Positions 1 to 64,000 of a stretch of 64,000 bases of DNA are shown one piece after another; position 1 is the stretch's first letter; every line of letters starts with the position of its first letter. Under the pieces are notes generated by a model. That model had not been told where the DNA came from and did no database searches. It saw only the letters and a list, made by a program, of their open reading frames with translations. The position numbers and the translations under genes are program-made. Source of the DNA: an uncultured Flavobacteriales bacterium (GTDB taxonomy: Bacteria; Bacteroidota; Bacteroidia; Flavobacteriales_D; Sanyastnellaceae); contig CAJQLF010000018.1 in NCBI GenBank assembly GCA_905479115.1, positions 1 to 64,000 of the forward strand, written 5' to 3'.

Positions 1-236
1 GCTGTGGAATCGAGTAAATCCCGAGTGTTTAAAAATTTGTGCAAGACCGAAGGCAATTCACCCATGGGGGCTTGAATCAAAAAGGCGTCGGCAAAGTCCT
101 GGGATGCTTGAACAGCATATCCGCGAGTAAGGGCAAACTCTTGCAGCGTGCTCTGTCGGACGGCGAGCTCTAAATGACAATGCAGCTCGACCTTGGGTAA
201 AGCGTCTAATGCAGCTTGGGAGAAGGAGTGGCCCAT
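1..236 (-). CDS. add: Adenosine deaminase family protein (N-terminal part, runs off the left edge)
   Basis: Reading leftwards from an ATG at 236 the frame stays open to the window edge, giving 78 residues. Residues 13-23 read LPKVELHCHLE, the N-terminal strand of the adenosine deaminase family, whose HxH pair binds the catalytic metal. The family hydrolyses adenosine to inosine in purine salvage. The usual aspartate and glycine after the second histidine and leucine are Glu and Leu here, so the exact substrate is open. The start is supported by a perfect TAnnTTTG box (241-248) ending four bases upstream. The gene diverges from smpB, with start codons 49 bp apart. The catalytic C-terminal part lies outside the window. 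Confidence 0.78.
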   Translation of the reverse strand, partial: MGHSFSQAALDALPKVELHCHLELAVRQSTLQEFALTRGYAVQASQDFADAFLIQAPMGELPSVLHKFLNTRDLLDST

Positions 237-240
237 TGCA

Positions 241-248
241 CAAAGGTA
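241..248 (-). promoter_or_regulatory. -7 promoter box (TACCTTTG) of the adenosine deaminase gene
   Basis: On the minus strand TACCTTTG matches the Bacteroidetes -7 consensus TAnnTTTG exactly. It is followed by TGCA and then the ATG at 236. The four-base gap predicts a leaderless transcript. Confidence 0.6.
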
Positions 249-272
249 AGTGGTCCGCTGTCGACAGTTCCC

Positions 273-280
273 TACTTTTG
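273..280 (+). promoter_or_regulatory. -7 promoter box (TACTTTTG) of smpB
   Basis: TACTTTTG is an exact TAnnTTTG match, followed by TGCC and the smpB ATG at 285. It lies 24 bp from the divergent box serving the adenosine deaminase gene. Confidence 0.6.
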
Positions 281-284
281 TGCC

Positions 285-722
285 ATGGCGGTGGACATCA
301 AAAACAAAAAGGCTTCGTATACCTATTTCCTGACCGATGAATTTACCGCGGGCATCCAACTGGTGGGTTCGGAAATTAAATCCATCCGGCATGGTAAGGC
401 GAGCATCGGAGAAGCATACTGCCGCTTCATGAAAGGGGAGTTTTTCGTCTTTAATATGTACATAGCCGAGTACCCTAATGCGGGATACACAACGCATGAG
501 GTCAGGCGTCCAAGGAAACTATTGCTTCAAAGAACGGAGATCAAAAAACTTGAACGCCGACTGAAGGACGTTGGTGTGACCGTGGTACCCACACGCATGT
601 TCGTGTCGGCAAGTGGATATGCTAAGTTGGAAGTGGCGGTTGCCAAAGGGAAAAAACTTCATGACAAGCGCGCTTCGCTCAAGGACAAGGATCAAGCCCG
701 TGACCTCGACCGGCTGTCATAG
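285..722 (+). CDS. smpB: SsrA-binding protein SmpB
   Basis: This 145-residue protein has the SmpB beta-barrel pattern: an early NKKASYTYFL, then GIQLVGSEIKSIRHGKASI and a late VAVAKGKKLHDKR. SmpB binds tmRNA and, with it, rescues stalled ribosomes in trans-translation. The C-terminal tail is basic, as expected for the part that enters the ribosomal mRNA channel. An upstream in-frame start at 216 would add 23 residues unlike the family. The ATG at 285 fits the usual length and sits four bases after a TAnnTTTG box. The 3' end overlaps the convergent gene by 6 bp. Confidence 0.95.
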   Translation: MAVDIKNKKASYTYFLTDEFTAGIQLVGSEIKSIRHGKASIGEAYCRFMKGEFFVFNMYIAEYPNAGYTTHEVRRPRKLLLQRTEIKKLERRLKDVGVTVVPTRMFVSASGYAKLEVAVAKGKKLHDKRASLKDKDQARDLDRLS

Positions 723-1289
723 CTGCAGCTTGCCTGCTGCGACCCGGTAGTTCTCAGAAAAGTCTTCCCAGTCCCAAAGAAAGTGGGATGTCAAACTCTT
801 CAGTTCACGCTGAATGTTGGGCTCAGGCGTATTCATGTCACTGAAATACGGTTCCTGATATTGATTCAAATGGTATTTATAGAAAATCGCCCGTGTCATG
901 GCGGTCACCAAATTCTTAGAAGGCTGATTGATTTGCTTCATGAACGCCCGGTATTGCTTCACTTTTTTCGTGAAAACTTCGGGAGCAATGTCCAGCTCAT
1001 ACGAGAATTTCGCACAAATGTGTTGGATGATTTGACGATCAATACCGCTGTCAAAATGTTGGGGGATCAACTGCAGATTGGCAGAAACAACAATCATTAG
1101 AAACCGACCGTAGTCATTTGTGTCCAGCTGAGGCGGCCGAATAAAAGTCGAGGATTCGTTCAGGAATGATGCAATCTCTGGCCAACCATATTCGACTGCT
1201 TCGAACGTGGTTTTGACAAAAAGAGAGGCCACCTGTTCCTCTGTTAGCTTTCGCCGCGTCATCCAACTAAAAAGCCCTTGTTTTCTCAT
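717..1289 (-). CDS. Conserved hypothetical protein, about 190 residues
   Basis: I do not recognise a named family. The product is soluble-looking, mostly alpha-helical by composition, with no signal peptide or membrane segment. It is rich in aromatic residues and Gln/Asn in its middle part. The ATG at 1289 is preceded at 1300-1307 by TAGATTTG, a perfect -7 box, giving a leader of about 10 nt. Its end overlaps the end of convergent smpB by 6 bp. Base composition is like that of its neighbours. It is likely a real Bacteroidota-specific gene of unknown role. Confidence 0.72.
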   Translation of the reverse strand: MRKQGLFSWMTRRKLTEEQVASLFVKTTFEAVEYGWPEIASFLNESSTFIRPPQLDTNDYGRFLMIVVSANLQLIPQHFDSGIDRQIIQHICAKFSYELDIAPEVFTKKVKQYRAFMKQINQPSKNLVTAMTRAIFYKYHLNQYQEPYFSDMNTPEPNIQRELKSLTSHFLWDWEDFSENYRVAAGKLQL

Positions 1290-1299
1290 CGTTGGGACT

Positions 1300-1307
1300 C
1301 AAATCTA
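1300..1307 (-). promoter_or_regulatory. -7 promoter box (TAGATTTG) of the hypothetical gene at 717-1289
   Basis: An exact TAnnTTTG match on the minus strand, ten bases before the ATG at 1289. Confidence 0.45.
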
Positions 1308-1388
1308 ATGGAGAGCGGCTTGTGAATGGGGGGGAGGGAATTATACGCTATCCACAGATTTTTCAACAGGTGACCCGCCGAAACGATG

Positions 1389-1396
1389 TAATTTTG
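1389..1396 (+). promoter_or_regulatory. -7 promoter box (TAATTTTG) of pyrD
   Basis: An exact TAnnTTTG match, followed by TCCC and the pyrD ATG at 1401, the four-base spacing repeated elsewhere in the window. Confidence 0.6.
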
Positions 1397-1400
1397 TCCC

Positions 1401-2435
1401 ATGTACAAACGCTTGAAGCCTCTTATTTTCCTTTTTTCTCCTGAGGTAGCGCACGAATGGACGATGCGCTTGTTGACGTTGGCCTGCGCTATTCCCGGGG
1501 TTGCTTGGATGCTTAGACGCCATTATACCGTTACAGATAAGCGGTTGGAGGTTTCCATTGCGGGACTGACTTTTCCAAATCCAGTTGGCCTGGCTGCTGG
1601 TTTTGATAAGGATGCGAGGTGGCTCAAGGAAATGAGAACCCTCGGATTTGGTTTTGTGGAAATAGGAACGGTGACGCCGATTCCACAGAAGGGCAATCCC
1701 CGACCGCGGTTGTTTCGATTGCCTGCTGATCGCGGAGTCATCAATCGCATGGGATTCAATAATGGGGGAATGGTTCAAGCAGCGGCCAAGTTGAGGCGTC
1801 GTCCTCAAGGATTGCTGGTAGGTGGAAACATCGGGAAAAATAAAACCACTCCGAATGCTTCGGCGGATTTAGATTACCTGAAGTCCTTTCAATCCCTGCA
1901 TGCCCATGTGGATTATTTTGTCGTGAACGTGAGTTCTCCAAATACTCCTGGCCTCAGGGAGCTGCAATCCAAGGAGCCGTTGACTCAATTGTTGCAATTG
2001 CTGATGAACGAGAATGCGACGATGCCGACTTCTCGACCGATTTTCTTGAAAATCGCTCCGGATTTGAGCGATTCCGAACTCGATGACATCATCGATTTGG
2101 TGCAAGAAACAGGCATTGCGGGTGTCATTGCAACCAACACGACCATCTCTCGCGAAGGGCTTCAAATGGATGAGGCTCGGGTTCAAGAGATGGGGCCTGG
2201 AGGACTCAGTGGTGCGCCCGTCAGCGAGCGATCAACGGAAGTGATTCGCTACTTGCATACAAAGTCGGGTGGTTCTTTTCCCATTATTGGGGTGGGGGGC
2301 ATTTGCAGTGGCGTCGACGCACAGGAAAAACTGGATGCCGGAGCGAGCTTGGTTCAGGTGTATTCGGGACTCATTTTCGAAGGCCCTGGGCTAGTTCGAC
2401 GAATTAACCGTCATTTACTTCAACACGCTGGCTAG
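1401..2435 (+). CDS. pyrD: Dihydroorotate dehydrogenase (quinone), class 2
   Basis: The 344-residue product oxidises dihydroorotate to orotate in pyrimidine synthesis, passing electrons through FMN to membrane quinones. Residues 1-40 form the class 2 membrane-docking helices. FMN-binding signatures follow: GLAAGFDKDARW near residue 63, GFGFVEIGTVTPIPQKGNP near 81, and the GVGGI phosphate loop near the C-terminus. The active-site stretch VNVSSPNTPGLRELQ carries the serine base typical of class 2; class 1 enzymes use cysteine. Length is normal. The start is fixed by the -7 box four bases upstream. It converges on the metallo-hydrolase gene with a 16-bp gap and no clear terminator. Confidence 0.96.
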   Translation: MYKRLKPLIFLFSPEVAHEWTMRLLTLACAIPGVAWMLRRHYTVTDKRLEVSIAGLTFPNPVGLAAGFDKDARWLKEMRTLGFGFVEIGTVTPIPQKGNPRPRLFRLPADRGVINRMGFNNGGMVQAAAKLRRRPQGLLVGGNIGKNKTTPNASADLDYLKSFQSLHAHVDYFVVNVSSPNTPGLRELQSKEPLTQLLQLLMNENATMPTSRPIFLKIAPDLSDSELDDIIDLVQETGIAGVIATNTTISREGLQMDEARVQEMGPGGLSGAPVSERSTEVIRYLHTKSGGSFPIIGVGGICSGVDAQEKLDAGASLVQVYSGLIFEGPGLVRRINRHLLQHAG

Positions 2436-2451
2436 AACGTGCGAGAAGAGC

Positions 2452-3321
2452 TCAGCCCCATAGATCTTCAAATGAAGGGGCTAGATCAGTAGCACGGATG
2501 CCTTTTTCAGTTTGGGTCAGCCTGCAGCACGCATGCTGCGCATCGTGTTCGAAAAAGAGAACCCAGTCTTTTTGCGCTGCCTCCGTCAAAAGCACCTCCT
2601 TGTCTTCCATGGTTAACAAAGGCCTCGTATCATAGCCAATGACCCAGGCCAAGGGAATATGCGCTGCAGCCGGCGTAAGATCTGCCATATAGACAACCCG
2701 CGTGCCGCGGTATTGAATTACAGGAAGCATTTGACTATCGGTGTGCCCATCCGCAAAAAATATTTCGAGTCCCGGATAGCGTACTTCGAAAGGGGATCGG
2801 TTCCAGCGGCCGTTTCGCGCGATGTACTGGAGTTGTCCGCTCTCTTCCAATGGCAGAAGATTCTCCGTCAAAAATGACGCTTTTTCACGGGGATTGGGGT
2901 TCATGGCCCAGTTCCAATGGCGCTGACATGTCCAGAATTGGGCGTTTGGAAAGGCCGGCCGAAGTGATCCTTGCGCATCGCGTTCGACCGCTCCGCCAAC
3001 GTGGTCAAAGTGCAAATGCGTTAGCAACACGTCGGTAATGTCTTCTCTGGAAAATCCGCGTTTTTTCAATTCGCCATCCAATGTGGAGTCCCCATGCAGA
3101 TGATAGTGACTGAAGAATTTCTCGGATTGTTTATTTCCAATGCCCGTATCAATCAACAAGAGATGGTCCCCATTTTCGACGAGCAAGCACCTCATCGCCC
3201 AAGAACATAAATTATGGTCGTTAGACGGAATGTGCTTCTGCCAGAGCACCTTCGGCACCACGCCAAACATAGCGCCCCCATCCAGCATGAAATTTCCAGT
3301 GTGAATCGTGTGCAGCTGCAT
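2452..3321 (-). CDS. MBL-fold metallo-hydrolase
   Basis: The 289-residue protein carries the metallo-beta-lactamase HxHxDH motif as THLHFDHVGG (about residue 100), a second metal-ligand region at FADGHTDSQM and a C-terminal EHDAQH. This is a dinuclear metal hydrolase of the quorum-quenching-lactonase-like or generic MBL type; the substrate cannot be named from sequence. There is no signal peptide, so it is probably cytoplasmic. It lies 10 bp downstream of the heavy-metal-domain membrane protein gene on the same strand and is probably cotranscribed with it. Confidence 0.88.
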   Translation of the reverse strand: MQLHTIHTGNFMLDGGAMFGVVPKVLWQKHIPSNDHNLCSWAMRCLLVENGDHLLLIDTGIGNKQSEKFFSHYHLHGDSTLDGELKKRGFSREDITDVLLTHLHFDHVGGAVERDAQGSLRPAFPNAQFWTCQRHWNWAMNPNPREKASFLTENLLPLEESGQLQYIARNGRWNRSPFEVRYPGLEIFFADGHTDSQMLPVIQYRGTRVVYMADLTPAAAHIPLAWVIGYDTRPLLTMEDKEVLLTEAAQKDWVLFFEHDAQHACCRLTQTEKGIRATDLAPSFEDLWG

Positions 3322-3331
3322 TAGGGAAGGT

Positions 3332-4057
3332 TTAGGAAAGAGGGGTCAACACGGCCAACGCCATGCCTACCATGAGTACGTCTTCTACAATGGTCACGGT
3401 GCTCATCGGAAGGTTAAAAACAGTGCCCAAGCACGCACATTGAATGTCGGTTTTTCGTGCGACTGCGCGGATCACTCCGATGGCACTGAATCCCATCAAA
3501 CCTGCTGTCGAGAGGGCAACCCAGAAAGTGCCGCCAACAAACACCCAGGCGAACCCCAAGGCCAATTCGAAAAAGGGGTAAACATATCCATAGGAAGGAA
3601 CCGCGCTAGCCAGCAGATCATAGCTTTTATAGCTTCGTGCGAACCCCTTGATGTCTAAAAATTTGAAAAAGGAAAAGACCAGGAAGAAACCGCCCATGAA
3701 GACTTCCATCCAGGTTGTCATTCCACCTCCGTACTGCCATGAAATCCCAGTGGATAAGGCACTCAGGAACAGTCCAATTAAAATCAAGGGCCAGTACGTC
3801 GCGGCAGATTTTGTGGGCCGTGTGACGTCTTTCATCGCTGTGCCATCTTCTGGCAAACGGGCCGTGTACTTTTGATGTGGAGCCAATGCTGCCGCAATCT
3901 CTTCCACTTGAATTTCTCTCGAAGATTGAACATGAACGAGACCATCCTCGAGCAGCACCTCAGCTGAGTCGACCTCTGCTATGGATTGGACCACCCACTG
4001 GACTTTGGCGGCGCATCCACTGCACGTCATTCCCGTCACAAGGAAAGATGAAATCAT
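3332..4057 (-). CDS. Heavy-metal-associated domain fused to a MauE/DoxX-like membrane protein
   Basis: Residues 1-70 form a ferredoxin-fold heavy-metal domain with GMTCSGC (residues 9-15), the Cu(I)-binding motif of CopZ and copper ATPases. Residues 90-240 hold about four hydrophobic segments resembling MauE/DoxX-family redox-associated membrane proteins. Between the third and fourth segments lies a CACLG pair of cysteines. A role in copper or mercury handling or envelope thiol redox is inferred from the domains, not shown. The gene precedes the MBL hydrolase gene by 10 bp. Two-domain proteins of this kind occur in Bacteroidota, so this is probably not an assembly artefact. Confidence 0.82.
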   Translation of the reverse strand: MISSFLVTGMTCSGCAAKVQWVVQSIAEVDSAEVLLEDGLVHVQSSREIQVEEIAAALAPHQKYTARLPEDGTAMKDVTRPTKSAATYWPLILIGLFLSALSTGISWQYGGGMTTWMEVFMGGFFLVFSFFKFLDIKGFARSYKSYDLLASAVPSYGYVYPFFELALGFAWVFVGGTFWVALSTAGLMGFSAIGVIRAVARKTDIQCACLGTVFNLPMSTVTIVEDVLMVGMALAVLTPLS

Positions 4058-4103
4058 GAAGCGAAGTTCGCATAATTTCGGTGATTGACGTCGGATTGAG
4101 ACT

Positions 4104-4111
4104 TATTTTTG
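4104..4111 (+). promoter_or_regulatory. -7 promoter box (TATTTTTG) upstream of purB
   Basis: An exact TAnnTTTG match, 22 bases before the purB ATG. It probably drives purB, the ABC exporter and DUF983 as one unit, since these genes touch or overlap. Confidence 0.45.
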
Positions 4112-4133
4112 ACCCGCAAACAATCCGGACTGT

Positions 4134-5510
4134 ATGCGTTTAAACGAACTCTCTGCTTTATCCCCAATCGACGGCCGTTACCGGCGCAAAACGTCTGAAC
4201 TCGCTCCATTTTTGTCTGAATGGGGATTGATGAAATACCGAGTCCACGTGGAGGTGGAATATTTCATAGAGCTCAGTAAGCTCGACGCCCTGAACTTGGC
4301 GCCCTTGTCCAATTCCGAAGTTGAATCCCTCCGAGCGATCTACCGTGATTTTTCGGAATCTGATGCGGAAGAAATCAAAGCGTTTGAATTGGTAACCAAT
4401 CACGACGTCAAGGCGGTGGAGTATTTTTTGAAAGCGAAGATGGATGAATTGGGGCTTGGAAAGTCCAAAGAGTTCGTGCATTTTGGCCTGACCTCACAGG
4501 ATGTCAATAACACGGCCATTCCGCTGTCTCTAAAGTCCGCTGTGGACCACGTGTTGCTTCCTGTCTTGCTTCGTGTTCGGGCGACGTTGGTAGAGCAAGC
4601 CCGAACGTGGCGTGATGTTCCAATGCTGGCCCGGACCCATGGTCAATCTGCCTCGCCTGTCACGCTTGGGAAGGAATGGGCCGTATTCGTTGACCGCTTG
4701 GATGCACAACTTGATTCATTGCAGTCGCTCGAGTATGCGGCCAAATTCGGCGGAGCTACAGGACAATTTAATGCCCACCATGCGGCGTATCCGCAGGTCG
4801 ACTGGGTGGGATTTGCCAACAGATTTGTAGAGCAAGAATTGGGTTTGTCGCGAAGCCAAATCACGACCCAGATTGAACATTATGACGGCCTCGCTGCCTG
4901 GTGCGATACGTTGCGTCGAATTCACGTCATATTGATGGACTTTTCCAAAGATGTATGGACTTACGTCAGTTTGGATTATTTCAAACAGCAGATCAAACAA
5001 GGCGAAGTGGGGAGCAGCGCCATGCCGCATAAAGTGAATCCCATTGACTTTGAAAATGCAGAGGGAAATTGGGGGGTAGCCAACGCATTGTTGCAGCACT
5101 TTGCGGAAAAATTACCGATCAGTCGGCTGCAGCGTGATTTGACGGATTCCACTGTGCTCCGTAACCTGAGCGTTCCGTTAGGTCATAGCCTTGTAGCGTT
5201 GAGTTCGCTTGAAAAAGGCCTGGGGAAGCTTCTATTGAACGAGTCCAAGATCGAGCAAGACTTGGCTTCTAATTGGGCGGTGGTCGCAGAGGGCATTCAA
5301 ACGGTATTGCGCAGAGAAGGGTACCCCCAACCATATGAAGCGCTGAAGTCTCTCACTCGGCAGAATACCGTCATCGATCAAGCCGCGATGCATTCGTTTG
5401 TGGACGGTTTGGAAGTGTCGGAAGAAATAAAAGCGGAACTCAAGCGTTTGTCCCCTGATACTTACATTGGTCTATCCGCTCAATTAGTAGATACATTAAA
5501 GGACCGTTGA
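4134..5510 (+). CDS. purB: Adenylosuccinate lyase
   Basis: The 458-residue protein belongs to the fumarase/aspartase superfamily and matches the longer E. coli-type PurB. It cleaves SAICAR and adenylosuccinate, releasing fumarate, in purine synthesis. Seen are LSPIDGRYRRKTSEL at the N-terminus, THDVKAVEYFL-type region NHDVKAVEYFLKAKM near residue 87, TSQDVNNTA near 123, and the superfamily signature GSSAMPHKVNP at about residues 292-302. Length is as expected. The stop is one base before the GTG of the ABC exporter gene, so the two are likely translationally linked, although their functions are unrelated. Confidence 0.97.
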   Translation: MRLNELSALSPIDGRYRRKTSELAPFLSEWGLMKYRVHVEVEYFIELSKLDALNLAPLSNSEVESLRAIYRDFSESDAEEIKAFELVTNHDVKAVEYFLKAKMDELGLGKSKEFVHFGLTSQDVNNTAIPLSLKSAVDHVLLPVLLRVRATLVEQARTWRDVPMLARTHGQSASPVTLGKEWAVFVDRLDAQLDSLQSLEYAAKFGGATGQFNAHHAAYPQVDWVGFANRFVEQELGLSRSQITTQIEHYDGLAAWCDTLRRIHVILMDFSKDVWTYVSLDYFKQQIKQGEVGSSAMPHKVNPIDFENAEGNWGVANALLQHFAEKLPISRLQRDLTDSTVLRNLSVPLGHSLVALSSLEKGLGKLLLNESKIEQDLASNWAVVAEGIQTVLRREGYPQPYEALKSLTRQNTVIDQAAMHSFVDGLEVSEEIKAELKRLSPDTYIGLSAQLVDTLKDR

Positions 5511-5511
5511 T

Positions 5512-7326
5512 GTGAATAGACTGAGCGACCTGATTGCCTATCTCTTGCCGTATAAGTCCAACTTGGCGGTGAATGTGGTATGCAATGTGCTCAATGCATT
5601 TCTTTCGCTCTTCACGTTTTTGAGTGTCGTTCCTTTTTTGCGAATTTTATTCCAAACAGGGGACAGTTCGCCTGCAGAAGTCACCTTGTCGGACTCTGGA
5701 TTAGAAAGGATTGGGGCAACATTTGATGGCTTTGTGGCTGATTTCGGTGCCAGCACTGTATTGCTCTGGATTTGTGTGGGTATCGTGATAATCACGGTGT
5801 TGAAAAATGCGGTGGGTTATGCTGCACTATTTTCACTCGCGACGATTCGAACGGGAGTGAGCAGGGATCTCCGAAATAGGATGTTCAGAAAAGTCTTGCG
5901 ATTGCCAATGAATTGGTTCACAGAATCGAGGAAGGGCGATGCGATTAGCCGGATGACCAACGATTTAATGGAGGTGGAGTTTAGCATCATTGGCACAGTC
6001 GAAATTCTCTTCAAGTCGCCGATTGCCATTTTAGTCTCGTTGGCGACCTTGTTCTATATGAGTTGGGAATTGACCTTGTTTTCAATCTTTTTCTTACCCA
6101 TCAGTGGTTTTTTGATAAGCCGAATTGCAAAAAGCCTGAAACACGCTGCACGGCGTGGTAAGGAGGAATTAGGGAGCCTCATTTCAATTTTGGAAGAGAC
6201 TTTGGGAGGCATAGCTGTGATCAAAGCTTTTCATGCGGAAGAACAATTTGACCGTCGATTCAGCACCTCCAATGAGCGGTTTTTTAAACTGATGCGCCGA
6301 TTGTACAAGCGAGAGTATTTGTCTTCACCGGTTTCAGAAACGGTGTCCTTGTCCGTTATGGCGGTCTTGCTCTGGTTTGGGGGTCGACTGGTTCTTGAGG
6401 GCGACGGAGGATTGACGGGGGATTGGTTCATCGGTTACCTTGTGGTGTTCTCTCAAATCATCCCTCCGGCTCGGGCCATTAGCGACGGTTGGTTCAGAAT
6501 TCAAAAGGGCGTAGCGTCCTTGGAGCGGCTGGAGGAAATTCTCGATGCAGAGGAACTTCAAAATCCAGGAATTTTGCCAACTCCAGAATTGCAGCAGGCG
6601 ATAGCTTTTAAGGATGTACATTTTGGATATGGAGGAATACCCGTTTTACAAGGGGTGTCCTTTGAAATCGAGCGCGGGCAAACGGTCGCATTGGTTGGGC
6701 CAAGCGGTTCAGGCAAGACGACATTGATGCACTTGTTGGCGCGTTTTCATCGACCAGATGAAGGTGCAATCCTTTGGGATGGGCATGATCTAGAGGAGTT
6801 TGACCTAACTGGTTTTCGAACCCGTCTGGGATTGGTTACGCAAGAATCGAGGCTCTTCAACACCTCTGTTTCCGAGAACATCCAATTGGGTAGTACCCAC
6901 CTTGAGACCAATAAGGATGCACTGGAGCGGGCGGCACAAGCCTCTAATTCAATCGAATTCATTGCAGGCATGGAAGGGGGCTGGGAGGCCGGTGTCGGAG
7001 ACGGTGGAAATAAGCTGAGCGGAGGTCAGCGTCAGCGGCTGAGCATCGCCCGTGCACTTTTCAAGGATCCTCCTGTTCTGCTTATGGATGAGGCAACATC
7101 TTCATTGGATACAGAGTCTGAACACAAGGTGCAGCAGGCGATTGATCGCCTCATGGAAGGCCGAACCACCTTGGTCATTGCACATCGACTGAGCACGGTG
7201 CGTCACGCTGATCGGATCATCGTTTTGGATGCAGGCCGCGTGGCTGAGACGGGAACCCACGATGAGCTCATGCAAAATCAAGGGCTGTATCGAAAGTTGG
7301 TGGACATGCAAAACATAGTTGAGTAG
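5512..7326 (+). CDS. ABC exporter, fused membrane and ATPase domains (MsbA-like)
   Basis: This 604-residue half-transporter has an N-terminal six-helix ABC exporter domain (about residues 1-340) and a C-terminal ATPase domain. It shows Walker A GPSGSGKT (396-403), signature LSGGQ (502-506), Walker B LLMDEATSSLD (523-533) and the H-loop IAHRLS. It should act as a homodimer in the inner membrane. The domain order fits MsbA, the lipid A-core flippase, but multidrug or other lipid exporters look alike. The start is a GTG just after the purB stop; the stop overlaps the DUF983 GTG by one base. Confidence 0.93.
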   Translation: MNRLSDLIAYLLPYKSNLAVNVVCNVLNAFLSLFTFLSVVPFLRILFQTGDSSPAEVTLSDSGLERIGATFDGFVADFGASTVLLWICVGIVIITVLKNAVGYAALFSLATIRTGVSRDLRNRMFRKVLRLPMNWFTESRKGDAISRMTNDLMEVEFSIIGTVEILFKSPIAILVSLATLFYMSWELTLFSIFFLPISGFLISRIAKSLKHAARRGKEELGSLISILEETLGGIAVIKAFHAEEQFDRRFSTSNERFFKLMRRLYKREYLSSPVSETVSLSVMAVLLWFGGRLVLEGDGGLTGDWFIGYLVVFSQIIPPARAISDGWFRIQKGVASLERLEEILDAEELQNPGILPTPELQQAIAFKDVHFGYGGIPVLQGVSFEIERGQTVALVGPSGSGKTTLMHLLARFHRPDEGAILWDGHDLEEFDLTGFRTRLGLVTQESRLFNTSVSENIQLGSTHLETNKDALERAAQASNSIEFIAGMEGGWEAGVGDGGNKLSGGQRQRLSIARALFKDPPVLLMDEATSSLDTESEHKVQQAIDRLMEGRTTLVIAHRLSTVRHADRIIVLDAGRVAETGTHDELMQNQGLYRKLVDMQNIVE

Positions 7327-7718
7327 TGCCAAAAAAAACTCGACTCGGTGCGGTGATTGGAAACCGATGTCCCACGTGTTTCGAAGGGAAGTTGTTCAAA
7401 TCGAGGGCGTATGACTTGGGTCAAATGAGCCAAATGATTGCTCGTTGTGAGATTTGTCAGGAAGATTTCGAACGTGAACCGGGCTTTTACTTTGGAGCGG
7501 CATATATCTCGTATGCACTTACCGTGGCTATGTGGATTGCGCTCTATGTCGCGCTGACGTGCTTTGATTGGTGGGGAATCATGTCGTTTCATCTTTTTGA
7601 GGACATTCCGCTCTTCCTTTGGACGGGCATTGCATTGCTTATGAGCATGATGCCATTGTTTTTGCGGCTCAGTCGATCGATTTGGTTGCACATGTTTACC
7701 AAACGCCGCACATCCTGA
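7326..7718 (+). CDS. DUF983 family membrane protein
   Basis: The 130-residue protein begins with a zinc-ribbon-like stretch holding CPTCFEG and CEICQ (four cysteines, about residues 15-45). Two hydrophobic segments and a basic tail follow. This is the DUF983 pattern, common in Bacteroidota and Proteobacteria, with no established function. The GTG start shares its first base with the last base of the ABC exporter stop codon (TAGTG), so translation is coupled. Membrane location is predicted from the two hydrophobic segments. Confidence 0.85.
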   Translation: MPKKTRLGAVIGNRCPTCFEGKLFKSRAYDLGQMSQMIARCEICQEDFEREPGFYFGAAYISYALTVAMWIALYVALTCFDWWGIMSFHLFEDIPLFLWTGIALLMSMMPLFLRLSRSIWLHMFTKRRTS

Positions 7719-7735
7719 TTTTGACCAAAAAATCA

Positions 7736-7763
7736 AAGGGGTCCCTCCGTTGAGGGACCCCTT
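7736..7763 (-). terminator. Rho-independent terminator (minus strand)
   Basis: A perfect 12-bp stem (7736-7747 with 7752-7763) closes a four-base loop that reads AACG on the minus strand. On that strand it is followed within a few bases by TTTTTT. It ends minus-strand transcription coming from the aroG-type gene or from an RNA encoded between. The plus side lacks a T run. Confidence 0.75.
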
Positions 7764-7916
7764 CTCACCAAATCGCCTGATTCATTACGCTCAATTCGAG
7801 CGTGGCAAAACCAAAACCTAACTGCTATTACGGGAGCACTTAAATTTTGGTTGCGTTTTGCTCGAAATTTGTCGAAAATAATTTCTAAGTAACTTATTAC
7901 CAGCTACTTATAGCGG
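7764..7916 (-). ncRNA. Candidate structured 3' UTR or small RNA (minus strand)
   Basis: This 153-bp stretch has no gene. On the minus strand it holds an 8-bp pairing AACCAAAA/TTTTGGTT, a 6-bp hairpin (7787-7792 with 7798-7803), an ATTTGGT motif (7767-7773) and then the terminator at 7736-7763. The order and spacing of hairpin, ATTTGGT and AACG-loop terminator are repeated near 63.1 kb. A weak -7 box (TATTTTCG) lies inside the region. It could be a 3' UTR of the DAHP synthase mRNA or a separate transcript. Confidence 0.35.
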
Positions 7917-9011
7917 CTATTTTTTTTGAGCCATTTCTTCGGTTTGTACCCGAATGCTCTCTTTGTGAACCTGCTCGAGGAAGGATTCGATGAATTCAGG
8001 TCCCAAACCAGCAGACGCGGCCCAACCTCCTCGGGTGTCAAACACCTCCTTCCATCGTTCCATTTGCAGAATGGTCATTCCATGTTCGCCTTTGTAGCGT
8101 CCAATCTCCCTTGCCAAATTCATGCGGGCAGTCAGCAATTCGATGACTTGTTCATCAATGGAGTCCATCCGCAACCTGAGGGCATCGAGGTTTTTGCGGT
8201 GAAGGGGTTCTGCAATGGTATTCCGTATGGTGAGCGACTGCATAATTTCCTCCAGTCGATCCGGGGTTACCTGCTGACCGGCGTCGCTGAGGGCTTCGTT
8301 CGGGTTCGGATGGCTTTCGATCATTAAGCCATGCATTCCCAGGTCCATCGCTTTTTGAGCAACGGGTTGAAGCAAGTCTCGGCGTCCGGCAATGTGGCTG
8401 GGATCGCAGATGATCTTCAATTCTGGCATGGCCATTTGCAGGGCAATTGCAATTTCCCACATAGGCGCATTGCGATATTCGTGCTGACCGTATCGGCTAA
8501 ATCCTCGGTGAATGGCCCACACTGGCCCAAGCGTGGCTTGCTTGACTCGTTCTATGGCCCCCATCCAAAGGGACAAGTCGGCATGTATGGGGTTCTTCAC
8601 AAACACCGGCACTTCACTGCCACGCAGGGCGTCAGCCACCTCTTGAACTGCAAAGGGACTCACAGCGGTTCGCGCTCCAATCCAAACAGCGTCGATTCCT
8701 TTGGCTAGGCAGGCTTCGACGTGTTGTTTGTTTGCGACTTCCGTTGCAACTGGCAGGCCGGTCTCCTGCCGAACTTCTACCAACCAATTCAACGCCTCTA
8801 TACCGCGTCCTTCAAAACCGTTCGGGCGCGTGCGAGGTTTCCAGACCCCTGCGCGTAAGAGCTGTACATTTTTGGATTGCAGCTGCTTCGCCGTTTCCAT
8901 CAGTTGCTCTGGTGACTCCGCACTGCAGGGACCGCTGATCAAAAAGGGACGCTTCACCGACTCGATTCGGTGGAAGGTGGAAGGCCTTCCGATGATGTTT
9001 TTTGTCACCAC
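7917..9011 (-). CDS. Bifunctional 3-deoxy-7-phosphoheptulonate synthase / chorismate mutase type II
   Basis: Residues about 20-260 form a DAHP synthase domain of the KDO8P-synthase-like family. It has PFLISGPCSAES near residue 23, LRAGVWKPRTRPNGFEG and ICDPSHIAGRR. Residues about 275-355 form an AroQ-type chorismate mutase with LRLRMDSIDEQVIELLTARMN. The protein condenses PEP with erythrose-4-phosphate and also makes prephenate, linking the entry and the Phe/Tyr branch of aromatic synthesis. In-frame ATG codons lie upstream at 9056 and 9098. I prefer the GTG at 9011, because a perfect TAnnTTTG box ends four bases before it and the resulting 364 residues fit the family. The shikimate genes aroK and aroQ are also in this window. 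Confidence 0.92.
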   Translation of the reverse strand: MVTKNIIGRPSTFHRIESVKRPFLISGPCSAESPEQLMETAKQLQSKNVQLLRAGVWKPRTRPNGFEGRGIEALNWLVEVRQETGLPVATEVANKQHVEACLAKGIDAVWIGARTAVSPFAVQEVADALRGSEVPVFVKNPIHADLSLWMGAIERVKQATLGPVWAIHRGFSRYGQHEYRNAPMWEIAIALQMAMPELKIICDPSHIAGRRDLLQPVAQKAMDLGMHGLMIESHPNPNEALSDAGQQVTPDRLEEIMQSLTIRNTIAEPLHRKNLDALRLRMDSIDEQVIELLTARMNLAREIGRYKGEHGMTILQMERWKEVFDTRGGWAASAGLGPEFIESFLEQVHKESIRVQTEEMAQKK

Positions 9012-9015
9012 GTGG

Positions 9016-9023
9016 CAAAGATA
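9016..9023 (-). promoter_or_regulatory. -7 promoter box (TATCTTTG) of the DAHP synthase/chorismate mutase gene
   Basis: An exact TAnnTTTG match on the minus strand, followed by CCAC and a GTG at 9011. It falls inside the coding frame that longer start choices would use, which argues against them. Confidence 0.58.
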
Positions 9024-9096
9024 CGGCTCTATGTGCTCGAATGGAGACCATTGCATGGTGAATGGTCTTGGTGGGCATGCCTTGAACGCAGAACGC

Positions 9097-9131
9097 AAAA
9101 AAAAAGCCTTGGATTATTCCAAAGCTTTTTT
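9097..9131 (-). terminator. Terminator of the tRNA operon
   Basis: A 13-bp stem (9100-9112 with 9119-9131, one G-T pair) and six-base loop are followed on the minus strand by a run of nine Ts. It lies 6 bp beyond the last tRNA-Leu. Confidence 0.8.
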
Positions 9132-9136
9132 CGCAG

Positions 9137-9218
9137 TACCCGGAACTGGAGTCGAACCAGCACGCCCGAAGGCACAGCCTTCTGAGGACTGCGCGTCTAC
9201 CAATTTCGCCACCCGGGT
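9137..9218 (-). tRNA. tRNA-Leu (anticodon CAG)
   Basis: An 82-nt cloverleaf on the minus strand. The seven-bp acceptor starts ACCCGGG, the D-loop contains AAATTGGTAGAC, and the anticodon stem CAGTC/GGCTG holds loop CTCAGAA with anticodon CAG. A long variable arm and a T-arm with GGTTCGACTCC follow, as expected of class II tRNA-Leu. The 3' CCA is not encoded. It is the last of three tRNAs in one operon. Confidence 0.93.
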
Positions 9219-9226
9219 GGATGAAG

Positions 9227-9310
9227 TGCCCAGAGCGGGACTCGAACCCGCACGCCCTAACGGACACATGGCCCTCAACCATGCCTGTCTACCAATTTCA
9301 GCACCTGGGC
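9227..9310 (-). tRNA. tRNA-Leu (anticodon GAG)
   Basis: An 84-nt cloverleaf on the minus strand. Acceptor GCCCAGG pairs with TCTGGGC, with discriminator A at 9227. The anticodon stem CATGG/CCATG encloses TTGAGGG, giving anticodon GAG. It has a long variable arm and GGTTCGAGTCC in the T-arm. CCA is not encoded. It lies eight bases upstream of tRNA-Leu(CAG). Confidence 0.93.
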
Positions 9311-9348
9311 AGTGCATCAAAAAGGGTGCCATCGACACCCTCTATTCG

Positions 9349-9422
9349 TAACCCCTCTGGGACTCGAACCCAGGACCCTCTCATTAAAAGTGAGATGCTC
9401 TAACCAGCTGAGCTAAGGAGTC
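9349..9422 (-). tRNA. tRNA-Lys (anticodon TTT)
   Basis: A 74-nt cloverleaf on the minus strand, with acceptor GACTCCT, D-arm AGCTCAGCTGGTTAGAGC and anticodon loop CTTTTAA (anticodon TTT). The T-arm is GGGTTCGAGTCCC. Discriminator A is at 9349 and CCA is not encoded. It is the first tRNA of the operon. Confidence 0.95.
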
Positions 9423-9442
9423 AATTCCCACGTTTGGGGGGG

Positions 9443-9450
9443 CAAAGATA
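9443..9450 (-). promoter_or_regulatory. -7 promoter box (TATCTTTG) of the tRNA operon
   Basis: An exact TAnnTTTG match on the minus strand, 20 bases upstream of the tRNA-Lys 5' end. A stable-RNA promoter of the same type supports TAnnTTTG as the main promoter element in this genome. Confidence 0.6.
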
Positions 9451-9650
9451 GACAGATTTTTTATCTGAAAGCGAGTCGAACAGAAAAACTCAACTTTAAT
9501 CATCTAAAGTAGTGAAAAGAAGTACTTCAACTTGTGCAACCTTCACTCGTTGTGTCTTGTTTATATTGCGGGTTCAAAGGCTATAGAGCAGGGATGTCTC
9601 TTCGCCATGCTCGACGTTTGAAATCAGGAAAAATTACAACCAGTCATCAC

Positions 9651-12029
9651 ATGAACCGATACTTTTCATCGATGCCCCTCTTGTTGATTGCCGTTCTATG
9701 GACAAACGCTGTTCAAGGTCAGGAGATCCCCATATCCAACACTGAACTGTCCACTTGCGAGGGGTTTTTAGTCGATACCGGAATGAGTGCGGGTGACTAC
9801 GGACCCAACGAGGACATTACCATGACCATATGTCCGGAGGCTCCAGAAACCATTGTTACCCTGTATTGGGCTCTGGCTAATTTAGGCCCAGGAGATATTC
9901 TGCAAATTTTTGATGGCCCGGACGATTCATTTCCGCTTCTCGGCACCTACATAGAGTATGACGCCCAAGGATTGGAAATTTTCGCAACGGAGGATAACCC
10001 TGGGGGGTGCTTGACTTTGCATTTTACCAGTGATGCTTCAGGAGAAGGCAGCTTTGTTGCTGAAATGAGTTGTGGCTATCCGTGTGAGCGGCCTTTTGCA
10101 GTTGTCGAAAGTGGAGAGGCCATCCCGCATTTAGCATGTCCAGGTGAGGAAATTACCTTCGATGCCTCAGGTTCCACAGCAGCGGATAATTTCGAGATTG
10201 TTTCATGGGAGTGGGATTTTGGGGACGATAATACGTCCAGTACAGGTCCGGTTGTCACGCATACTTTTGCTAACCCCGGAGCGTATAAAGTTCAACTCGA
10301 CATCGCGGATAATAACGTCACAGAGGATGATCCAGACGGTTGTTCAAACAACAACCTAATCGACCACCTCGTGCTGGTCTCGACTGATCCGGATTGGACA
10401 GGAACGTCCGTGGACGCGACGATTTGTTCTGGTCAGCAGTTCGATTTAGAAGGAGTGGTGCAGGGTGTAACATACGATTCAGAGCCAACAGGAGACTTTG
10501 GAGGGGGGCTTTTTATTCCAGATGATCAATCTCAATGTTTCAATGCCGAATTGACCTTCACCGCTTTTTCGCCCGGCGCAACCGTTGAAAATGCCAATTC
10601 CGATATTGTCGACTTCTTCATCAACTTTGAACACAGTTTCATGGGTGATTTGACCGTTACCTTCATCTGCCCCAACGGACAGAGCATGGCAGTGCATCAG
10701 CAGGGAGGGGGAGGAACGAACCTCGGAATTCCGGATCAAGGCGACGGCACAGGTCCTGGAACAGGCTGGGATTATTATTGGTCACCGACAGCCACCAATG
10801 GCACATGGGCTGAAAATTCAACAGGACAATTACCAGCCGGTACGTATGAATCCGCTCAGCCCTTCACGTTGCTGGAGGGTTGCCCATTGAATGGGACATG
10901 GGAAATTGAAGTGTGCGATAGCTGGGGGGCGGACGACGGCTATATTTTTGATTGGACAATTCATTTCAACCCGGATTTGTATCCGGAACCCATCGTTTTT
11001 ACACCAGAATTTGGCGAGGATTGCGAAAGCTCTTCGTGGACCGGTCCCTATATTTATGACGAAAGTGCCGATTGCAATGATGTGACCATTAACGCGGTTG
11101 AGACTGGCACATATACGTACACGGCTACGAATAACTTTGGCTGCACTTACAGCACGGATGTGGAAGTCACTGTTGTGGATGCACCTGAAGTGGTGGTGGA
11201 AGAACCATCGGGGTATTGTGGCTCACCTGTTTCGTTGTTTGGTGATGTATTGAATGAGCAAATGGGCTTTACGTACACCTACGAGTGGACCCCTGCGGTC
11301 TTGGTCAGTGGCAATGGTGCGAATGTGACAGTTGACGGATTAACGCAAGACACCGTGATGACATTGAACGTCTCGGTTACAGGAGGAGATTTAGATAATT
11401 GTGAGGTCTTCCAAGATGTAGAAGTTGACTTCATTCCTCCCCCAACAGGTATCAATGACGAGGGACTTGTTTGCCCGGATGACGCCATTGATTTGCTGGC
11501 ACTGGATTTTAACGTCGAAGGAACACTGGAAAGCAATTACATCTATGCATGGACATATGAGGGCGAGGTTGTCGGCACTGAGGCGAGCTTCCAAGCAGAA
11601 TACGAAGGCGTTTACGAAGTCGAGGTGTCCATGATTGCACCTTGCACTTGGACGGCCACCACCGTGTGGACCATTGAAGAAGATGTGTGTGAGTTGACCA
11701 TCCCCAATGTCATTAGTCCCTTTGGTAATGGGCAGTGGGATGCCAAGAATGATGCCTTTGAAGTGGACGGTTTGGACAGCGATCGGTACGATGGAAGCAC
11801 CGTTCGCATCTACAACCGATGGGGACAGTTGATGTACACCAGCAATAATTTTGGGAAAACAGCAGGCTGGAGCCCAGGTCCTGAAGAGGCGTCGGAGGGA
11901 ACCTATTACTACATTCTGGGCATTGCCCGAGTAGACGCAGAATTGGTCATCAACGATGTCAATGGTCAGACCATCGACCAAGGCGAGGGTTATAAGTACC
12001 TCAATGGATCCTTCACCATTGTGCGCTAA
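9651..12029 (+). CDS. T9SS type B sorting-domain surface protein with CUB-like, PKD and P-domain-like modules
   Basis: The 792-residue protein starts with a signal peptide ending near VQGQ (about residue 24). A CUB-like domain follows (about 35-150, with FDGPDDSFPLLGTY and LTLHFTSD). Next come a PKD domain (about 162-235, VSWEWDFGDDN) and a proprotein-convertase P-domain-like beta-sandwich (about 295-443, FMGDLTVTFICPNG and LNGTWEIEVCD). Ig-like repeats come next. The C-terminal 110 residues (IYNRWGQLMYTSNN, EGTYYYILG) match the gliding-motility-associated CTD that directs T9SS export. It is probably a secreted or cell-surface adhesin. I chose the ATG at 9651 because an upstream start would bury the signal peptide. 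Confidence 0.85.
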   Translation: MNRYFSSMPLLLIAVLWTNAVQGQEIPISNTELSTCEGFLVDTGMSAGDYGPNEDITMTICPEAPETIVTLYWALANLGPGDILQIFDGPDDSFPLLGTYIEYDAQGLEIFATEDNPGGCLTLHFTSDASGEGSFVAEMSCGYPCERPFAVVESGEAIPHLACPGEEITFDASGSTAADNFEIVSWEWDFGDDNTSSTGPVVTHTFANPGAYKVQLDIADNNVTEDDPDGCSNNNLIDHLVLVSTDPDWTGTSVDATICSGQQFDLEGVVQGVTYDSEPTGDFGGGLFIPDDQSQCFNAELTFTAFSPGATVENANSDIVDFFINFEHSFMGDLTVTFICPNGQSMAVHQQGGGGTNLGIPDQGDGTGPGTGWDYYWSPTATNGTWAENSTGQLPAGTYESAQPFTLLEGCPLNGTWEIEVCDSWGADDGYIFDWTIHFNPDLYPEPIVFTPEFGEDCESSSWTGPYIYDESADCNDVTINAVETGTYTYTATNNFGCTYSTDVEVTVVDAPEVVVEEPSGYCGSPVSLFGDVLNEQMGFTYTYEWTPAVLVSGNGANVTVDGLTQDTVMTLNVSVTGGDLDNCEVFQDVEVDFIPPPTGINDEGLVCPDDAIDLLALDFNVEGTLESNYIYAWTYEGEVVGTEASFQAEYEGVYEVEVSMIAPCTWTATTVWTIEEDVCELTIPNVISPFGNGQWDAKNDAFEVDGLDSDRYDGSTVRIYNRWGQLMYTSNNFGKTAGWSPGPEEASEGTYYYILGIARVDAELVINDVNGQTIDQGEGYKYLNGSFTIVR

Positions 12030-12037
12030 TCCGCAAC

Positions 12038-14017
12038 ATGGAGACGAAGGGTCCGGTGGAGGAATTGGGCGCCTTAGCCCATGCCTTGGTTCATGAGCAA
12101 CGCGATGAAGAGCGTCGATTAGGGGCAATTATTGAAGAGCAGAGTTTGCGGCTTCGCAAGGCGGAAGGGTTGACCTGGTCACCGGTTCAAATCCAAAAGC
12201 AAGACTATACGTTCGGGGGTTGGGTCCGATTGAAACTGGAAAAAGGCTCAAACGGTGGACTGGACGATGCTTTTCGTTCGGGTACCCCAGTTCATTTTTA
12301 TCAAGCAAACGAAGGGGGGCAACCGGCGGATCCATCAGCCGTCTTGCGGGGAATTGTGCGCAAGATTAGCCGAGGCAGCGCGGAGGTCATCTTGGACGGT
12401 GCCCCACTTTCCAGCGCCGACCTGCATGAGCGCTGGACGCTGGATGAGCGGGCAGACGATCGATCCTATCGAGTAATGGGGGCTGCGCTGAATCATTGGA
12501 TTAATACGGAAGATCCTTTAGAATGTGCGCTTCGGGATGCGCTTCTTGGGTCTTCGCGTGCCAGCCTATTGAGCACGCTTGGTGATCTTCCCAGCTCGCT
12601 CTCAGGCTCGATTGAGGATTCATCTGAGACTTTAGGTGATCTCAATGCCCAGCAAAGGAGCTGGGTGTTGCATGCAGAAAGCGTTGATCAGTTCGCCGTT
12701 CTTCACGGTCCACCGGGTACGGGCAAAACAACCACGGTTCTGGCGTTTGTTGACCGGGCAATTCGAAGAGGGGAGCGGGTTCTACTTTGCGCGCCGAGCA
12801 ATGCTGCTGTGGACCTGTTAGTAAAGGGCTGTGTTGAGCGAGAGATATCGGTAATCCGCTTGGGACACCCTATGCGCATGGACGATTCTGTTTTCGAATG
12901 GGGCGTGGATGCTCAAGTAGAGCGTCAGGGGAATTTCAAGCAAGTGAAGGCATTCCGCAAGCGGGCTGAATTGGCCTGGAAGGCAGCGAATAAGTTTCAC
13001 CGAACATTTGGTGCAGCGGAACGAGCGGAACGAAAAGAGAACAGAATCGAAGCTCGATCCCTCGGTGCTGAAGCATCTGCGCTGGAGAATTACATAGCAG
13101 AACGATTGATTCGAAATGCTCCTGTTGTTTGTGCTACTTTGGTTGGATCTGCGGATCAGATTTTGAAAGGTCAATCCTTTGACTGGGTCGTCATCGACGA
13201 AGCTGCTCAAGCGATGCAGCCAGCCGCTTGGATACCCATTCGAAAGGGCAAGCGCGTCATTTTAGCCGGTGATCCCATGCAACTTCCTCCTGTCGTCAAA
13301 AGTGACGAAGCCATCCGAGCAGGACTGGAGGTGAGCTTATTGGAACGCGCTATGGGAAGGTCCTCAGAGGAATCAGGAACGTTACCTCATCGAATGTTAA
13401 CGCATCAATACCGGATGCATCCTGAGATCATGATGCCCGCTTCCAAGTTGTTTTACCAGGGATTGCTTCAATCGGCAGATTTGGATATCGCTCATCGCTG
13501 CCAAGATCCGGCCTTTCAATTCATCGATACGGCTGGTTGTGGATTTGATGAAGAGCGCATCGAAGGCTCGCACAGCACCATCAACGCAGAGGAAGCGCAA
13601 TTCGTAGTTGCACGGATGCTGGAGTTGTTGGAAAGGCATCCTAAAATGACAGTAGGGGTGATTGCTCCGTATCGGGCTCAGGCAGAGATATTGGATCGAA
13701 TATGGAAAGCACAGGGGGCTGACATTGGAGGGATTAGCACGGACCGAGAAAATCAAATAGCCTGTTCAACCGTGGATGCCTTTCAAGGTCAAGAACGCGA
13801 CATCATTGTCATTTCACTTACGCGCAGTAATGCCGCCGGAGAAATTGGATTCTTGAAGGAGTACCGCAGAATCAATGTGGCCATGACCCGAGCCAAGCAC
13901 CATCTGCTGATGATCGGAGACGGAGCGACGGTAGGACAAGATGCATTTTTTGAATCACTCTTGAGTCAAGCGGAGTCTCAAGGCGCATACCGCAGTGCTT
14001 GGGAGTGGATGCAATAG
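12038..14017 (+). CDS. Superfamily 1 DNA/RNA helicase (DNA2/NAM7, IGHMBP2-like)
   Basis: The 659-residue protein has an N-terminal beta-barrel region (about 45-150) followed by an SF1 helicase core. Motif I is HGPPGTGKTTT (about 223-233) and motif II is VIDEAAQAM (about 384-392). Motif III is LAGDPMQLPP, motif V is STVDAFQGQERDIIVISL (about 577-595), and motif VI is RRINVAMTRAKHHLLMIGD. The order matches the UPF1-like IGHMBP2/SMUBP-2 helicases, which unwind RNA and DNA; the role of bacterial members is not settled. It follows the T9SS gene by 8 bp but is unlikely to share its function. Confidence 0.92.
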   Translation: METKGPVEELGALAHALVHEQRDEERRLGAIIEEQSLRLRKAEGLTWSPVQIQKQDYTFGGWVRLKLEKGSNGGLDDAFRSGTPVHFYQANEGGQPADPSAVLRGIVRKISRGSAEVILDGAPLSSADLHERWTLDERADDRSYRVMGAALNHWINTEDPLECALRDALLGSSRASLLSTLGDLPSSLSGSIEDSSETLGDLNAQQRSWVLHAESVDQFAVLHGPPGTGKTTTVLAFVDRAIRRGERVLLCAPSNAAVDLLVKGCVEREISVIRLGHPMRMDDSVFEWGVDAQVERQGNFKQVKAFRKRAELAWKAANKFHRTFGAAERAERKENRIEARSLGAEASALENYIAERLIRNAPVVCATLVGSADQILKGQSFDWVVIDEAAQAMQPAAWIPIRKGKRVILAGDPMQLPPVVKSDEAIRAGLEVSLLERAMGRSSEESGTLPHRMLTHQYRMHPEIMMPASKLFYQGLLQSADLDIAHRCQDPAFQFIDTAGCGFDEERIEGSHSTINAEEAQFVVARMLELLERHPKMTVGVIAPYRAQAEILDRIWKAQGADIGGISTDRENQIACSTVDAFQGQERDIIVISLTRSNAAGEIGFLKEYRRINVAMTRAKHHLLMIGDGATVGQDAFFESLLSQAESQGAYRSAWEWMQ

Positions 14018-14042
14018 AACGTCTTCCAAAATCCCCGGTTGT

Positions 14043-14549
14043 TCAAACGGCTTCTTCAACGGCTTTCACTTCCTCTTCAGGAGTGGCAGGAGCTCCATTA
14101 AGTGCATGGGAGCCTCCTTCTTCTTCCAATGGAAAGACTTCCGTAATTTTTTGGAAGACAATGGAAGGAATAACAAATCCAACCCCGACCTTGGACATGT
14201 GGTTCCGCACCTTGTCAAATGCATCTCGGATGTCAGCGGCTGAGAGTAAGATGTGCTGATAAGATTCTTTTTCCTTCCCCTTGGCCTCGTCGAGACTGGT
14301 CAGGGCAATCTTGACTTTGAACCACTGGTCCCCGTCATCAAATCGGATGACCTCCACCAAATTGGATTTGGTGATTTGGACGATTTCAAATGGACGGATG
14401 CCTTCCTGCTCGCAAATACCCGTCATTCGGGTTTCGGCCTCTGTGTAATTGTATGCGTCCAGAACAAATGATTCTGTCGCCTTCACCTCCGCACCATCAG
14501 CGTCGTGTCGGACGTATTTTACCTTGCAAGTAAACCAGTGTTTTGTCAT
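14043..14549 (-). CDS. DUF4494 family protein
   Basis: The 168-residue protein matches the Bacteroidota DUF4494 pattern: an N-terminal WFTCKVKYVR strand, ESFVLDAYNYTEAETR, then ITKSNLVEVIRFDDGDQWFKVKI. It appears cytoplasmic with no signal peptide. The acidic C-terminal tail from about residue 140 is beyond the usual domain. Function is unknown. The ATG is preceded by a perfect -7 box with four-base spacing, so it has its own promoter and a predicted leaderless mRNA. It converges on the helicase gene. Confidence 0.85.
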   Translation of the reverse strand: MTKHWFTCKVKYVRHDADGAEVKATESFVLDAYNYTEAETRMTGICEQEGIRPFEIVQITKSNLVEVIRFDDGDQWFKVKIALTSLDEAKGKEKESYQHILLSAADIRDAFDKVRNHMSKVGVGFVIPSIVFQKITEVFPLEEEGGSHALNGAPATPEEEVKAVEEAV

Positions 14550-14553
14550 GCTT

Positions 14554-14561
14554 CAAAAGTA
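14554..14561 (-). promoter_or_regulatory. -7 promoter box (TACTTTTG) of the DUF4494 gene
   Basis: An exact TAnnTTTG match on the minus strand, followed by AAGC and the ATG at 14549. Confidence 0.6.
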
Positions 14562-14690
14562 CGCGGTGCCTATGGGGTCGATGGAAGTTGATGGTCTTGA
14601 TTCGATGAACATTTCATCCACAATGTGCATTCAAAAACTTCGCAAGACTTGAGGGCGGTATGCGCTCGGTATATGTAAATTCATACTCGG

Positions 14691-15341
14691 ATGCAGGATG
14701 AGTATAGACATAAAGGACAGCGTCGGCGAATGCTGATGGAATTGAAGGAATTGGGGATTCAAGATGCCGCGGTTTTAGAAGCCATGGACAAGGTGCCCCG
14801 TCACTTTTTTCTATCCTCTGCGTTTGAACAATTTGCCTACCAAAACAAAGCCTTCCAAATCGGTTCGGGACAAACCATCAGCAAACCACACACCGTGGCA
14901 CGCCAAACGGAATTGCTCCAATTAGAACCGGGCGCCAAAGTCCTGGAGATTGGAACCGGCAGCGGTTATCAATGCGCTGTTTTATGCGCCATGGGATACA
15001 AAGTCTACTCCATCGAACGACAGCGGCTGCTCTACGATAAGGCGGGTCCGCTGCTGAAGCAAATGGGGTTTAAGCCCGATCTGTTTTACGGCGATGGCTA
15101 CAAGGGCAAGGCTGTGTTTGCGCCGTTCGATGGCATCATCGTAACATGCGGAGCACCCGATATTCCAGAGGCATTGTTGATGCAATTAGCCCTAGGCGGG
15201 CGTCTTATTATTCCGGTGGGAGAAGGCGAAAAGCAGCGCATGTTTTCATACACACGAGAGGAAGAAAAAGAATTCAGTCGCCAAGAACACGGTGAATTTG
15301 CTTTTGTTCCCATGCTGGCTTCAAGGGCTCAAGATCAGTAA
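14691..15341 (+). CDS. pcm: Protein-L-isoaspartate O-methyltransferase
   Basis: The 216-residue enzyme transfers methyl from SAM to isoaspartyl residues, starting repair of aged proteins. It shows the family N-terminus ending in VPRHFFL, the region GSGQTISKPHTVA (about 63-75), SAM motif I VLEIGTGSGYQCAVL (about 84-98) and a post-motif YGDGYKGKAVFAPFDGIIVTCGAP. Length is normal. The next gene is convergent with a 9-bp gap. Confidence 0.95.
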   Translation: MQDEYRHKGQRRRMLMELKELGIQDAAVLEAMDKVPRHFFLSSAFEQFAYQNKAFQIGSGQTISKPHTVARQTELLQLEPGAKVLEIGTGSGYQCAVLCAMGYKVYSIERQRLLYDKAGPLLKQMGFKPDLFYGDGYKGKAVFAPFDGIIVTCGAPDIPEALLMQLALGGRLIIPVGEGEKQRMFSYTREEEKEFSRQEHGEFAFVPMLASRAQDQ

Positions 15342-15350
15342 TCCAGCAAG

Positions 15351-15971
15351 CTAGAGTAGCCCTTCCAGGTTGCCTAACCCTTCTCGCACGACCTCAGGTT
15401 CTTGTTGAGTGCAATCAATAACAGTCGAGGCATCCACCGTGCCAAATCCGCCATGAATGACTCCGTCAATTCGGGTTCCAAAGCGTTCGCTGATCAATTC
15501 GGGGTCTGTTGTGTATTCGACGACTTCGTCTTCATCCCGCACTGAACTAACGACCAAGGGGCGTCCTAATTCATGCACCAGTGCACGAAGTATGGCATTG
15601 TCGGGCACACGGATGCCAATTTCTTTCCGCTTGCCTACGAACCACTTGGGAATGTTGTTATTCGCAGGAACGATGAACGTATAAGGACCGGGAAGCGCCT
15701 TCTTCATCATTTTGAAAACAGCATTACTCAAGGGGCGGGTATACGCAGAAAGTTGGCTTAAATCAGCACAGGCGACGCTAAATCGAGCCTGCTTCAGCGC
15801 TATGCCCTTTAGTTTCGCGAGACGTTCCAATCCCTTTGAAGAACCAAGAACGCAAGCAAAGCTGTACACCGTATCGGTGGGAATGACCAATACAGCATCG
15901 TCGTCCAACAGCGCTGCTGCCTGTCGTATGCGGCGCTCATCCGGATTTCCCGGGTGAATCCGCAGCAACAT
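15351..15971 (-). CDS. Threonylcarbamoyl-AMP synthase (TsaC/Sua5/YciO family)
   Basis: The 206-residue protein has the YrdC fold, with IPTDTVYSFACVLGSSKG near residue 32, a central ALPGPYTFIVPA and IGIRVPDN. TsaC/Sua5 enzymes make threonylcarbamoyl-AMP from threonine, bicarbonate and ATP for t6A37 in tRNA. The YciO branch has a less certain role, and the FSVACADLSQLS region leaves this open. There is no C-terminal Sua5 domain. Its start codon overlaps the last base of the upstream transaldolase gene stop, so the two are cotranslated. Confidence 0.87.
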   Translation of the reverse strand: MLLRIHPGNPDERRIRQAAALLDDDAVLVIPTDTVYSFACVLGSSKGLERLAKLKGIALKQARFSVACADLSQLSAYTRPLSNAVFKMMKKALPGPYTFIVPANNNIPKWFVGKRKEIGIRVPDNAILRALVHELGRPLVVSSVRDEDEVVEYTTDPELISERFGTRIDGVIHGGFGTVDASTVIDCTQQEPEVVREGLGNLEGLL

Positions 15972-16627
15972 TACGCCTTGGCTTTGGCGTGGTCGGCCAA
16001 GAATTGCGCAAGGCCGCTGTCGGTCAATGGATGCTTCAGGAGTCCTTTCATTGCGCTGAGCGGGCCCGTCATGATGTCCGCACCAATTTCAGCGCATTCG
16101 ATGATGTGCATCGTATGGCGAACGCTGGCAGCGAGGATTTCAGTCCCAAAATCGTAATTATCGTAAATGACACGAATTTTTTCAATCAGTTGCAAGCCAT
16201 CTGAGCCAATATCATCAATGCGTCCAACAAACGGACTCACATATGAAGCACCTGCCTTCGCTGCGAGCAAAGCTTGTCCAGGCGAAAAAATCAGGGTGCA
16301 GTTGGTGCGAATGCCATGGTCCGTGAACCACCGAATGGCGCGAATGCCATCCGCAATAGCAGGTACCTTGACCACGATGTTCGGGTGCAAAGCCGCCAAT
16401 TCTTGTCCCTCGGCAATCATGCCCTCAAAGTCTGTTGCAATCACCTCGGCACTCACATCGCCGTCCACAATTTGGCAGATGGCCTGGTAGTGCGCTTTGA
16501 CTGCGGTGTCTCCCGTGATGCCTTCTTTCGCCATGAGCGATGGATTGGTGGTTACACCGTCTAGTACACCGAGGGCTTCTGCTTCTCGAATCTGTTCGAG
16601 ATTAGCTGTGTCAATGAAGAATTTCAT
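15971..16627 (-). CDS. Transaldolase / fructose-6-phosphate aldolase-like
   Basis: The 218-residue short transaldolase shows MKFFIDTANLEQIREAE, the TTNPSL loop (about 28-33), and the Schiff-base lysine in VVKVPAI (about residue 87). NCTLIFSPGQALLAAKAGA and the SPFVGRIDD signature follow. Enzymes of this size split into transaldolases and fructose-6-phosphate aldolases and cannot be told apart here with certainty. The ATG is four bases after TACTTTCG, a one-mismatch -7 box at 16632-16639. It is the first gene of a two-gene operon with the TsaC-type gene. Confidence 0.92.
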   Translation of the reverse strand: MKFFIDTANLEQIREAEALGVLDGVTTNPSLMAKEGITGDTAVKAHYQAICQIVDGDVSAEVIATDFEGMIAEGQELAALHPNIVVKVPAIADGIRAIRWFTDHGIRTNCTLIFSPGQALLAAKAGASYVSPFVGRIDDIGSDGLQLIEKIRVIYDNYDFGTEILAASVRHTMHIIECAEIGADIMTGPLSAMKGLLKHPLTDSGLAQFLADHAKAKA

Positions 16628-16631
16628 GGCG

Positions 16632-16639
16632 CGAAAGTA
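16632..16639 (-). promoter_or_regulatory. -7 promoter box (TACTTTCG, one mismatch) of the transaldolase gene
   Basis: It differs from TAnnTTTG at one base and keeps the four-base spacing (CGCC) to the ATG at 16627. Confidence 0.4.
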
Positions 16640-16701
16640 AGAAATTTAAAGAGCTTGCAACGCATGGTATCTCCTCGTATCTTGGTGTAAAGCATCGAAT
16701 C

Positions 16702-17043
16702 ATGTCGAATTGGAGTGAAATGGAATTGGTTGAGTTTCGTCGCCGTGTCGAATCTAAACTTGGGCTGCTTGAAGAAAAGCTTGCAGAATACCGAGAAATT
16801 ACCAAGCCCATACCACCAGAAAATGCAATTGGTCGTGTGAGTCGCATGGATGCCATCAACAACCGAAGCGTCAATGAGGCCGCACTGCGAACGGCTGAAA
16901 AACAAAAGGCGGACTTGCTTCGAGCCCTCGAACGGTTGAACGACCATAAGTTTGGGTTGTGCCATGCGTGCGGGGAGCGAATTCCGATTGGTCGTATTTT
17001 ACTCGTGCCGGGTGCTACCAGATGTGTATCGTGCTCAGTTTAG
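16702..17043 (+). CDS. DksA/TraR-type zinc finger protein
   Basis: The 113-residue protein has a long helical N-terminal part (about 1-80) that could form a coiled coil. A C-terminal zinc finger follows with cysteines at 87, 90, 108 and 111, in the C4 DksA/TraR arrangement. DksA-type proteins enter the RNA polymerase secondary channel and can modulate promoters with ppGpp. It is shorter than E. coli DksA (151 residues). The coiled-coil tip acidic pair cannot be confirmed, so a general TraR/DksA-family call is safest. It is divergent from the transaldolase gene. Confidence 0.87.
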   Translation: MSNWSEMELVEFRRRVESKLGLLEEKLAEYREITKPIPPENAIGRVSRMDAINNRSVNEAALRTAEKQKADLLRALERLNDHKFGLCHACGERIPIGRILLVPGATRCVSCSV

Positions 17044-17214
17044 CTCGATTGTTTACAACTGCTATTTTTTGTTCGAAACCCTGCATACGAATCGCTGAAT
17101 GCTCGCGTTAAATCCGGTGTAAGGAAAGCTCACTGCTTATTTTTGTGGTCTTTTCCACCAAACCAAACCGTGCAAACGTTTCACACCGCTCGATTCTCCG
17201 GCAGCCCTCATATT

Positions 17215-18060
17215 ATGGTGGGCTTCTTGCTCGTTCTTGCGTTAACGGGTTGTGTGAATTCATGGGATGGTCCTCCGCATTTTGTGCACATTGATGCGAT
17301 CCAACTGGAGCTTTCCCCTGAAGAAGGCGCTGCAACTGAACGAATTGAGGAGGTCTGGGTGTATTCTGAGACAGACGTCCTCGGAGCTTTTCCATTGCCA
17401 GCGGACATTCCGTTATCCCCAGAACAATTAGGTTCTAGCGCTGAGATTACCTTTTCTGCGGGAATCCGAGCCAATGCGATTAGTTCAACTCGCCAACCCT
17501 ATCCGTTCTACGATGCTGTGGTAGAAAATTTGGACATTGATTATGGTGGTTTCGATACACTTGCTCTGACTGTAGGGTATACAGAATTGACGGAGGTTAT
17601 GGTTGCGGAAGATTTTGAAACGGCCAACCGGTTTCAGGAGTCTGTCACCAGTTCAGGGCAAGTGATCAGAACCGAAGACCCCGCGTTTGTTTTGGATGGA
17701 GTTGGAAGTGGATTGATTGTGTTGGATTCTGCTCATCACACGGTTATCTCATCGACGAACGAACAAGAGTATGACCTCGGAACGAATGGTCCCGTGTGGC
17801 TTGAATTGGATTATTCATGCACCCAGCCTTTTTGGATTGGATTGTACGTCAAAAATGCCGTCAACGCTCAGCGGGTTCCCATTTTGATTCTTAACTCGAC
17901 AGACGGTGAACGGAATAAGATTTATCTGGACCTTGGCCCAGTGGTCCGGACATCACCTGATGCCACCCACTATGAGATTACGCTTGATGCCTATTATGAC
18001 GGTTCAGCGGAGTCGACCTTCGTGATGGTGGATAATTTCAAACTTCTCCGTTACCCATGA
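17215..18060 (+). CDS. Putative lipoprotein upstream of a sugar transferase
   Basis: The 281-residue product has a short hydrophobic signal and lipobox LTGC (cysteine about residue 13), so it is predicted to be a lipoprotein of the cell envelope. I do not recognise a named family. The body is beta-rich and acidic, and the C-terminal half (about 150-281) resembles a carbohydrate-binding-type beta-sandwich, though weakly. Its last codon overlaps the ATG of the sugar transferase by four bases, which implies an operon and perhaps a role in surface polysaccharide. The ATG at 17215 is chosen over an upstream TTG because it gives a proper lipoprotein signal. Confidence 0.72.
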   Translation: MVGFLLVLALTGCVNSWDGPPHFVHIDAIQLELSPEEGAATERIEEVWVYSETDVLGAFPLPADIPLSPEQLGSSAEITFSAGIRANAISSTRQPYPFYDAVVENLDIDYGGFDTLALTVGYTELTEVMVAEDFETANRFQESVTSSGQVIRTEDPAFVLDGVGSGLIVLDSAHHTVISSTNEQEYDLGTNGPVWLELDYSCTQPFWIGLYVKNAVNAQRVPILILNSTDGERNKIYLDLGPVVRTSPDATHYEITLDAYYDGSAESTFVMVDNFKLLRYP

Positions 18061-19469
18061 ATAGACGGAGAATAATCCTGGCATATTTATTTACGGACTG
18101 GCTAAGTGCCGCAATGTCGTGGACGCTGTTGTTTGTTTATCGAAATGTGATGTTTGAGGAGGGTACGTGGTCGGACTGGCAGATATGCTTCGAGGATGAT
18201 CGCTTTTCTCTCGGTTTGGCAATCATACCTGTTTTTTGGTTGGGAGTGCATGCGATCGCCGGGATGTATCTAAAGCCGCTCAAAAGGCATCGAATTCTGG
18301 AGGTAGGGCAAGTTACATGGACCACATTGGTGGGCGTTTTGGTGTTGTTTTTTGCTCTTTTACTCGATGATGCCATTGTTTCCTACAAGCAGTACTATGC
18401 ATCTCTGAGTGTATTGCTTTTGGGGCATTGGACGTTCACTTTGTTTGGTCGCCTGGTTATCACGACACGGACCGTAAAGAAAATCCATTCAGGAAAATGG
18501 AGCTTTCCCACGCTCGTCATTGGCGGGAATGAACGGGCGGTCAAGACCATAGAGGAAATCAATGGGTTGAGGAAGCATCCTGGCTATGCTTTTAAGGGCT
18601 TCCTGCAAGCCAATGGTGCTGATACTGCCTTGGAACAGTTTATGCCCAACCTCGGTAAGGTGGATAGCCTCGAATCTGTCATAGAAACCCATGAGATTGA
18701 AGAGGTAATCATTGCAATTGGGTCAGGAGATCATGCCATTTTGGAGTCTGTCTTAAATGTATTGGAAGGGATGGCTGTTGAAGTTAGAATCATCCCAGAC
18801 ATTTACGATATTTTGAGTGGTTCCGTTCGGATGTCCAGCATTTATGGGGCTCCATTGATTGAGATTGACCGCCAAATCATGCCCCAGTGGCAGCGCTCAT
18901 TGAAGAGAGCAATGGATTGGGTTATCAGCATATTGGCCCTTGTAATTCTATTTCCTGTATTTGTCATCATTGGATTGGCCGTCTCAATGACAAGCAAGGG
19001 ACCTGTTTTTTTCTTGCAAGAGCGAATTGGTTGGCACGGAAAACCATTCAAGATCATCAAGTTTAGAACCATGGTGTTGGACGCAGAAAAAGCAGGTCCC
19101 CAACTAAGTCGTTCTGATGACCCTCGAATTACATCAGTAGGCAAATTCTTGCGCAAATCGAGGTTGGATGAATTGCCTCAATTCTTCAATGTTGTCAAAG
19201 GGGATATGTCATTGGTTGGCCCACGTCCGGAGCGAAGTCATTTTATTTCCAAAATCATGGAGCGTGCCCCACATTACCGTCACTTGCAAAAAGTTCGCCC
19301 CGGCATCACTTCCTGGGGTCAGGTGAAATACGGATACGCCGAGAACGTGGATCAAATGATTCAGCGGTTGAGGTTCGATTTAATCTACATCGAGAACATG
19401 TCCGTCGCGTTGGATTTCAAGATCCTGTTTTATACCGTCATCACAGTGCTTCGTGGTCGAGGTAAATAG
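18057..19469 (+). CDS. Polyprenyl glycosylphosphotransferase (WcaJ-type sugar transferase)
   Basis: The 470-residue protein has about four or five N-terminal membrane segments, a central Rossmann-like region (about 150-250) and a C-terminal bacterial sugar transferase domain. Hallmarks are GPVFFLQERIGWHGKPF, the KFRTM motif, LRKSRLDELPQ and LVGPRPE. Such enzymes load the first sugar phosphate onto undecaprenyl phosphate to start polysaccharide repeat synthesis at the inner membrane. The sugar cannot be inferred. No other glycan assembly genes follow, so the rest of the pathway is elsewhere. It overlaps the upstream lipoprotein gene by ATGA. Confidence 0.93.
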   Translation: MNRRRIILAYLFTDWLSAAMSWTLLFVYRNVMFEEGTWSDWQICFEDDRFSLGLAIIPVFWLGVHAIAGMYLKPLKRHRILEVGQVTWTTLVGVLVLFFALLLDDAIVSYKQYYASLSVLLLGHWTFTLFGRLVITTRTVKKIHSGKWSFPTLVIGGNERAVKTIEEINGLRKHPGYAFKGFLQANGADTALEQFMPNLGKVDSLESVIETHEIEEVIIAIGSGDHAILESVLNVLEGMAVEVRIIPDIYDILSGSVRMSSIYGAPLIEIDRQIMPQWQRSLKRAMDWVISILALVILFPVFVIIGLAVSMTSKGPVFFLQERIGWHGKPFKIIKFRTMVLDAEKAGPQLSRSDDPRITSVGKFLRKSRLDELPQFFNVVKGDMSLVGPRPERSHFISKIMERAPHYRHLQKVRPGITSWGQVKYGYAENVDQMIQRLRFDLIYIENMSVALDFKILFYTVITVLRGRGK

Positions 19470-19512
19470 CAAATTCGCAAGGTTAATAACATTTTTGGGC
19501 GATATTTAAGGC

Positions 19513-20652
19513 ATGAATCGCCATTCCATTCTGTGGGCCACGATGTGCTCCTTTTTGGTCCTGCTTGCATGGGGGGTGTGCGCGTCAACATCAGCTCAGG
19601 AGGTTCAGGGAATCACGGCAATGCAACTGCGTGTCACGGAAGCCCAGAATTTGATGCTCCAAAATGTCGGGTTTTATTTGGATGGGGCAGTGGAGGTGGA
19701 TTTGGATGAAGGCGTGGTGGATTGGAAAGAATCGGAAAAGGACGTTTTAAAGCAAGTGACGCGCATCGTGCGTCAAGTAGGAGAGTTGCAAGCGATTGAA
19801 GGATTGATGGACGAGGTTGCTTTCACAGATGAGGTGCAGGCTGCCATCCATCACGTAAATGAATTGACCATCCGTGATTTGAGGCATTGGAGGATGGCAC
19901 AAGGATTGAGCGAGAGCGAGCAATGGTATGTCATGGTGCAGACCGCACTTGATGAGTTGAAAATGCAAATCGCAATTGAATTGAAATACCGCGTCAACAG
20001 AGCTCTTTTCCAGCAGCTAGAGAACACATTGAGTGCCATCAAGGACGAGGATGCTGATTGGTTAAAAGTGGACGACAATGCACCCCTGCCAGCTACCGAT
20101 TGGACGCTGTCCGATGGCTCGTCTGCGGCGCTTTCTGCAGCAGACGGTTCGAGTTGGATCGGCGGAGGCAATGGTGAGACTTACTTCGAAGACATGTTGG
20201 AGCGAATCGTACAATTGTTGGAGCAACAGGACGGTCGACTGCGGGCATTGGAATCGGGTGTGTCCGAAAGTGCATCCGAAGTTTCGTGGCTGCCTCCCGT
20301 ACTCTCGGATGCTCGGTTGAAGCATCTTCGCTTGCCGGACTATATGGATGTGTCTTTCTATTCGGGCTCCTTCAAGTTGAGCCTCAATGCACAACTTCAG
20401 CTCAATGAGGTCATCGAATTGATGGGAAGGTATCCCCAACTCAGGGTTGTTTGCACAGGCCATGCGGATATGCAAGGTGAACGATCGCTCAATATGGCCC
20501 TTTCAAGAAATCGCGCTTCCTCTGTTCGTTCATATTTATTGCAGAGCGGGGTCAAGGCAGAACGGGTGCTCTTGAACTATTTTGGAGAGGAACGTGCAAA
20601 GGCTGCTGGTGCTGAAGATCGTCGCGTGGAAGTGCGATTTTATGTCAATTGA
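19513..20652 (+). CDS. OmpA-family outer-membrane or periplasmic protein
   Basis: The 379-residue protein has a signal peptide ending near TSAQE and a helical middle (about 40-190) of unknown role. A linker rich in Ser, Ala and Asp leads to a C-terminal OmpA-like peptidoglycan-binding domain (about 285-379) with VVCTGHADMQGERSLNMALS and an RNRASSVRSYLL helix. The C-terminal domain predicts non-covalent binding to peptidoglycan. There is no recognisable N-terminal beta-barrel, so it is probably periplasmic and tethers something else. It lies 43 bp after the sugar transferase gene. Confidence 0.87.
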   Translation: MNRHSILWATMCSFLVLLAWGVCASTSAQEVQGITAMQLRVTEAQNLMLQNVGFYLDGAVEVDLDEGVVDWKESEKDVLKQVTRIVRQVGELQAIEGLMDEVAFTDEVQAAIHHVNELTIRDLRHWRMAQGLSESEQWYVMVQTALDELKMQIAIELKYRVNRALFQQLENTLSAIKDEDADWLKVDDNAPLPATDWTLSDGSSAALSAADGSSWIGGGNGETYFEDMLERIVQLLEQQDGRLRALESGVSESASEVSWLPPVLSDARLKHLRLPDYMDVSFYSGSFKLSLNAQLQLNEVIELMGRYPQLRVVCTGHADMQGERSLNMALSRNRASSVRSYLLQSGVKAERVLLNYFGEERAKAAGAEDRRVEVRFYVN

Positions 20653-20700
20653 TGGGAGGCAAGCCGCTTTTTAAAGAACTTCGCAGAAGAAAGGTCCTGA

Positions 20701-21321
20701 ATGAAACTCATCTGCATTGGTCGTAATTACGCGGATCACGCGAAAGAATTGGGAAACAAGGTTCCGAGCGAGCCGCTTTTTTTCTTGAAGCCTGATAGTG
20801 CTATACTTCCGCACCGGCACCCTTTTTATATTCCGGAGTGGACCCAAGAAGTGCATTATGAGGTGGAACTCTTGGTGCGGATTACTCGGAATGGAAAATC
20901 TGTCGCTTTGGAGTTTGCTCATCGATACTACGAAGAGGTTTCTTTGGGAATAGACTTCACAGCGAGGGATGTGCAGTCAGCTGCCAAATCGGAAGGGCAC
21001 CCATGGGAGAAGGCCAAAGCCTTTGACGGCTCTGCGGTGGTGAGCCGCGAATGGATAGCCAAAGATCATTGGGCCGAGGGATGGGAGCACGTCCCGTTCG
21101 AATTGAAGAAGAATGGAACGGTTGTCCAGTCCGCTACAGCGGAATCCATGCTGTTTCACGTAGATCAGTTGATTGCCCATGTTTCGAAGTATATGACCCT
21201 CAAAATGGGGGACATTCTATTTACAGGAACTCCTTCCGGTGTTGGGGCGGTTGCAGACGGCGATGTGCTGGAAGGCACGCTAGACGGAGCACGGATGTTT
21301 AGGGTCCAAGTTCATGGCTAG
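20701..21321 (+). CDS. Fumarylacetoacetate hydrolase (FAH) family protein
   Basis: The 206-residue protein starts MKLICIGRNYADHAKELGN and shows the FAH fold: metal ligands in HYEVELLVRI, GIDFTARDVQ, and FTGTPSGVGAV near the C-terminus. Small members of this family hydrolyse or decarboxylate acylpyruvates and oxaloacetate; the exact substrate cannot be fixed. It overlaps aroK by 8 bp, so the two are cotranslated, but no functional link is evident. Confidence 0.9.
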   Translation: MKLICIGRNYADHAKELGNKVPSEPLFFLKPDSAILPHRHPFYIPEWTQEVHYEVELLVRITRNGKSVALEFAHRYYEEVSLGIDFTARDVQSAAKSEGHPWEKAKAFDGSAVVSREWIAKDHWAEGWEHVPFELKKNGTVVQSATAESMLFHVDQLIAHVSKYMTLKMGDILFTGTPSGVGAVADGDVLEGTLDGARMFRVQVHG

Positions 21322-21829
21322 TCAGATTTTTTTTATTGGCTACATGGGAGCCGGGAAGTCATCAACTGCTAAGCGATTGGGAGATCACACCGGTCACGCA
21401 ATTGCAGACTTGGATGCCATGATTTCCAAAAGAATGGGCATGTCGATTTCGCGCATTTTCGAAACGCTAGGAGAGCAGCGGTTTCGAGATATGGAGGGCG
21501 TTGTTTTGGCGGAGGTTGCTGGAAATCCGGCGTTTCCCATTGTCGCGTGTGGAGGCGGCTTGCCTTGTTCTCCTGAGAATTGGAAGCTTATGCAGTCCCA
21601 TGGATTCGTTATTTGGTTGGACCCTGCTTTCGAGATTCTTTTTACCCGGTTGCAGGGTGACGGTTCGCGTCCCTTGTTGAAGGCAGGAAGTGAAATGAAG
21701 GATGAGGAGGCCATTCGATCCCATCATGCCCTTCGCTCTGCTTGTTATCAAGCCTGCGATGAACGGTTTGAAGGCACGGTGGACACCTCGGCATTAGAAC
21801 GGTGGAGCGATCAGTTGCATTCACACTGA
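21314..21829 (+). CDS. aroK: Shikimate kinase
   Basis: The 171-residue P-loop kinase phosphorylates shikimate at the 3-OH. It shows GYMGAGKSSTAKRLG (about 9-23), the shikimate-binding region DLDAMISKRMGMSI with ETLGEQRFRDME, and ACGGGLP (about 75-81). Length is typical. Together with the DAHP synthase-chorismate mutase gene and aroQ it gives three aromatic pathway genes within 19 kb, each in a different transcription unit. The start lies inside the FAH gene end. Confidence 0.93.
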   Translation: MASQIFFIGYMGAGKSSTAKRLGDHTGHAIADLDAMISKRMGMSISRIFETLGEQRFRDMEGVVLAEVAGNPAFPIVACGGGLPCSPENWKLMQSHGFVIWLDPAFEILFTRLQGDGSRPLLKAGSEMKDEEAIRSHHALRSACYQACDERFEGTVDTSALERWSDQLHSH

Positions 21830-21845
21830 TCTGCCGCTCTCCCGA

Positions 21846-22358
21846 TTAATCGTGTAAAACCGCTTCGTCGGTAGGGCTGGGGTTTTGAGCCAGTTGAACT
21901 TCGATGTGTTCTTTCAAATTGGTGCTGAGACTGAGCCCACAGAAATCGGCCCGAACTGGGAACGACCGGTGAATGCGATCAATTAACACCGCAGTCGAAA
22001 TGCGTTTTGGACCCGAGCTTAAGATGTGATGCACGGCATACATCAGTGTTTTTCCTGAATTCAGCACATCGTCCACAATAAGCACATCTTGGTCCTTCAA
22101 GGATGCCAAGTCGCAACTCAATGTGATGGGGCCGTCAAGCGGCGCAGATTTGTTGAGTTTCAAAGTGGAAGCGTACACTTTACAAGTTCCAATTTCGGCT
22201 ACAATCGCCGCTAGCCGGCCTCCCATGGGCTCTCCATTTCCTGCGATAGAGACCAAGTGCAATTCCGTGGAATGATGAAATTCTTCCAGGACCTGCCGCG
22301 CAATTCGCTGAAGTTTTCGTTCGATCTGTTGGGATTCAAGAATTCGTGTGCTGCTCAT
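21846..22358 (-). CDS. PyrR-like phosphoribosyltransferase-family protein
   Basis: The 170-residue protein contains the type I PRTase PRPP-binding motif VLIVDDVLNSGKTLMYA (about residues 94-110). It also has the flexible-loop region after GGRLAAIVAEI. It resembles PyrR-type and related family members in size, which act as uracil PRTases or pyrimidine operon regulators, but the base specificity is not clear. An upstream TTG start would overlap the stop of the methyltransferase gene. The ATG at 22358 gives the typical N-terminus and is favoured. Confidence 0.85.
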   Translation of the reverse strand: MSSTRILESQQIERKLQRIARQVLEEFHHSTELHLVSIAGNGEPMGGRLAAIVAEIGTCKVYASTLKLNKSAPLDGPITLSCDLASLKDQDVLIVDDVLNSGKTLMYAVHHILSSGPKRISTAVLIDRIHRSFPVRADFCGLSLSTNLKEHIEVQLAQNPSPTDEAVLHD

Positions 22359-22384
22359 GGTATTGAGGTTCGGTTGATGCCGGT

Positions 22385-23842
22385 TCAAAGTTGGACCGTT
22401 TTTTCGAATACTCCAATTGCTTCAACGTGCGCTGTATGCGGAAATTGATCCACGAACTTCAGCTTCTTCAATTGGTAACCAAATTCATTAAGGGTCAAGA
22501 TGTCGCGCGCCTGCGTTGCGGGATTACAAGAAACATAAACGATGCGCTGAGCACCAAGTCGAATGACTTTGCGCAGGGTTTTGGGTGAGATGCCTGCCCG
22601 AGGAGGATCCAATACGATGGTCTGAATTTTCCCTTTGTATTCGGGGTATTCCAGAAGGAATTTTCCGACATCGGCGGCGAAAAACTCAACATTTGAGATG
22701 CCATTTTTTGCAGCACTTTTTTTCGCGTCGATGATGGCCTGTTCAACAATGTCGACTCCGATGATGCGTCGTCCTGAGGCCCTCGCTAACAATTGAGCAA
22801 TGGTACCTGTGCCGCAGAAGAGGTCCATGATGAGTTTCCCATCATCAGAATCGCCATCGAGTGATTCAATCGCTTCCTTTAAGGCTTCCTCGTAAAGCCG
22901 TTCTGCGCTGGCCGGATTGGTTTGAAAAAAACTGGCCATTTCCACATCAAAGTCCAACCCGTGCAATCGCTCGGTCACAAATGGTTCTCCAAAAATACAC
23001 GTGCTGTCTCCTGCTCGAGCTTCGACGCGTTCTCCTTTGTCGTCATTGATCGTATGCAAAATTCCTTGTAAGCGGTCTCCGAATCGTTCGGTCATTGCGT
23101 CAACGAATGCCGCTGTGGGAAAGGATGCCAGTCCCTCAGAAGATGTCACCAAATTGAAGAGCAGTCGCTGACTGGCCATGCTTTTTCGCACCACCAAAAA
23201 ACGATAGAACCCTTCTCTCCTTGGTGGATGCCAAGCCGGCAGTCCGGTTTGTTCGAACCACAGACGGAGCGATTTTATGGCATTTTCAACCTCTGCATCG
23301 AATAGTCCAGAATCCCCATTTAGGTTCTCAACGGCCCACCAAGTTCCACGTCGTTTAAAGCCAAGCCCAAACCCGTCCACTTTTTCATTCGCAACGGGAT
23401 CATGGATGATGGCTGAAAAACTATATTCCATCTTGTTGCGATAGTGCCAATGGGATGGGGAAGCGATCAGACCTTGGTAGCAACCCTGAATGTTCTCTAC
23501 GCCTCCGATGCGCTGGTACAGATCGAGGGATGTTTTTTCCTTGAGCGTATGCTGGATTTCAATGGGCAAGTGCGCATAGGGGGCCCCTGGAATTTCTTGA
23601 TATGGGATCGAGACTTCTTCCGGTGCGCGTTGAATGACATCTTCAAGCTTGCACTCCGCATACTTGGATTTGCATTTGGAAACACGCGCCCGAACTTGTT
23701 GGCCGGGCAGCGCATTCTGAACGAACACCACAAAAGGTCCGCGTTCAGTTTCCAACCGCGCTATGCCTTTGCCTCCATGGGCGATGTCCTCGATGTCCAG
23801 CGTGAGGACTTCGTTTTTTCGAAATAATCGTTCTTTTCGCAC
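22385..23842 (-). CDS. RlmD/TrmA-family RNA m5-uridine methyltransferase lacking the iron-sulfur motif
   Basis: The 485-residue protein has an N-terminal TRAM domain (about 5-70). The catalytic domain has the SAM motif MDLFCGTGTIAQLL, VLDPPRAG, and the nucleophile in VSCNPATQARDI (Cys about 439). These enzymes methylate C5 of a uridine in 23S rRNA or tRNA. In canonical RlmD four cysteines between TRAM and the catalytic domain hold a [4Fe-4S] cluster. Here that stretch reads IPGAPYAHLPIEIQ with no cysteine. The GTG at 23842 is preferred, as a perfect -7 box ends five bases upstream. An ATG at 23884 would add 14 unlikely residues. Confidence 0.85.
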   Translation of the reverse strand: MRKERLFRKNEVLTLDIEDIAHGGKGIARLETERGPFVVFVQNALPGQQVRARVSKCKSKYAECKLEDVIQRAPEEVSIPYQEIPGAPYAHLPIEIQHTLKEKTSLDLYQRIGGVENIQGCYQGLIASPSHWHYRNKMEYSFSAIIHDPVANEKVDGFGLGFKRRGTWWAVENLNGDSGLFDAEVENAIKSLRLWFEQTGLPAWHPPRREGFYRFLVVRKSMASQRLLFNLVTSSEGLASFPTAAFVDAMTERFGDRLQGILHTINDDKGERVEARAGDSTCIFGEPFVTERLHGLDFDVEMASFFQTNPASAERLYEEALKEAIESLDGDSDDGKLIMDLFCGTGTIAQLLARASGRRIIGVDIVEQAIIDAKKSAAKNGISNVEFFAADVGKFLLEYPEYKGKIQTIVLDPPRAGISPKTLRKVIRLGAQRIVYVSCNPATQARDILTLNEFGYQLKKLKFVDQFPHTAHVEAIGVFEKTVQL

Positions 23843-23847
23843 GAAGA

Positions 23848-23855
23848 CAAAAGTA
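23848..23855 (-). promoter_or_regulatory. -7 promoter box (TACTTTTG) of the RNA methyltransferase gene
   Basis: An exact TAnnTTTG match on the minus strand, followed by five bases and a GTG at 23842. Confidence 0.5.
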
Positions 23856-23882
23856 CTTCCGAACGCGCGGTATATTGCGAGC

Positions 23883-24764
23883 ATGTTGGAATGCGGCCAA
23901 AATAGTTGGAGGGGTGTGCTCGGAAGGATTGGGAGCTGTACCCTGGTCTTTTGCTTGGGGCTGCCTTTGGCATCGATTGGGCAAGGATTGGAGGAATTGT
24001 CCTTAGGTACATTCAATATTCGATACGATAATCCTCTCGACACCTTGGAGTGGCATGAACGGCGAAATGAGGTAGCCACAGCTGTGCGCTACTTCGATGT
24101 TATTGGGATCCAGGAGGCGCTTCCCAATCAGGTGGCAGATTTGCAGGAGCGGATGCCTGAACACGACTCATTCGGAGAGGGGCGCAATGCGGATGGAACG
24201 GGTGAAGCCTGTCCTATTTTTTGGAACCGGGACCGCTTTGATTTTCTGCAAGGTGATGTTCGTTGGTTGTCCTTGGATCCTACTCAACCGGGAAGTCGAG
24301 GGTGGGATGCAGATTTACCGCGGATCGCCACGGTGGTTTTGTTATTTGATCGAAAGCGACAGCAGACGGTGCGTGTTATCAACACCCATTGGTCCCATGT
24401 GGGGTCTGAAGCGCGGATGAATGCGGCTGCTTTAATAGCGGGTTGGAGCGGTTGGGAGTCCGACGATTCGGAGGATCTGGTTCTGGTTTGTGGCGATTTG
24501 AATGCGGAAGAGGAACAACCTGAAATTCAGTCTTTGCTTGAACTGGCGGAGCTTCAAGACACCTATCACACGACCAAGTACCGCTGCCGCAAATCATTCG
24601 GAACGTTTACCACGTTTTTGCCCGAAAATCTAGCGAACGCGACGCGAATTGACTACATCTTCTATCGAGGTGATGTTGACGTGGAATGGGCGTGTGCGGA
24701 TGAGGTGATCAAATTCGGTGTCTACATATCGGATCATATGCCGTATCACGCGATTTTTAAATGA
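23883..24764 (+). CDS. Endonuclease/exonuclease/phosphatase-family protein, exported
   Basis: The 293-residue protein has a signal-like hydrophobic N-terminus (LGRIGSCTLVFCLGLPL) and the full set of EEP motifs: FNIRYD, IGIQEALPNQ, NTHWSHVG, CGDLNAEEEQPE, ATRIDYIF and SDHMPYHAIF. The superfamily covers DNases, sphingomyelinases and inositol phosphatases acting by a metal-assisted Asp/His mechanism. Substrate is unknown and it is likely periplasmic. The start is chosen to keep the signal peptide and lies 40 bp from the divergent methyltransferase start. Its stop overlaps the transporter ATG by four bases. Confidence 0.88.
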   Translation: MLECGQNSWRGVLGRIGSCTLVFCLGLPLASIGQGLEELSLGTFNIRYDNPLDTLEWHERRNEVATAVRYFDVIGIQEALPNQVADLQERMPEHDSFGEGRNADGTGEACPIFWNRDRFDFLQGDVRWLSLDPTQPGSRGWDADLPRIATVVLLFDRKRQQTVRVINTHWSHVGSEARMNAAALIAGWSGWESDDSEDLVLVCGDLNAEEEQPEIQSLLELAELQDTYHTTKYRCRKSFGTFTTFLPENLANATRIDYIFYRGDVDVEWACADEVIKFGVYISDHMPYHAIFK

Positions 24765-26188
24765 AGGGAAACCTGAAACTTTTGGCCCTGATTGCTGGTC
24801 CATTCGCAGCGTTATGCAGTTGGCTTGCACTCGGAGAAGCCGGATTAGATGAAGCAGCCATTCGTGTTATTTCTGCTGGACTTTGGATGCTCGTCTGGTG
24901 GGTGGGAGAGGCGGTTCCCATCGGGGTAACTTCGGTATTGCCCATGGTGCTATTTCCGATGTTTGGAATCTCGAGCATTGCGGAAACCACGGCGCCGTAT
25001 GGATCGCATTTTGTCTTTCTCTTTTTGGGTGGCTTCTTGATTGCCATAGCCTTGGAGAGGTGGAACTTGCACCGACGGTTTGCCCTTTCCGTTTTAGCCG
25101 CTGCGGGAGGGCGACCGCGCAGGTTGATTGGAGGGTTTATGCTTGCTACGGCTGCATTGAGTATGTGGATTTCCAATACGGCGACAACCCTTATGATGCT
25201 CCCGATCGCGATCTCCGTTTTGTCTAAGGTGGATGTGAAGCGGCATCCTAGATTTGCGCTGGCTTTATTGTTAGGTACGGCATATTCGGCCAACCTTGGT
25301 GGTATTGCTACCTTGGTGGGTACGCCTCCCAATGTGGCAATGGCTGGGATTTTAGACGATCAATTTGCCATCGAAATTCCATTTTTGGAGTGGTCATTGA
25401 TGGCCTTGCCGTTCTCTGTTATCATGCTCATTGTGGTGTACGTTTTGTTGACTCGAGTCTTAACACCCGTATCGAATGAAAGGTTGGAAGCCGGCGTTGA
25501 GAATATTCAGCGAGAACTTCGTGCTCTTGGGGAATGGAGCCATGCCGAAAAACGAGTGGCAATGGTATTCGCGGCAACCGGCCTTCTTTGGGTGGGACGC
25601 CGCTGGATTGAAGAGTGGTTTGCTTGGGGATTGAATGATACGACCATCGCCATTTCAGCTGGTATCGCGCTCTTCTTGATTCCGAATGGCTCTGGAGAAA
25701 AGGGTAGTTTATTGGATTGGCGAGATACCAAAAACCTCCCGTGGGATATCCTTCTGCTTTTTGGTGGGGGACTGACCTTGGCCAACGCGTTGAAAAATGC
25801 CCACGTCTTATCGATGGTGGCGGAGAGCATTGCGGGCATGGAAGGGATGAGTATCTCCATATTGATTCTGTTGTTTGTGTCGGTTGCGCTGATGCTGACA
25901 GAGGTGATGAGCAACCTGGCATTAACGGTTGTTTTAGTGCCTGTCGTTGGGCAGGTTGCCATAGAATGGGGAATGGATCCATTGCTTCTGGTCGTGCCCA
26001 TTACCATGGCCAGCAGTTGTGCCTTTATGCTCCCCATGGCCACGCCTCCCAATGCGATTATTTTTGGGAGTAACCGGGTGAGCATGAAAAAAATGGCCGC
26101 AGTCGGTTTGATATTGAATGTCCTTGCTGCTTTGTTGGCATGGTTTTGGGCACTTTGGGTGTTGCCTTCCTGGCTTGACTTGATTTAA
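24761..26188 (+). CDS. SLC13/DASS-family anion-sodium symporter
   Basis: The 475-residue membrane protein has about eleven to twelve hydrophobic segments and both SNT-type substrate motifs: SNTATTLMMLPIA near residue 134 with GTPPNV near 187, and MSNLALTVVLVPVVG with MATPPNAIIF near 425. The DASS family imports di- and tricarboxylates or sulfate with sodium at the inner membrane. Specificity is unknown. It overlaps the EEP gene by ATGA, so the two form an operon. Its stop codon TAA is part of the aroQ promoter box. Confidence 0.9.
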   Translation: MKGNLKLLALIAGPFAALCSWLALGEAGLDEAAIRVISAGLWMLVWWVGEAVPIGVTSVLPMVLFPMFGISSIAETTAPYGSHFVFLFLGGFLIAIALERWNLHRRFALSVLAAAGGRPRRLIGGFMLATAALSMWISNTATTLMMLPIAISVLSKVDVKRHPRFALALLLGTAYSANLGGIATLVGTPPNVAMAGILDDQFAIEIPFLEWSLMALPFSVIMLIVVYVLLTRVLTPVSNERLEAGVENIQRELRALGEWSHAEKRVAMVFAATGLLWVGRRWIEEWFAWGLNDTTIAISAGIALFLIPNGSGEKGSLLDWRDTKNLPWDILLLFGGGLTLANALKNAHVLSMVAESIAGMEGMSISILILLFVSVALMLTEVMSNLALTVVLVPVVGQVAIEWGMDPLLLVVPITMASSCAFMLPMATPPNAIIFGSNRVSMKKMAAVGLILNVLAALLAWFWALWVLPSWLDLI

Positions 26189-26193
26189 ATTTG
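26186..26193 (+). promoter_or_regulatory. -7 promoter box (TAAATTTG) of aroQ, overlapping the upstream stop codon
   Basis: An exact TAnnTTTG match whose first three bases are the TAA stop of the SLC13 gene. TTCT and the GTG of aroQ (26198) follow, again with four-base spacing. Confidence 0.58.
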
Positions 26194-26197
26194 TTCT

Positions 26198-26629
26198 GTG
26201 CAACGCATCCTCATTCTCAACGGCCCCAACCTCAACCTGCTCGGGAAGCGGGAGCCTGACCTATATGGCTCGATGGCATTGGACGATTTAGTGAAGGAAT
26301 GGCAAGACATAGGGGAGAAAAACAACACGGAGGTCATCTGCATGCAATCGAACGTAGAGGGGGAATTGATTAATGCCATTCAGCAACATGGCTTTGAAGC
26401 CAAGGCTATCATCTTTAATCCTGGAGGCTACACCCACACGAGTGTGGCCATTCGCGATGCGATTGCGGCGATTACCTCTCCGGTGTATGAAGTGCATATC
26501 TCACACCCAGAATCCCGGGAGGAGTTTAGAAAGAACTCATTGGTTCGGGAAGTTTGCGCTGGAGCCGTGAGCGGAATGGGAGTTAAGGCGTATGAAATGA
26601 TACTGCGTCATTTGCTCAATGCAGAATGA
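26198..26629 (+). CDS. aroQ: 3-Dehydroquinate dehydratase, type II
   Basis: The 143-residue enzyme dehydrates 3-dehydroquinate in the shikimate pathway. It shows LNGPNLNLLGKREPDLYG with the catalytic tyrosine, the NPGGYTHTSVAIRDAI motif (about 71-86) and VHISHPESREEFRKNS. The Ala usually seen in NPGAYTHTS is Gly. The start is a GTG, four bases after a perfect -7 box. The 3' end overlaps the convergent T9SS hydrolase gene by 14 bp. Confidence 0.96.
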   Translation: MQRILILNGPNLNLLGKREPDLYGSMALDDLVKEWQDIGEKNNTEVICMQSNVEGELINAIQQHGFEAKAIIFNPGGYTHTSVAIRDAIAAITSPVYEVHISHPESREEFRKNSLVREVCAGAVSGMGVKAYEMILRHLLNAE

Positions 26630-29600
26630 CAATTTTTGATTGATTCAAAAGAGTGTTTTGCAATCCACGAAGTTCAAGGTGGTAAATGCCTTGTTCGAGT
26701 TGCGAGACATCGATCGACCATTCAGCGCTTGATGTCATCGATAGTTTGGAGGAATGAACACATTGACCGTTGGAGGTAAATAATTTCAAGTCGATATCAC
26801 TTTCGGACAGCTTATTCATCAAAACAATATTGATTTTGCCATCGCGAACAGGATTAGGAAAGACGCGCCATCTCATTGGACTGTCTTCGGTCAAGTCTGC
26901 AATTGGGTTCTTTTTGACATCCGAGTCGTGTGGCATGGGTGGCAAGGCACTGCAAGACTCGAAGTAAGGTGAAGCATCTTTGAAAACAACCGGATTTTCC
27001 GTGCCGAAGGCGAAGAGCTCGGTGTACGGAATAACCATCGGAACGCTTTGCAACGCAGCGGGCCAAAAATTCTGATTTTGAGCTATGAGGTAAGGAGCAT
27101 TTGTGTTTTCTGTTAGGCCTGTGAGTGATAAAGAGCCAAGGAACAGGGCGTCTCCAGCATCCTCCATTAGATTCCATCCATTTATGAAATTCGGCACCAA
27201 CGCCTGATTACAGCGAACGTGAATTTCATTCGAATACCACCGGTTTTGCCCATTTGGAGGAGATGCATTGAGGAGTGATGCGTTTTTTAAATCAAGCCCC
27301 ACTTCCAAATCAAACCACACATTGCATGAGGCCTCAAGCTCCGTCCCTTGACAAGAAATTCCGACGGAATGATTCTTGAATTCATTGCTCTCGAGTAGAA
27401 GAGATGTAAGGGATGGCTGCATTTCCAGTTGAGGAAGAGCGGGCTGCCCGCCATCGAATTCACAATGCTTGATGAACGAATTTGCGGCAAGAGCATGGGT
27501 TCGAACGGAACAATCAATAAAGGAACAATGATTCAATCGAACGCCAGTTGAATCAAAGTCGAGAAGACTGTTGATCGCTTCTACATGATGGAGTTGGAAG
27601 GCTGCAATCGTGCCAGCTGTTGATAGGATGGCGCAATTCTCTATGGTGCCATTGTGCCAGCTGATTCGATTGCTGGTCGTAATTTGGTTGCCTTGCCCTA
27701 TGCCCGCACAAAGCACATCATTAAAGTCAGCTTGAGCACTGAGATTGAGGTGTGAATTGCCTTGGAAATGCAGGGTTGAATTTGCGAATGAGATTTCACC
27801 AGGCCCATCGAATAAGTGGCCTGCGTTGGAGTGTAGCACGATGTCTCCAAACCCGCTGTCATTTCCTTCAAAAGTGACGTTACCATGCGTCCCGATAAAG
27901 GTGTAGACTTGAGGAGAAGTCCATTCCCAAATGCCTGTGCTCCCCTCGATTTCACTCGAGATAAGCAAAGAGTCTGGCCCATATAGAATCAAGTCTCCGG
28001 CCATTTTCCATTTAGCGGTAGAGCCATTGAGTGCGATTTGAGATGAACCCTGAATTTCTATTTTTCCATCCTGCTTTTGCTCAATCTCACCAAATGCATG
28101 AACGTGGATCCGTCCATTGTGGAGCACCAACCGGGCATCCTCTTCAATGACGAGTTTCGAATGAGCTCCGATGTGCAGGTCCCCTTGTATTTCAAGCGTA
28201 GAATTTGCTGCAAGCGTGAAGATAGCATGTCCACTTCCCGTGCTATCTCCAATGAACATGGTAGTTTCAGTAGGAACCACCAGGTTGTCGTTACAAGGGG
28301 AGTTGCTTGCTTGGAAATGTGGCCAAGTACCTGGGCCATTCGCTGCAGTTGTGCCAATCTCTATGTGCCCGATTGTAGCCGAGTCATGATCCGTCAAAAA
28401 TTGATTAAAGGGTTGTTTCCAACCGATTTGAATGGTGTCGATCAGAGCACTTGACTCGGCAAGTCCTGTAGGTTGTCCGTTGACAATTGCATCCCAAATC
28501 AAGGGGAAGTGGTTTTCGACGGAACAATGAAAAGCACTGCCCACTGCGGCATTTTCTGTTTGCCAAAAATCAAAGGGTATGGTGAGTGCGTCAAAAGGTT
28601 CAGCAAGAGGGATGTCGAGCGCTGAATGGCAAGGAATGAACATCGATTGATTTGTCCATAAATCGGCTTCGATTCCCGCTTGCGCAAGCGCCTCTATAAA
28701 TTGAGAAAGGTGAACAGAATAGCTTCCAGGAAGACTTTCTAAGTTCATATCGCCCGATGGATTCCAGGCGATGCTCTCGTATTGAATGGGTTCACCCCAT
28801 TGCCAATCGGGATTTGTTAGCGTGGCATCAAGTGTAACCCAATCGTTTTCTGTAGACTGCGCATGCAACGCATTGCCCGGTTGACTCCAGAGAGTGATGT
28901 TCACCAAGTCCCACCAAAGAAAATCATCGGTTGCTTGGTACCAAATGGTGGGAGGGGTGAAGGGGGTCGCTGGATTCGAATTGACGATGCTCAAGTTGAT
29001 CGGTATTTTTGGTAAGCCAAGTTCATTTTGATCGGCTTCTATGAGTTCTCGAATTTCATCGGGATGAAAAGGTGAAGCCACGAGAAGCTCCCCAGCTGCA
29101 GGTGACGAAAGTGCCTCTTCCAAGCTGGCAGCATCAGCCGAAATGGCACTAAAAAATTCGATGGATTGCTGAAATGCTAAAGGAAGATGGGCGCCCCGAT
29201 AAGGGCAGTCTATGCTAATGAACAGACGCACACAATGTGAAAAACCTTCATGTTCCATAACGCTTAATGTATGGCGTGCCACAACCCCCCCCATGCTCGG
29301 ACCAATGACCACCAAGGGTTCAGACCCCACTCGCGCATCGCGACATAGTTCGATGACATGTTGCAATAGCTTAGACTGGCGGTAAATGGAGTGGGTTCCC
29401 GTTTGGTAATCGAGGAAGACCAGGTCGAATCCTTCCTGCATCACAGAGTCGAGCATGGCGGAAAGTCCTGCAAATGAGGAGTTCGCCTCACCCTCACAGT
29501 CCCAAAGAACATCCCAGTTCATGTCTCCAAAGCCGTATTCGGGGTTGGAGCCTTGTAAATTGGGATCAAACCCTTCAAGGATGATCATAGGACGGTCAAA

Positions 29601-30260
29601 TACCTGGTCTGACCCCAGCCGAACTAAGGCTTGGCCAGTGACAGGAGTGCCATCATCGAATACACCTACCCAATAGGGGTCAGATTGATTGCTGATTGGC
29701 CAGGGTGGGTCGTCAGGTTCTGGACAGTTCTCCTGACCATAGATTGGGAACAACAGGTGCCTCTCATGCACGGATCCTTGATGCTCGACACGCACGCCAA
29801 TAGAGGTCGATTCTGAATTGAGGGGGACTGAAATTTGAACCGGTTCATCGAGCGTCAAGGAGGTTTCGACTCCATCCACAATGAGGGTCCAACTTGCTGA
29901 ATGCCATGTTGTTGGGTTAGTTGATTTGGGCACGAGGATTGTCAAGGCTCCGGGATGTAAAAATGACTGTGAAGCCAATATGTTCAGGATTGATTCATCC
30001 GCGGCCTCGGCAAGAACGGTCCAATCCGGAGGCAGCGGCTCCGTGCGATGTGCAAGGGCCAATACCAGGTCGTTTCCTTGATGGGCTTCTGCGCGAAAAA
30101 TGGAATCTAAAACCACCTTGGATTGGCCATCAAATGCGGTGCTCGATTGGTCCCAAATGAATTGGATTTGTCGGGACTGTTCTGGCGCAAGCGTTTGAGA
30201 TGACATGGAATACGTGACGACGATGGATAAGGCTAATGTTACAAATTCAAATGATTTCAT
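26616..30260 (-). CDS. T9SS-exported large protein with alpha/beta-hydrolase domain and repeat region
   Basis: The 1214-residue protein has an N-terminal signal peptide (about 1-20), a beta-rich region, and an alpha/beta-hydrolase-like domain (about 220-560). Its nucleophile elbow is GPSMGG (Ser about 322), near VFLDYQTGTHSIY and SIDCPYRGAHLP, as in PGAP1- or lipase-like enzymes. Residues about 650-1080 form a long region rich in short beta repeats with Asn, Gly and Ile, suggesting a right-handed beta-helix. The last 80 residues (RVFPNPVRDGKINIV, LEQGIYHLEL) match a type A T9SS sorting domain. The substrate is unknown. It follows a small lipoprotein gene by 9 bp. Confidence 0.8.
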   Translation of the reverse strand: MKSFEFVTLALSIVVTYSMSSQTLAPEQSRQIQFIWDQSSTAFDGQSKVVLDSIFRAEAHQGNDLVLALAHRTEPLPPDWTVLAEAADESILNILASQSFLHPGALTILVPKSTNPTTWHSASWTLIVDGVETSLTLDEPVQISVPLNSESTSIGVRVEHQGSVHERHLLFPIYGQENCPEPDDPPWPISNQSDPYWVGVFDDGTPVTGQALVRLGSDQVFDRPMIILEGFDPNLQGSNPEYGFGDMNWDVLWDCEGEANSSFAGLSAMLDSVMQEGFDLVFLDYQTGTHSIYRQSKLLQHVIELCRDARVGSEPLVVIGPSMGGVVARHTLSVMEHEGFSHCVRLFISIDCPYRGAHLPLAFQQSIEFFSAISADAASLEEALSSPAAGELLVASPFHPDEIRELIEADQNELGLPKIPINLSIVNSNPATPFTPPTIWYQATDDFLWWDLVNITLWSQPGNALHAQSTENDWVTLDATLTNPDWQWGEPIQYESIAWNPSGDMNLESLPGSYSVHLSQFIEALAQAGIEADLWTNQSMFIPCHSALDIPLAEPFDALTIPFDFWQTENAAVGSAFHCSVENHFPLIWDAIVNGQPTGLAESSALIDTIQIGWKQPFNQFLTDHDSATIGHIEIGTTAANGPGTWPHFQASNSPCNDNLVVPTETTMFIGDSTGSGHAIFTLAANSTLEIQGDLHIGAHSKLVIEEDARLVLHNGRIHVHAFGEIEQKQDGKIEIQGSSQIALNGSTAKWKMAGDLILYGPDSLLISSEIEGSTGIWEWTSPQVYTFIGTHGNVTFEGNDSGFGDIVLHSNAGHLFDGPGEISFANSTLHFQGNSHLNLSAQADFNDVLCAGIGQGNQITTSNRISWHNGTIENCAILSTAGTIAAFQLHHVEAINSLLDFDSTGVRLNHCSFIDCSVRTHALAANSFIKHCEFDGGQPALPQLEMQPSLTSLLLESNEFKNHSVGISCQGTELEASCNVWFDLEVGLDLKNASLLNASPPNGQNRWYSNEIHVRCNQALVPNFINGWNLMEDAGDALFLGSLSLTGLTENTNAPYLIAQNQNFWPAALQSVPMVIPYTELFAFGTENPVVFKDASPYFESCSALPPMPHDSDVKKNPIADLTEDSPMRWRVFPNPVRDGKINIVLMNKLSESDIDLKLFTSNGQCVHSSKLSMTSSAEWSIDVSQLEQGIYHLELRGLQNTLLNQSKIVILH

Positions 30261-30269
30261 GTGAATGGG

Positions 30270-30953
30270 TTAAAAATGTATGGGAATGATTAGGGTGTCG
30301 CCCAGCGCTGTCTCCGGTATGAACGTGGACAATGTTTGATGAAACTCACCAGCTGCGGTATAGAGGTGAAAGCGGCGCTCAGGCGCAGTCTCTAAAGGAT
30401 GAATCCAGTCTTTGATAATCGCAACCGGTTGGGGATAGGTACCGGGAGTGAACCATTGCCAAGTTTCGGCGTCAGAGGCGGTCAAGTCAGGCCGAATGGA
30501 CATGGGTTGGCCCAGAGGCTCACCTTCCCTATTGCCAATGAAACGGAACCATACGTTTTGCGGTATAGTCAGATTGACATCGCTGGAAGAGGGATGGGTA
30601 TCGCGAGCAAGGTTGATGTAGTAAGGCACATCCTCTCCCTCAAAAAGCTGACAAATTAACCCCTGGGTGTGTGGCGCAAAATTCAGGAGAATGACTTTTC
30701 CATTGTGATCCGTCCACGCCGTATCACCTGTTGGAACCCACGTAGAATTCGACCACCACCCCGAAGTGCTTGCCTCGAATTCCACGGGCAGTACCCATTG
30801 TAGTGCGAATGGTTCCCCGCCTCGATGGGCAATACGCACCACGGCATTTTCTGGCTTCAATTCGGCACATGTACACCCGTGGATCCATAGGATGCCCGTG
30901 CAAAAGACACGATGAATACCCGTGATTTTAAAACTCCTCTTCCTCCATCTCAT
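30270..30953 (-). CDS. Putative lipoprotein paired with the T9SS hydrolase
   Basis: The 227-residue product has a basic N-terminus, a short hydrophobic stretch and a candidate lipobox IHGC (cysteine about residue 27). I recognise no family. It is rich in Trp, Pro and Thr and looks like a beta-sandwich, extracytoplasmic. The ATG at 30953 lies four bases after CAAATTTG, a one-mismatch -7 box, which supports the start. It is cotranscribed with the large T9SS hydrolase nine bases downstream. It may be a partner or anchor, but this is only inferred from position. Confidence 0.68.
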   Translation of the reverse strand: MRWRKRSFKITGIHRVFCTGILWIHGCTCAELKPENAVVRIAHRGGEPFALQWVLPVEFEASTSGWWSNSTWVPTGDTAWTDHNGKVILLNFAPHTQGLICQLFEGEDVPYYINLARDTHPSSSDVNLTIPQNVWFRFIGNREGEPLGQPMSIRPDLTASDAETWQWFTPGTYPQPVAIIKDWIHPLETAPERRFHLYTAAGEFHQTLSTFIPETALGDTLIIPIHF

Positions 30954-30957
30954 GCCT

Positions 30958-30965
30958 CAAATTTG
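30958..30965 (-). promoter_or_regulatory. -7 promoter box (CAAATTTG, one mismatch) of the lipoprotein-hydrolase operon
   Basis: It differs from TAnnTTTG only at the first base and is followed by AGGC and the ATG at 30953. Confidence 0.38.
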
Positions 30966-31039
30966 GGGCCTCAACATGAGCTAAAGAAGTCTGATTCACC
31001 GTTCCATACGGAGACTTTGTGAGTGCAAGAAAAGATACT

Positions 31040-31597
31040 TTAGAACTTTCGCAGCCCTTTATCAATCAGTTTGGCCAAAAGCATGGCATCTTTTTTCTGA
31101 AGCTGCTTTCCCAGAACAAAGCGGCCGCGCATGTAGGTAAATTCAATGGAATCGCCCCCCATGATCCAAAAGCTCTGATCGAGGTTTTGAATGAATTTTG
31201 CGGGGTTGCGGCGTATGACCTCCATTTTTTTGATGTTTTCTTTCATGAAGAAGCGAGCTTTACCAAAATCGCGGAATGCGTTCTTCACGGACATGCCTTC
31301 TGCAGTGATGCGCACCATTTCACGTCCAATGCGTCGCCACAGAATGACCTTGAAAACGCGAAAGAAAAAAAATGCCCAAAAAGAGAGGAAGATGAGGAAG
31401 AAAGTACGCTCGCTCCCTTCAGCTCCTGAAAATTCTAGCCCGACAGCTGTTCCAACACCACACCAGGCGATGAGCCATACTTCGAGCATAATTTGTTGCA
31501 TTCGGGGAATTTCTTGGCTGATGATGATGGTCAAAGAATCATCATGCCAAGCATACGTAATGCGCTTACCTATGGATTCAAGGCGATTTTTTTTCAC
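31040..31597 (-). CDS. Membrane protein of unknown function downstream of bshA
   Basis: The 185-residue protein has two adjacent hydrophobic segments (about 45-90) flanked by charged ends. The C-terminal part (about 95-185) contains FMKENIKKMEVIRRNP and SIEFTYMRGRFVLGKQL, resembling PH-like cytoplasmic domains. I do not recognise a named family. The GTG start at 31597 overlaps the bshA stop by four bases (GTGA). A longer frame upstream would run into bshA and is not supported. It is the last gene of a tightly coupled minus-strand operon. Confidence 0.68.
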   Translation of the reverse strand: MKKNRLESIGKRITYAWHDDSLTIIISQEIPRMQQIMLEVWLIAWCGVGTAVGLEFSGAEGSERTFFLIFLSFWAFFFFRVFKVILWRRIGREMVRITAEGMSVKNAFRDFGKARFFMKENIKKMEVIRRNPAKFIQNLDQSFWIMGGDSIEFTYMRGRFVLGKQLQKKDAMLLAKLIDKGLRKF

Positions 31598-32745
31598 TTT
31601 GGCGTGGTATCGTTTTGGGAGATAAGGCCGTCGTAGATGGCTTCGTATTGGGGCACGATTCCCGATAAATGAAAATCCCAAGCACGTTCACGTGCCGCTT
31701 TTTTGAACTTTTGATGGCTGTCGGAGGACCCGAGAATTTCCAAAGCAAAATTGGCCATTGCTTCTACATCACCAACGGGTGCGAGATACCCCGACTTCCC
31801 GTGTTCAATGACCTCGGGCAATCCACCTGCATTCGAGGCAATAACGGGGACTTCTGCTGCCATTGCTTCCAGCGCTGCAAGCCCAAAGCTTTCAGTTTCT
31901 GAAGGCAACAGAAATAAATCACTCACCAGCAATGGTTCCACGGGATTTTTTATTTTTCCAATGCTGATGACGTGAGATCGGATTCCCAGTTCTTCTGCGA
32001 ATTTTTCAATGCGGGATCGTTCCGGCCCATCGCCAACCAGCAATAATTTGGCGGGTATCCTTTTTAGAATACGTGCAAAAATTTTCAGCACGTCGTCCAC
32101 TCGTTTTACCGGTCTGAAGTTGGAGATGTGGGTCACAATTTTTTCGTCATTCGGAGCGACGGCTGCGCGGAATTGTTCGTCAACGGGACGCTCAAAATGA
32201 GAGGGACAGATGAAATTATGCACGACGTGAATGGGTTTTTTCACGCCGAATAATGACTCCGTGTCGCGCTTAAGACTGTGGGAAACGGCTGTTACAGCAT
32301 TGGACTTATTGATGGCGTAAGCGATGACAGGCTTAAACGCGGGGTCTTTGCCGAGTAAGGTGATGTCTGTGCCATGCAAAGTTGTTACCACCGGTAGGTC
32401 GATTCCCTCGTCGGAGAGGATGTTGCGGGCAATTATGGCTGCACTGGCATGAGGGATCGCATAGTGTACGTGGAGTAGATCCAGTTGGTGTGCCTTTGCG
32501 ACCTCCACCATTTTGGAGGCGAGTACAAGCTCATACGGTTGGAAATCAAAGAGCGGATAGTCCGTCATATGGACCTCGTGGTAAAATAAATTCTGCTTCA
32601 AGCTCCCCATGCGAGCTGGAGCACTATAGGTTATGAAATGCAGTTCATGGCCTTTTTCGGCAAGGGCTTTTCCCAATTCAGTTGCGACAACTCCCGATCC
32701 ACCGAAGGTCGGATAACATACAAACCCAATGCGCAGTTTTTTCAT
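31594..32745 (-). CDS. bshA: N-acetyl-alpha-D-glucosaminyl L-malate synthase BshA
   Basis: The 383-residue GT4 glycosyltransferase starts [20 protein letters not shown], the hallmark BshA N-terminus with the UDP-sugar and malate site. It continues with [36 protein letters not shown] and [14 protein letters not shown]. It makes GlcNAc-malate from UDP-GlcNAc and malate, the first step of bacillithiol synthesis. bshB and bshC are not in this window. It overlaps the GH3/beta-lactamase gene by ATGA upstream and an unknown membrane protein gene downstream. Confidence 0.95.
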
Positions 32746-35687
32746 TTCTCCAGAGGTTCAAATCGAGATGGAATATCATATGCCTTGTAAACTTCGTGTT
32801 GAATCTTTGTTCTTACATCCCATTCAATCAGCTTGCGATTTTCAGTATCTGGAAAGGTGCGGTTGCTCAAAAAAACAAAAATCAAATCGTGATCGGGATC
32901 AGCCCAAGCTAGGGTACCGGTGAAACCCGAATGTCCAAAGCTAGATGCACTCGCTTGATTGCACGTGGGGCCGGCATCAGGCTTATTGGCCGGTCGATCA
33001 AAGCCACAGGCCTTTCGATGGTCGGGATCAGGATCGACGCGCTGCACCCACCGCTGAACGGTAGCGGGTTGGAAGAATTCGGTCCCCCCATAATATCCGC
33101 CTAATCGCAGCATGTACATTAACCTAGCTAGATCGTAAGCATTGCTAAACAATCCCGCATGTCCAGCCACACCATTCAGCATGGCAGCCCCAGGGTCGTG
33201 CACCTCACCTCGCACGATGACATTCCTGAATAAGGTGTCTTTTTCGGTAGGGGCGATGTCTCGCTCATCAAATCGATTCTTCGGCAAGAAACCTAAGCTT
33301 GTCCAGCCGGCGGGTGCATAGAAGGATTTGGCAGCGAATTCGTCGAGCAGCATCCCTGTTTTATTCTCGATGATGCGCTGCAGCGCATAATATCCCAAGT
33401 CGCTGTATCGATGGGTTCCAACGGCATCGACGTCAGAATCCAAAATATGCTGCCATATGGAGTCTTTCCAAGCAGGTTTCATGTAGCACGCGTCCGATAT
33501 GCGCTGGGTATGCAATGGGGTTTTGTGAGGAGCAAGTGCCATTGAATCTTCCATGGCCTCCAGATAAAATGGGATCCATGACTTCAAGCCCGCGCGATGT
33601 GCCAGAATGTCCCGAATGGTGCGAGAACCCAAGGAAGTGCCTTCCAGCTCTTCAAGGTAGCTTTCAATAGGTTGATGAACATCCAATTCCCCCGCCTCTT
33701 CCAAGTGCATTAGGCTCAATACCGTCGTTGCAATTTTCGTGATGCTTGCGAGGTCGTAGATGGAGCTGGGCTTGACGGGGTTTTGTCCATCCAAGGTTCC
33801 GTACACTCCGTCATGAACGATAAGCCCCTCATGGGCCACCAAGACCCGACATCCGGGAATGGCTCCGCCTTCGATAGCGCTCAACGCAATGCTGTCTATG
33901 GCGGCTTTGGTAGCAATTGAGTTGGCCGCGATGCCCAGCCGATTGCGCCCGATCCAAGGCAATCCATAGCCTTGTTCGTATTCCGCGGTTCCAACGGGCA
34001 AATGACCGCCGGCAGGACCAGCACCTGTGATGGCCTGAGCAACTGCATTGGCGGTTCGTTGATCATCTTGATAAGCGACCATGACAACGTCGCTCAATGC
34101 GATGCACAATCCCAGGCGGTCTAGCACGTATGGACTGCCGTACACGACCAGTCCAAGGGGAATGTTTCTTTCATGAGCAAGTGCAGCACATCGCTGGATG
34201 GTCTGGATTTCTGCATCACTGATGCCGTGGTTTCGCGCAGCAGAATGGGATGTGCCTCCAACGTGAAGAATGGCCCAATCGGGTTCTGACCTGAGCACTT
34301 CGGCGAACGTCGCCGTACCCCGCTGCTCAAATGCAGTGCTCGTCATCACCCGGCTGGTTGAATTGAATTCAGGTGACATGATGCGCATCATGTTGCCATC
34401 CACCAGAGTGGCGGTCTCTTTTTCAAAACCGATAAATAAATGATTGACTTGTTGGACCTGATTGCTCAAAGGCCAGTGCGGCGATCCGTTTTTTAGAACG
34501 GTTAAGGACTGACCGAGGACCGTCTGATGCAGCTGCTCAGCTCGATCTCCATCCACTCGCTGTTGAGGTTTGTCACCAGCACGGCACCAAGACTTCGCGC
34601 ACAGGACGCGGTGACATTTCTCCGCAATCCATGAGGGATCCATTCGGCCTGCTGTGACGGCCTGCATGACTTCTTCGATCACTATCGCAGGATGTTCCGG
34701 AAACAATAAAATATCATTGCCTGCCAAGAGTGCATCGACGTGGGGAGTGGACGTTGACGAAAAAGAGGTGAATCCTTTCATGGTCATCGCATCAGTGAAT
34801 ATCAGCCCTTCGAACCCCATGGTTTGGCGGAGCAAGGAATCGACAATTCGGTTTGAAAGTGTGGAGGGGAGGTTGGGGGTGCTATCCAAAGCCGGAATGA
34901 ACAAATGAGCCGCCATCATAGCTCCGACACCTTCTTGAATCAGCTGTTTGAATGGTTCCAGCTCAATTGAATCCAATCGGGCCCTATCGTGGCGAATGAC
35001 GGGCAAGGCATGGTGTGAATCCGCATCGGTGTCCCCATGGCCGGGAAAATGTTTGGCCGTTGCTAGAACCCCTACGTTTTGCATGCCACGCGCATAGGCG
35101 CTACCCTGCTTACCAACCCAATCGACATTGCTTCCAAAAGACCGGCTTCCGATCACAGGATTGCTCGGATTGCTATTGACGTCAACAACTGGAGCAAAGT
35201 TGACATGGAACCCCATGCTTTTTAATGACCTTCCAACTTCTTCCCCCATGGCCTCCGTTAGCGACGTGTCGTTCGCGGCGCCAAATGTCAGTGCCCGGGG
35301 CCAAGAACGGGTCGAATCAATGCGCATTCCCAATCCCCATTCTCCGTCTGTTGATACGAGCAGGGGAACCTCAGCGTTGGCTTGTAATCGCTGAATTCGT
35401 TCAGCATAGGGAGAGGGGGCACCTTGCATTGCGATTACACCTCCAATTTGGTATTCTTTCACCCATGACTCGACTTCCGCCCAGTTTTCACGCGACGCAT
35501 GAGCGTAGATAGGCGGCATGAGCAGTTGAGCAATTTGCTGCTCAAGGGTCAATTCAAGCAGCACCGAATCCGCCCACTGCCGATGTTCGGACGATGAATA
35601 AGGAAGGGGATTTTGCGCTTGGGCAAGGGTTACTGAGAGGATAAGCGCTGTCAGCACAAGCGCACGGCGACTCAAGCTGTATTTCAT
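32742..35687 (-). CDS. Fusion of a GH3 beta-N-acetylhexosaminidase and a serine beta-lactamase-fold domain
   Basis: The 981-residue protein has a signal peptide and a GH3 domain (about 25-400) with the NagZ-type motif KHFPGHGDTDADSHHALP and acid/base GLIFTDAMTMKG. A GH3 C-terminal-like segment follows (about 400-590). The beta-lactamase/penicillin-binding-protein-like domain (about 600-975) has SITK (Ser about 648), YSDLGYY and GHAGLF motifs. The first half should cleave GlcNAc-containing peptidoglycan fragments. The second half is probably a D-ala-D-ala-type hydrolase or esterase. Such fusions are known in Bacteroidota. It is envelope-located. It overlaps cmk and bshA by four bases on each side. 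Confidence 0.88.
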   Translation of the reverse strand: MKYSLSRRALVLTALILSVTLAQAQNPLPYSSSEHRQWADSVLLELTLEQQIAQLLMPPIYAHASRENWAEVESWVKEYQIGGVIAMQGAPSPYAERIQRLQANAEVPLLVSTDGEWGLGMRIDSTRSWPRALTFGAANDTSLTEAMGEEVGRSLKSMGFHVNFAPVVDVNSNPSNPVIGSRSFGSNVDWVGKQGSAYARGMQNVGVLATAKHFPGHGDTDADSHHALPVIRHDRARLDSIELEPFKQLIQEGVGAMMAAHLFIPALDSTPNLPSTLSNRIVDSLLRQTMGFEGLIFTDAMTMKGFTSFSSTSTPHVDALLAGNDILLFPEHPAIVIEEVMQAVTAGRMDPSWIAEKCHRVLCAKSWCRAGDKPQQRVDGDRAEQLHQTVLGQSLTVLKNGSPHWPLSNQVQQVNHLFIGFEKETATLVDGNMMRIMSPEFNSTSRVMTSTAFEQRGTATFAEVLRSEPDWAILHVGGTSHSAARNHGISDAEIQTIQRCAALAHERNIPLGLVVYGSPYVLDRLGLCIALSDVVMVAYQDDQRTANAVAQAITGAGPAGGHLPVGTAEYEQGYGLPWIGRNRLGIAANSIATKAAIDSIALSAIEGGAIPGCRVLVAHEGLIVHDGVYGTLDGQNPVKPSSIYDLASITKIATTVLSLMHLEEAGELDVHQPIESYLEELEGTSLGSRTIRDILAHRAGLKSWIPFYLEAMEDSMALAPHKTPLHTQRISDACYMKPAWKDSIWQHILDSDVDAVGTHRYSDLGYYALQRIIENKTGMLLDEFAAKSFYAPAGWTSLGFLPKNRFDERDIAPTEKDTLFRNVIVRGEVHDPGAAMLNGVAGHAGLFSNAYDLARLMYMLRLGGYYGGTEFFQPATVQRWVQRVDPDPDHRKACGFDRPANKPDAGPTCNQASASSFGHSGFTGTLAWADPDHDLIFVFLSNRTFPDTENRKLIEWDVRTKIQHEVYKAYDIPSRFEPLEK

Positions 35688-36382
35688 GCGCCGGCTATGG
35701 CTTTTCGAACATGAGTCAATAAAAACGCAAGTTGTTCGTCCTCGGATAATTGGCTGTTATCCAAAACGATGGCGTCTTTTGCTTGACGCAGCGGGCTCGC
35801 GGATCGATTGGAATCAATCCGATCACGCTCCAAGATATTGCTTAGGACTTCGCTCAACTGGAAATTGGGCTGTGACACCTGAATTTCCCGAAGCCGCCGA
35901 TGAGCGCGAACTTCAGGATCGGCTGTAATGAAGAATTTTGCTTCGGCATGGGGGATGACCACGGTTCCAATGTCCCGACCATCCATCACGACACCGCCAT
36001 TTTCGGCCATCCGCTGTTGCAAATCAACCAGCTTGTGTCGAACTGCGGGTATGGCAGCCACCAAACTGACTTTTCGAGAAACCTCCATGGATCGAATGTC
36101 TTCTTCAACGTTGACTCCACCCAAATGAATTTCGGACCGCTCAGACTTAGAATTGTATTTGAACCCCAAGTACATCCGGTCAATCGCCACTTCTACCTTG
36201 CTTGAATCAATTTCGTTGGTCTGAACCAAACGTTCCTTGATGCAAAACAATGTTGCAGCCCGGTACATGGCACCGGTATCCACATAAATAAAATTTAATT
36301 CTTTCGCCAAGGCTTTCGCCATAGTGCTCTTACCTGCCGATGAGTGACCATCGATCGCGATATTGATTTTACGCTTCTCCAT
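35684..36382 (-). CDS. cmk: Cytidylate kinase
   Basis: The 232-residue protein phosphorylates CMP and dCMP. It has the P-loop IDGHSSAGKSTMAKALA, a YVDTGAMYRAATL helix, and MDGRDIGTVVIPHAEAKFFITADPEVRAHRR. The expected glycine run of the family P-loop is here GHSSAGKS. The 3' end overlaps the GH3 fusion ATG by four bases. It follows porQ by 30 bp; cmk and porQ are adjacent in various Bacteroidota. Confidence 0.95.
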   Translation of the reverse strand: MEKRKINIAIDGHSSAGKSTMAKALAKELNFIYVDTGAMYRAATLFCIKERLVQTNEIDSSKVEVAIDRMYLGFKYNSKSERSEIHLGGVNVEEDIRSMEVSRKVSLVAAIPAVRHKLVDLQQRMAENGGVVMDGRDIGTVVIPHAEAKFFITADPEVRAHRRLREIQVSQPNFQLSEVLSNILERDRIDSNRSASPLRQAKDAIVLDNSQLSEDEQLAFLLTHVRKAIAGA

Positions 36383-36412
36383 CGGATGGGCAATTTAGCA
36401 ATGTCAATTGGA

Positions 36413-37444
36413 TTATTGGCGTTTGAACTGACTCGGATTGAATTGCAACCCCAATTGCGTCGAAGCCCCGGCGATATGATAGCGTGAACGGCTGATTCTC
36501 AGCTCAAATTGGCCTAGAGCGAAGTGGGTGCCGAAGGAAATTCCGTTCGCGCTTAGTCGATCCGTTGCCATTAATTCAATTCTCCGGCGGTAATCAAACC
36601 CGGTCCAGAACGTCATATTGTCTCCGAGTGCGATCGCAGTGCCAAGGGTGATGTGCCGTAGAAACTGATCTCCTAACTTAAAGGTGGTGTTTTCAATGGT
36701 CTCACCTGTAATCGGATCGATGGAGTCATCGTAGGTGCCGGGCGGAGCTAAGTCCCACGTCTCCAAGTGCTGGCCTTTTAAAAACAACTGGAAGGGAGCG
36801 TTGTCAAATCCTTTGGTCAGCGCCACTTGCAAATTCCAAGGGAGCCAGCCACTGGGTTGGGATCCCTTCCATCCCCATTGTTTCCCCCAGCCGGTCACAC
36901 CTACAGCAACAGCGGTATTCCGCTCAGGCCACGTCCCATTGATGAAGCACTCCAAGCCCGTCCATGCGGCCACTTCTCGATCGAGTGATCGGGTACCTGT
37001 AAATGCCTGAATGCCAAATTGCCAGGTAGAGTCCAGGTTTATCGAAGTGCCATAGAAAGCGATGTTCTCGCCTCCGTTAAAGTTGGGCGCGGGATTTCCT
37101 GAGGCATCCGCTCCCGTAAATTCCCCTAGACTTAAAAATCGAACTCCGACTTGCCGCCGCCACTTCCCTTTTGGCTGTATTTGATAATTGACCGAGGCCA
37201 AGCCCATTCCAGCGAAATAATCCACATAGTCCAAGGCGATGACTCCCCATTTGGTGCTATCGATGAGGTTGGGATTGTATGCAGCACCATGCACATCACC
37301 TTCTAGGTCGGCAAGTACGCTTGATCCTAGCGCTGCCCCCCGAGCGTCTGTCGTGATTTCAAATAGCAAGGACTCATTGACTTGTCCAAAGCCAATCGCT
37401 GACGACAATAAAGGAAGGAGAGCGGCTATATAAAGATGGCGCAT
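36413..37444 (-). CDS. porQ: PorQ-like type IX secretion system protein
   Basis: The 343-residue protein has a signal peptide and a PorV/PorQ-like outer-membrane barrel. It starts with LLFEITTDARGAALGSS and VHGAAYNPNLID, the PorQ N-terminal pattern, and has about fourteen amphipathic strands ending in the QFNPSQFKRQ C-terminus. In known systems PorQ works with PorZ in the T9SS attachment complex. This fits three exported T9SS proteins in the same window. The start is the ATG at 37444, not an upstream TTG. The cmk gene is the next gene downstream. I am fairly sure of the family but less of the exact paralogue. Confidence 0.78.
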   Translation of the reverse strand: MRHLYIAALLPLLSSAIGFGQVNESLLFEITTDARGAALGSSVLADLEGDVHGAAYNPNLIDSTKWGVIALDYVDYFAGMGLASVNYQIQPKGKWRRQVGVRFLSLGEFTGADASGNPAPNFNGGENIAFYGTSINLDSTWQFGIQAFTGTRSLDREVAAWTGLECFINGTWPERNTAVAVGVTGWGKQWGWKGSQPSGWLPWNLQVALTKGFDNAPFQLFLKGQHLETWDLAPPGTYDDSIDPITGETIENTTFKLGDQFLRHITLGTAIALGDNMTFWTGFDYRRRIELMATDRLSANGISFGTHFALGQFELRISRSRYHIAGASTQLGLQFNPSQFKRQ

Positions 37445-37464
37445 GATGAGACCGGTCAAAGGGG

Positions 37465-39900
37465 TTATCGGACGTTTGGTGCTTTTTCCTGGAGCAGTGC
37501 ACGTTCAATTACTTCCATGATTTCACTAACGAAGGTAAATGAAAGCCCTTTGAGATAACGGTCGTCAATTTCGTCGATGTCCTGTCGGTTTCTCTCGCAG
37601 AGGATGATCTCTTTGATGCCTGCTCGTTTGGCAGCGAGAATTTTCTCTTTGATCCCGCCGACGGGCAGAACAGTTCCACGCAATGTGATTTCGCCGGTCA
37701 TGGCCAAGGCCTTTCTGATTTTACGTCGTGTAAAGGCTGAAACCATTGCCGAGATCATAGTGATTCCTGCACTGGGGCCATCCTTCGGAATAGCTCCTTG
37801 CGGAACGTGTAAATGAACGTTGAGCTTGCTCAGAGCTTCCGCATCCAATCCAATTTGTTCTGCATGCGATTTGATGTATTCAAGTGCAATAATGGCACTC
37901 TCCTTCATTACATCTCCCAGGTTTCCGGTCAGTGTGAGTTTGCCCGTGCCGCGTGTGAGGGACGTTTCGATGAACAGAATGTCACCGCCATGGGGTGTCC
38001 ATGCGAGTCCCGTGACTACACCAGGTGTATCATTTCCCTGGTACCGGTCTTTTTCGCGCGAAGGCCCCAAAATGTCGGACAGGTGTGAGGAGGAGATTTC
38101 TGGAGTAAACTCTTCTTCCAGCGCCAGCTCTTTGGCCCGATTTCTCACCAATTTCCCGATGCGCTTCTCCAATCCACGGACACCGCTCTCTGACGTGTAC
38201 TTCTGCACAACGGACTCTAAGGTCTTCACAGGGAGCTTGAATTGTTTTCCCGTGATACCGGTGTCTTTTAGGTGCTTCGGGACCAAGTGGCGTTTGGCAA
38301 TTTGCACCTTTTCCTCCACGGTATAACCGGTCACTTCAATGATCTCCATGCGGTCGCGTAAAGCTGGTTGGATGCTCGCCAAATTGTTGCAAGTCGCCAG
38401 AAACATGACTTGGCTCAAGTCATAGTCCAAATCCAGGTAATTGTCGTGGAATGCATGGTTCTGTTCTGGATCCAAAACCTCGAGCATGGCACTGGATGGG
38501 TCGCCGTGGTGATCCCGACCAAGTTTGTCCATTTCATCCAAAACGAATAAGGGGTTCGAGGTCCCAGCTTTCTTTAAGTTTTGGAGAATGCGTCCGGGCA
38601 TGGCGCCGATGTATGTCTTCCGGTGGCCACGGATTTCCGCTTCGTCCCGAAGCCCGCCCAAACTCATGCGCACGTATTCGCGACCGAGGGCTTTGGCAAT
38701 GCTTTTTCCCAAGGATGTTTTTCCCACTCCCGGAGGTCCATACAGGCAGATGATGGGGGCTTTCAAATCGCCTTTGATTTTGAGCACGGCTAGGTGTTCA
38801 ATGATGCGCTCCTTCACTTTTTCAAGACCGTAGTGGTCCTCATCTAAAACGGCCTGTGCGTGATGTAAATCAAAGTTGTCAGCGGACTTTTTCTTCCAAG
38901 GCAAGTCCAGCATTAAATCCACATAATTTGCCTGAACGCTGTACTCAGCTGACTGAGAATTCATGCGTTCCAGCTTGAGGATTTCTTTCTTGAAGGCTTC
39001 TTGGGCATGATCGGGCCAGACCATGCTCTCTGCGCGGAGTTTTCTTTCGGCGACCTCATGGGCCTGAGGATTGTTGCCCAACTCTTCCTGAATTTGTTTG
39101 AGTTGTTGGTTCAGGAAGTACTCCCGCTGCTGTTGGTCCAACTCACCCTTCACCTTCGTTTGAATGTCCCGTTTGAGCGAGAGCATTTGTTTTTCTTTGC
39201 TGAGCAGTTCAAGGACCTTTCGTGCCCTGGCTTTGATCCCTGCGACTTCAAGCAAAGCTTGTTTTTCCTCCACGGGCGCATTCATGTTGGAGCCAATGAA
39301 ATTCACAAGAAAGGTCAGGCTTTCGATGCTCTTTATGGCAAATCCAGCTTCGGAAGGAATGTTTGGGCTGAGTTGAATGATTTCAATGGCGAGTTCCTTG
39401 AGACTCTCCATCAAAGCTTTGTGTTCGTCGTCCTTGGGAGGTAGATTCTCTGCGTCGTATTCGACGACTCGGGCTTTCATGTAAGGCTCTTCCTGGACAA
39501 CTGATGTCCATTTAAATCGCTTTTGTCCCTGCAAAATCACGGTGTTGCTTCCATCGGGCATGCGCAACATTTTGATTACTCTGGCCACAGTCCCTACTGA
39601 ATTGAGGTCCTCGCCATTGGGCACCTCAATGTCATCGTTTTTTTGGCTTACGACACCGATTCGGTGCTCTTTTTTGTGGGCTTCTTTGACCAACCGGATG
39701 GAACGGTCTCGTCCGACAGTAATGGGGATGACAACTCCCGGAAACAAAACAGTGTTGCGCAATGAGAGCAAAGGGAGTGCTTCGGGGACTTCTTCTTTCT
39801 GCATGGCCTCCTCATCCTCAGGAGAAATCAAAGGAATGAATTCGTGGTCTTGGGCGTCGCTCATTGCCCAGTGCTCTTCTCTTAGGTCGTCAAACATCAT
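37465..39900 (-). CDS. lon: ATP-dependent protease Lon (LonA type)
   Basis: The 811-residue protein has the N-terminal substrate-binding domain (about 45-240), coiled-coil linker and AAA domain with Walker [19 protein letters not shown] and Walker [15 protein letters not shown]. The C-terminal protease domain has the catalytic serine in [11 protein letters not shown] and lysine in [12 protein letters not shown]. It degrades misfolded and regulatory proteins in the cytoplasm. Length is normal. Upstream is a GlmU-like gene, 80 bp away. The 20-bp gap to porQ suggests possible readthrough. Confidence 0.97.
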
Positions 39901-39980
39901 CTTCCAGTTTCTTCACGTTATGCTCCTATTGTTCAAACCTCGTGCCACCTTCGATTCGGACATTGTGGCAGGCGACTTTG

Positions 39981-41156
39981 TCAGGCGTCTCGGGCATCAA
40001 AACGCAAATGCGCCGAAGAATGTTGTTCCTTCAGCGATGCAGTTTCTGTTGCCTCCAGGGATTTCCCTCTCCGTTCCATAACCCGTTGAGCGGTCTCCAA
40101 GAACCGATTGAAATCATGCAATTGCCATTCATTCCCACCGCCCCAAGCAAAATCAGGTATGTGCTTAGGTTGAAATCCTGCACCGTAAATGTTGCATCCA
40201 GTCCCAACGACTGTTCCTGTGGTAAACATCGTGTTAATACCACATTTACTGTGATCTCCCATCAGAAGTCCGCAAAATTGAAGTGTGCTATCTACAAATT
40301 CTTGTTCTGTTTCACTCCAAATCCGGACCGGACCATAATTGCTCTTTAGATTGCTTGAATTCGTGTCTGCACCCAAATTGCACCAATGTCCGATGACCGA
40401 TTGCCCTAAAAATCCGTCATGTCCCTTGTTGCTGTACCCTAGAAAAGTGCAATTGGAAATTTCCCCTCCAACGCGGCATTGCGGTCCGATTGCACTCGAA
40501 CCATAAATCCGGGTGCTCATTTTGACAACTGTTTTTTCTCCAATCACCAATGGACCTCGAAGGTGACTTCCTTCTTGGATTTCAACGTCGGGACCGATGA
40601 AAATAGGTCCGTCAGTAGAGTTTAAGGTGCATGCGATTAGTTTGCTCGTTGGGTGAACCCAAATGGACTGTTGATCACCTATGATTAGAGCATGGTTCTC
40701 AAGGGCCACTTGATTGGGGTTATTCAATCCCCAAGCATGGATAATCGTGGAGGACTGGTTCAGAATCCATTCTTTGGATTTCCGGAACAAATCCATCGGA
40801 CTTTGCAGGTAGCAAATCTCTTCGGATTTGGCTTCCCGTGGAGCTTCGGTCTCTGTTGTCCAGCGGAATAGCGTCAGACCATTCCATTTCAAGTTCTGTC
40901 CGGGCTCCAGTGCGGCAATGAGCCCCGTTGATGCCTTCGTAGGAACCCACCGGTCATTCAAAGATCCATTTTGCAATGCAAAGTGAACTTTCTCTTGCTC
41001 ACGTTGTTCCTTTTCCGTGATGTATTCGTATGCAGCCCAAGCCCATAGCTCACTCAGTTCGAAAGCACCGATTAATAGCTTGCCTTTTTGGTGGTTCTTG
41101 CCAATCGGGTATAATTCAGACCACCCGCTGTGTGTGAAAAATGGAACGTGTTTCAT
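39981..41156 (-). CDS. GlmU-like sugar nucleotidyltransferase/left-handed beta-helix protein
   Basis: The 391-residue protein has an N-terminal region that lacks a clear nucleotidyltransferase signature. A C-terminal left-handed beta-helix (about 180-330) shows hexapeptide repeats such as IGPDVEIQEGSHLRGPLVIG and IGPQCRVGGEISNCTFLGYSN. Bacteroidota have a conserved family like this, called GlmU family or putative sugar nucleotidyl transferase. Function is inferred only. A TACGTTTG -7 box lies 26 bases before the ATG at 41156. An upstream in-frame start at 41243 is rejected because it would cross the promoter and run into the divergent MerR gene. Confidence 0.78.
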   Translation of the reverse strand: MKHVPFFTHSGWSELYPIGKNHQKGKLLIGAFELSELWAWAAYEYITEKEQREQEKVHFALQNGSLNDRWVPTKASTGLIAALEPGQNLKWNGLTLFRWTTETEAPREAKSEEICYLQSPMDLFRKSKEWILNQSSTIIHAWGLNNPNQVALENHALIIGDQQSIWVHPTSKLIACTLNSTDGPIFIGPDVEIQEGSHLRGPLVIGEKTVVKMSTRIYGSSAIGPQCRVGGEISNCTFLGYSNKGHDGFLGQSVIGHWCNLGADTNSSNLKSNYGPVRIWSETEQEFVDSTLQFCGLLMGDHSKCGINTMFTTGTVVGTGCNIYGAGFQPKHIPDFAWGGGNEWQLHDFNRFLETAQRVMERRGKSLEATETASLKEQHSSAHLRFDARDA

Positions 41157-41182
41157 AGAAGCTATCGTCTCGGCTAAAGGTA

Positions 41183-41190
41183 CAAACGTA
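41183..41190 (-). promoter_or_regulatory. -7 promoter box (TACGTTTG) of the GlmU-like gene
   Basis: An exact TAnnTTTG match on the minus strand, 26 bases before the ATG. Confidence 0.42.
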
Positions 41191-41221
41191 CTACAAGCCC
41201 AATGCGCCAAATGTAATTGAG

Positions 41222-42118
41222 ATGAAAGAAAGAGGCATCGCACAGCAGTTCTCGATTCGTGATCTAGAGCACTTCACGGGTGTAAAATCGCACACTATCC
41301 GAGCCTGGGAGCAGCGGTATGGTTTATTGGAGCCCAAAAGGACTCCGACCAAAATTCGATACTACAGCGGAGATGATTTGAAAAAATTATTGAATGTGAG
41401 CTACTTGATGCATCACGGATTCAAGATTTCTAAAATCGCTGGCATGGAAGAGCAGGTCCTTCTGGATCAGGTTCAAATGCTTCAATTAGAGGAAGGGGGA
41501 GTGAGCGCGGTTTTCAGCAACCTGAAGCTGAGCATGCTCAACTATGATGAAGCTCTTTTCCGTGAAGTTGTCGGGGCGTATTCGGACGAGCACGGCCTGG
41601 AAGCGACCGTTTTGGATGTGTTCCTTCCTTTCCTTTCTCAAATAGGTGTGTTGTGGCTGACCAATAGCATTTGTCCTTCTCAGGAGCATTTCATTAGTCA
41701 TCTCATGAGACAAGAGTTACATGCCGCAGTCGCTCAGTCTTCCCTTCCTAATTCAGGCGATCAGCCATCGGTTATCTTGTACTTACCCGAACGTGAAATA
41801 CATGACATAAGCCTCCTTTTCGTTCATTATCTGTGTAAGACCCGCGGAGTGAAGAGTATTTTCTTAGGCTCTAATGTGCCCTTTGCAGACTTAATAGGAG
41901 TGGGAGAGCAGTTTCCAAATGCCCGATTTGTTTCATACTGCACGACGCATCCTTCCTCCAACGAGGCTGCGGCGTATGTGGATATGGTAGAAGCGGAGTT
42001 TGGGGACACACAAAATAAATTTCTCTTGGGGGGGCGAGTCTTCGAGGGCGTGCAAGGGTTATCCTGTGTGGAGACTGCCGCGAACGGTCAGGAGTTGGTA
42101 GCCAATTTGTTCGGGTAA
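41222..42118 (+). CDS. CarH-like MerR-family regulator with B12-binding-type domain
   Basis: The 298-residue protein has a MerR helix-turn-helix (about 8-80, VKSHTIRAWEQRYG), a helical bundle and a C-terminal Rossmann-like cobalamin-binding domain (about 183-298). The W-x9-EH motif of adenosylcobalamin photoreceptors is present (Trp145, Glu155, His156), and the lower-ligand region is E192-I-H194-D-I-S197, with Ser replacing the usual Gly. CarH-type proteins bind DNA as tetramers in the dark and release it on light. The ECF sigma gene lies 134 bp downstream with an inverted repeat between them. No carotenoid genes are present. Confidence 0.85.
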   Translation: MKERGIAQQFSIRDLEHFTGVKSHTIRAWEQRYGLLEPKRTPTKIRYYSGDDLKKLLNVSYLMHHGFKISKIAGMEEQVLLDQVQMLQLEEGGVSAVFSNLKLSMLNYDEALFREVVGAYSDEHGLEATVLDVFLPFLSQIGVLWLTNSICPSQEHFISHLMRQELHAAVAQSSLPNSGDQPSVILYLPEREIHDISLLFVHYLCKTRGVKSIFLGSNVPFADLIGVGEQFPNARFVSYCTTHPSSNEAAAYVDMVEAEFGDTQNKFLLGGRVFEGVQGLSCVETAANGQELVANLFG

Positions 42119-42156
42119 TTTGCCGGACACACCTTGTTTCGATATCCCGTATTAGC

Positions 42157-42227
42157 CAAAATGTTTAAACTTTTTTGATAAAAGTTAGACAAAACTTTGG
42201 AACATAGGACATTTTGTTTAATCTTTG
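42157..42227 (+). promoter_or_regulatory. Promoter and putative operator of the ECF sigma factor gene
   Basis: The interval holds a perfect 7-bp inverted repeat AACTTTT/AAAAGTT (42168-42174 and 42180-42186). A third half-site AACTTTG at 42193-42199 overlaps a TTTG -33 element. An outer inverted repeat CAAAATGT/ACATTTTG lies at 42157-42164 and 42209-42216. The -7 box AATCTTTG (one mismatch) is at 42220-42227, 20 bases after the -33 element. The layout fits repression by the MerR/CarH-like protein encoded just upstream. This is inferred from position. Confidence 0.5.
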
Positions 42228-42252
42228 CCTCGTAACGTTAAACAAACAGACC

Positions 42253-42756
42253 ATGAGTTCCATTGAATTTAATAGCCTCCTCGTTGCGAATCGCTCCTTT
42301 CTAAACGGTTTTGCTTTCGGTTTTACCCGAGATTCACAAGATGCAGAAGATTTGATTCAGGACACCATGGTCAAAGCCCTGCGTTACAAGAACAACTTCA
42401 AGGAAGGAACCAACATTAAGGGATGGTTGTACACCATCATGCGAAACATCTTCATCAATAATTACAAACGAAAGAAGTTTCAAAATACCATCTTAGACAC
42501 GACAGACAATCAGTATTATTTAAACTCTGGGTCGATGCAAGCTGATACGGTCACATCTGCAATCAATGAGCAAGACATCCTCAGCACCATTGAAGAGTTG
42601 AAACCAGAGTTCAAGGTCCCTTTCAAAATGTTTATGGAGGGATACCATTACGATGAGATATCAGAAGAATTATCCATCCCAATGGGTACGGTGAAGAGCC
42701 GCATTTTCCATGCCCGGCGTAAGCTGGGAGCCCAGCTCCAAGCGTTCCGGTATTGA
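42253..42756 (+). CDS. ECF-type RNA polymerase sigma factor
   Basis: The 167-residue protein has sigma region 2 (DAEDLIQDTMVKALRY and WLYTIMRNIFINNYKRKKF) and region 4 (YDEISEELSIPMGTVKSRIFHARRKL), joined by a short linker. Region 1 is absent, as in ECF sigma factors of Bacteroidota. The preceding CarH-like gene is the likely regulator. No anti-sigma gene follows. The ATG at 42253 is chosen because the longer start at 42214 would lie inside the promoter. A terminator follows 38 bp after the stop. Confidence 0.93.
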   Translation: MSSIEFNSLLVANRSFLNGFAFGFTRDSQDAEDLIQDTMVKALRYKNNFKEGTNIKGWLYTIMRNIFINNYKRKKFQNTILDTTDNQYYLNSGSMQADTVTSAINEQDILSTIEELKPEFKVPFKMFMEGYHYDEISEELSIPMGTVKSRIFHARRKLGAQLQAFRY

Positions 42757-42793
42757 TGTTCGGGATAATTTGCCGATTTTATTGAATAGAAGC

Positions 42794-42826
42794 AACCAAT
42801 GGTGATCTCCATTGGTTTCTTTTTTT
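42794..42826 (+). terminator. Rho-independent terminator of the sigma factor gene
   Basis: A 9-bp stem (42794-42802 with 42809-42817) and six-base loop are followed by TCTTTTTTT. Confidence 0.8.
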
Positions 42827-42861
42827 GTGGTATACTTACCTTTTACTCCAAAGCGTCTGAA

Positions 42862-45800
42862 ATGATTCATTTGCCTAAGTCATTCTTTTCGGGGGTTCTC
42901 TTCCTCTCTTCGGCTTTTGCCCTCATGCCGAATCAAGCAATTTCTCAACTCGAAGTTGAAACAAACTTGACGCTTGAAGAATACGTTAACGATATTCTCC
43001 TTGGCAGCGGAATCCAAGCCACGAATATCACGTATACGGGAGGGACCAACCAGCTTGGATACATGACAGGGGCTGAAGACGTGTTCTCAATCAATTCAGG
43101 ATTGATCTTGAGTTGTGACGTTGCAGAAAACTTAGAATGTCCGACAGACTTTCTGACCTGCGACGGATGCTTAGGGGGGGGATTCAATGATCCTGATTTA
43201 TTGGACATTGCAAACTCTGTCCCACCCTTGATTGGCGAATCTTTTTCTGTCAATTCTGTCAATGATGGGTGTGTGCTTGAATTCGACTTTGTAGCGGCAG
43301 GTGATACAATCAGCTTTAATTATGTGTTTGGGTCTGATGAGTACGAGACCTGGATTAATACGCAATACAACGATGTTTTTGCTTTTTTCTTGAGTGGACC
43401 AGGAATCACGGGGCCATACGATAGCCCTGCAGGATTCCCAGATGGGTCAGTCAACATCGCAGGCGTTCCGGATACGGACCCGGTTCTTCCGATTACCATT
43501 TCTTCGGTAAACTCGGGTACAAACCCCGAATATTACATCGATAATCAGGGGGGGACAGATGTCTGCATCAACGGATATACCGTTCCTTTTACGGCGATGC
43601 ACCCGGTTGAATGTGGAGAGACCTATCACATCAAACTAGCCATCGCAGACGGTTCAGATACAGCGCTCGAGTCCATTGTGGTCTTGGAAGAAGGCTCCTT
43701 TGAATCCAATGCGGTTGTTCAAATTGATTTGTCCATTGATGTGGGAGGACCAGATGCGAATACGATTTATGAAGATTGTGGACAAGCTACGCTGACGTTT
43801 GAGCGCCCCGTGGAGACCATTCTCGAAATTCAAGAGATGGTATACATCGATTACGGCAACAGTGTAGCGACCAATGGGGTTGACTATGGTCAGCCCCAGC
43901 CTGACGGGTCTTTGCTGCCTCTGCCGGATTCTGTGGTTTTTGAGCCTTTTGTGAGCATTGTGGAATTTGTATTGGTCGCGGATATTGATGGCATAGATGA
44001 GGGGCCTGAACTGGTGGAGATGCAAATTGAGAACGTCGCGGCTTGCAACGGAGGTGGTCTGACAACTTACTTCAGTTTTTACGTGGCGGAAGATCCGCCT
44101 CCTTTTGTGGTGGAAGATTTTTTCACGACCATATGTCAAGGGGATGAGATTGAGGTAGGCCCTGTTGTAACAGGAGGATACGGAAACTACACATTTGATT
44201 GGGATTGTCCTGAAGGGGATGATGAGGCATTATTGTTGATGGCACCTCTGGACGACTGGTCGTGTTTTGTAACAGTAGGTGACACATGTGATTTAGCCCT
44301 GAACCCTCAGACGGTCGAAGTGGCCATTGAAGTATTGGAATTTCCACCACTGGAAATCGCAATCAATGAAGAGGGGCCCATTGTTTTGGAATGCAACGGT
44401 TCGGCGGATATTAGCTCAACAGCATCAGGCGGGGATGGCGTTTATACGTACACCTGGTCGGACCAAGATGGGGCGAATCTGTGGCCTTCTTGGTGGGATC
44501 CAAGTATCCTCACGTTAAGCACTTGGGCCAACGCCGATGAGGTGTTCGTGACCTTGACGGACGGTTGTGGTTTCGAAGTAGTTGACAGCATTGAAGTTGA
44601 ATACAACATCCCCTCGATTGAAATTACAGTGGATGATGAGGTGACCGTGTTGTGCAACGACCCCTTCACAGTCGCGGCTTCAGCCAGTGGCCAGGCTCCG
44701 TTTTTTTACACCTGGTTGAATGGCAACCAGTGGTTAGATTTTGACAATACGTTGAATTGGCAAACCAGCACCGATGCAACGTTAACGTTACAAGTGTCGG
44801 ACAATTGCGGTCAATCCGAGGAAGCAATCGTCCAGATTACAGTTGATGCTCCTGACGTTGAAGTTTCTTTGCCTCAAAGCTTGGTCGGACCGTGTACAGA
44901 AGTTTTCGATGTCATGGCAAGCGTCACCAGCGGGTCAGGCGGCTATCAATACACATGGTATCAGAACGGAATCAACTTGAATGAATCCGGTTCGAGCATC
45001 GACGTACAACTTTCGGAGTCCAGTACGATTTCCGTGAATGTTGACGATGGATGCGGTCAAAGTGGCAGCGCGAGCGCAATGGTCACCATTGATAATCCGC
45101 CTTTGGTCATCGAGTTGGGTCCCGATGTGTACGCGAGTTGCATCGATTTCACCAACATTCCGGTGGATATTGTCAGTGGGTCGGGTGCATACGCGTATGA
45201 ATGGTCAGTGAGCGGTGAGCCATACGATCAAGGTCCTGACATTACCGTTCAATCCTATGGAACGATTCCAATTTCCGTTTCGGTCACCGATGGATGCGGT
45301 GGAGCGGACGAGGACTCATTGGTGTACCACATTCCCGATATTCCGCTCGGCGTCCAAATGACTCCCTCTCAGACGATTTGCGCTGGAGATGGTATCTCAT
45401 TGGAAGTGGAGGCCACTGGAGGAGAAGATGGTTTTGTTTACTTCTGGCCTACGCTTGATGCATATGGCCCGGTACAATACATCACCCCGCTGCAGTCGGC
45501 TGTTTATCCTGTTGTTGCAACAGATATTTGCGGGGATGCGATTGATACTTCCACCAATATTGAAGTTCAGTATCTGTTCAGCGACTTCGTGGCGAGCATG
45601 TCTGAGACGGATGAAAATCTTTACACGTTCCGCGCGACTCCTTCACCGGAAGAGCCATTTGATGGCGCTTATTCATATCACTGGGATTTCGGTGATGGTT
45701 CTACAGCAGATGAACCGATAACGACGCATCTCTTTGACGGTTTGAGTGATTATACGGTTTCATTGGACATCACGAGTTCGGTGGGCTGCACAAATCAAGC

Positions 45801-46101
45801 CTATACCGTCGTTCGCGGCCCCGTTCTTTTGTATGTGCCAACGGCATTTACGCCGAACAATGATGGAATCAACGATGGATTCAAGGTGATTGGAAGCCAA
45901 ATCATGAACTATGAAATCTGGGTCATGAACCGCTGGGGCGAATTGGTTTTCCACAGCACGAGCTTAGAGGATGTATGGGTTGGGGATGTGCAAGGAGGGA
46001 CGCATTATGCTGAAAATGGCATCTACAATTGGCTGATTCGCTTGAAAGGATTTAACACCGATGCGGAGGAGTATTCTGGCACGCTTCAATTGATGCGATA
46101 G
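42862..46101 (+). CDS. Giant T9SS type B surface protein with choice-of-anchor L domain and Ig-like repeats
   Basis: The 1079-residue protein has a signal peptide ending near QAISQ. A choice-of-anchor L domain (about 35-295) follows, with YVFGSDEYETWINTQYNDVFAFFLSGPG. A Calx-like region comes next, then about five Ig/SprB-like repeats of about 90 residues, each ending in motifs such as DGCG or DNCGQ. A PKD domain (about 940-990, YHWDFGDGSTADE) precedes a CHU_C-type C-terminus with PTAFTPNNDGINDGFKV, WVMNRWGELVFHS and NGIYNWLIRLKG. It is probably exported by the T9SS and attached to the surface or secreted. It may be an adhesin or motility-related protein. Confidence 0.85.
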   Translation: MIHLPKSFFSGVLFLSSAFALMPNQAISQLEVETNLTLEEYVNDILLGSGIQATNITYTGGTNQLGYMTGAEDVFSINSGLILSCDVAENLECPTDFLTCDGCLGGGFNDPDLLDIANSVPPLIGESFSVNSVNDGCVLEFDFVAAGDTISFNYVFGSDEYETWINTQYNDVFAFFLSGPGITGPYDSPAGFPDGSVNIAGVPDTDPVLPITISSVNSGTNPEYYIDNQGGTDVCINGYTVPFTAMHPVECGETYHIKLAIADGSDTALESIVVLEEGSFESNAVVQIDLSIDVGGPDANTIYEDCGQATLTFERPVETILEIQEMVYIDYGNSVATNGVDYGQPQPDGSLLPLPDSVVFEPFVSIVEFVLVADIDGIDEGPELVEMQIENVAACNGGGLTTYFSFYVAEDPPPFVVEDFFTTICQGDEIEVGPVVTGGYGNYTFDWDCPEGDDEALLLMAPLDDWSCFVTVGDTCDLALNPQTVEVAIEVLEFPPLEIAINEEGPIVLECNGSADISSTASGGDGVYTYTWSDQDGANLWPSWWDPSILTLSTWANADEVFVTLTDGCGFEVVDSIEVEYNIPSIEITVDDEVTVLCNDPFTVAASASGQAPFFYTWLNGNQWLDFDNTLNWQTSTDATLTLQVSDNCGQSEEAIVQITVDAPDVEVSLPQSLVGPCTEVFDVMASVTSGSGGYQYTWYQNGINLNESGSSIDVQLSESSTISVNVDDGCGQSGSASAMVTIDNPPLVIELGPDVYASCIDFTNIPVDIVSGSGAYAYEWSVSGEPYDQGPDITVQSYGTIPISVSVTDGCGGADEDSLVYHIPDIPLGVQMTPSQTICAGDGISLEVEATGGEDGFVYFWPTLDAYGPVQYITPLQSAVYPVVATDICGDAIDTSTNIEVQYLFSDFVASMSETDENLYTFRATPSPEEPFDGAYSYHWDFGDGSTADEPITTHLFDGLSDYTVSLDITSSVGCTNQAYTVVRGPVLLYVPTAFTPNNDGINDGFKVIGSQIMNYEIWVMNRWGELVFHSTSLEDVWVGDVQGGTHYAENGIYNWLIRLKGFNTDAEEYSGTLQLMR

Positions 46102-46170
46102 TACGAATGATTCATTAAGGAGTCTTTTGGTTGGATACTTTGGGTGAATTCAAGTTCGAGATTTGTTTGA

Positions 46171-46205
46171 GCAAAAAAAAGACCGCTTTCAAAGCGGTCT
46201 TTTTG
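46171..46205. terminator. Bidirectional terminator
   Basis: An 8-bp stem (GACCGCTT/AAGCGGTC, 46181-46199) is flanked by runs of A on the left and T on the right. It lies between the convergent T9SS gene and the small membrane protein gene and can serve both. Confidence 0.82.
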
Positions 46206-46221
46206 CGAATGGTTGGTGGAT

Positions 46222-46614
46222 TTATTTGGCCTTGACTAAACCGAAAACAGCCAGCGCAATGGCAAGCATGTCGGGAACGGCCATTTCAGTGCTGAAGTTC
46301 ATCACTGTGGAATTGCTAAATACGGTAAAGAACAAGGCCAACAAAACACCCGTGCCGATAATGTAGGCGATGAGGGCATTCTTTGCAGTATTCATTGAGC
46401 AAGACCGAATCAAGATCAGTGTGAGACCAAGCATCAAGAGTGCAGGAGAAAGTCCATAGTGAAACATGGTTGCCATTTCAAGCAGTTCAGGAGATTCGGT
46501 TGCACGTGTTTCGCCTACCATTTGCATGGCCATTGAATCAGGTGCAAAAAGCATGATGATGCCCATGAGCGCATTGTACGCGCCTAGAATTGTGAGGGTC
46601 GTTGACGTTTTCAT
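46222..46614 (-). CDS. Small four-helix membrane protein of unknown function
   Basis: The 130-residue protein has about four hydrophobic helices with short loops, so it is an inner-membrane protein. I do not recognise a named family. The ATG at 46614 is favoured over an upstream one at 46644 because a TAGGTTTG -7 box (46642-46649) leaves a 27-nt leader and would overlap the longer frame. It lies alone between two convergent or divergent units. Confidence 0.7.
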   Translation of the reverse strand: MKTSTTLTILGAYNALMGIIMLFAPDSMAMQMVGETRATESPELLEMATMFHYGLSPALLMLGLTLILIRSCSMNTAKNALIAYIIGTGVLLALFFTVFSNSTVMNFSTEMAVPDMLAIALAVFGLVKAK

Positions 46615-46641
46615 CGAGAGAAGGATTGGTTTTTGAATGGG

Positions 46642-46672
46642 CAAACCTAGGAAATCAAGCTTGAAAAGTCAA
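46642..46672 (-). promoter_or_regulatory. Promoter of the small membrane protein gene
   Basis: On the minus strand a TTG (46670-46672), a 20-base spacer and TAGGTTTG (46642-46649) match the Bacteroidetes -33/-7 arrangement. Confidence 0.55.
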
Positions 46673-46773
46673 TTTAAATCAATGCCCAGATCAACCTTTC
46701 ATTGAGTCAAGCCGTTGGCTGTCAAAAAGACTTCTTCTGCCACAGTGTTCGATAATGCTGTTTCTTTGCGACC

Positions 46774-48084
46774 ATGAAATCTAGTTCTAATTCTTTCCGA
46801 GGACCATTTATCGTGGTTACGACGTTGTTCTTTATGTGGGGATTCATCACGGTCATGGTGGATGCTTTGGTTCCTCGTTTGAAAGACGTTTTTGAATTGA
46901 CCTTACTCCAAGCGGGTCTCGTTCAATTTGCTTGGTTCGCTGCTTATGGCTTATTGAGTATTCCAGGTGGTAACCTTATAGAGCGCATTGGATACAAACG
47001 GGGAATTTTGGTTGGGTTGAGCCTTGCCGCCATGGGTTGCCTTTTGTTCTATCCCGCTGCAGCGACCCGAACCTACGGCTTGTTTTTGCTTGCTCTCTTC
47101 GTCGTAGCAGGAGGAATTACTTTGTTGCAAGTGGCTGCAAATCCTTACATCTCCGTGCTGGGCGATCCTGAGAAAGCTTCGAGTCGATTGAATCTGGCCC
47201 AAGCATTCAATTCGCTTGGAACAACCATCGCTCCAGTCGTGGCGGCTAGTTTTCTGTTGAGCGATGAAATCCTCTCGACCAAGGAACAGGTGGGCTTGTC
47301 CGTTGGAGAAATGGAGTCGTATAGATTAGCGGAGGCGGCGGCAGTTCAGGGTCCTTTCGTCTCTTTGGCATTGGGTTTTTTGCTGCTTGCTGTGCTCATT
47401 GGTGTCAGTAAACTTCCCCGAATTTTGGGTGGTAGTGTGGGAGGTGGCTTGGCCAAGGCGTGGGCGAACAAGACACTCCGATATGGAGCGCTCGGCATTT
47501 TCGTGTACGTAGGTGCTGAAGTCGCCATCGGTTCGTATATGGTTGGATACGGTTTAGAATTGGGAGTGGAATCGGTCATTCGAGAAACCTCATGGCTTTC
47601 GTCCATGGCAGCGGTTGCAGCATCCATAAGCGGCAAGACACTGGAGGGGATGGACGCGAAGGGGCTCATCGGAGCACTTCTGACGTTTTATTGGGGAGGA
47701 GCTATGATTGGCCGGTTTATCGGTTCGATTATTATGCAGAAGCTGGCGCCGCAGCGCTTGTTAGGCTTTTTTGCTCTTGGTGCTGTGTCATTGATTATTC
47801 TGAGCATGGTGACGAGTGGTGTAACAGCGATTTTAGCTTTGATCGGTGTTGGATTCTTCAATAGCATCATGTTCCCGACTATTTTCACTCTGGGGATTGG
47901 TGAGTTGGGAGACCTGAAACCATTAGGCAGCGGAATCCTTTGCACGGCTATTGTCGGGGGGGCATTCATTCCACCCGCTGTAGGTGCTTTGGCCGATGGT
48001 TTTGGCTTTGCAGTTGCCTTGGTGCTTCCTGTCCTTTGCTACATGTACATTCAGTATTTTGCTACACAAGTTGCGAAATCGTGA
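46774..48084 (+). CDS. FucP-type sugar MFS transporter
   Basis: The 436-residue protein has twelve predicted membrane helices and the FucP/GluP pattern: FFMWGFITVMVDALVPRLK at the N-terminus, PGGNLIERIGYKRGI near residue 65, LLQVAANPYISVLG near 113, and FNSIMFPTIFTLGIG near the C-terminus. It should import a hexose (fucose, glucose or galactose) with protons. Specificity is unclear. The start is preceded by TTTCTTTG (one mismatch to the -7 consensus), five bases upstream. Confidence 0.92.
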   Translation: MKSSSNSFRGPFIVVTTLFFMWGFITVMVDALVPRLKDVFELTLLQAGLVQFAWFAAYGLLSIPGGNLIERIGYKRGILVGLSLAAMGCLLFYPAAATRTYGLFLLALFVVAGGITLLQVAANPYISVLGDPEKASSRLNLAQAFNSLGTTIAPVVAASFLLSDEILSTKEQVGLSVGEMESYRLAEAAAVQGPFVSLALGFLLLAVLIGVSKLPRILGGSVGGGLAKAWANKTLRYGALGIFVYVGAEVAIGSYMVGYGLELGVESVIRETSWLSSMAAVAASISGKTLEGMDAKGLIGALLTFYWGGAMIGRFIGSIIMQKLAPQRLLGFFALGAVSLIILSMVTSGVTAILALIGVGFFNSIMFPTIFTLGIGELGDLKPLGSGILCTAIVGGAFIPPAVGALADGFGFAVALVLPVLCYMYIQYFATQVAKS

Positions 48085-48232
48085 CGTTTAGAAGGCGAAT
48101 TCTTGTCTTTTAGATAAAATTCCTTAACAAAGAGGGAATCTTTTTGCACAGTGACAACTATTTGCCGAGTTTTTGTGTTCTTTCGTTGTTGAGATACTGA
48201 AACGCGTGTGCAGCGCACTAACAAACCGAAGA

Positions 48233-48376
48233 ATGGCCCGTAAAAAGCGAGAAAAAGAACTTCAGCCGAATATCAAAGTACGACTGGATCGAAGAACTGT
48301 CATTACGGTGCGTGATCAGGAGAAATTGGCGTTTTGGAAGGAGAAATACCCCGGACTCGAAATTTTAGAGGAGTAA
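48233..48376 (+). CDS. Small basic protein, 47 residues
   Basis: The 47-residue product is lysine- and arginine-rich at the start (MARKKREKELQ) and acidic at the end. I do not recognise a family. The ATG at 48233 is the natural start, since longer frames lack a convincing N-terminus. It is followed by a palindrome overlapping its stop and a strong terminator, which supports it being a transcribed gene. Confidence 0.55.
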   Translation: MARKKREKELQPNIKVRLDRRTVITVRDQEKLAFWKEKYPGLEILEE

Positions 48377-48389
48377 GCGCAAGCGCTTA
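48374..48389. repeat. Perfect palindrome overlapping the stop codon of the small basic protein
   Basis: TAAGCGC and GCGCTTA (7-bp arms) flank two bases; the first TAA is the stop of the 47-residue gene. It lies seven bases before the terminator hairpin, so it could be a regulatory site or part of the 3' structure. Confidence 0.6.
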
Positions 48390-48395
48390 ACTTCT

Positions 48396-48439
48396 ATTGC
48401 ATTAAAAAAGCCGGGGAAACCCGGCTTTTTTAATGCAAT
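48396..48439. terminator. Bidirectional terminator with a 20-bp perfect stem
   Basis: The arms 48396-48415 and 48420-48439 are perfect inverse complements closing a GAAA tetraloop. Runs of A and T lie within the stem. The length is unusual. It lies between the convergent small basic protein gene and the winged-helix-like gene. Confidence 0.85.
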
Positions 48440-48476
48440 GAAGTTTGAAATGCATTCAAACGAAGGGGTTTAATTC

Positions 48477-48746
48477 CTAAGCAACTTCGTTCTGCTTCCA
48501 GGGAGCAAATGCGAGTTGTTCGCGTCCTTTTTTCGTAAGCGTATATCCATTTTTATTCTGGAGCATGCCATCCAGGTATAGGTTGGTAATGCGCTCACCA
48601 ATTCGTGCTTGCCCAACACTCAAATCCGTGTCTGCTTCGATTCGCTTCCAGAAGTTTCGCTCCAACACCGCGAGGCGGATGTGAGATTGTTGTTCTTGCT
48701 TATACGTTTGGATGATATCCAGGATCATATAATCGTACTTATCCAT
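48477..48746 (-). CDS. Small protein, possible winged-helix-type regulator
   Basis: The 89-residue protein shows DYMILDIIQTYK, a helical middle and a C-terminal YLDGMLQNKNGYTLTKKGREQL. This order resembles a winged-helix DNA-binding protein with a wing and TKKGREQL helix, but I cannot assign a family. It is a cytoplasmic, single-domain protein. A 206-bp upstream region precedes the aat gene, with no clear -7 box. Confidence 0.6.
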   Translation of the reverse strand: MDKYDYMILDIIQTYKQEQQSHIRLAVLERNFWKRIEADTDLSVGQARIGERITNLYLDGMLQNKNGYTLTKKGREQLAFAPWKQNEVA

Positions 48747-48952
48747 GGTGCTTTGATTTGGTGTAGGTTAGGGAGGCGATTCTAAGTTGTGCGTTCATGC
48801 TGTGATCTACGTTACGAACAGCCGCAAATTAGACGGCACCGTGTGCAATGCAGTCGAGAAGAGAAAGGAAATATGAACGATTTGTTAACGGTATTCAGCG
48901 GAATGTTAATTTCTTGTGAATTAACAGGTCTAAACCACCATGAATCAGTCGT

Positions 48953-49651
48953 TTAAGTCGATTCGGTCGTCCATGGGGATCGCACGGTCTTCCCTCCAGC
49001 TAAGTGCGTTCTGAGCAATTTCATGTAAGCTTCTCGCGAGATTTCCTTGGCTCCTAAGGATTTTAAGTGAGGATTGCTGATCTGACAATCGATAGGACCA
49101 AAACCTCGTGCTTTGGCCCAGTGCACAAGGTGGATAAAGGCAACCTTGGATGCATTGCTCTCGAGCGAAAACATACTTTCTCCAAAGAACATGCGGCCAA
49201 TGCTGATTCCGTATAGGCCTCCGACTAAGCCTCCGTTTCTCCAGCATTCAAAGGAGTGGGCCAAACCTAGTTTATGAAGCCGGGAGTACGCTTGGATGAT
49301 GTCCTTGGAAATCCATGTGCCTTCCGAGTTCTTGCGCACGTCAGCGCACTGTCGAATGACTTCATCAAAGGCGGTATCAATGCGAAGCTCGAATTTTTGT
49401 TGATTCAAGATATTTCGCATGCTTTTCGAAATATGCAGGTCGTCCAAGTCCAAAACCGAGCGTGTTTCAGGCGCCCACCAAAGGATGGGATCGTTTTCGC
49501 CATACCAAGGAAAAATGCCGGATTCATAGGCTGCGATTAGCCGGGCTTCCTGTAAATCACCACCGATGGCCAACAGTCCCTCCCAAGCTTCTTCCACTGG
49601 AGGAAAGGAGATGGTCGAATCGAGTTGGATGATTTTGGGGGAGCTGTTCAT
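48953..49651 (-). CDS. aat: Leucyl/phenylalanyl-tRNA--protein transferase
   Basis: The 232-residue enzyme adds Leu or Phe from charged tRNA to N-terminal Arg or Lys of proteins, marking them for degradation (N-end rule). It shows FPPVEEAWEGLLAIGGDL at the start, GIFPWYGENDPILWWAPETRSVL, and SFECWRNGGLVGGLYGISIGRMFFGESMFS. Length is normal. It is divergent from the Nudix gene, with start codons 60 bp apart. Confidence 0.96.
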   Translation of the reverse strand: MNSSPKIIQLDSTISFPPVEEAWEGLLAIGGDLQEARLIAAYESGIFPWYGENDPILWWAPETRSVLDLDDLHISKSMRNILNQQKFELRIDTAFDEVIRQCADVRKNSEGTWISKDIIQAYSRLHKLGLAHSFECWRNGGLVGGLYGISIGRMFFGESMFSLESNASKVAFIHLVHWAKARGFGPIDCQISNPHLKSLGAKEISREAYMKLLRTHLAGGKTVRSPWTTEST

Positions 49652-49698
49652 GGTGCAGAGCGACTGAACGAATTTATGGGCCTTTGGTGAGAAAGTCA

Positions 49699-49706
49699 GA
49701 CTTTTG
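49699..49706 (+). promoter_or_regulatory. -7 promoter box (GACTTTTG, one mismatch) of the Nudix gene
   Basis: It differs from TAnnTTTG only at its first base and keeps the four-base spacing (TTGG) to the ATG at 49711. Confidence 0.38.
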
Positions 49707-49710
49707 TTGG

Positions 49711-50364
49711 ATGGAAGCGGTAAACGTAAAAATTGCTGAGTTGTTGAGGAAGGTTCTGATAGAAAAGGGGGATTCTTTCAGCAAGCTTGCGGATGAGCGC
49801 ATGCCTTTTGATCGGCCGACTCCAGAAGATGCGATTCGTTCTGGGCAAAAGATTCGTCTGGCTTCGGTCGCACTTCCGGTGTTTCCTAGAGAGGGTACTT
49901 GGTGTATTTCATTGATGAAACGCACGGAATATCCAGGTGTTCACAGTGGCCAAGTTTCCATACCAGGGGGGGAGGTTGAGCCGCAAGACGGGTCGCGCTT
50001 GGAGACTGCCATTCGCGAGTTTCGAGAAGAAATGGGAGTGGAATTGCAACCGGATTTGCTGGTGGCGGGGCTTTCCGACCGTTACATTCCACCAAGCCGC
50101 TTCGCTGTATCAACATTTATTGCCGTCCTTCAAGACGAGCCGAATTGGCGAGTCGATCAGAAAGAAGTTGCAGGAGTGTTGACTATTCCCGTCAATGTGC
50201 TGCTGGAAGCAGACGCATTGCAGTCCACATCGATAGAATTTCAGCCCGGTGTAAAAGCTTCCTTACCAGCCTACCATTGGAACGGAGATGTCATTTGGGG
50301 AGCTACAGCGATCATTTTGACTGAATTTGCAATGGCATGGAGTGAAATGAAGGCGCTTCAGTAA
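49711..50364 (+). CDS. CoA-pyrophosphatase-like Nudix hydrolase
   Basis: The 217-residue protein contains a complete Nudix box: GGEVEPQDGSRLETAIREFR followed by EEMGVEL (about 91-117). The preceding HSGQVSIPGGE region matches the NUDT7/NudL-type coenzyme A diphosphatases, which cleave CoA and acyl-CoA. The ATG at 49711 is used because a one-mismatch -7 box ends four bases before it. An ATG at 49684 would put 9 residues upstream with no support. A HEAT-repeat gene follows after 14 bp, with its own promoter box. Confidence 0.88.
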   Translation: MEAVNVKIAELLRKVLIEKGDSFSKLADERMPFDRPTPEDAIRSGQKIRLASVALPVFPREGTWCISLMKRTEYPGVHSGQVSIPGGEVEPQDGSRLETAIREFREEMGVELQPDLLVAGLSDRYIPPSRFAVSTFIAVLQDEPNWRVDQKEVAGVLTIPVNVLLEADALQSTSIEFQPGVKASLPAYHWNGDVIWGATAIILTEFAMAWSEMKALQ

Positions 50365-50366
50365 CG

Positions 50367-50374
50367 TATTTTTG
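50367..50374 (+). promoter_or_regulatory. -7 promoter box (TATTTTTG) of the HEAT-repeat gene
   Basis: An exact TAnnTTTG match followed by CACC and the ATG at 50379. It lies in the 14-bp gap after the Nudix stop. Confidence 0.6.
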
Positions 50375-50378
50375 CACC

Positions 50379-50885
50379 ATGAGCGGAATTAACGGTTTGT
50401 TCTCAGAAAAAAAAGAGATGGCGCTGCAGTCCATTGAGGAGGCGCGTGAACGCGGCACATTGGAATGGGTGCGCCCGCTCCTCGAAGCCTATCGAGATCG
50501 TCCGGAGGAGGATGTGCGAAACGAAATTGGTGAAATGCTCGGATCCTTGAAAATATCTGAAGCTGCTTCTGTGCTTTCTGACGCGTTAGAAGACCCGGAA
50601 TTTGAATCGCTTCGTGCTGATATTATCCGCTTTCTCTGGAGTTGTGGATTTCAATCAGAGGATGATTTGAGGGCTGTGGTATCCAATGCCGTAGATGGAG
50701 ACTTTGCTTGTGCAATGGAGGCATTGACGTGGGTTGAAGAATTGGAACGCGCTGATGACGAGAACATCCTACTTGACTCTATTTTGCTCGTTCGTGGTGC
50801 CTTGGATGAAGAGCCAGGTGATGAACGAAAACCTTTGTTTCAAGCGATGCTCTCAGCGTTGCAAGGATTGGAACGCGATCAATAA
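50379..50885 (+). CDS. HEAT-repeat-like protein
   Basis: The 168-residue protein is alpha-helical with HEAT-like helix pairs, for instance AASVLSDALEDPEFESLRADIIRFLW. It is acidic and likely cytoplasmic. HEAT repeats bind partner proteins; no partner can be inferred. The ATG at 50379 follows a perfect -7 box at four-base spacing. It converges on the carboxyltransferase gene with a two-base gap. Confidence 0.78.
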   Translation: MSGINGLFSEKKEMALQSIEEARERGTLEWVRPLLEAYRDRPEEDVRNEIGEMLGSLKISEAASVLSDALEDPEFESLRADIIRFLWSCGFQSEDDLRAVVSNAVDGDFACAMEALTWVEELERADDENILLDSILLVRGALDEEPGDERKPLFQAMLSALQGLERDQ

Positions 50886-50887
50886 GC

Positions 50888-52531
50888 TCAAGTCTGGATC
50901 ACCCCCGTGCTAAAGGCTTCGATTGGCGCATGATTCGCGGCTTCGATGCCCGTGCTAATCCAGTGCCTCGTATCAACAGGATCAATGATGGCATCCACCC
51001 ACAATCGCGCCGCGGCATAGACCGGCGAAGTTTGCTCCTCGTAGCGGGCGGCTAAGGTGTCAAACAACTCCGCCTGTTCGTCTTTGTCTGGCTTTGCCCC
51101 GGCTTTTTTCAGCCGTGAAACTTCGATTTGTTGCAACACATTGGCAGCTTGATCTCCCCCCATCACCGCGATTTTAGCACTGGGCCAGGCGACGATAAGG
51201 CGGGGGTCATACGCCTTTCCACACATGGCATAGTTTCCCGCGCCATAACTATTTCCAACGACAACTGTGAATTTGGGAACGGTGGAGTTTGCTACGGCGT
51301 TGACCATTTTGGCGCCGTCTTTGATAATTCCTCCGTGCTCACTTCTGGATCCGACCATGAACCCCGTCACGTCCTGTAAAAAAACAAGCGGAACTCCTTT
51401 TTGATTGCAGTTCATGATGAACCGCGCGGCCTTGTCCGCACTGTCTGAATAAATGACGCCGCCAAATTGCATGCCGTCTTTTTTTGACTTGACCAACTTT
51501 CGTTGATTGGCGACAATTCCTACACTCCACCCGTCAATTCTGGCATAGCCCGTGAGGATCGTTTTTCCGTAGTCCTTCTTGTATTCTGTATAGCTGTCCT
51601 CGTCGACCAAGGCCTCGATCAGTGCACGGGCTTCATAGGGCTGTGTGCGCTCTGCGGGCAGAATCCCACAGATGGAATCGCCTGAAGGGTTGAGGGCTTT
51701 TTCGCGCCGAAAACCTGCAAGCGTGTCAGGCGCCTTCAAATGGCCCACAAGGCGCCGGATTGTGGCCAGCGCCTCTTCATCATTCTCGCACGCGTAGTCG
51801 ACTACGCCACTGATGCTGCTGTGGGTATCCGCTCCACCCAAGGTTTCGTTGTCAATGTCCTCACCGATTGCAGCTTTGACCAAATAGCTGCCAGCCAGAA
51901 AAATAGATCCCGTTCCTTTGACGATCAGGGCCTCATCGCTCATGATGGGCAGGTAGGCCCCTCCTGCTACGCACGATCCCATGACAGCTGCAATTTGGGG
52001 AATGCCCATAGCGCTCATGCGCGCATTGTTTCGAAACATGCGACCAAAGTGCTCCTTGTCGGGAAAGATCTCGCTTTGCAATGGCAGGAATACGCCAGCA
52101 CTGTCAACGAGATAAATGATCGGGATGCGATTCTCCATGGCGATTTCCTGCGCGCGCAAGTTCTTTTTGCCCGTGATGGGAAACCATGCACCGGCTTTAA
52201 CCGTTGCGTCATTGGCGACGGCAACAACCAACCGCTTTTGGACGTGTCCGATTTGAACAACGACTCCACCGGCCGGACACCCACCGTGTTCCGCGTACAT
52301 GCCTTCACCAGCTAGACCGCCCACTTCAATAGGCTTTGTTCCTTCATCAAAGAGCAAGGCGAGTCGTTCCCGTGCGGTTCGTTTCCCTTTAGCGTGTTCT
52401 TTTTCGATGCGCTTGGCACCGCCTCCTTGAGCGGCAATTTCGATTCGGTCCCGAATGGGAGCCCATGCGAGGCGCATTGCATCTTCGTTGCGATTCAACT
52501 CCAGTTCTCGGGGTGTTACAGATTGGGGCAT
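50888..52531 (-). CDS. Acyl-CoA carboxylase carboxyltransferase subunit (methylcrotonyl-CoA carboxylase beta-type)
   Basis: The 547-residue protein has the crotonase-like AccD/AccA-type tandem domains: KRTARERLALLFDEGT, GGCPAGGVVVQIG, PIIYLVDSAGVFLPLQ, GSCVAGGAYLP, then VNAVANSTVPKFTVVVGNSYGAGNYAM and AWPSAKIAVMGGDQAANVL. It transfers carboxyl from biotin to acyl-CoA, probably methylcrotonyl-CoA or propionyl-CoA. The matching biotin carboxylase is not present. The ATG lies four bases after TAACTTTA, a one-mismatch -7 box. It is divergent from an ABC importer gene with only 34 bp between start codons. Confidence 0.9.
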   Translation of the reverse strand: MPQSVTPRELELNRNEDAMRLAWAPIRDRIEIAAQGGGAKRIEKEHAKGKRTARERLALLFDEGTKPIEVGGLAGEGMYAEHGGCPAGGVVVQIGHVQKRLVVAVANDATVKAGAWFPITGKKNLRAQEIAMENRIPIIYLVDSAGVFLPLQSEIFPDKEHFGRMFRNNARMSAMGIPQIAAVMGSCVAGGAYLPIMSDEALIVKGTGSIFLAGSYLVKAAIGEDIDNETLGGADTHSSISGVVDYACENDEEALATIRRLVGHLKAPDTLAGFRREKALNPSGDSICGILPAERTQPYEARALIEALVDEDSYTEYKKDYGKTILTGYARIDGWSVGIVANQRKLVKSKKDGMQFGGVIYSDSADKAARFIMNCNQKGVPLVFLQDVTGFMVGSRSEHGGIIKDGAKMVNAVANSTVPKFTVVVGNSYGAGNYAMCGKAYDPRLIVAWPSAKIAVMGGDQAANVLQQIEVSRLKKAGAKPDKDEQAELFDTLAARYEEQTSPVYAAARLWVDAIIDPVDTRHWISTGIEAANHAPIEAFSTGVIQT

Positions 52532-52535
52532 ACGG

Positions 52536-52543
52536 TAAAGTTA
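52536..52543 (-). promoter_or_regulatory. -7 promoter box (TAACTTTA, one mismatch) of the carboxyltransferase gene
   Basis: It differs from TAnnTTTG only at the last base and is followed by CCGT and the ATG at 52531. The divergent box for the ABC importer begins ten bases away. Confidence 0.4.
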
Positions 52544-52553
52544 ATAGGAGAAG

Positions 52554-52561
52554 TACCTTTG
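52554..52561 (+). promoter_or_regulatory. -7 promoter box (TACCTTTG) of the ABC importer operon
   Basis: An exact TAnnTTTG match, followed by TTAA and the ATG at 52566. It probably drives three overlapping genes (52566-55443). Confidence 0.6.
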
Positions 52562-52565
52562 TTAA

Positions 52566-53765
52566 ATGCAATTCGAAAAAAGCGGTCTTTTGATGATCGG
52601 GACAGTCGGTGTCACGATGGGATTGCTCATGGGGTGCAGTGCACCCGATAAGCTTGATGAAAGATTGCAAAAGGGGGACCTGATCATGCCGGTATATGCA
52701 GAAGGTTTCAGGTGGAGAACATGCGGTGGTGGGCCAGATGCGGAAGCAACATGCCTCGAAATATTGGATGGCGATAAGAAAGCAGTTTCCGTTACGGTTT
52801 ATCGAGACAGTGTGCACTGGCAAAACGACGAGGCATTTGTGCCCGGTGCAGTGGTTGTGCTGGGATTAGAACAAGGCCTGACAACATTGAGCTCCACCCA
52901 CGTAGCGCTGATGGAACCTTGGGATGCTAGCTTGAGCCAGTGGAAAGGCGGCGGTTTTCTCCAATATGTAGAATCTGAAGCAGCGAATAAGCGGATGCGT
53001 GATGGGGAAACAGTCGATTTTGGAGGCAATCCAGAATGGAATCACGAGGCGATGATTGCTTCTTCATTCAGGGCTTTTTGCATCTATCCATACGGCAACC
53101 CTCTTCAAGGGGAAGAATGGGCTGAGTCGCTTCCTGTGGTGCCCATATTGGAGTATGCAGAGCGAACTTCGTTGGGCAGGGCTGAATGGATGAAGGTTTT
53201 CGCGTGGATGGTGGACGATCAAGCCTTGGAACGAGCGAATGAGGCATTCGATGAAATCACGGAGCGGTACCAGCAAATTCAACAGGAGCCCCTGCCAACC
53301 TCCGATTCCTTGCGGGTATTTACCGGAAGTGTGGACCAAGGAAAATGGACGGCACCCAGCGGGACTAGTTTTATCGCTCATATTTTAAAAGATGCGGGTG
53401 CTCGGTATGTCTTTGCAGATCAGAAGAGTCCCGAAAACATCAATGTATCCCTGGAGAAAATCATCGAGTTGAGTGGGCGAGCAGATGCATGGGGTGTGGT
53501 CATGTTTCAGTCAAACACGGATGCAATTACCAGAGCGGATTTGGTAGCACAAAATCCTCAAAACGCATTTCTCATCCCCGCTTCTGGACGGGTGTTTGTC
53601 GCCAATACGGCAGAGTGTGATTACTTCGGCTGGTGGGTAGCACATCCTGATGCCTTGCTGCGCAATTTGCGAGAACTATTCTACGGCCCCAATGAACACG
53701 TTCTTGGAACTGCTGGGTTAAGTGAGTCTAGAACGAAAGCCTGTTTCCGATGGATTCAAGAGTAA
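52566..53765 (+). CDS. ABC importer substrate-binding lipoprotein (FecB/BtuF-like)
   Basis: The 399-residue protein has a lipoprotein signal with lipobox LMGC (Cys about residue 24). The body resembles class III periplasmic binding proteins for iron chelates, haem or cobalamin, with a long helix between lobes (about 220-260). SIP-type features are weak. It is the first gene of a three-gene operon with the permease and ATPase. The ligand cannot be told. The ATG at 52566 follows a perfect -7 box with four-base spacing. Confidence 0.8.
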   Translation: MQFEKSGLLMIGTVGVTMGLLMGCSAPDKLDERLQKGDLIMPVYAEGFRWRTCGGGPDAEATCLEILDGDKKAVSVTVYRDSVHWQNDEAFVPGAVVVLGLEQGLTTLSSTHVALMEPWDASLSQWKGGGFLQYVESEAANKRMRDGETVDFGGNPEWNHEAMIASSFRAFCIYPYGNPLQGEEWAESLPVVPILEYAERTSLGRAEWMKVFAWMVDDQALERANEAFDEITERYQQIQQEPLPTSDSLRVFTGSVDQGKWTAPSGTSFIAHILKDAGARYVFADQKSPENINVSLEKIIELSGRADAWGVVMFQSNTDAITRADLVAQNPQNAFLIPASGRVFVANTAECDYFGWWVAHPDALLRNLRELFYGPNEHVLGTAGLSESRTKACFRWIQE

Positions 53766-54745
53766 ATGGAATGATTTGGTTGGGCAGTTTTGTCCTCCTC
53801 ACGCTGCTTGTTTTCAGCCATTTGGCATGGGGGACGGTGCCGTTGCCTTGGCGTTCTTGGTTTTTGGATGGAGCGCCGATGGAATCCATGCATAAGCTCA
53901 TCCTGTGGGATGTGAGAATGCCACGGACGGCGATTGCAATGGCCGCTGGAGCGGGATTAAGTCTCTGCGGATTGCTTCTACAGACGTGGTTTGGCAACCC
54001 GCTCGCCGGTCCTTCTGTCCTTGGTGTAAGTTCTGGCGCGGGGATGGGGGTGGCGCTTGTTGTTTTAGCAGGGATGGCAGGTGGTTGGATGGCTACAACG
54101 GCCGCCGCAGTATTGGGAAGCGGAGCAGCCTTAGTGCTGATCTTGTTCGTGGCGAATCGCTTCCGTGGGGCAGCGTCTTTGTTGATTTTTGGCCTGATGC
54201 TCAACTACGTCTTGGGCGCACTCATTACGGTTTTGCAGGCCGAGGCGGATCAAGCGGCATTGCAGCAATTCGTATTCTGGGGGATGGGCACCTTTGGACA
54301 AGGAACGGTTGAGGCAGCTTGGTCGCTTGGAATCCTGACATGCGGCGCTTTGTTGGGCGCTTGGATGATGAGAAGAGACCTGGACGCTTGGACCCTTGGT
54401 GCATTGACTGCACGTAGCATGGGAGTGAACGATCGAAGGTTCCGCTGGGCGATTGTTTGGATGAGCGGGTTACTTACCGGAGGGATCACGGCGGTGTGCG
54501 GTCCGGTGGCATTTTTGGGATTAGCGACCCCTCATTTGGTGCGATTATTAACGCGGGAGCGACGGCATGCTGTGTTGATTCCGTTGACAGCAATAGTTGG
54601 GGCTAATTTAGCCTTATTGGCAGATTGGGGGGTGAAAGGAATGCTCGGAATGGAGCATGGATGGCCACTTAATGCGGTACTCTCTTTAATCGGAGGCCCC
54701 ATGGTTGTGTGGGTTTTAGTGACCAAAACAAAATCGGCAGTATGA
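53750..54745 (+). CDS. FecCD-family ABC importer permease
   Basis: The 331-residue inner-membrane protein has about ten helices and FecCD signatures: WDVRMPRTAIAMAAGAGLSLCG (split here as WDVRMPRTA and AGAGLSLCG), GNPLAGPSVLGVSSGAGMG and GPVAFLGLATPHLVRLL near the C-terminus. It forms the channel of an iron-chelate or vitamin B12 importer. It overlaps the substrate-binding gene by 16 bp, with an alternative start at 53771, and the ATPase gene by ATGA. Confidence 0.92.
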   Translation: MDSRVNGMIWLGSFVLLTLLVFSHLAWGTVPLPWRSWFLDGAPMESMHKLILWDVRMPRTAIAMAAGAGLSLCGLLLQTWFGNPLAGPSVLGVSSGAGMGVALVVLAGMAGGWMATTAAAVLGSGAALVLILFVANRFRGAASLLIFGLMLNYVLGALITVLQAEADQAALQQFVFWGMGTFGQGTVEAAWSLGILTCGALLGAWMMRRDLDAWTLGALTARSMGVNDRRFRWAIVWMSGLLTGGITAVCGPVAFLGLATPHLVRLLTRERRHAVLIPLTAIVGANLALLADWGVKGMLGMEHGWPLNAVLSLIGGPMVVWVLVTKTKSAV

Positions 54746-55443
54746 GCGTATCACACAATGAACCGCTGATTTTGGATGACTTGTCGGCAGGGTACAAGGG
54801 ACGTCCTCCGGTATTGGCGCATGTGAATCATCAATTTCCATCCAAGGGGCTTCATGTGATCATTGGCCGAAATGGAGCAGGTAAGAGCACACTCATTCGC
54901 ACCCTCGCAGGATTGCAGGCCCCATTGTCAGGTTCGGTCCAACTCAACGCCACTTCCTTGCACGACCTCCCTGCCAATGAACGAGCACAACGAGTCGCTT
55001 TTGTGAGCAGTGTCCCTCCTCGAACGAGTGAACTACGCGTGCACGAAGTGCTGGCATTAGCCTCTGGTGATGAAGAGCGGAACCGCTCCATGCTCCAGGC
55101 TGCAGGTGACCCATCATGGTGGAAACGCAGGTTGCAGGAATTAAGTGACGGTGAAGCGCAGCGGGTCATGTTCATTCGGGCCTTGCTTCAGGGCACAGAT
55201 TGGATTCTATTGGATGAACCAACCGCATTTTTGGATGTGCCTGCCCGCTTGGCACTTTGGCGAGAATTGACGGCCGCTGCATCCAAGGGAGTTGGGGTTC
55301 TTGTCGCAACACACGATTATGGAGAAATTCAGGGTCATGCAGAAATCGATTCCATTGCGATGGTTGGAAATCATAGACTCCGGCCACTTTCAGTCCGAGC
55401 GAGTGCAAGCGATTGGACTGCTGCCTTAATGGTAGAATTGTAA
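54742..55443 (+). CDS. ABC importer ATPase (FecE/BtuD-like)
   Basis: The 233-residue ATPase shows Walker A GRNGAGKST, a signature loop LSDGEAQR (a variant of LSGGQ), Walker B WILLDEPTAFLD and the H-loop VATHD. It powers the importer with the upstream permease. No outer-membrane TonB-dependent receptor is found in the window. The ATG at 54742 overlaps the permease stop by four bases. Confidence 0.92.
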   Translation: MSVSHNEPLILDDLSAGYKGRPPVLAHVNHQFPSKGLHVIIGRNGAGKSTLIRTLAGLQAPLSGSVQLNATSLHDLPANERAQRVAFVSSVPPRTSELRVHEVLALASGDEERNRSMLQAAGDPSWWKRRLQELSDGEAQRVMFIRALLQGTDWILLDEPTAFLDVPARLALWRELTAAASKGVGVLVATHDYGEIQGHAEIDSIAMVGNHRLRPLSVRASASDWTAALMVEL

Positions 55444-55485
55444 AACATTGGAACAAACCGAGTGGTGAAAGCCCAAGTGGTGCCC

Positions 55486-55493
55486 TAATTTTG
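55486..55493 (+). promoter_or_regulatory. -7 promoter box (TAATTTTG) of the phosphoesterase gene
   Basis: An exact TAnnTTTG match, 30 bases before the ATG at 55524. It is followed by CACC, as in the HEAT-repeat promoter, but no start codon is at that position. Confidence 0.42.
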
Positions 55494-55523
55494 CACCGCT
55501 CCAATAAACCTCAAGCATCCGAT

Positions 55524-56771
55524 ATGCCGTCCATTAGCCGAATGATTTTTATGTTCTTGTTTATGGCAACGCTATTGACAGTGATTGAAATCTTGGCCTT
55601 CCGATTGCTCAGTCGGAAATACAACCAACACCCAAATTGGTGGCGAATAAGGCGGTTTTGGATCGGTGCCGTCGCATTGATTTGGGTGGGATTCATTATC
55701 AATGGATTCATGTGGCCGACATGGCGAGTAACGCACCCGCGCTTGTTGTCGATTTTGTCCATTTCCTTTTTCACGGTTTTCGTTCCTAAGATGTTCATGG
55801 CCGCCTTTGAAATCCTCGAATTAATTCGAGGTCTGCTCGCCCGCATGGGAGCGAGGGCAACAGGTTCTGCTCGTCCGATGTCCCGCAAATCTTTTTTGAC
55901 GGAAACCGGACTTGCGCTTTCGGGATTCACCTTTGCGGGGTTTTTGTATGGGGTGACTTGGGGGAAATATGCGTACCGAACAGAGCATGTTCGGGTGCCC
56001 ATTCAGGGGCTGCCGAAAGAATTCGAAGGTCTGCGTGTCGTCCAGCTGAGCGACGCTCATCTCGGAAGTTTTATCAATACGCCCCAGCCGGTGTTGGATG
56101 CGTTGAATGGCATACAAGATCTCCATCCCGATTTAATTTTGTTCACGGGAGATTTAGTCAATTCCCATGCGGATGAGGCAGAGCCTTGGATTCCTGCTTT
56201 TTCCAAACTGCAGGCACCATTGGGTAAGTTCTCCATCATGGGCAACCACGATTACGCGGATTATGGTCCGTTTGAAGAGGAGGAGCGCGAAGCGAGCCGC
56301 CAAAGGCTTTATGAAATTCATGGTGAAATGGGGTTTCGACTCCTGCGGAATGAAAACGTCAAACTCAGTCGGGGAGGTTCATCGTTGGTTTTGCTTGGTG
56401 TAGAAAATTGGGGGCGCGGTTTTCGAAAGTCTGGTGATTTGGCGAAAGCCATGGAGGGGAGCGGTTGTGAGTCGTTGCCAACCGTTTTGATGAGCCACGA
56501 TCCGACGCATTGGGAGCAGCAGGTGATGCAAGGCCAAGCGCCGATTGAATTGACCTTGAGTGGACATACCCACGGCATGCAATTTGGGATTGAGATTCCC
56601 TGGCTGGGGATCAAGTGGTCTCCGAGCAAATGGCGATACAAGCGGTGGGCCGGGCTGTACGAAGAAGAGGGGCAACACCTGCACATCAATCGGGGGTTTG
56701 GTGTTTTGGGATTTCATGGGAGAGTGGGCATGCCACCTGAAATCACGTTGATCGAATTGACCCGGGCATAA
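55524..56771 (+). CDS. Membrane-anchored metallophosphoesterase
   Basis: The 415-residue protein has about three to four hydrophobic segments near the N-terminus (about 1-150) and a calcineurin-like phosphoesterase domain (about 165-415). Motifs are QLSDAHLGSF, FTGDLVN, IMGNHDYAD, MSHDPTHW and LSGHTHGMQ, covering the dimetal ligands. YkuE-like members hydrolyse phosphoesters or UDP-sugars; the substrate here is unknown. The ATG at 55524 is chosen because the earlier frame start at 55413 lies inside the ABC ATPase gene. Confidence 0.9.
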   Translation: MPSISRMIFMFLFMATLLTVIEILAFRLLSRKYNQHPNWWRIRRFWIGAVALIWVGFIINGFMWPTWRVTHPRLLSILSISFFTVFVPKMFMAAFEILELIRGLLARMGARATGSARPMSRKSFLTETGLALSGFTFAGFLYGVTWGKYAYRTEHVRVPIQGLPKEFEGLRVVQLSDAHLGSFINTPQPVLDALNGIQDLHPDLILFTGDLVNSHADEAEPWIPAFSKLQAPLGKFSIMGNHDYADYGPFEEEEREASRQRLYEIHGEMGFRLLRNENVKLSRGGSSLVLLGVENWGRGFRKSGDLAKAMEGSGCESLPTVLMSHDPTHWEQQVMQGQAPIELTLSGHTHGMQFGIEIPWLGIKWSPSKWRYKRWAGLYEEEGQHLHINRGFGVLGFHGRVGMPPEITLIELTRA

Positions 56772-56822
56772 GCCGTGGGTAAAGGTGTATGGTTAATATT
56801 GCAATGAATTCAAGTTTCGAAA

Positions 56823-58511
56823 ATGTCAGACGATAAAAAGGTCATCTTCAGCATGCACAAGGTCAATAAGGTGACCCCTGCTGGAAAACACATCCTGAGA
56901 GATGTAACGCTCGGTTTTTACCATGGAGCAAAAATTGGAATTTTGGGGGCCAACGGCGCTGGTAAATCCACCGTCATGCGCATCATAGCCGGCTTGGATG
57001 AGTCCTTTACAGGTGATGTAACCTGGTCTCCAGGCATTTCTGTAGGTTATTTGTCGCAAGAACCACAGCTCGATGAGAGCAAAACGGTCCGTGAGATTGT
57101 GGAAGAGGGCACGGCAGAAATCGTCAATGTGCTTAAGGAATACGAAGAGATCAATGCCAGGTTCATGGACGAAGAAATCCTGAACAATCCCGATAAGATG
57201 GAGGCGCTCATCAACCGCCAGGCAGAAGTTCAAGACCGCATCGATGCGTTGAATGCATGGGAATTGGACACGAAATTGAGCATTGCGATGGATGCATTGC
57301 GATGTCCACCGGATGATGAAAAAATAGAAAAGCTGTCAGGGGGAGAACGCAGGCGTGTTGCGCTGTGCCGTCTGCTGCTGCAGCAGCCCGACGTCCTGCT
57401 GCTGGACGAGCCGACCAACCACCTTGATGCAGAATCCATTGACTGGTTGGAGCAGCATTTAGAGCAATACCCCGGCACGGTGTTGTGTGTGACGCACGAT
57501 CGGTATTTCTTGGACAATGTCGCCAAGTGGATTTTGGAGTTGGATCGAGGAGAGGGCATTCCTTACGAAGGAAATTATGCTTCGTGGTTGGAGCAAAAAT
57601 CAAAGCGACTCGCCCGAGAGGAAAAGCAGGAGTCCAAGCGCAGGAGAGAGTTGGAACGAGAGTTGGAATGGGTCAGGCAATCCCCCAAAGGACGACGCGT
57701 CAAAAACAAAGCGCGGGTCAACAATTACGAGCAAATGCTCGCAGAGGGCACCAATGAGAAAGATGCTCGGTTGACTATTCCGATTCCAAACGGGCCACGT
57801 TTGGGCAATTCGGTTATTGAAGCGACGACCCTTCAAAAGGCATTTGGTGATCGTTTGCTGATCGAGAACCTCAGTTTTAATTTACCACCTGCGGGCATTG
57901 TGGGTGTAATAGGCCCTAACGGAGCGGGCAAGACCACGCTGTTTCGCATGATCATGGGAGAAGAACAACCGGACGGTGGGGGGTTCAAAGTCGGAGAAAC
58001 GGTCGAAATCGGGTATGTTGATCAGCGCCACGCAGACATCGACCCCGACAAAACGGTTTGGCAAGTAATCAGCGGTGGAAATGAACAGTTGGAAATCGGT
58101 GGGAAGTTGTTCAACAGCCGGGCTTACGTTTCACGATTCAACTTCAATGGAGGGGATCAACAAAAGAAATGCGGTGTGCTATCAGGTGGTGAGCGAAACC
58201 GACTGCATTTGGCTATGACCCTCAAAACGGAGGCAAACGTTCTGCTGTTGGACGAGCCCACGAACGACATTGACGTGGACACCTTGCGTGCACTTGAGGA
58301 GGGAATCGAATCTTTTGCTGGATGCGCGGTTGTCATTTCCCACGACCGGTATTTCTTGGATCGGATTTGCACCCACATCTTGGCGTTTGAAGGTGATTCT
58401 CAGGTGTACTGGTTTGAGGGAACCTACAGCGAGTATGAGGAGAACAGAAAGAAACGGTTGGGCAATGAGGGACCGCAACGTGTGAAATACAGAAAATTGG
58501 TTCGTGACTAA
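56823..58511 (+). CDS. ettA: ABC-F translational throttle ATPase EttA
   Basis: The 562-residue protein has two ATPase domains, Walker A GANGAGKST and GPNGAGKTT, with signature LSGGERRRVALCRLLL and LSGGERNRLHLAMTL, separated by a charged linker (about 245-325). It also has the arm region. EttA binds the ribosomal E site and gates elongation by ATP/ADP ratio. Its length (562) is near E. coli EttA (555). A CTG-rich codon tract (57368-57415) lies over the first Walker B. It overlaps gluQ by 8 bp. Confidence 0.93.
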   Translation: MSDDKKVIFSMHKVNKVTPAGKHILRDVTLGFYHGAKIGILGANGAGKSTVMRIIAGLDESFTGDVTWSPGISVGYLSQEPQLDESKTVREIVEEGTAEIVNVLKEYEEINARFMDEEILNNPDKMEALINRQAEVQDRIDALNAWELDTKLSIAMDALRCPPDDEKIEKLSGGERRRVALCRLLLQQPDVLLLDEPTNHLDAESIDWLEQHLEQYPGTVLCVTHDRYFLDNVAKWILELDRGEGIPYEGNYASWLEQKSKRLAREEKQESKRRRELERELEWVRQSPKGRRVKNKARVNNYEQMLAEGTNEKDARLTIPIPNGPRLGNSVIEATTLQKAFGDRLLIENLSFNLPPAGIVGVIGPNGAGKTTLFRMIMGEEQPDGGGFKVGETVEIGYVDQRHADIDPDKTVWQVISGGNEQLEIGGKLFNSRAYVSRFNFNGGDQQKKCGVLSGGERNRLHLAMTLKTEANVLLLDEPTNDIDVDTLRALEEGIESFAGCAVVISHDRYFLDRICTHILAFEGDSQVYWFEGTYSEYEENRKKRLGNEGPQRVKYRKLVRD

Positions 58512-59343
58512 TTACGTCGGTCGATTTGCCCCCACGCCATCGGGTCCTTTGCATTTCGGCTCCATGGTCGCGGCAGTGGGCTCCTGGTTGGATGCCAAGG
58601 CGCATAACGGACGTTGGATTCTGAGAATGGACGACCTGGACCCGCCGCGTGTCGAACCCCGAGCCATCGATTCGATTTTGCGGACGCTCGAAGCGTATGG
58701 CCTGCACTGGGATGGTGAGGTTGTCTATCAATCGATGCGAAACGAAGCTTATGAAGATGCGTTGAGCAAATTGCAGCAGAGCGGCCAAACCTATTTTTGT
58801 CAATGCACCCGGAAAGACTTGACCGGTCAGTCTATTTATCCCGGAACCTGCCGTGATCGAACAGAGGTGGAGGCGCGACTGGTCCGTTTAAGGGCGAAGG
58901 ATGAACAGGTTGAGTGGGTGGATGTCGGTTTGGGGCCGTGCAAATTCCGCGTGAAGGAGGCCATCGGAGATGTTGTTTTACGCAATGCTCATGGCTTGTT
59001 TAGCTATCACCTGGCCAACGTCGTCGACGATATGCACATGGGCGTGACACACGTTGTGCGCGGAGAAGATTTAAAAGAGGCGACCGTTGCGCATCTGTAT
59101 CTGCAAACGGAGTTCCAAGGTCCAGTCATTCGATACCATCACCTGGGTTTGGCGTATGATGCGCAGGGCTTCAAATTATCCAAGCAGACACATGCTCCTG
59201 CCGTTTTGGCTGAACGCCGGGAGGACGTATTGAATCAAGTTTTTCATCATTTGGGCTTGCCGTCGGTGGATGTGGCAGCGCCGGAGACCATGTTGCAATC
59301 GGCAGTGGCCTCTTGGAGGTCGAAAATTGCTCCGACTCTTTGA
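58504..59343 (+). CDS. gluQ: Glutamyl-Q tRNA(Asp) synthetase
   Basis: The 279-residue protein is a GluRS paralogue without the C-terminal anticodon-binding domain. It has APTPSGPLHFGSM (HIGH region), the zinc-binding pattern CQCTRKD with YPGTCR, and KLSKQTHA (KMSKS-like). It attaches glutamate to the queuosine base of tRNA-Asp. The GTG start at 58504 overlaps the ettA stop by 8 bp, so both translation-related genes are coupled. Confidence 0.92.
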   Translation: MTNYVGRFAPTPSGPLHFGSMVAAVGSWLDAKAHNGRWILRMDDLDPPRVEPRAIDSILRTLEAYGLHWDGEVVYQSMRNEAYEDALSKLQQSGQTYFCQCTRKDLTGQSIYPGTCRDRTEVEARLVRLRAKDEQVEWVDVGLGPCKFRVKEAIGDVVLRNAHGLFSYHLANVVDDMHMGVTHVVRGEDLKEATVAHLYLQTEFQGPVIRYHHLGLAYDAQGFKLSKQTHAPAVLAERREDVLNQVFHHLGLPSVDVAAPETMLQSAVASWRSKIAPTL

Positions 59344-59904
59344 TTAATTCTTGGTCAAGCGGTCAATCAGTTGAATCATTTCAGCGAATTCAGCTGAATC
59401 AAAAAGGCGCGTCAAAAAGACGATTTTTCCTGTAGAGTCAACGACAACATTGCGTGTGACGCCTGTCTTGGGGCCTGCAATTGAATAAAAGACCTGACCT
59501 TCTGAATCAGGCGCCATGGGATAGGTAACACCAGTAGAGGCGGCGAATGTTGCGACTTTTTCCTTTGGCTCATCCAAATCAACGCCTAGCAAGGTGAAGG
59601 AGCGATCGCGAAATGCTTGCCAAACATCCTTTTCCAAATGTGGCATTTCCTTTCGGCATACACCGCACCAAGAGGCCGTGAATTGAAGGACGTAGGTCGT
59701 TCCACGAAGTGATTCGTTGGAATATTGATTCCCTTTCAAGTCTGTTAAGGTAAATGCGGGCATGGGTTGGCCGACTTGTACAATGAATCCGCGTTCATCT
59801 GCTTGTGCGGTTGCGCGCAGCACAAACACGCTCAAACTACTGCAGAGCAGGAGCAAACTCAAGGGGTAACGCAGGGAAGCGAATTGGTTGGCAAGGAGTC
59901 GCAT
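59344..59904 (-). CDS. TlpA-like thioredoxin-fold protein, exported
   Basis: The 186-residue protein has a signal peptide (about 1-34, ending TAQA). A thioredoxin-like domain of the AhpC/TlpA type follows, with FTASWCGVCRKEMPHL holding the CxxC pair. It probably reduces or isomerises disulfides in the periplasm. Its start lies inside the end of the esterase gene, overlapping by 46 bp. No later start codon preserves the signal peptide, so the overlap seems real. Confidence 0.88.
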   Translation of the reverse strand: MRLLANQFASLRYPLSLLLLCSSLSVFVLRATAQADERGFIVQVGQPMPAFTLTDLKGNQYSNESLRGTTYVLQFTASWCGVCRKEMPHLEKDVWQAFRDRSFTLLGVDLDEPKEKVATFAASTGVTYPMAPDSEGQVFYSIAGPKTGVTRNVVVDSTGKIVFLTRLFDSAEFAEMIQLIDRLTKN

Positions 59905-60779
59905 GGAAGTGATAGGTGTATTTCGTGAATTCCAGGTTGGAAGCTACTGGATTTTAAGGCAAGAAGAAAGTCCACCGAGGCTTGAACGAATTCGGAATCG
60001 ATGAGCAGGCTGGAAGAAATTTCATGTCCGGCCGAGTGCATGGCATTCAGTTTTACCAGTGAATGTTGGGCTGCAATGGCGCCGCTTCCCATAAGGTGAA
60101 GTGCTCCTAGACTGGAGCTAGGGCAATAATGGTGGATGGCTTGACAGAATGGCACGAGGGCATCACACGTTCCGTGATACGCAAGCACGGGAATTGAACG
60201 AAAGACTGCAAGTGGCTCCATTGCTCCTGCAATACCTATGACACCGCTGATTTCTGGAAGTTCCAGGTGAAAGGCGGCAAACAAGGCGGCCTCAGCTCCT
60301 GCGGAGGTGCCGCAAACGACCATTCCTTTTGGAAATGTGGTTTTTAAAGCCAGAAGCGCTTGTTCCAAATCTTCCGCAGCCCAGCGGATGGCCTCACGTT
60401 TGTCTGAGATTGGGACGTCGCAATGAAAGCCCTGATCAACTTGCCTCAGACGATAGTCCATACTCGCAACCGCCGCACCTTTCGTCGCCAATGCTCCGCA
60501 GTACGCAGAATGGATGGAGTCGTCGCGGCTGCCCGCACTAAATCCTCCTCCATGGAGAAATATGATGCCCCATCCAGGAGCAACCTCTTGAGGAGGAATA
60601 TACAGGTCCAATAGCAGCAGGTCCTGATGGTTACCCGCTATAAAGGACTGCGTACTTTTTTGGAATTTCGTGGAATCGCTGACTGGAATGTCGACCGAGA
60701 AGGGACAAGCCTGTCCAATTGTGACGAGGATTATCCAGTTAAGTAGCAGCCATAGACCCAATCGAGCTGCACCAATCAT
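59859..60779 (-). CDS. Alpha/beta-hydrolase esterase with signal peptide
   Basis: The 306-residue protein has a signal-like N-terminus (LGLWLLLNWIILVTIGQA). The hydrolase domain shows oxyanion motif HGGGFSAGS, nucleophile GTSAGAE, an aspartate in TCDALVPF and a histidine in MHSAGHE. The HGGGF motif is typical of BD-FAE or HSL-type esterases. The substrate is unknown. It overlaps the XerD-like gene by ATGA and the thioredoxin gene by 46 bp, so it sits in the middle of a tight operon. Confidence 0.86.
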   Translation of the reverse strand: MIGAARLGLWLLLNWIILVTIGQACPFSVDIPVSDSTKFQKSTQSFIAGNHQDLLLLDLYIPPQEVAPGWGIIFLHGGGFSAGSRDDSIHSAYCGALATKGAAVASMDYRLRQVDQGFHCDVPISDKREAIRWAAEDLEQALLALKTTFPKGMVVCGTSAGAEAALFAAFHLELPEISGVIGIAGAMEPLAVFRSIPVLAYHGTCDALVPFCQAIHHYCPSSSLGALHLMGSGAIAAQHSLVKLNAMHSAGHEISSSLLIDSEFVQASVDFLLALKSSSFQPGIHEIHLSLPCDSLPTNSLPCVTP

Positions 60780-61723
60780 TCTTCGCCTACAGGTTTGCTT
60801 TTAATGGCCTGACTTCGAGGATGAAACTTTTCGATTTGGTTGCGTAAAAATCGACGATCGAGGTGGGTGTAAATTTCTGTGGTTGCGATTTGAGCGTGGC
60901 CCATCATCTCTTGGACAGCGCGCAAATCAGCTCCGGCCTCGAGTAAATGTGTCGCGAAACTGTGGCGAAAGGTGTGTGGGCTTATGCTCTTGCGCACCTG
61001 CGCATGAATCGCTACACGCCGCAGCATGGTGAAAGCCATTTGACGGCTGAGTCCTCGGCCCTGACGTCCCAAAAAGAGGACGTCTTCATGGCCTTTCATG
61101 GGGATGATTTCCGAACGGTATTGAGCCAAATAATCATCTACAGCCTCCAACGCCGTGGTTCCAATGGGAACGATTCGTTCTTTGTTTCCTTTGCCGATTA
61201 CTTGCACTACACGGTCGATGAAATCGACTTTGGATAACTGGAGCTCGCAGAGTTCAGTTACCCGAAGTCCACAGCTGTAAAGAATCTCAAGCATCGCCCG
61301 ATTGCGAACTCCCTCTCTCCGGGAGAGATCAACTGCTCCAATGATATCGTTGACTTCGTTGACGGACAGAACATCTGGCAACTTGCGTTGCTGCTTAGGG
61401 GCTTCGATTAATTCGACCGGATTGCCTTCCAAGATTTGTTCTGTGCGCAAATATTTGCAAAAGCTTCGAATTCCAGAGAGCATGCGAGCTTGGCTGTTGC
61501 GCGCGATGCCTTCATCGTACAAGAACCCGAGATAATGCTCAATGTCCTCTCGGGTCATCATTCCCGGGTCTAAAATGGTTTTTTGATCAACACAAAAGCC
61601 CTCAAATTTGGAGATATCCCGGAGGTAAGCCACGATTGAATTCTTACTCAACCCCCGTTCAAGGGTTAAATAGGTTTCGTAGCCAGCTATTGCAGATTTC
61701 CAATCAGATTTTATTCGAGTCAT
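60776..61723 (-). CDS. xerD: XerD-like tyrosine recombinase
   Basis: The 315-residue recombinase has an N-terminal SAM-like domain (about 10-95) and the catalytic residues Arg (LYSCGLRVTELCEL), Lys (IGKGNKERIVP), HxxR (PHTFRHSFATHLL), His (MMGHAQIATTEIYTH) and the nucleophile Tyr in the last motif. This fits XerD/XerC, which resolve chromosome dimers at dif. The ATG at 61723 overlaps the TAA of the upstream gene by one base (TAATG). XerC versus XerD cannot be resolved from sequence alone. Confidence 0.92.
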   Translation of the reverse strand: MTRIKSDWKSAIAGYETYLTLERGLSKNSIVAYLRDISKFEGFCVDQKTILDPGMMTREDIEHYLGFLYDEGIARNSQARMLSGIRSFCKYLRTEQILEGNPVELIEAPKQQRKLPDVLSVNEVNDIIGAVDLSRREGVRNRAMLEILYSCGLRVTELCELQLSKVDFIDRVVQVIGKGNKERIVPIGTTALEAVDDYLAQYRSEIIPMKGHEDVLFLGRQGRGLSRQMAFTMLRRVAIHAQVRKSISPHTFRHSFATHLLEAGADLRAVQEMMGHAQIATTEIYTHLDRRFLRNQIEKFHPRSQAIKSKPVGEE

Positions 61724-62922
61724 TAGCGAATCCAATTTTGTTGTGAGATGAGTAGAGCTTCTTGCACTGTGATGCGCCGCTTACCGCTGTAGGCCGTGAC
61801 AAATGGACCAGGGAATAGGTGGTCTTTGCGCAATTCGACACGTTTATCTCTCGCCGCTCGGTATGCTGTGAAATATCCGGTTGTGTATTTATTCCAGCCC
61901 TCGTGTTGTTCTCTTCTTATTTCTCCTGGGTAGGCATAGGCGCGTTGCACTTGCATTCCACTCAAATGCTGATGGGTGGCAAGGACTTGAACGCGAAATG
62001 CGATGTCGGCAAGACTTGGTTCGCTCGGAGGAAGATCGGATGACGGATCGGATGGCGGAGCGATTATTTCTGCAGGAGGGATGAGCAATTCCAAGGCTTC
62101 TCCGTTCACGATGGTCGAAACGGTTCCTTGGATGGACTGCGGAGACGAGGCCGCTACCTCATAGGTGACCTTGAGTTTTGGAACTTCGGGAGCGGTGTGC
62201 CAGATGTAGACCAATTGACCATCAAACTGGTCTCGGATATGCGCTACTCCATCATCCAATGGTATTGCGACCAAGTCGCCAAGCGTTTCGGAAATTTTCA
62301 AGAACTGGCCGGATTCGAAACCGGTGATTTCAATTTCCATCGTCCCTGAAGTCGCTTTCGTGGAACTCCATGTGCGCCGCGCTACAACGGCACTTGTCTG
62401 CACGCTCCGCTGTGGTGACTTAACGGAGGTCATGGGAGCGTTGGTCGCGAGATTTTCACCAGCAGGAGGAGCAGAGGCTTCAAGAGCGAGCGGGTGGGGT
62501 TCAAATTCAACATCTTTCCTGCTTCCGTCTTCGATGAACGAAAACCACTGGGTAATTACGCCGCCTTGAAAGTTTTCATTTGCGCTAACAGTGAGGTGAA
62601 GTTCCAGCGTTCGCTGTGGAGGAAGTTCCATCCAAATGAACTTAGCTTTTCCATCTTGAAAGGTGAACGAGGCGCCTTCCGATTCCAAGGGGACGATTTC
62701 AATGCCGTCAGGGAATTGAATTTGAAAACGGGCGAATCCGGCCGTGTTGTGGATGTCCAAGGACCATGTTACATGGCAGGAGGCCCCTTGTGCAAGGGTC
62801 TGGGGTAAGTCGTGCTCTTCGACCAAACCATAATGGTTGTTTTTGTTGTTCGCAACCCAGCTAATGGAAGTTACTGCGAGCAGTGCGACAATGCTCCACG
62901 TAAAAATCAATCGAACGGACAT
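61723..62922 (-). CDS. Exported protein with a SPOR-like C-terminal domain
   Basis: The 399-residue protein has an N-terminal signal or membrane anchor (about 1-24), two beta-sandwich regions (about 40-145 and 185-270) and a Pro-rich linker. A C-terminal region (about 310-399, FRVQVLATHQHLSGMQVQR then YTTGYFTAYRAARDKRVEL) resembles the SPOR domain, which binds denuded peptidoglycan at division sites. The SPOR match is weak and inferred. It is the first gene of the operon containing xerD, the esterase and the thioredoxin. Confidence 0.7.
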   Translation of the reverse strand: MSVRLIFTWSIVALLAVTSISWVANNKNNHYGLVEEHDLPQTLAQGASCHVTWSLDIHNTAGFARFQIQFPDGIEIVPLESEGASFTFQDGKAKFIWMELPPQRTLELHLTVSANENFQGGVITQWFSFIEDGSRKDVEFEPHPLALEASAPPAGENLATNAPMTSVKSPQRSVQTSAVVARRTWSSTKATSGTMEIEITGFESGQFLKISETLGDLVAIPLDDGVAHIRDQFDGQLVYIWHTAPEVPKLKVTYEVAASSPQSIQGTVSTIVNGEALELLIPPAEIIAPPSDPSSDLPPSEPSLADIAFRVQVLATHQHLSGMQVQRAYAYPGEIRREQHEGWNKYTTGYFTAYRAARDKRVELRKDHLFPGPFVTAYSGKRRITVQEALLISQQNWIR

Positions 62923-63062
62923 AGAGGCAAGCTACATTTTGTCTCTGTTTGGAAATCGGACGAAAGGTGTATTTGCCAACATCGAGGTGTGGGGGAATCG
63001 GCTCTGTTCGCTCCTTAAATGAGCACGATTCTTTTCGGATCGCGTGTGAAAAAGAGAACAAT

Positions 63063-63096
63063 AAAAAAGTCCTGTTCCAGCGTTCTGGAACAGGAC
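63063..63096 (-). terminator. Rho-independent terminator (minus strand)
   Basis: A 12-bp perfect stem with loop AACG on the minus strand is followed there by six Ts. It resembles the terminator at 7736-7763 in stem length and loop. Confidence 0.78.
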
Positions 63097-63240
63097 CAAC
63101 TTAACCAAATTATCACTTGATGCTTAGCTTGCGCTAAACTCACTTAAAACCATCACAAACATCGTGCGTGATGTAATGGTATAACGTCAAGTTCAAATTG
63201 GTTATTGACATCCATTCGTTAAAAAATGCGAGTGTTTGAA
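63063..63240 (-). ncRNA. Candidate small RNA (minus strand) ending in an AACG-loop terminator
   Basis: The 388-bp gap between the SPOR-like gene and rpmE2 holds no protein gene. On the minus strand it has a CATCAC/GTGATG pairing, a TTAGC-GCAA-GCTAA hairpin (63124-63137) and an ATTTGGT motif (63104-63110). It ends in a perfect 12-bp stem (63069-63080 with 63085-63096) with an AACG loop and a run of six Ts. A minus-strand terminator with no upstream minus gene implies a transcript starting in the gap. No clear promoter was seen. Confidence 0.4.
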
Positions 63241-63265
63241 ATTCCCTTCATCTATCCTATCTTTG
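63235..63265 (+). promoter_or_regulatory. Promoter of rpmE2
   Basis: TTTG (63235-63238), a 19-base spacer and TATCTTTG (63258-63265) give a full Bacteroidetes -33/-7 promoter. A 45-nt leader follows, with a GCCC/GGGC hairpin and a second, partly overlapping pairing to TTTGTGGGC. Confidence 0.62.
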
Positions 63266-63310
63266 CGCCCCCATTTGGGCATTCACCTTTGTGGGCATTA
63301 AAAGAAAGTC

Positions 63311-63601
63311 ATGAGATCCGGAATTCACCCCGATAATTACCGATTGGTTGTCTTCAAAGACATGTCAAACGAATATTCATTTCTTAGCCGTTCTGCAGCT
63401 TCTTCCAAAGAGACGGTGAAGTGGGAAGATGGGAATGAGTATCCGCTGATTAAGGTGGAGGTAAGTCATAAGTCTCACCCCTTCTACACGGGCAAGGCAC
63501 AATTTGTGGATACTGCAGGCCGAATTGATAAGTTCCGCCAGAAGTACCAGAAGTTTGATAAGAAGGACGCTAACGCGCCGGAAGAGCAGACGGAGGATTG
63601 A
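63311..63601 (+). CDS. rpmE2: Ribosomal protein L31, type B
   Basis: The 96-residue protein has the L31 pattern [40 protein letters not shown] and QKYQKF. It lacks the CxxC zinc ligands, so it is the zinc-independent type B. A charged C-terminal tail extends past the usual end by about 10 residues. A structured leader precedes it. A bidirectional terminator follows about 65 bp after the stop. Confidence 0.95.
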
Positions 63602-63665
63602 GTTGCACGCGACCTGAGCTGCATTTAAAGTGGCTTGGTGCGAAAATGAAAATAGAATTGTATTG

Positions 63666-63692
63666 AAAAAGGAGCCGCACTGGCTCCTTTTT
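63666..63692. terminator. Bidirectional terminator between rpmE2 and ribBA
   Basis: An 11-bp stem (63666-63676 with 63682-63692) closing GCACT, with A and T runs as the outer pairs. Confidence 0.82.
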
Positions 63693-63727
63693 TCGTGTTC
63701 TGCAACTGCCTACGCTTCAATCCGCCT

Positions 63728-64000
63728 TTAGACCGTCAACTTAGAAACTTTCGTAATCGTCAGACCATAACCGATTGGGCCGAGTGAACGATCAGCATTG
63801 GTCAAAACATGACAATTGCGGATGCCGAGTTGCCGAATGATCTGAGCGCCGATGCCGTAATCCTTGCGATCCATGGGTGCGTGCTGAGAAGTTTTCGATT
63901 CTTTGAACGTCTTATAAGCTTGAAGTTCATCGAACAGGCCACCTCCCTCTCTCAGCTTATTGATGTAGATGATGGCTCCCTTTCCAATTTCGCTCATTTT
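63728..64000 (-). CDS. GTP cyclohydrolase II / RibBA, C-terminal part (runs off the right edge)
   Basis: The visible 90 residues read MDRKDYGIGAQIIRQLGI, then HVLTNADRSLGPIGYGLTI, the C-terminal GTP cyclohydrolase II signature of RibA and bifunctional RibBA (riboflavin synthesis). The N-terminal part lies beyond the window, so RibBA versus stand-alone RibA is open. The RibBA form is common in Bacteroidota. Confidence 0.88.
   Translation of the reverse strand, partial: KMSEIGKGAIIYINKLREGGGLFDELQAYKTFKESKTSQHAPMDRKDYGIGAQIIRQLGIRNCHVLTNADRSLGPIGYGLTITKVSKLTV

Follow-up and report, generated by a model that had tools for sequence, protein, structure and literature searches.

What is controlled by the CarH/LitR-type MerR regulator and the ECF sigma factor encoded side by side at positions 41222–42756 of the window (the whole stretch of DNA analysed, 64,000 nucleotides of contig CAJQLF010000018.1 from an uncultured Flavobacteriales bacterium) was the question raised by this locus. 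The answer regarded as probable is a two-step light switch for carotenoid synthesis, in which MerR acts on sigma and sigma on crtI–crtB. In the dark, an AdoCbl-bound MerR oligomer would occupy two operators, O1 and O2, and block the sigma gene's housekeeping promoter; green or blue light would cleave the Co–C bond, upon which the oligomer would dissociate and leave the DNA. The sigma factor would then be made and would bring RNA polymerase to the crtI–crtB cluster on another contig, which has an ECF-type promoter. This proposal is built on features observed in the sequence, namely the operator pair, the promoter geometry, the cobalamin signature and fold, the unique and conserved ECF-type promoter of crtI and the AdoCbl genes.

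The MerR gene (41222..42118, + strand; Pfam MerR_1 and B12-binding_2) encodes 298 aa, with the domain layout of CarH and class I LitR: an N-terminal MerR DNA-binding domain with the recognition motif R-x-W-E-Q-R-Y (41249..41452, +; Pfam residues 10–77) is followed by a C-terminal cobalamin domain, composed of a four-helix cap (41519..41713, +; Pfam B12-binding_2, residues 100–164) and a Rossmann half (41756..42115, +), the latter supported by residue conservation and its fold match to TtCarH. In the recognition motif, R27, W29, E30 and R32 were invariant in 55 Bacteroidota homologues and Y33 was kept in at least 90%. The W-x9-EH motif of CarH and class I LitR is formed by Trp145 (codon 41654–41656, +) and Glu155–His156 (codons 41684–41689, +), and the lower-ligand His194 (codon 41801–41803, +) is followed by Ser197 (codon 41810–41812, +), all placed where the initial annotation had put them. 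Among the same homologues, W145 and H156 were found in 55/55 and E155 in 53/55, and in the Rossmann half E192 in 55/55, H194 in 53/55, G216 in 53/55 and P220 in 54/55; most pocket residues (GxxW, EH, ExH, GxxxP) were kept throughout the window's family. The best PDB sequence matches were TtCarH/LitR (E ~3e-20). An AF2 model (pLDDT 90.7) gave CarH (5c8e) as its top VIA match with Z 17.7 and superimposed on the TtCarH cobalamin domain with an rmsd of 2.4 Å over 194 residues; the light receptors photocobilin and CtMerR scored Z ~16, above MetH at 13.9. Domains, residues and predicted fold agree with the candidate CarH-type photoreceptor paired with an ECF sigma that had been proposed earlier.

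Departures from the classic motifs were also found. In D/ExHx2G/P...SxT/V...GG, E192-x-H194 and GG270–271 are present, the Gly is replaced by Ser197 and SxT/V reads SxC. Three of the four SignatureFinder elements (GxxW, EH, GxxH, GxxxP) are retained, GxxH being RxxH with R191; the glycine of GxxH makes its contact through the main chain. Position 191 is Gly in 25/55 homologues and otherwise mainly Asn, five homologues having Arg; at position 197 either Gly or Ser occurs. Cobalamin binding could be altered by R191 and Ser197. At the position of His132 in Thermus, MerR carries Leu146 (commonly Gln or Leu among the 55), which excludes a bis-His light end state. Leu146 is compatible with light sensing, because CtMerR of Chloracidobacterium and the photocobilins, also devoid of a His132 equivalent, respond to light (PMC11796333). 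Scored against the CarH equivalog NF052513 (NCBIfam), MerR reached 89.6 bits at a curated cut-off of 400 and is a homologue outside this narrow equivalog.

The genome encodes a PduO adenosyltransferase as well as methylmalonyl-CoA mutase, an IcmF-like mutase and MetH (named from their sequences), so that the AdoCbl machinery is in place; no match to a cobalamin riboswitch was obtained. We infer that MerR binds AdoCbl and responds to light. The alternative that survives best, although unlikely, is a CarA-like, B12-independent regulator that has kept the fold and still drives sigma and crtI, and that is released by another signal, be it singlet oxygen, an antirepressor or a partner photoreceptor. 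B12-independence is known for Myxococcus CarA (PMC9304148), class II LitR works with a LOV partner (PMC9758184), and Arg191 and Ser197 deviate from the classic motif. However, CarA is devoid of the Trp of W-x9-EH, which is present in MerR and in 55/55 homologues, class II LitR is devoid of the Rossmann half, which in MerR is present and well modelled, and the encoded AdoCbl machinery likewise speaks for a cobalamin-dependent sensor.

The ECF sigma gene (42253..42756, + strand; 167 aa; Pfam Sigma70_r2 and Sigma70_r4_2) starts with its ATG at 42253, 134 bp beyond the end of the MerR gene, as originally described, and adjoins MerR in the family f1 loci L031–L059. Its product has regions 2 and 4, lacks region 3 and scored above the cut-off of NCBIfam TIGR02937. 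Alignment of the MerR–sigma gaps revealed two 30-bp inverted repeats, 53 bp apart, which lie on either side of the sigma gene's housekeeping promoter: O1 (42162..42191), TGTTTAA-N16-TTAgACA with one mismatch, and O2 (42215..42244), TGTTTAA-N16-TTAAACA, the sole perfect copy in the whole genome, where ~0.009 would be expected. The promoter consists of a −33 box TTTG (42196..42199, +) and, 19 bp further on, a −7 element TAATCTTTG (42219..42227, +), which is conserved in the family loci and close to the sigmaA consensus TAnnTTTG (PMC9723704). O1 stops just short of the −33 TTTG; the −7 box lies inside O2, which also reaches over the predicted transcript start. The pair recurred at a separation of 52–54 bp in 24 family loci, and the spacing within the repeat was very specific: of 37 perfect sites in 40 loci, 35 had the 16-bp spacer. 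The AACTTTT/AAAAGTT repeat pointed out in the initial annotation does exist, but it is the weakly conserved inner part of this larger site, and it was rejected as the operator core since its inner bases vary among relatives; the supposed third half-site around 42194–42200 is the −33 box itself, and the actual second operator sits downstream, over the −7 box.

Since O2 extends over both the −7 box and the predicted start, and since a 19-bp spacer is ordinary for the phylum, the arrangement has repressor geometry, and MerR would repress rather than activate the sigma promoter. The opposite sign, activation by MerR in the light, would be in keeping with the Streptomyces LitR–LitS system, in which LitR action at litS is described as positive regulation (PMC12705666), but is quite unlikely given this geometry.

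Copies of the operator, searched for with the conserved core, were found at no other promoter of this genome but did occur in relatives. At up to 2 mismatches, the genome contained O1, O2 and one intragenic match, the reversed control giving 19; this third candidate (C24:31077, 2 mismatches) lies within coding sequence and was taken as a chance match.

Downstream of sigma, a T9SS-sorted choice-of-anchor-L surface protein is encoded (42862..46101, + strand; NCBIfam choice_anch_L, Pfam CHU_C). The initial annotation was right to call it a T9SS surface protein, but not a giant one: with a likely start at 42862 it is large, at most 1100 aa. It is very unlikely that the MerR–sigma pair serves to control this neighbour, even though the order MerR–sigma–T9SS is retained in most of the family and operators are found at fasciclin surface genes in relatives. 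An intrinsic terminator with a 9-bp stem followed by a T run (42794..42817, +) lies between the two genes, and no operator precedes the T9SS gene (own genome searched at up to 2 mismatches), so the gene is probably not a target. The gene order cmk–porQ–lon–glmU-like / MerR–sigma–T9SS–MFS as a whole is largely retained in the family, and it may simply be old, because synteny is just as strong for lon, porQ, cmk and the MFS gene. The hairpin at 42794–42817 was also present in the genus relative L033, other relatives differing, and in some genera of the family (L042–L046) the sigma–T9SS gap extends to ~190 to 900 bp instead of ~30–100. The light-controlled surface programme suggested earlier is, given terminator and missing operator, unlikely here, but plausible in relatives by way of operator-preceded fasciclin genes.

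Carotenoid genes are indeed not adjacent to the pair, as had been remarked, but they are present in the genome on another contig, C8, and are equipped with a dedicated ECF-type promoter, so that the usual target is available after all. The C8 cluster contains crtI, the sole crtB of the genome, a short gene of unknown function, idi, crtD, a cruF-like gene, a crtZ candidate and a CarR-type lycopene cyclase gene; crtI matched NF058655 and crtD NF042421, and the small gene read as putative crtZ was assigned from position and sequence, with no family match. The crtI promoter corresponds to the element TTGAACAA-N14-TTGTTTT, which at 0–1 mismatch gave a single match in the genome. All crtI starts examined in the genus had a −35 of TGAACA/GAACA type and a TTGTT −10 with 14 bases between them, ending 6 bases before the ATG, and all perfect matches in the genus sit upstream of the crtI–crtB cluster. 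Outside the genus, the element (no more than 2 mismatches, no further than 80 bp from crtI) was found in 25/25 scored family genomes, compared with 2.4% in a shuffle null; four further family genomes were left unscored. The MerR operator was absent from those 25 crtI regions, and in two family genomes with MerR directly before crtI the operator occurred at crtI instead of the ECF-type element. Taken together, it is strongly suggested that this sigma factor reads the crtI promoter. Matches at 2 mismatches were rejected as targets, most of them lying within coding sequence and the rest at or near gene edges without the promoter-like placement of the crtI element, and at 3 mismatches the total was only modestly above the reversed control; weaker sigma targets besides crtI may exist in this genome.

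Two side observations concern crtI starts. In L108 (244–290), and at the same place in genus relatives, the ECF-type promoter ends ~6 bases short of the start codon, pointing to a leaderless mRNA for crtI. In L293 (G026:C64), crtI has a perfect ECF-type promoter with a perfect MerR operator immediately downstream, an apparent double control.

MerR was found in 105/120 relatives, nearly always as a single copy. MerR–sigma–crtI–crtB was contiguous in 17 of 120 loci and MerR directly preceded crtI in 31, in sister families and other members of the phylum. The operator (at most 1 mismatch) was present in the gap in 17/17 of the contiguous loci, in 39/42 with MerR–sigma only and in 12/31 with MerR–crtI. 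Genomes without MerR had no perfect operator (0/10) as compared to 51/70 with it (Fisher p ~1e-5, kinship ignored). The window's own genus has the perfect operator at most once or twice per genome. Against the proposed light switch stands the near-complete genome G023, in which crtB and an adenosyltransferase were present and MerR was not detected. G085 and G107 each encode two MerR paralogues of the window's type, G085 with six perfect operators.

In Flavobacteriales relatives, perfect operators (0.02–0.19 expected by chance per 3 Mb) precede a wider set of genes, and none of the outlying operators scored for ORF overlap lay within an ORF of at least 60 aa. They were located before Bac_rhodopsin genes in G103, G086 and G093 (L317:3021–3848, L325:2255–3064 and L326:2144–3004, respectively, 12–49 bp upstream of the ORF start), before GTP cyclohydrolase I (folE) in G087 and, together with PTPS, in G098, and before photolyase or cryptochrome-like genes in G036 and G085. 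Fasciclin genes were directly preceded by a perfect operator in G026, G028, G036, G040, G043, G075, G085, G086 (twice), G087, G092 and G098, 11 genomes in all (loci L298, L299, L301, L302, L303, L308, L311, L322, L323, L324, L332 and L337); all encoded proteins carry a T9SS tail except a short one in G086. In L298, the operator is common to the fasciclin gene and a divergent photolyase gene. Operators in L330 and L315, upstream of DXS (G087) and HMG-CoA reductase (G098), touch isoprenoid supply in two different pathways, and glutathione peroxidase, CIA30 and short-chain dehydrogenase genes were also operator-preceded. An independent parallel to the photolyase and folE sites is found in Pseudomonas putida, where light induces phrB, folE and cryB through class II LitR (PMC9758184). 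Least probable of the alternatives, and highly unlikely, is a sensor of AdoCbl supply instead of light, whose holo form would repress sigma until B12 shortage relieved it: any AdoCbl-dependent repressor would behave so and the organism has AdoCbl mutases, but in relatives the targets belong to light-linked functions (carotenoid, rhodopsin, photolyase, folE), with no B12 gene among those examined. From these sites, we tentatively propose, as a possibility that falls a little short of an even chance, that TGTTTAA-N16-TTAAACA is the B12-photoreceptor operator code across Flavobacteriales, uniting carotenoids, rhodopsin, photolyase and folate synthesis, isoprenoid supply and T9SS fasciclin adhesins in one light regulon that has shrunk to a sigma-to-crtI relay in the window's genus.

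A close precedent for the proposed light switch is the LitR–sigma LitS–crtE cascade of Streptomyces coelicolor (PMC12705666), with which it shares a two-step logic, a B12-type MerR and an ECF sigma whose product transcribes carotenoid genes. It differs in phylum, in the inverted-repeat operator pair, the repressor geometry and the unlinked carotenoid cluster, and in a sigma factor that would recognise the crtI element given above; the circuit probably follows the LitR–LitS–crt logic known from Streptomyces, with inverted repeats as a new kind of operator. Thermus thermophilus CarH and class I LitR share with MerR the fold, W-x9-EH, the lower-ligand His, the AdoCbl setting and the carotenoid outcome, whereas MerR has Leu146 for His132, Ser197 for Gly and Arg191 in GxxH, and would act on a sigma gene. 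The known CarH operators (PMC9304148) consist of directly repeated 11-bp units containing TnnACA; the window's half-sites, TAAACA, match TnnACA yet form inverted repeats around a 16-bp spacer. Like MerR, CtMerR of Chloracidobacterium thermophilum (8JBS, PMC11796333) has no His132 equivalent in its MerR-type B12 photoreceptor domain; its VIA Z is ~16 and its identity only 16%.

B12-type photoreceptor genes adjoin carotenoid genes in many Bacteroidota. In the parts of the reports consulted, Flavobacteriaceae strain GF1 has a MerR gene with a B12-binding domain that precedes its carotenoid genes (PMC6974559), and the carotenoid cluster of Nonlabens spongiae includes a MerR gene (PMC11855829); by context, both probably belong to the same protein family, and those parts reported no sigma factor, operator, mechanism or wider regulon. 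MliR of Bizionia was considered as an orthologue and set aside, its paper mentioning neither cobalamin nor CarH (PMC9478572). In the open-licence literature searched, no operator, regulon or mechanism was described for B12-type photoreceptors of Bacteroidota, which is weak evidence of novelty. The mechanism in a light-induced Chryseobacterium is called unknown in its report (PMC7064467), and, for marine proteorhodopsins, a 2009 single-cell study termed the conditions of expression 'enigmatic' (PMC2668756). The operator code supplies a precise testable site, and the candidate regulator makes the question of proteorhodopsin expression testable. If true, the code would give flavobacterial rhodopsin and surface adhesion a light sensor at the level of transcription, and the operator link from this sensor to T9SS fasciclin proteins would mean that light can alter the surface display of these bacteria.
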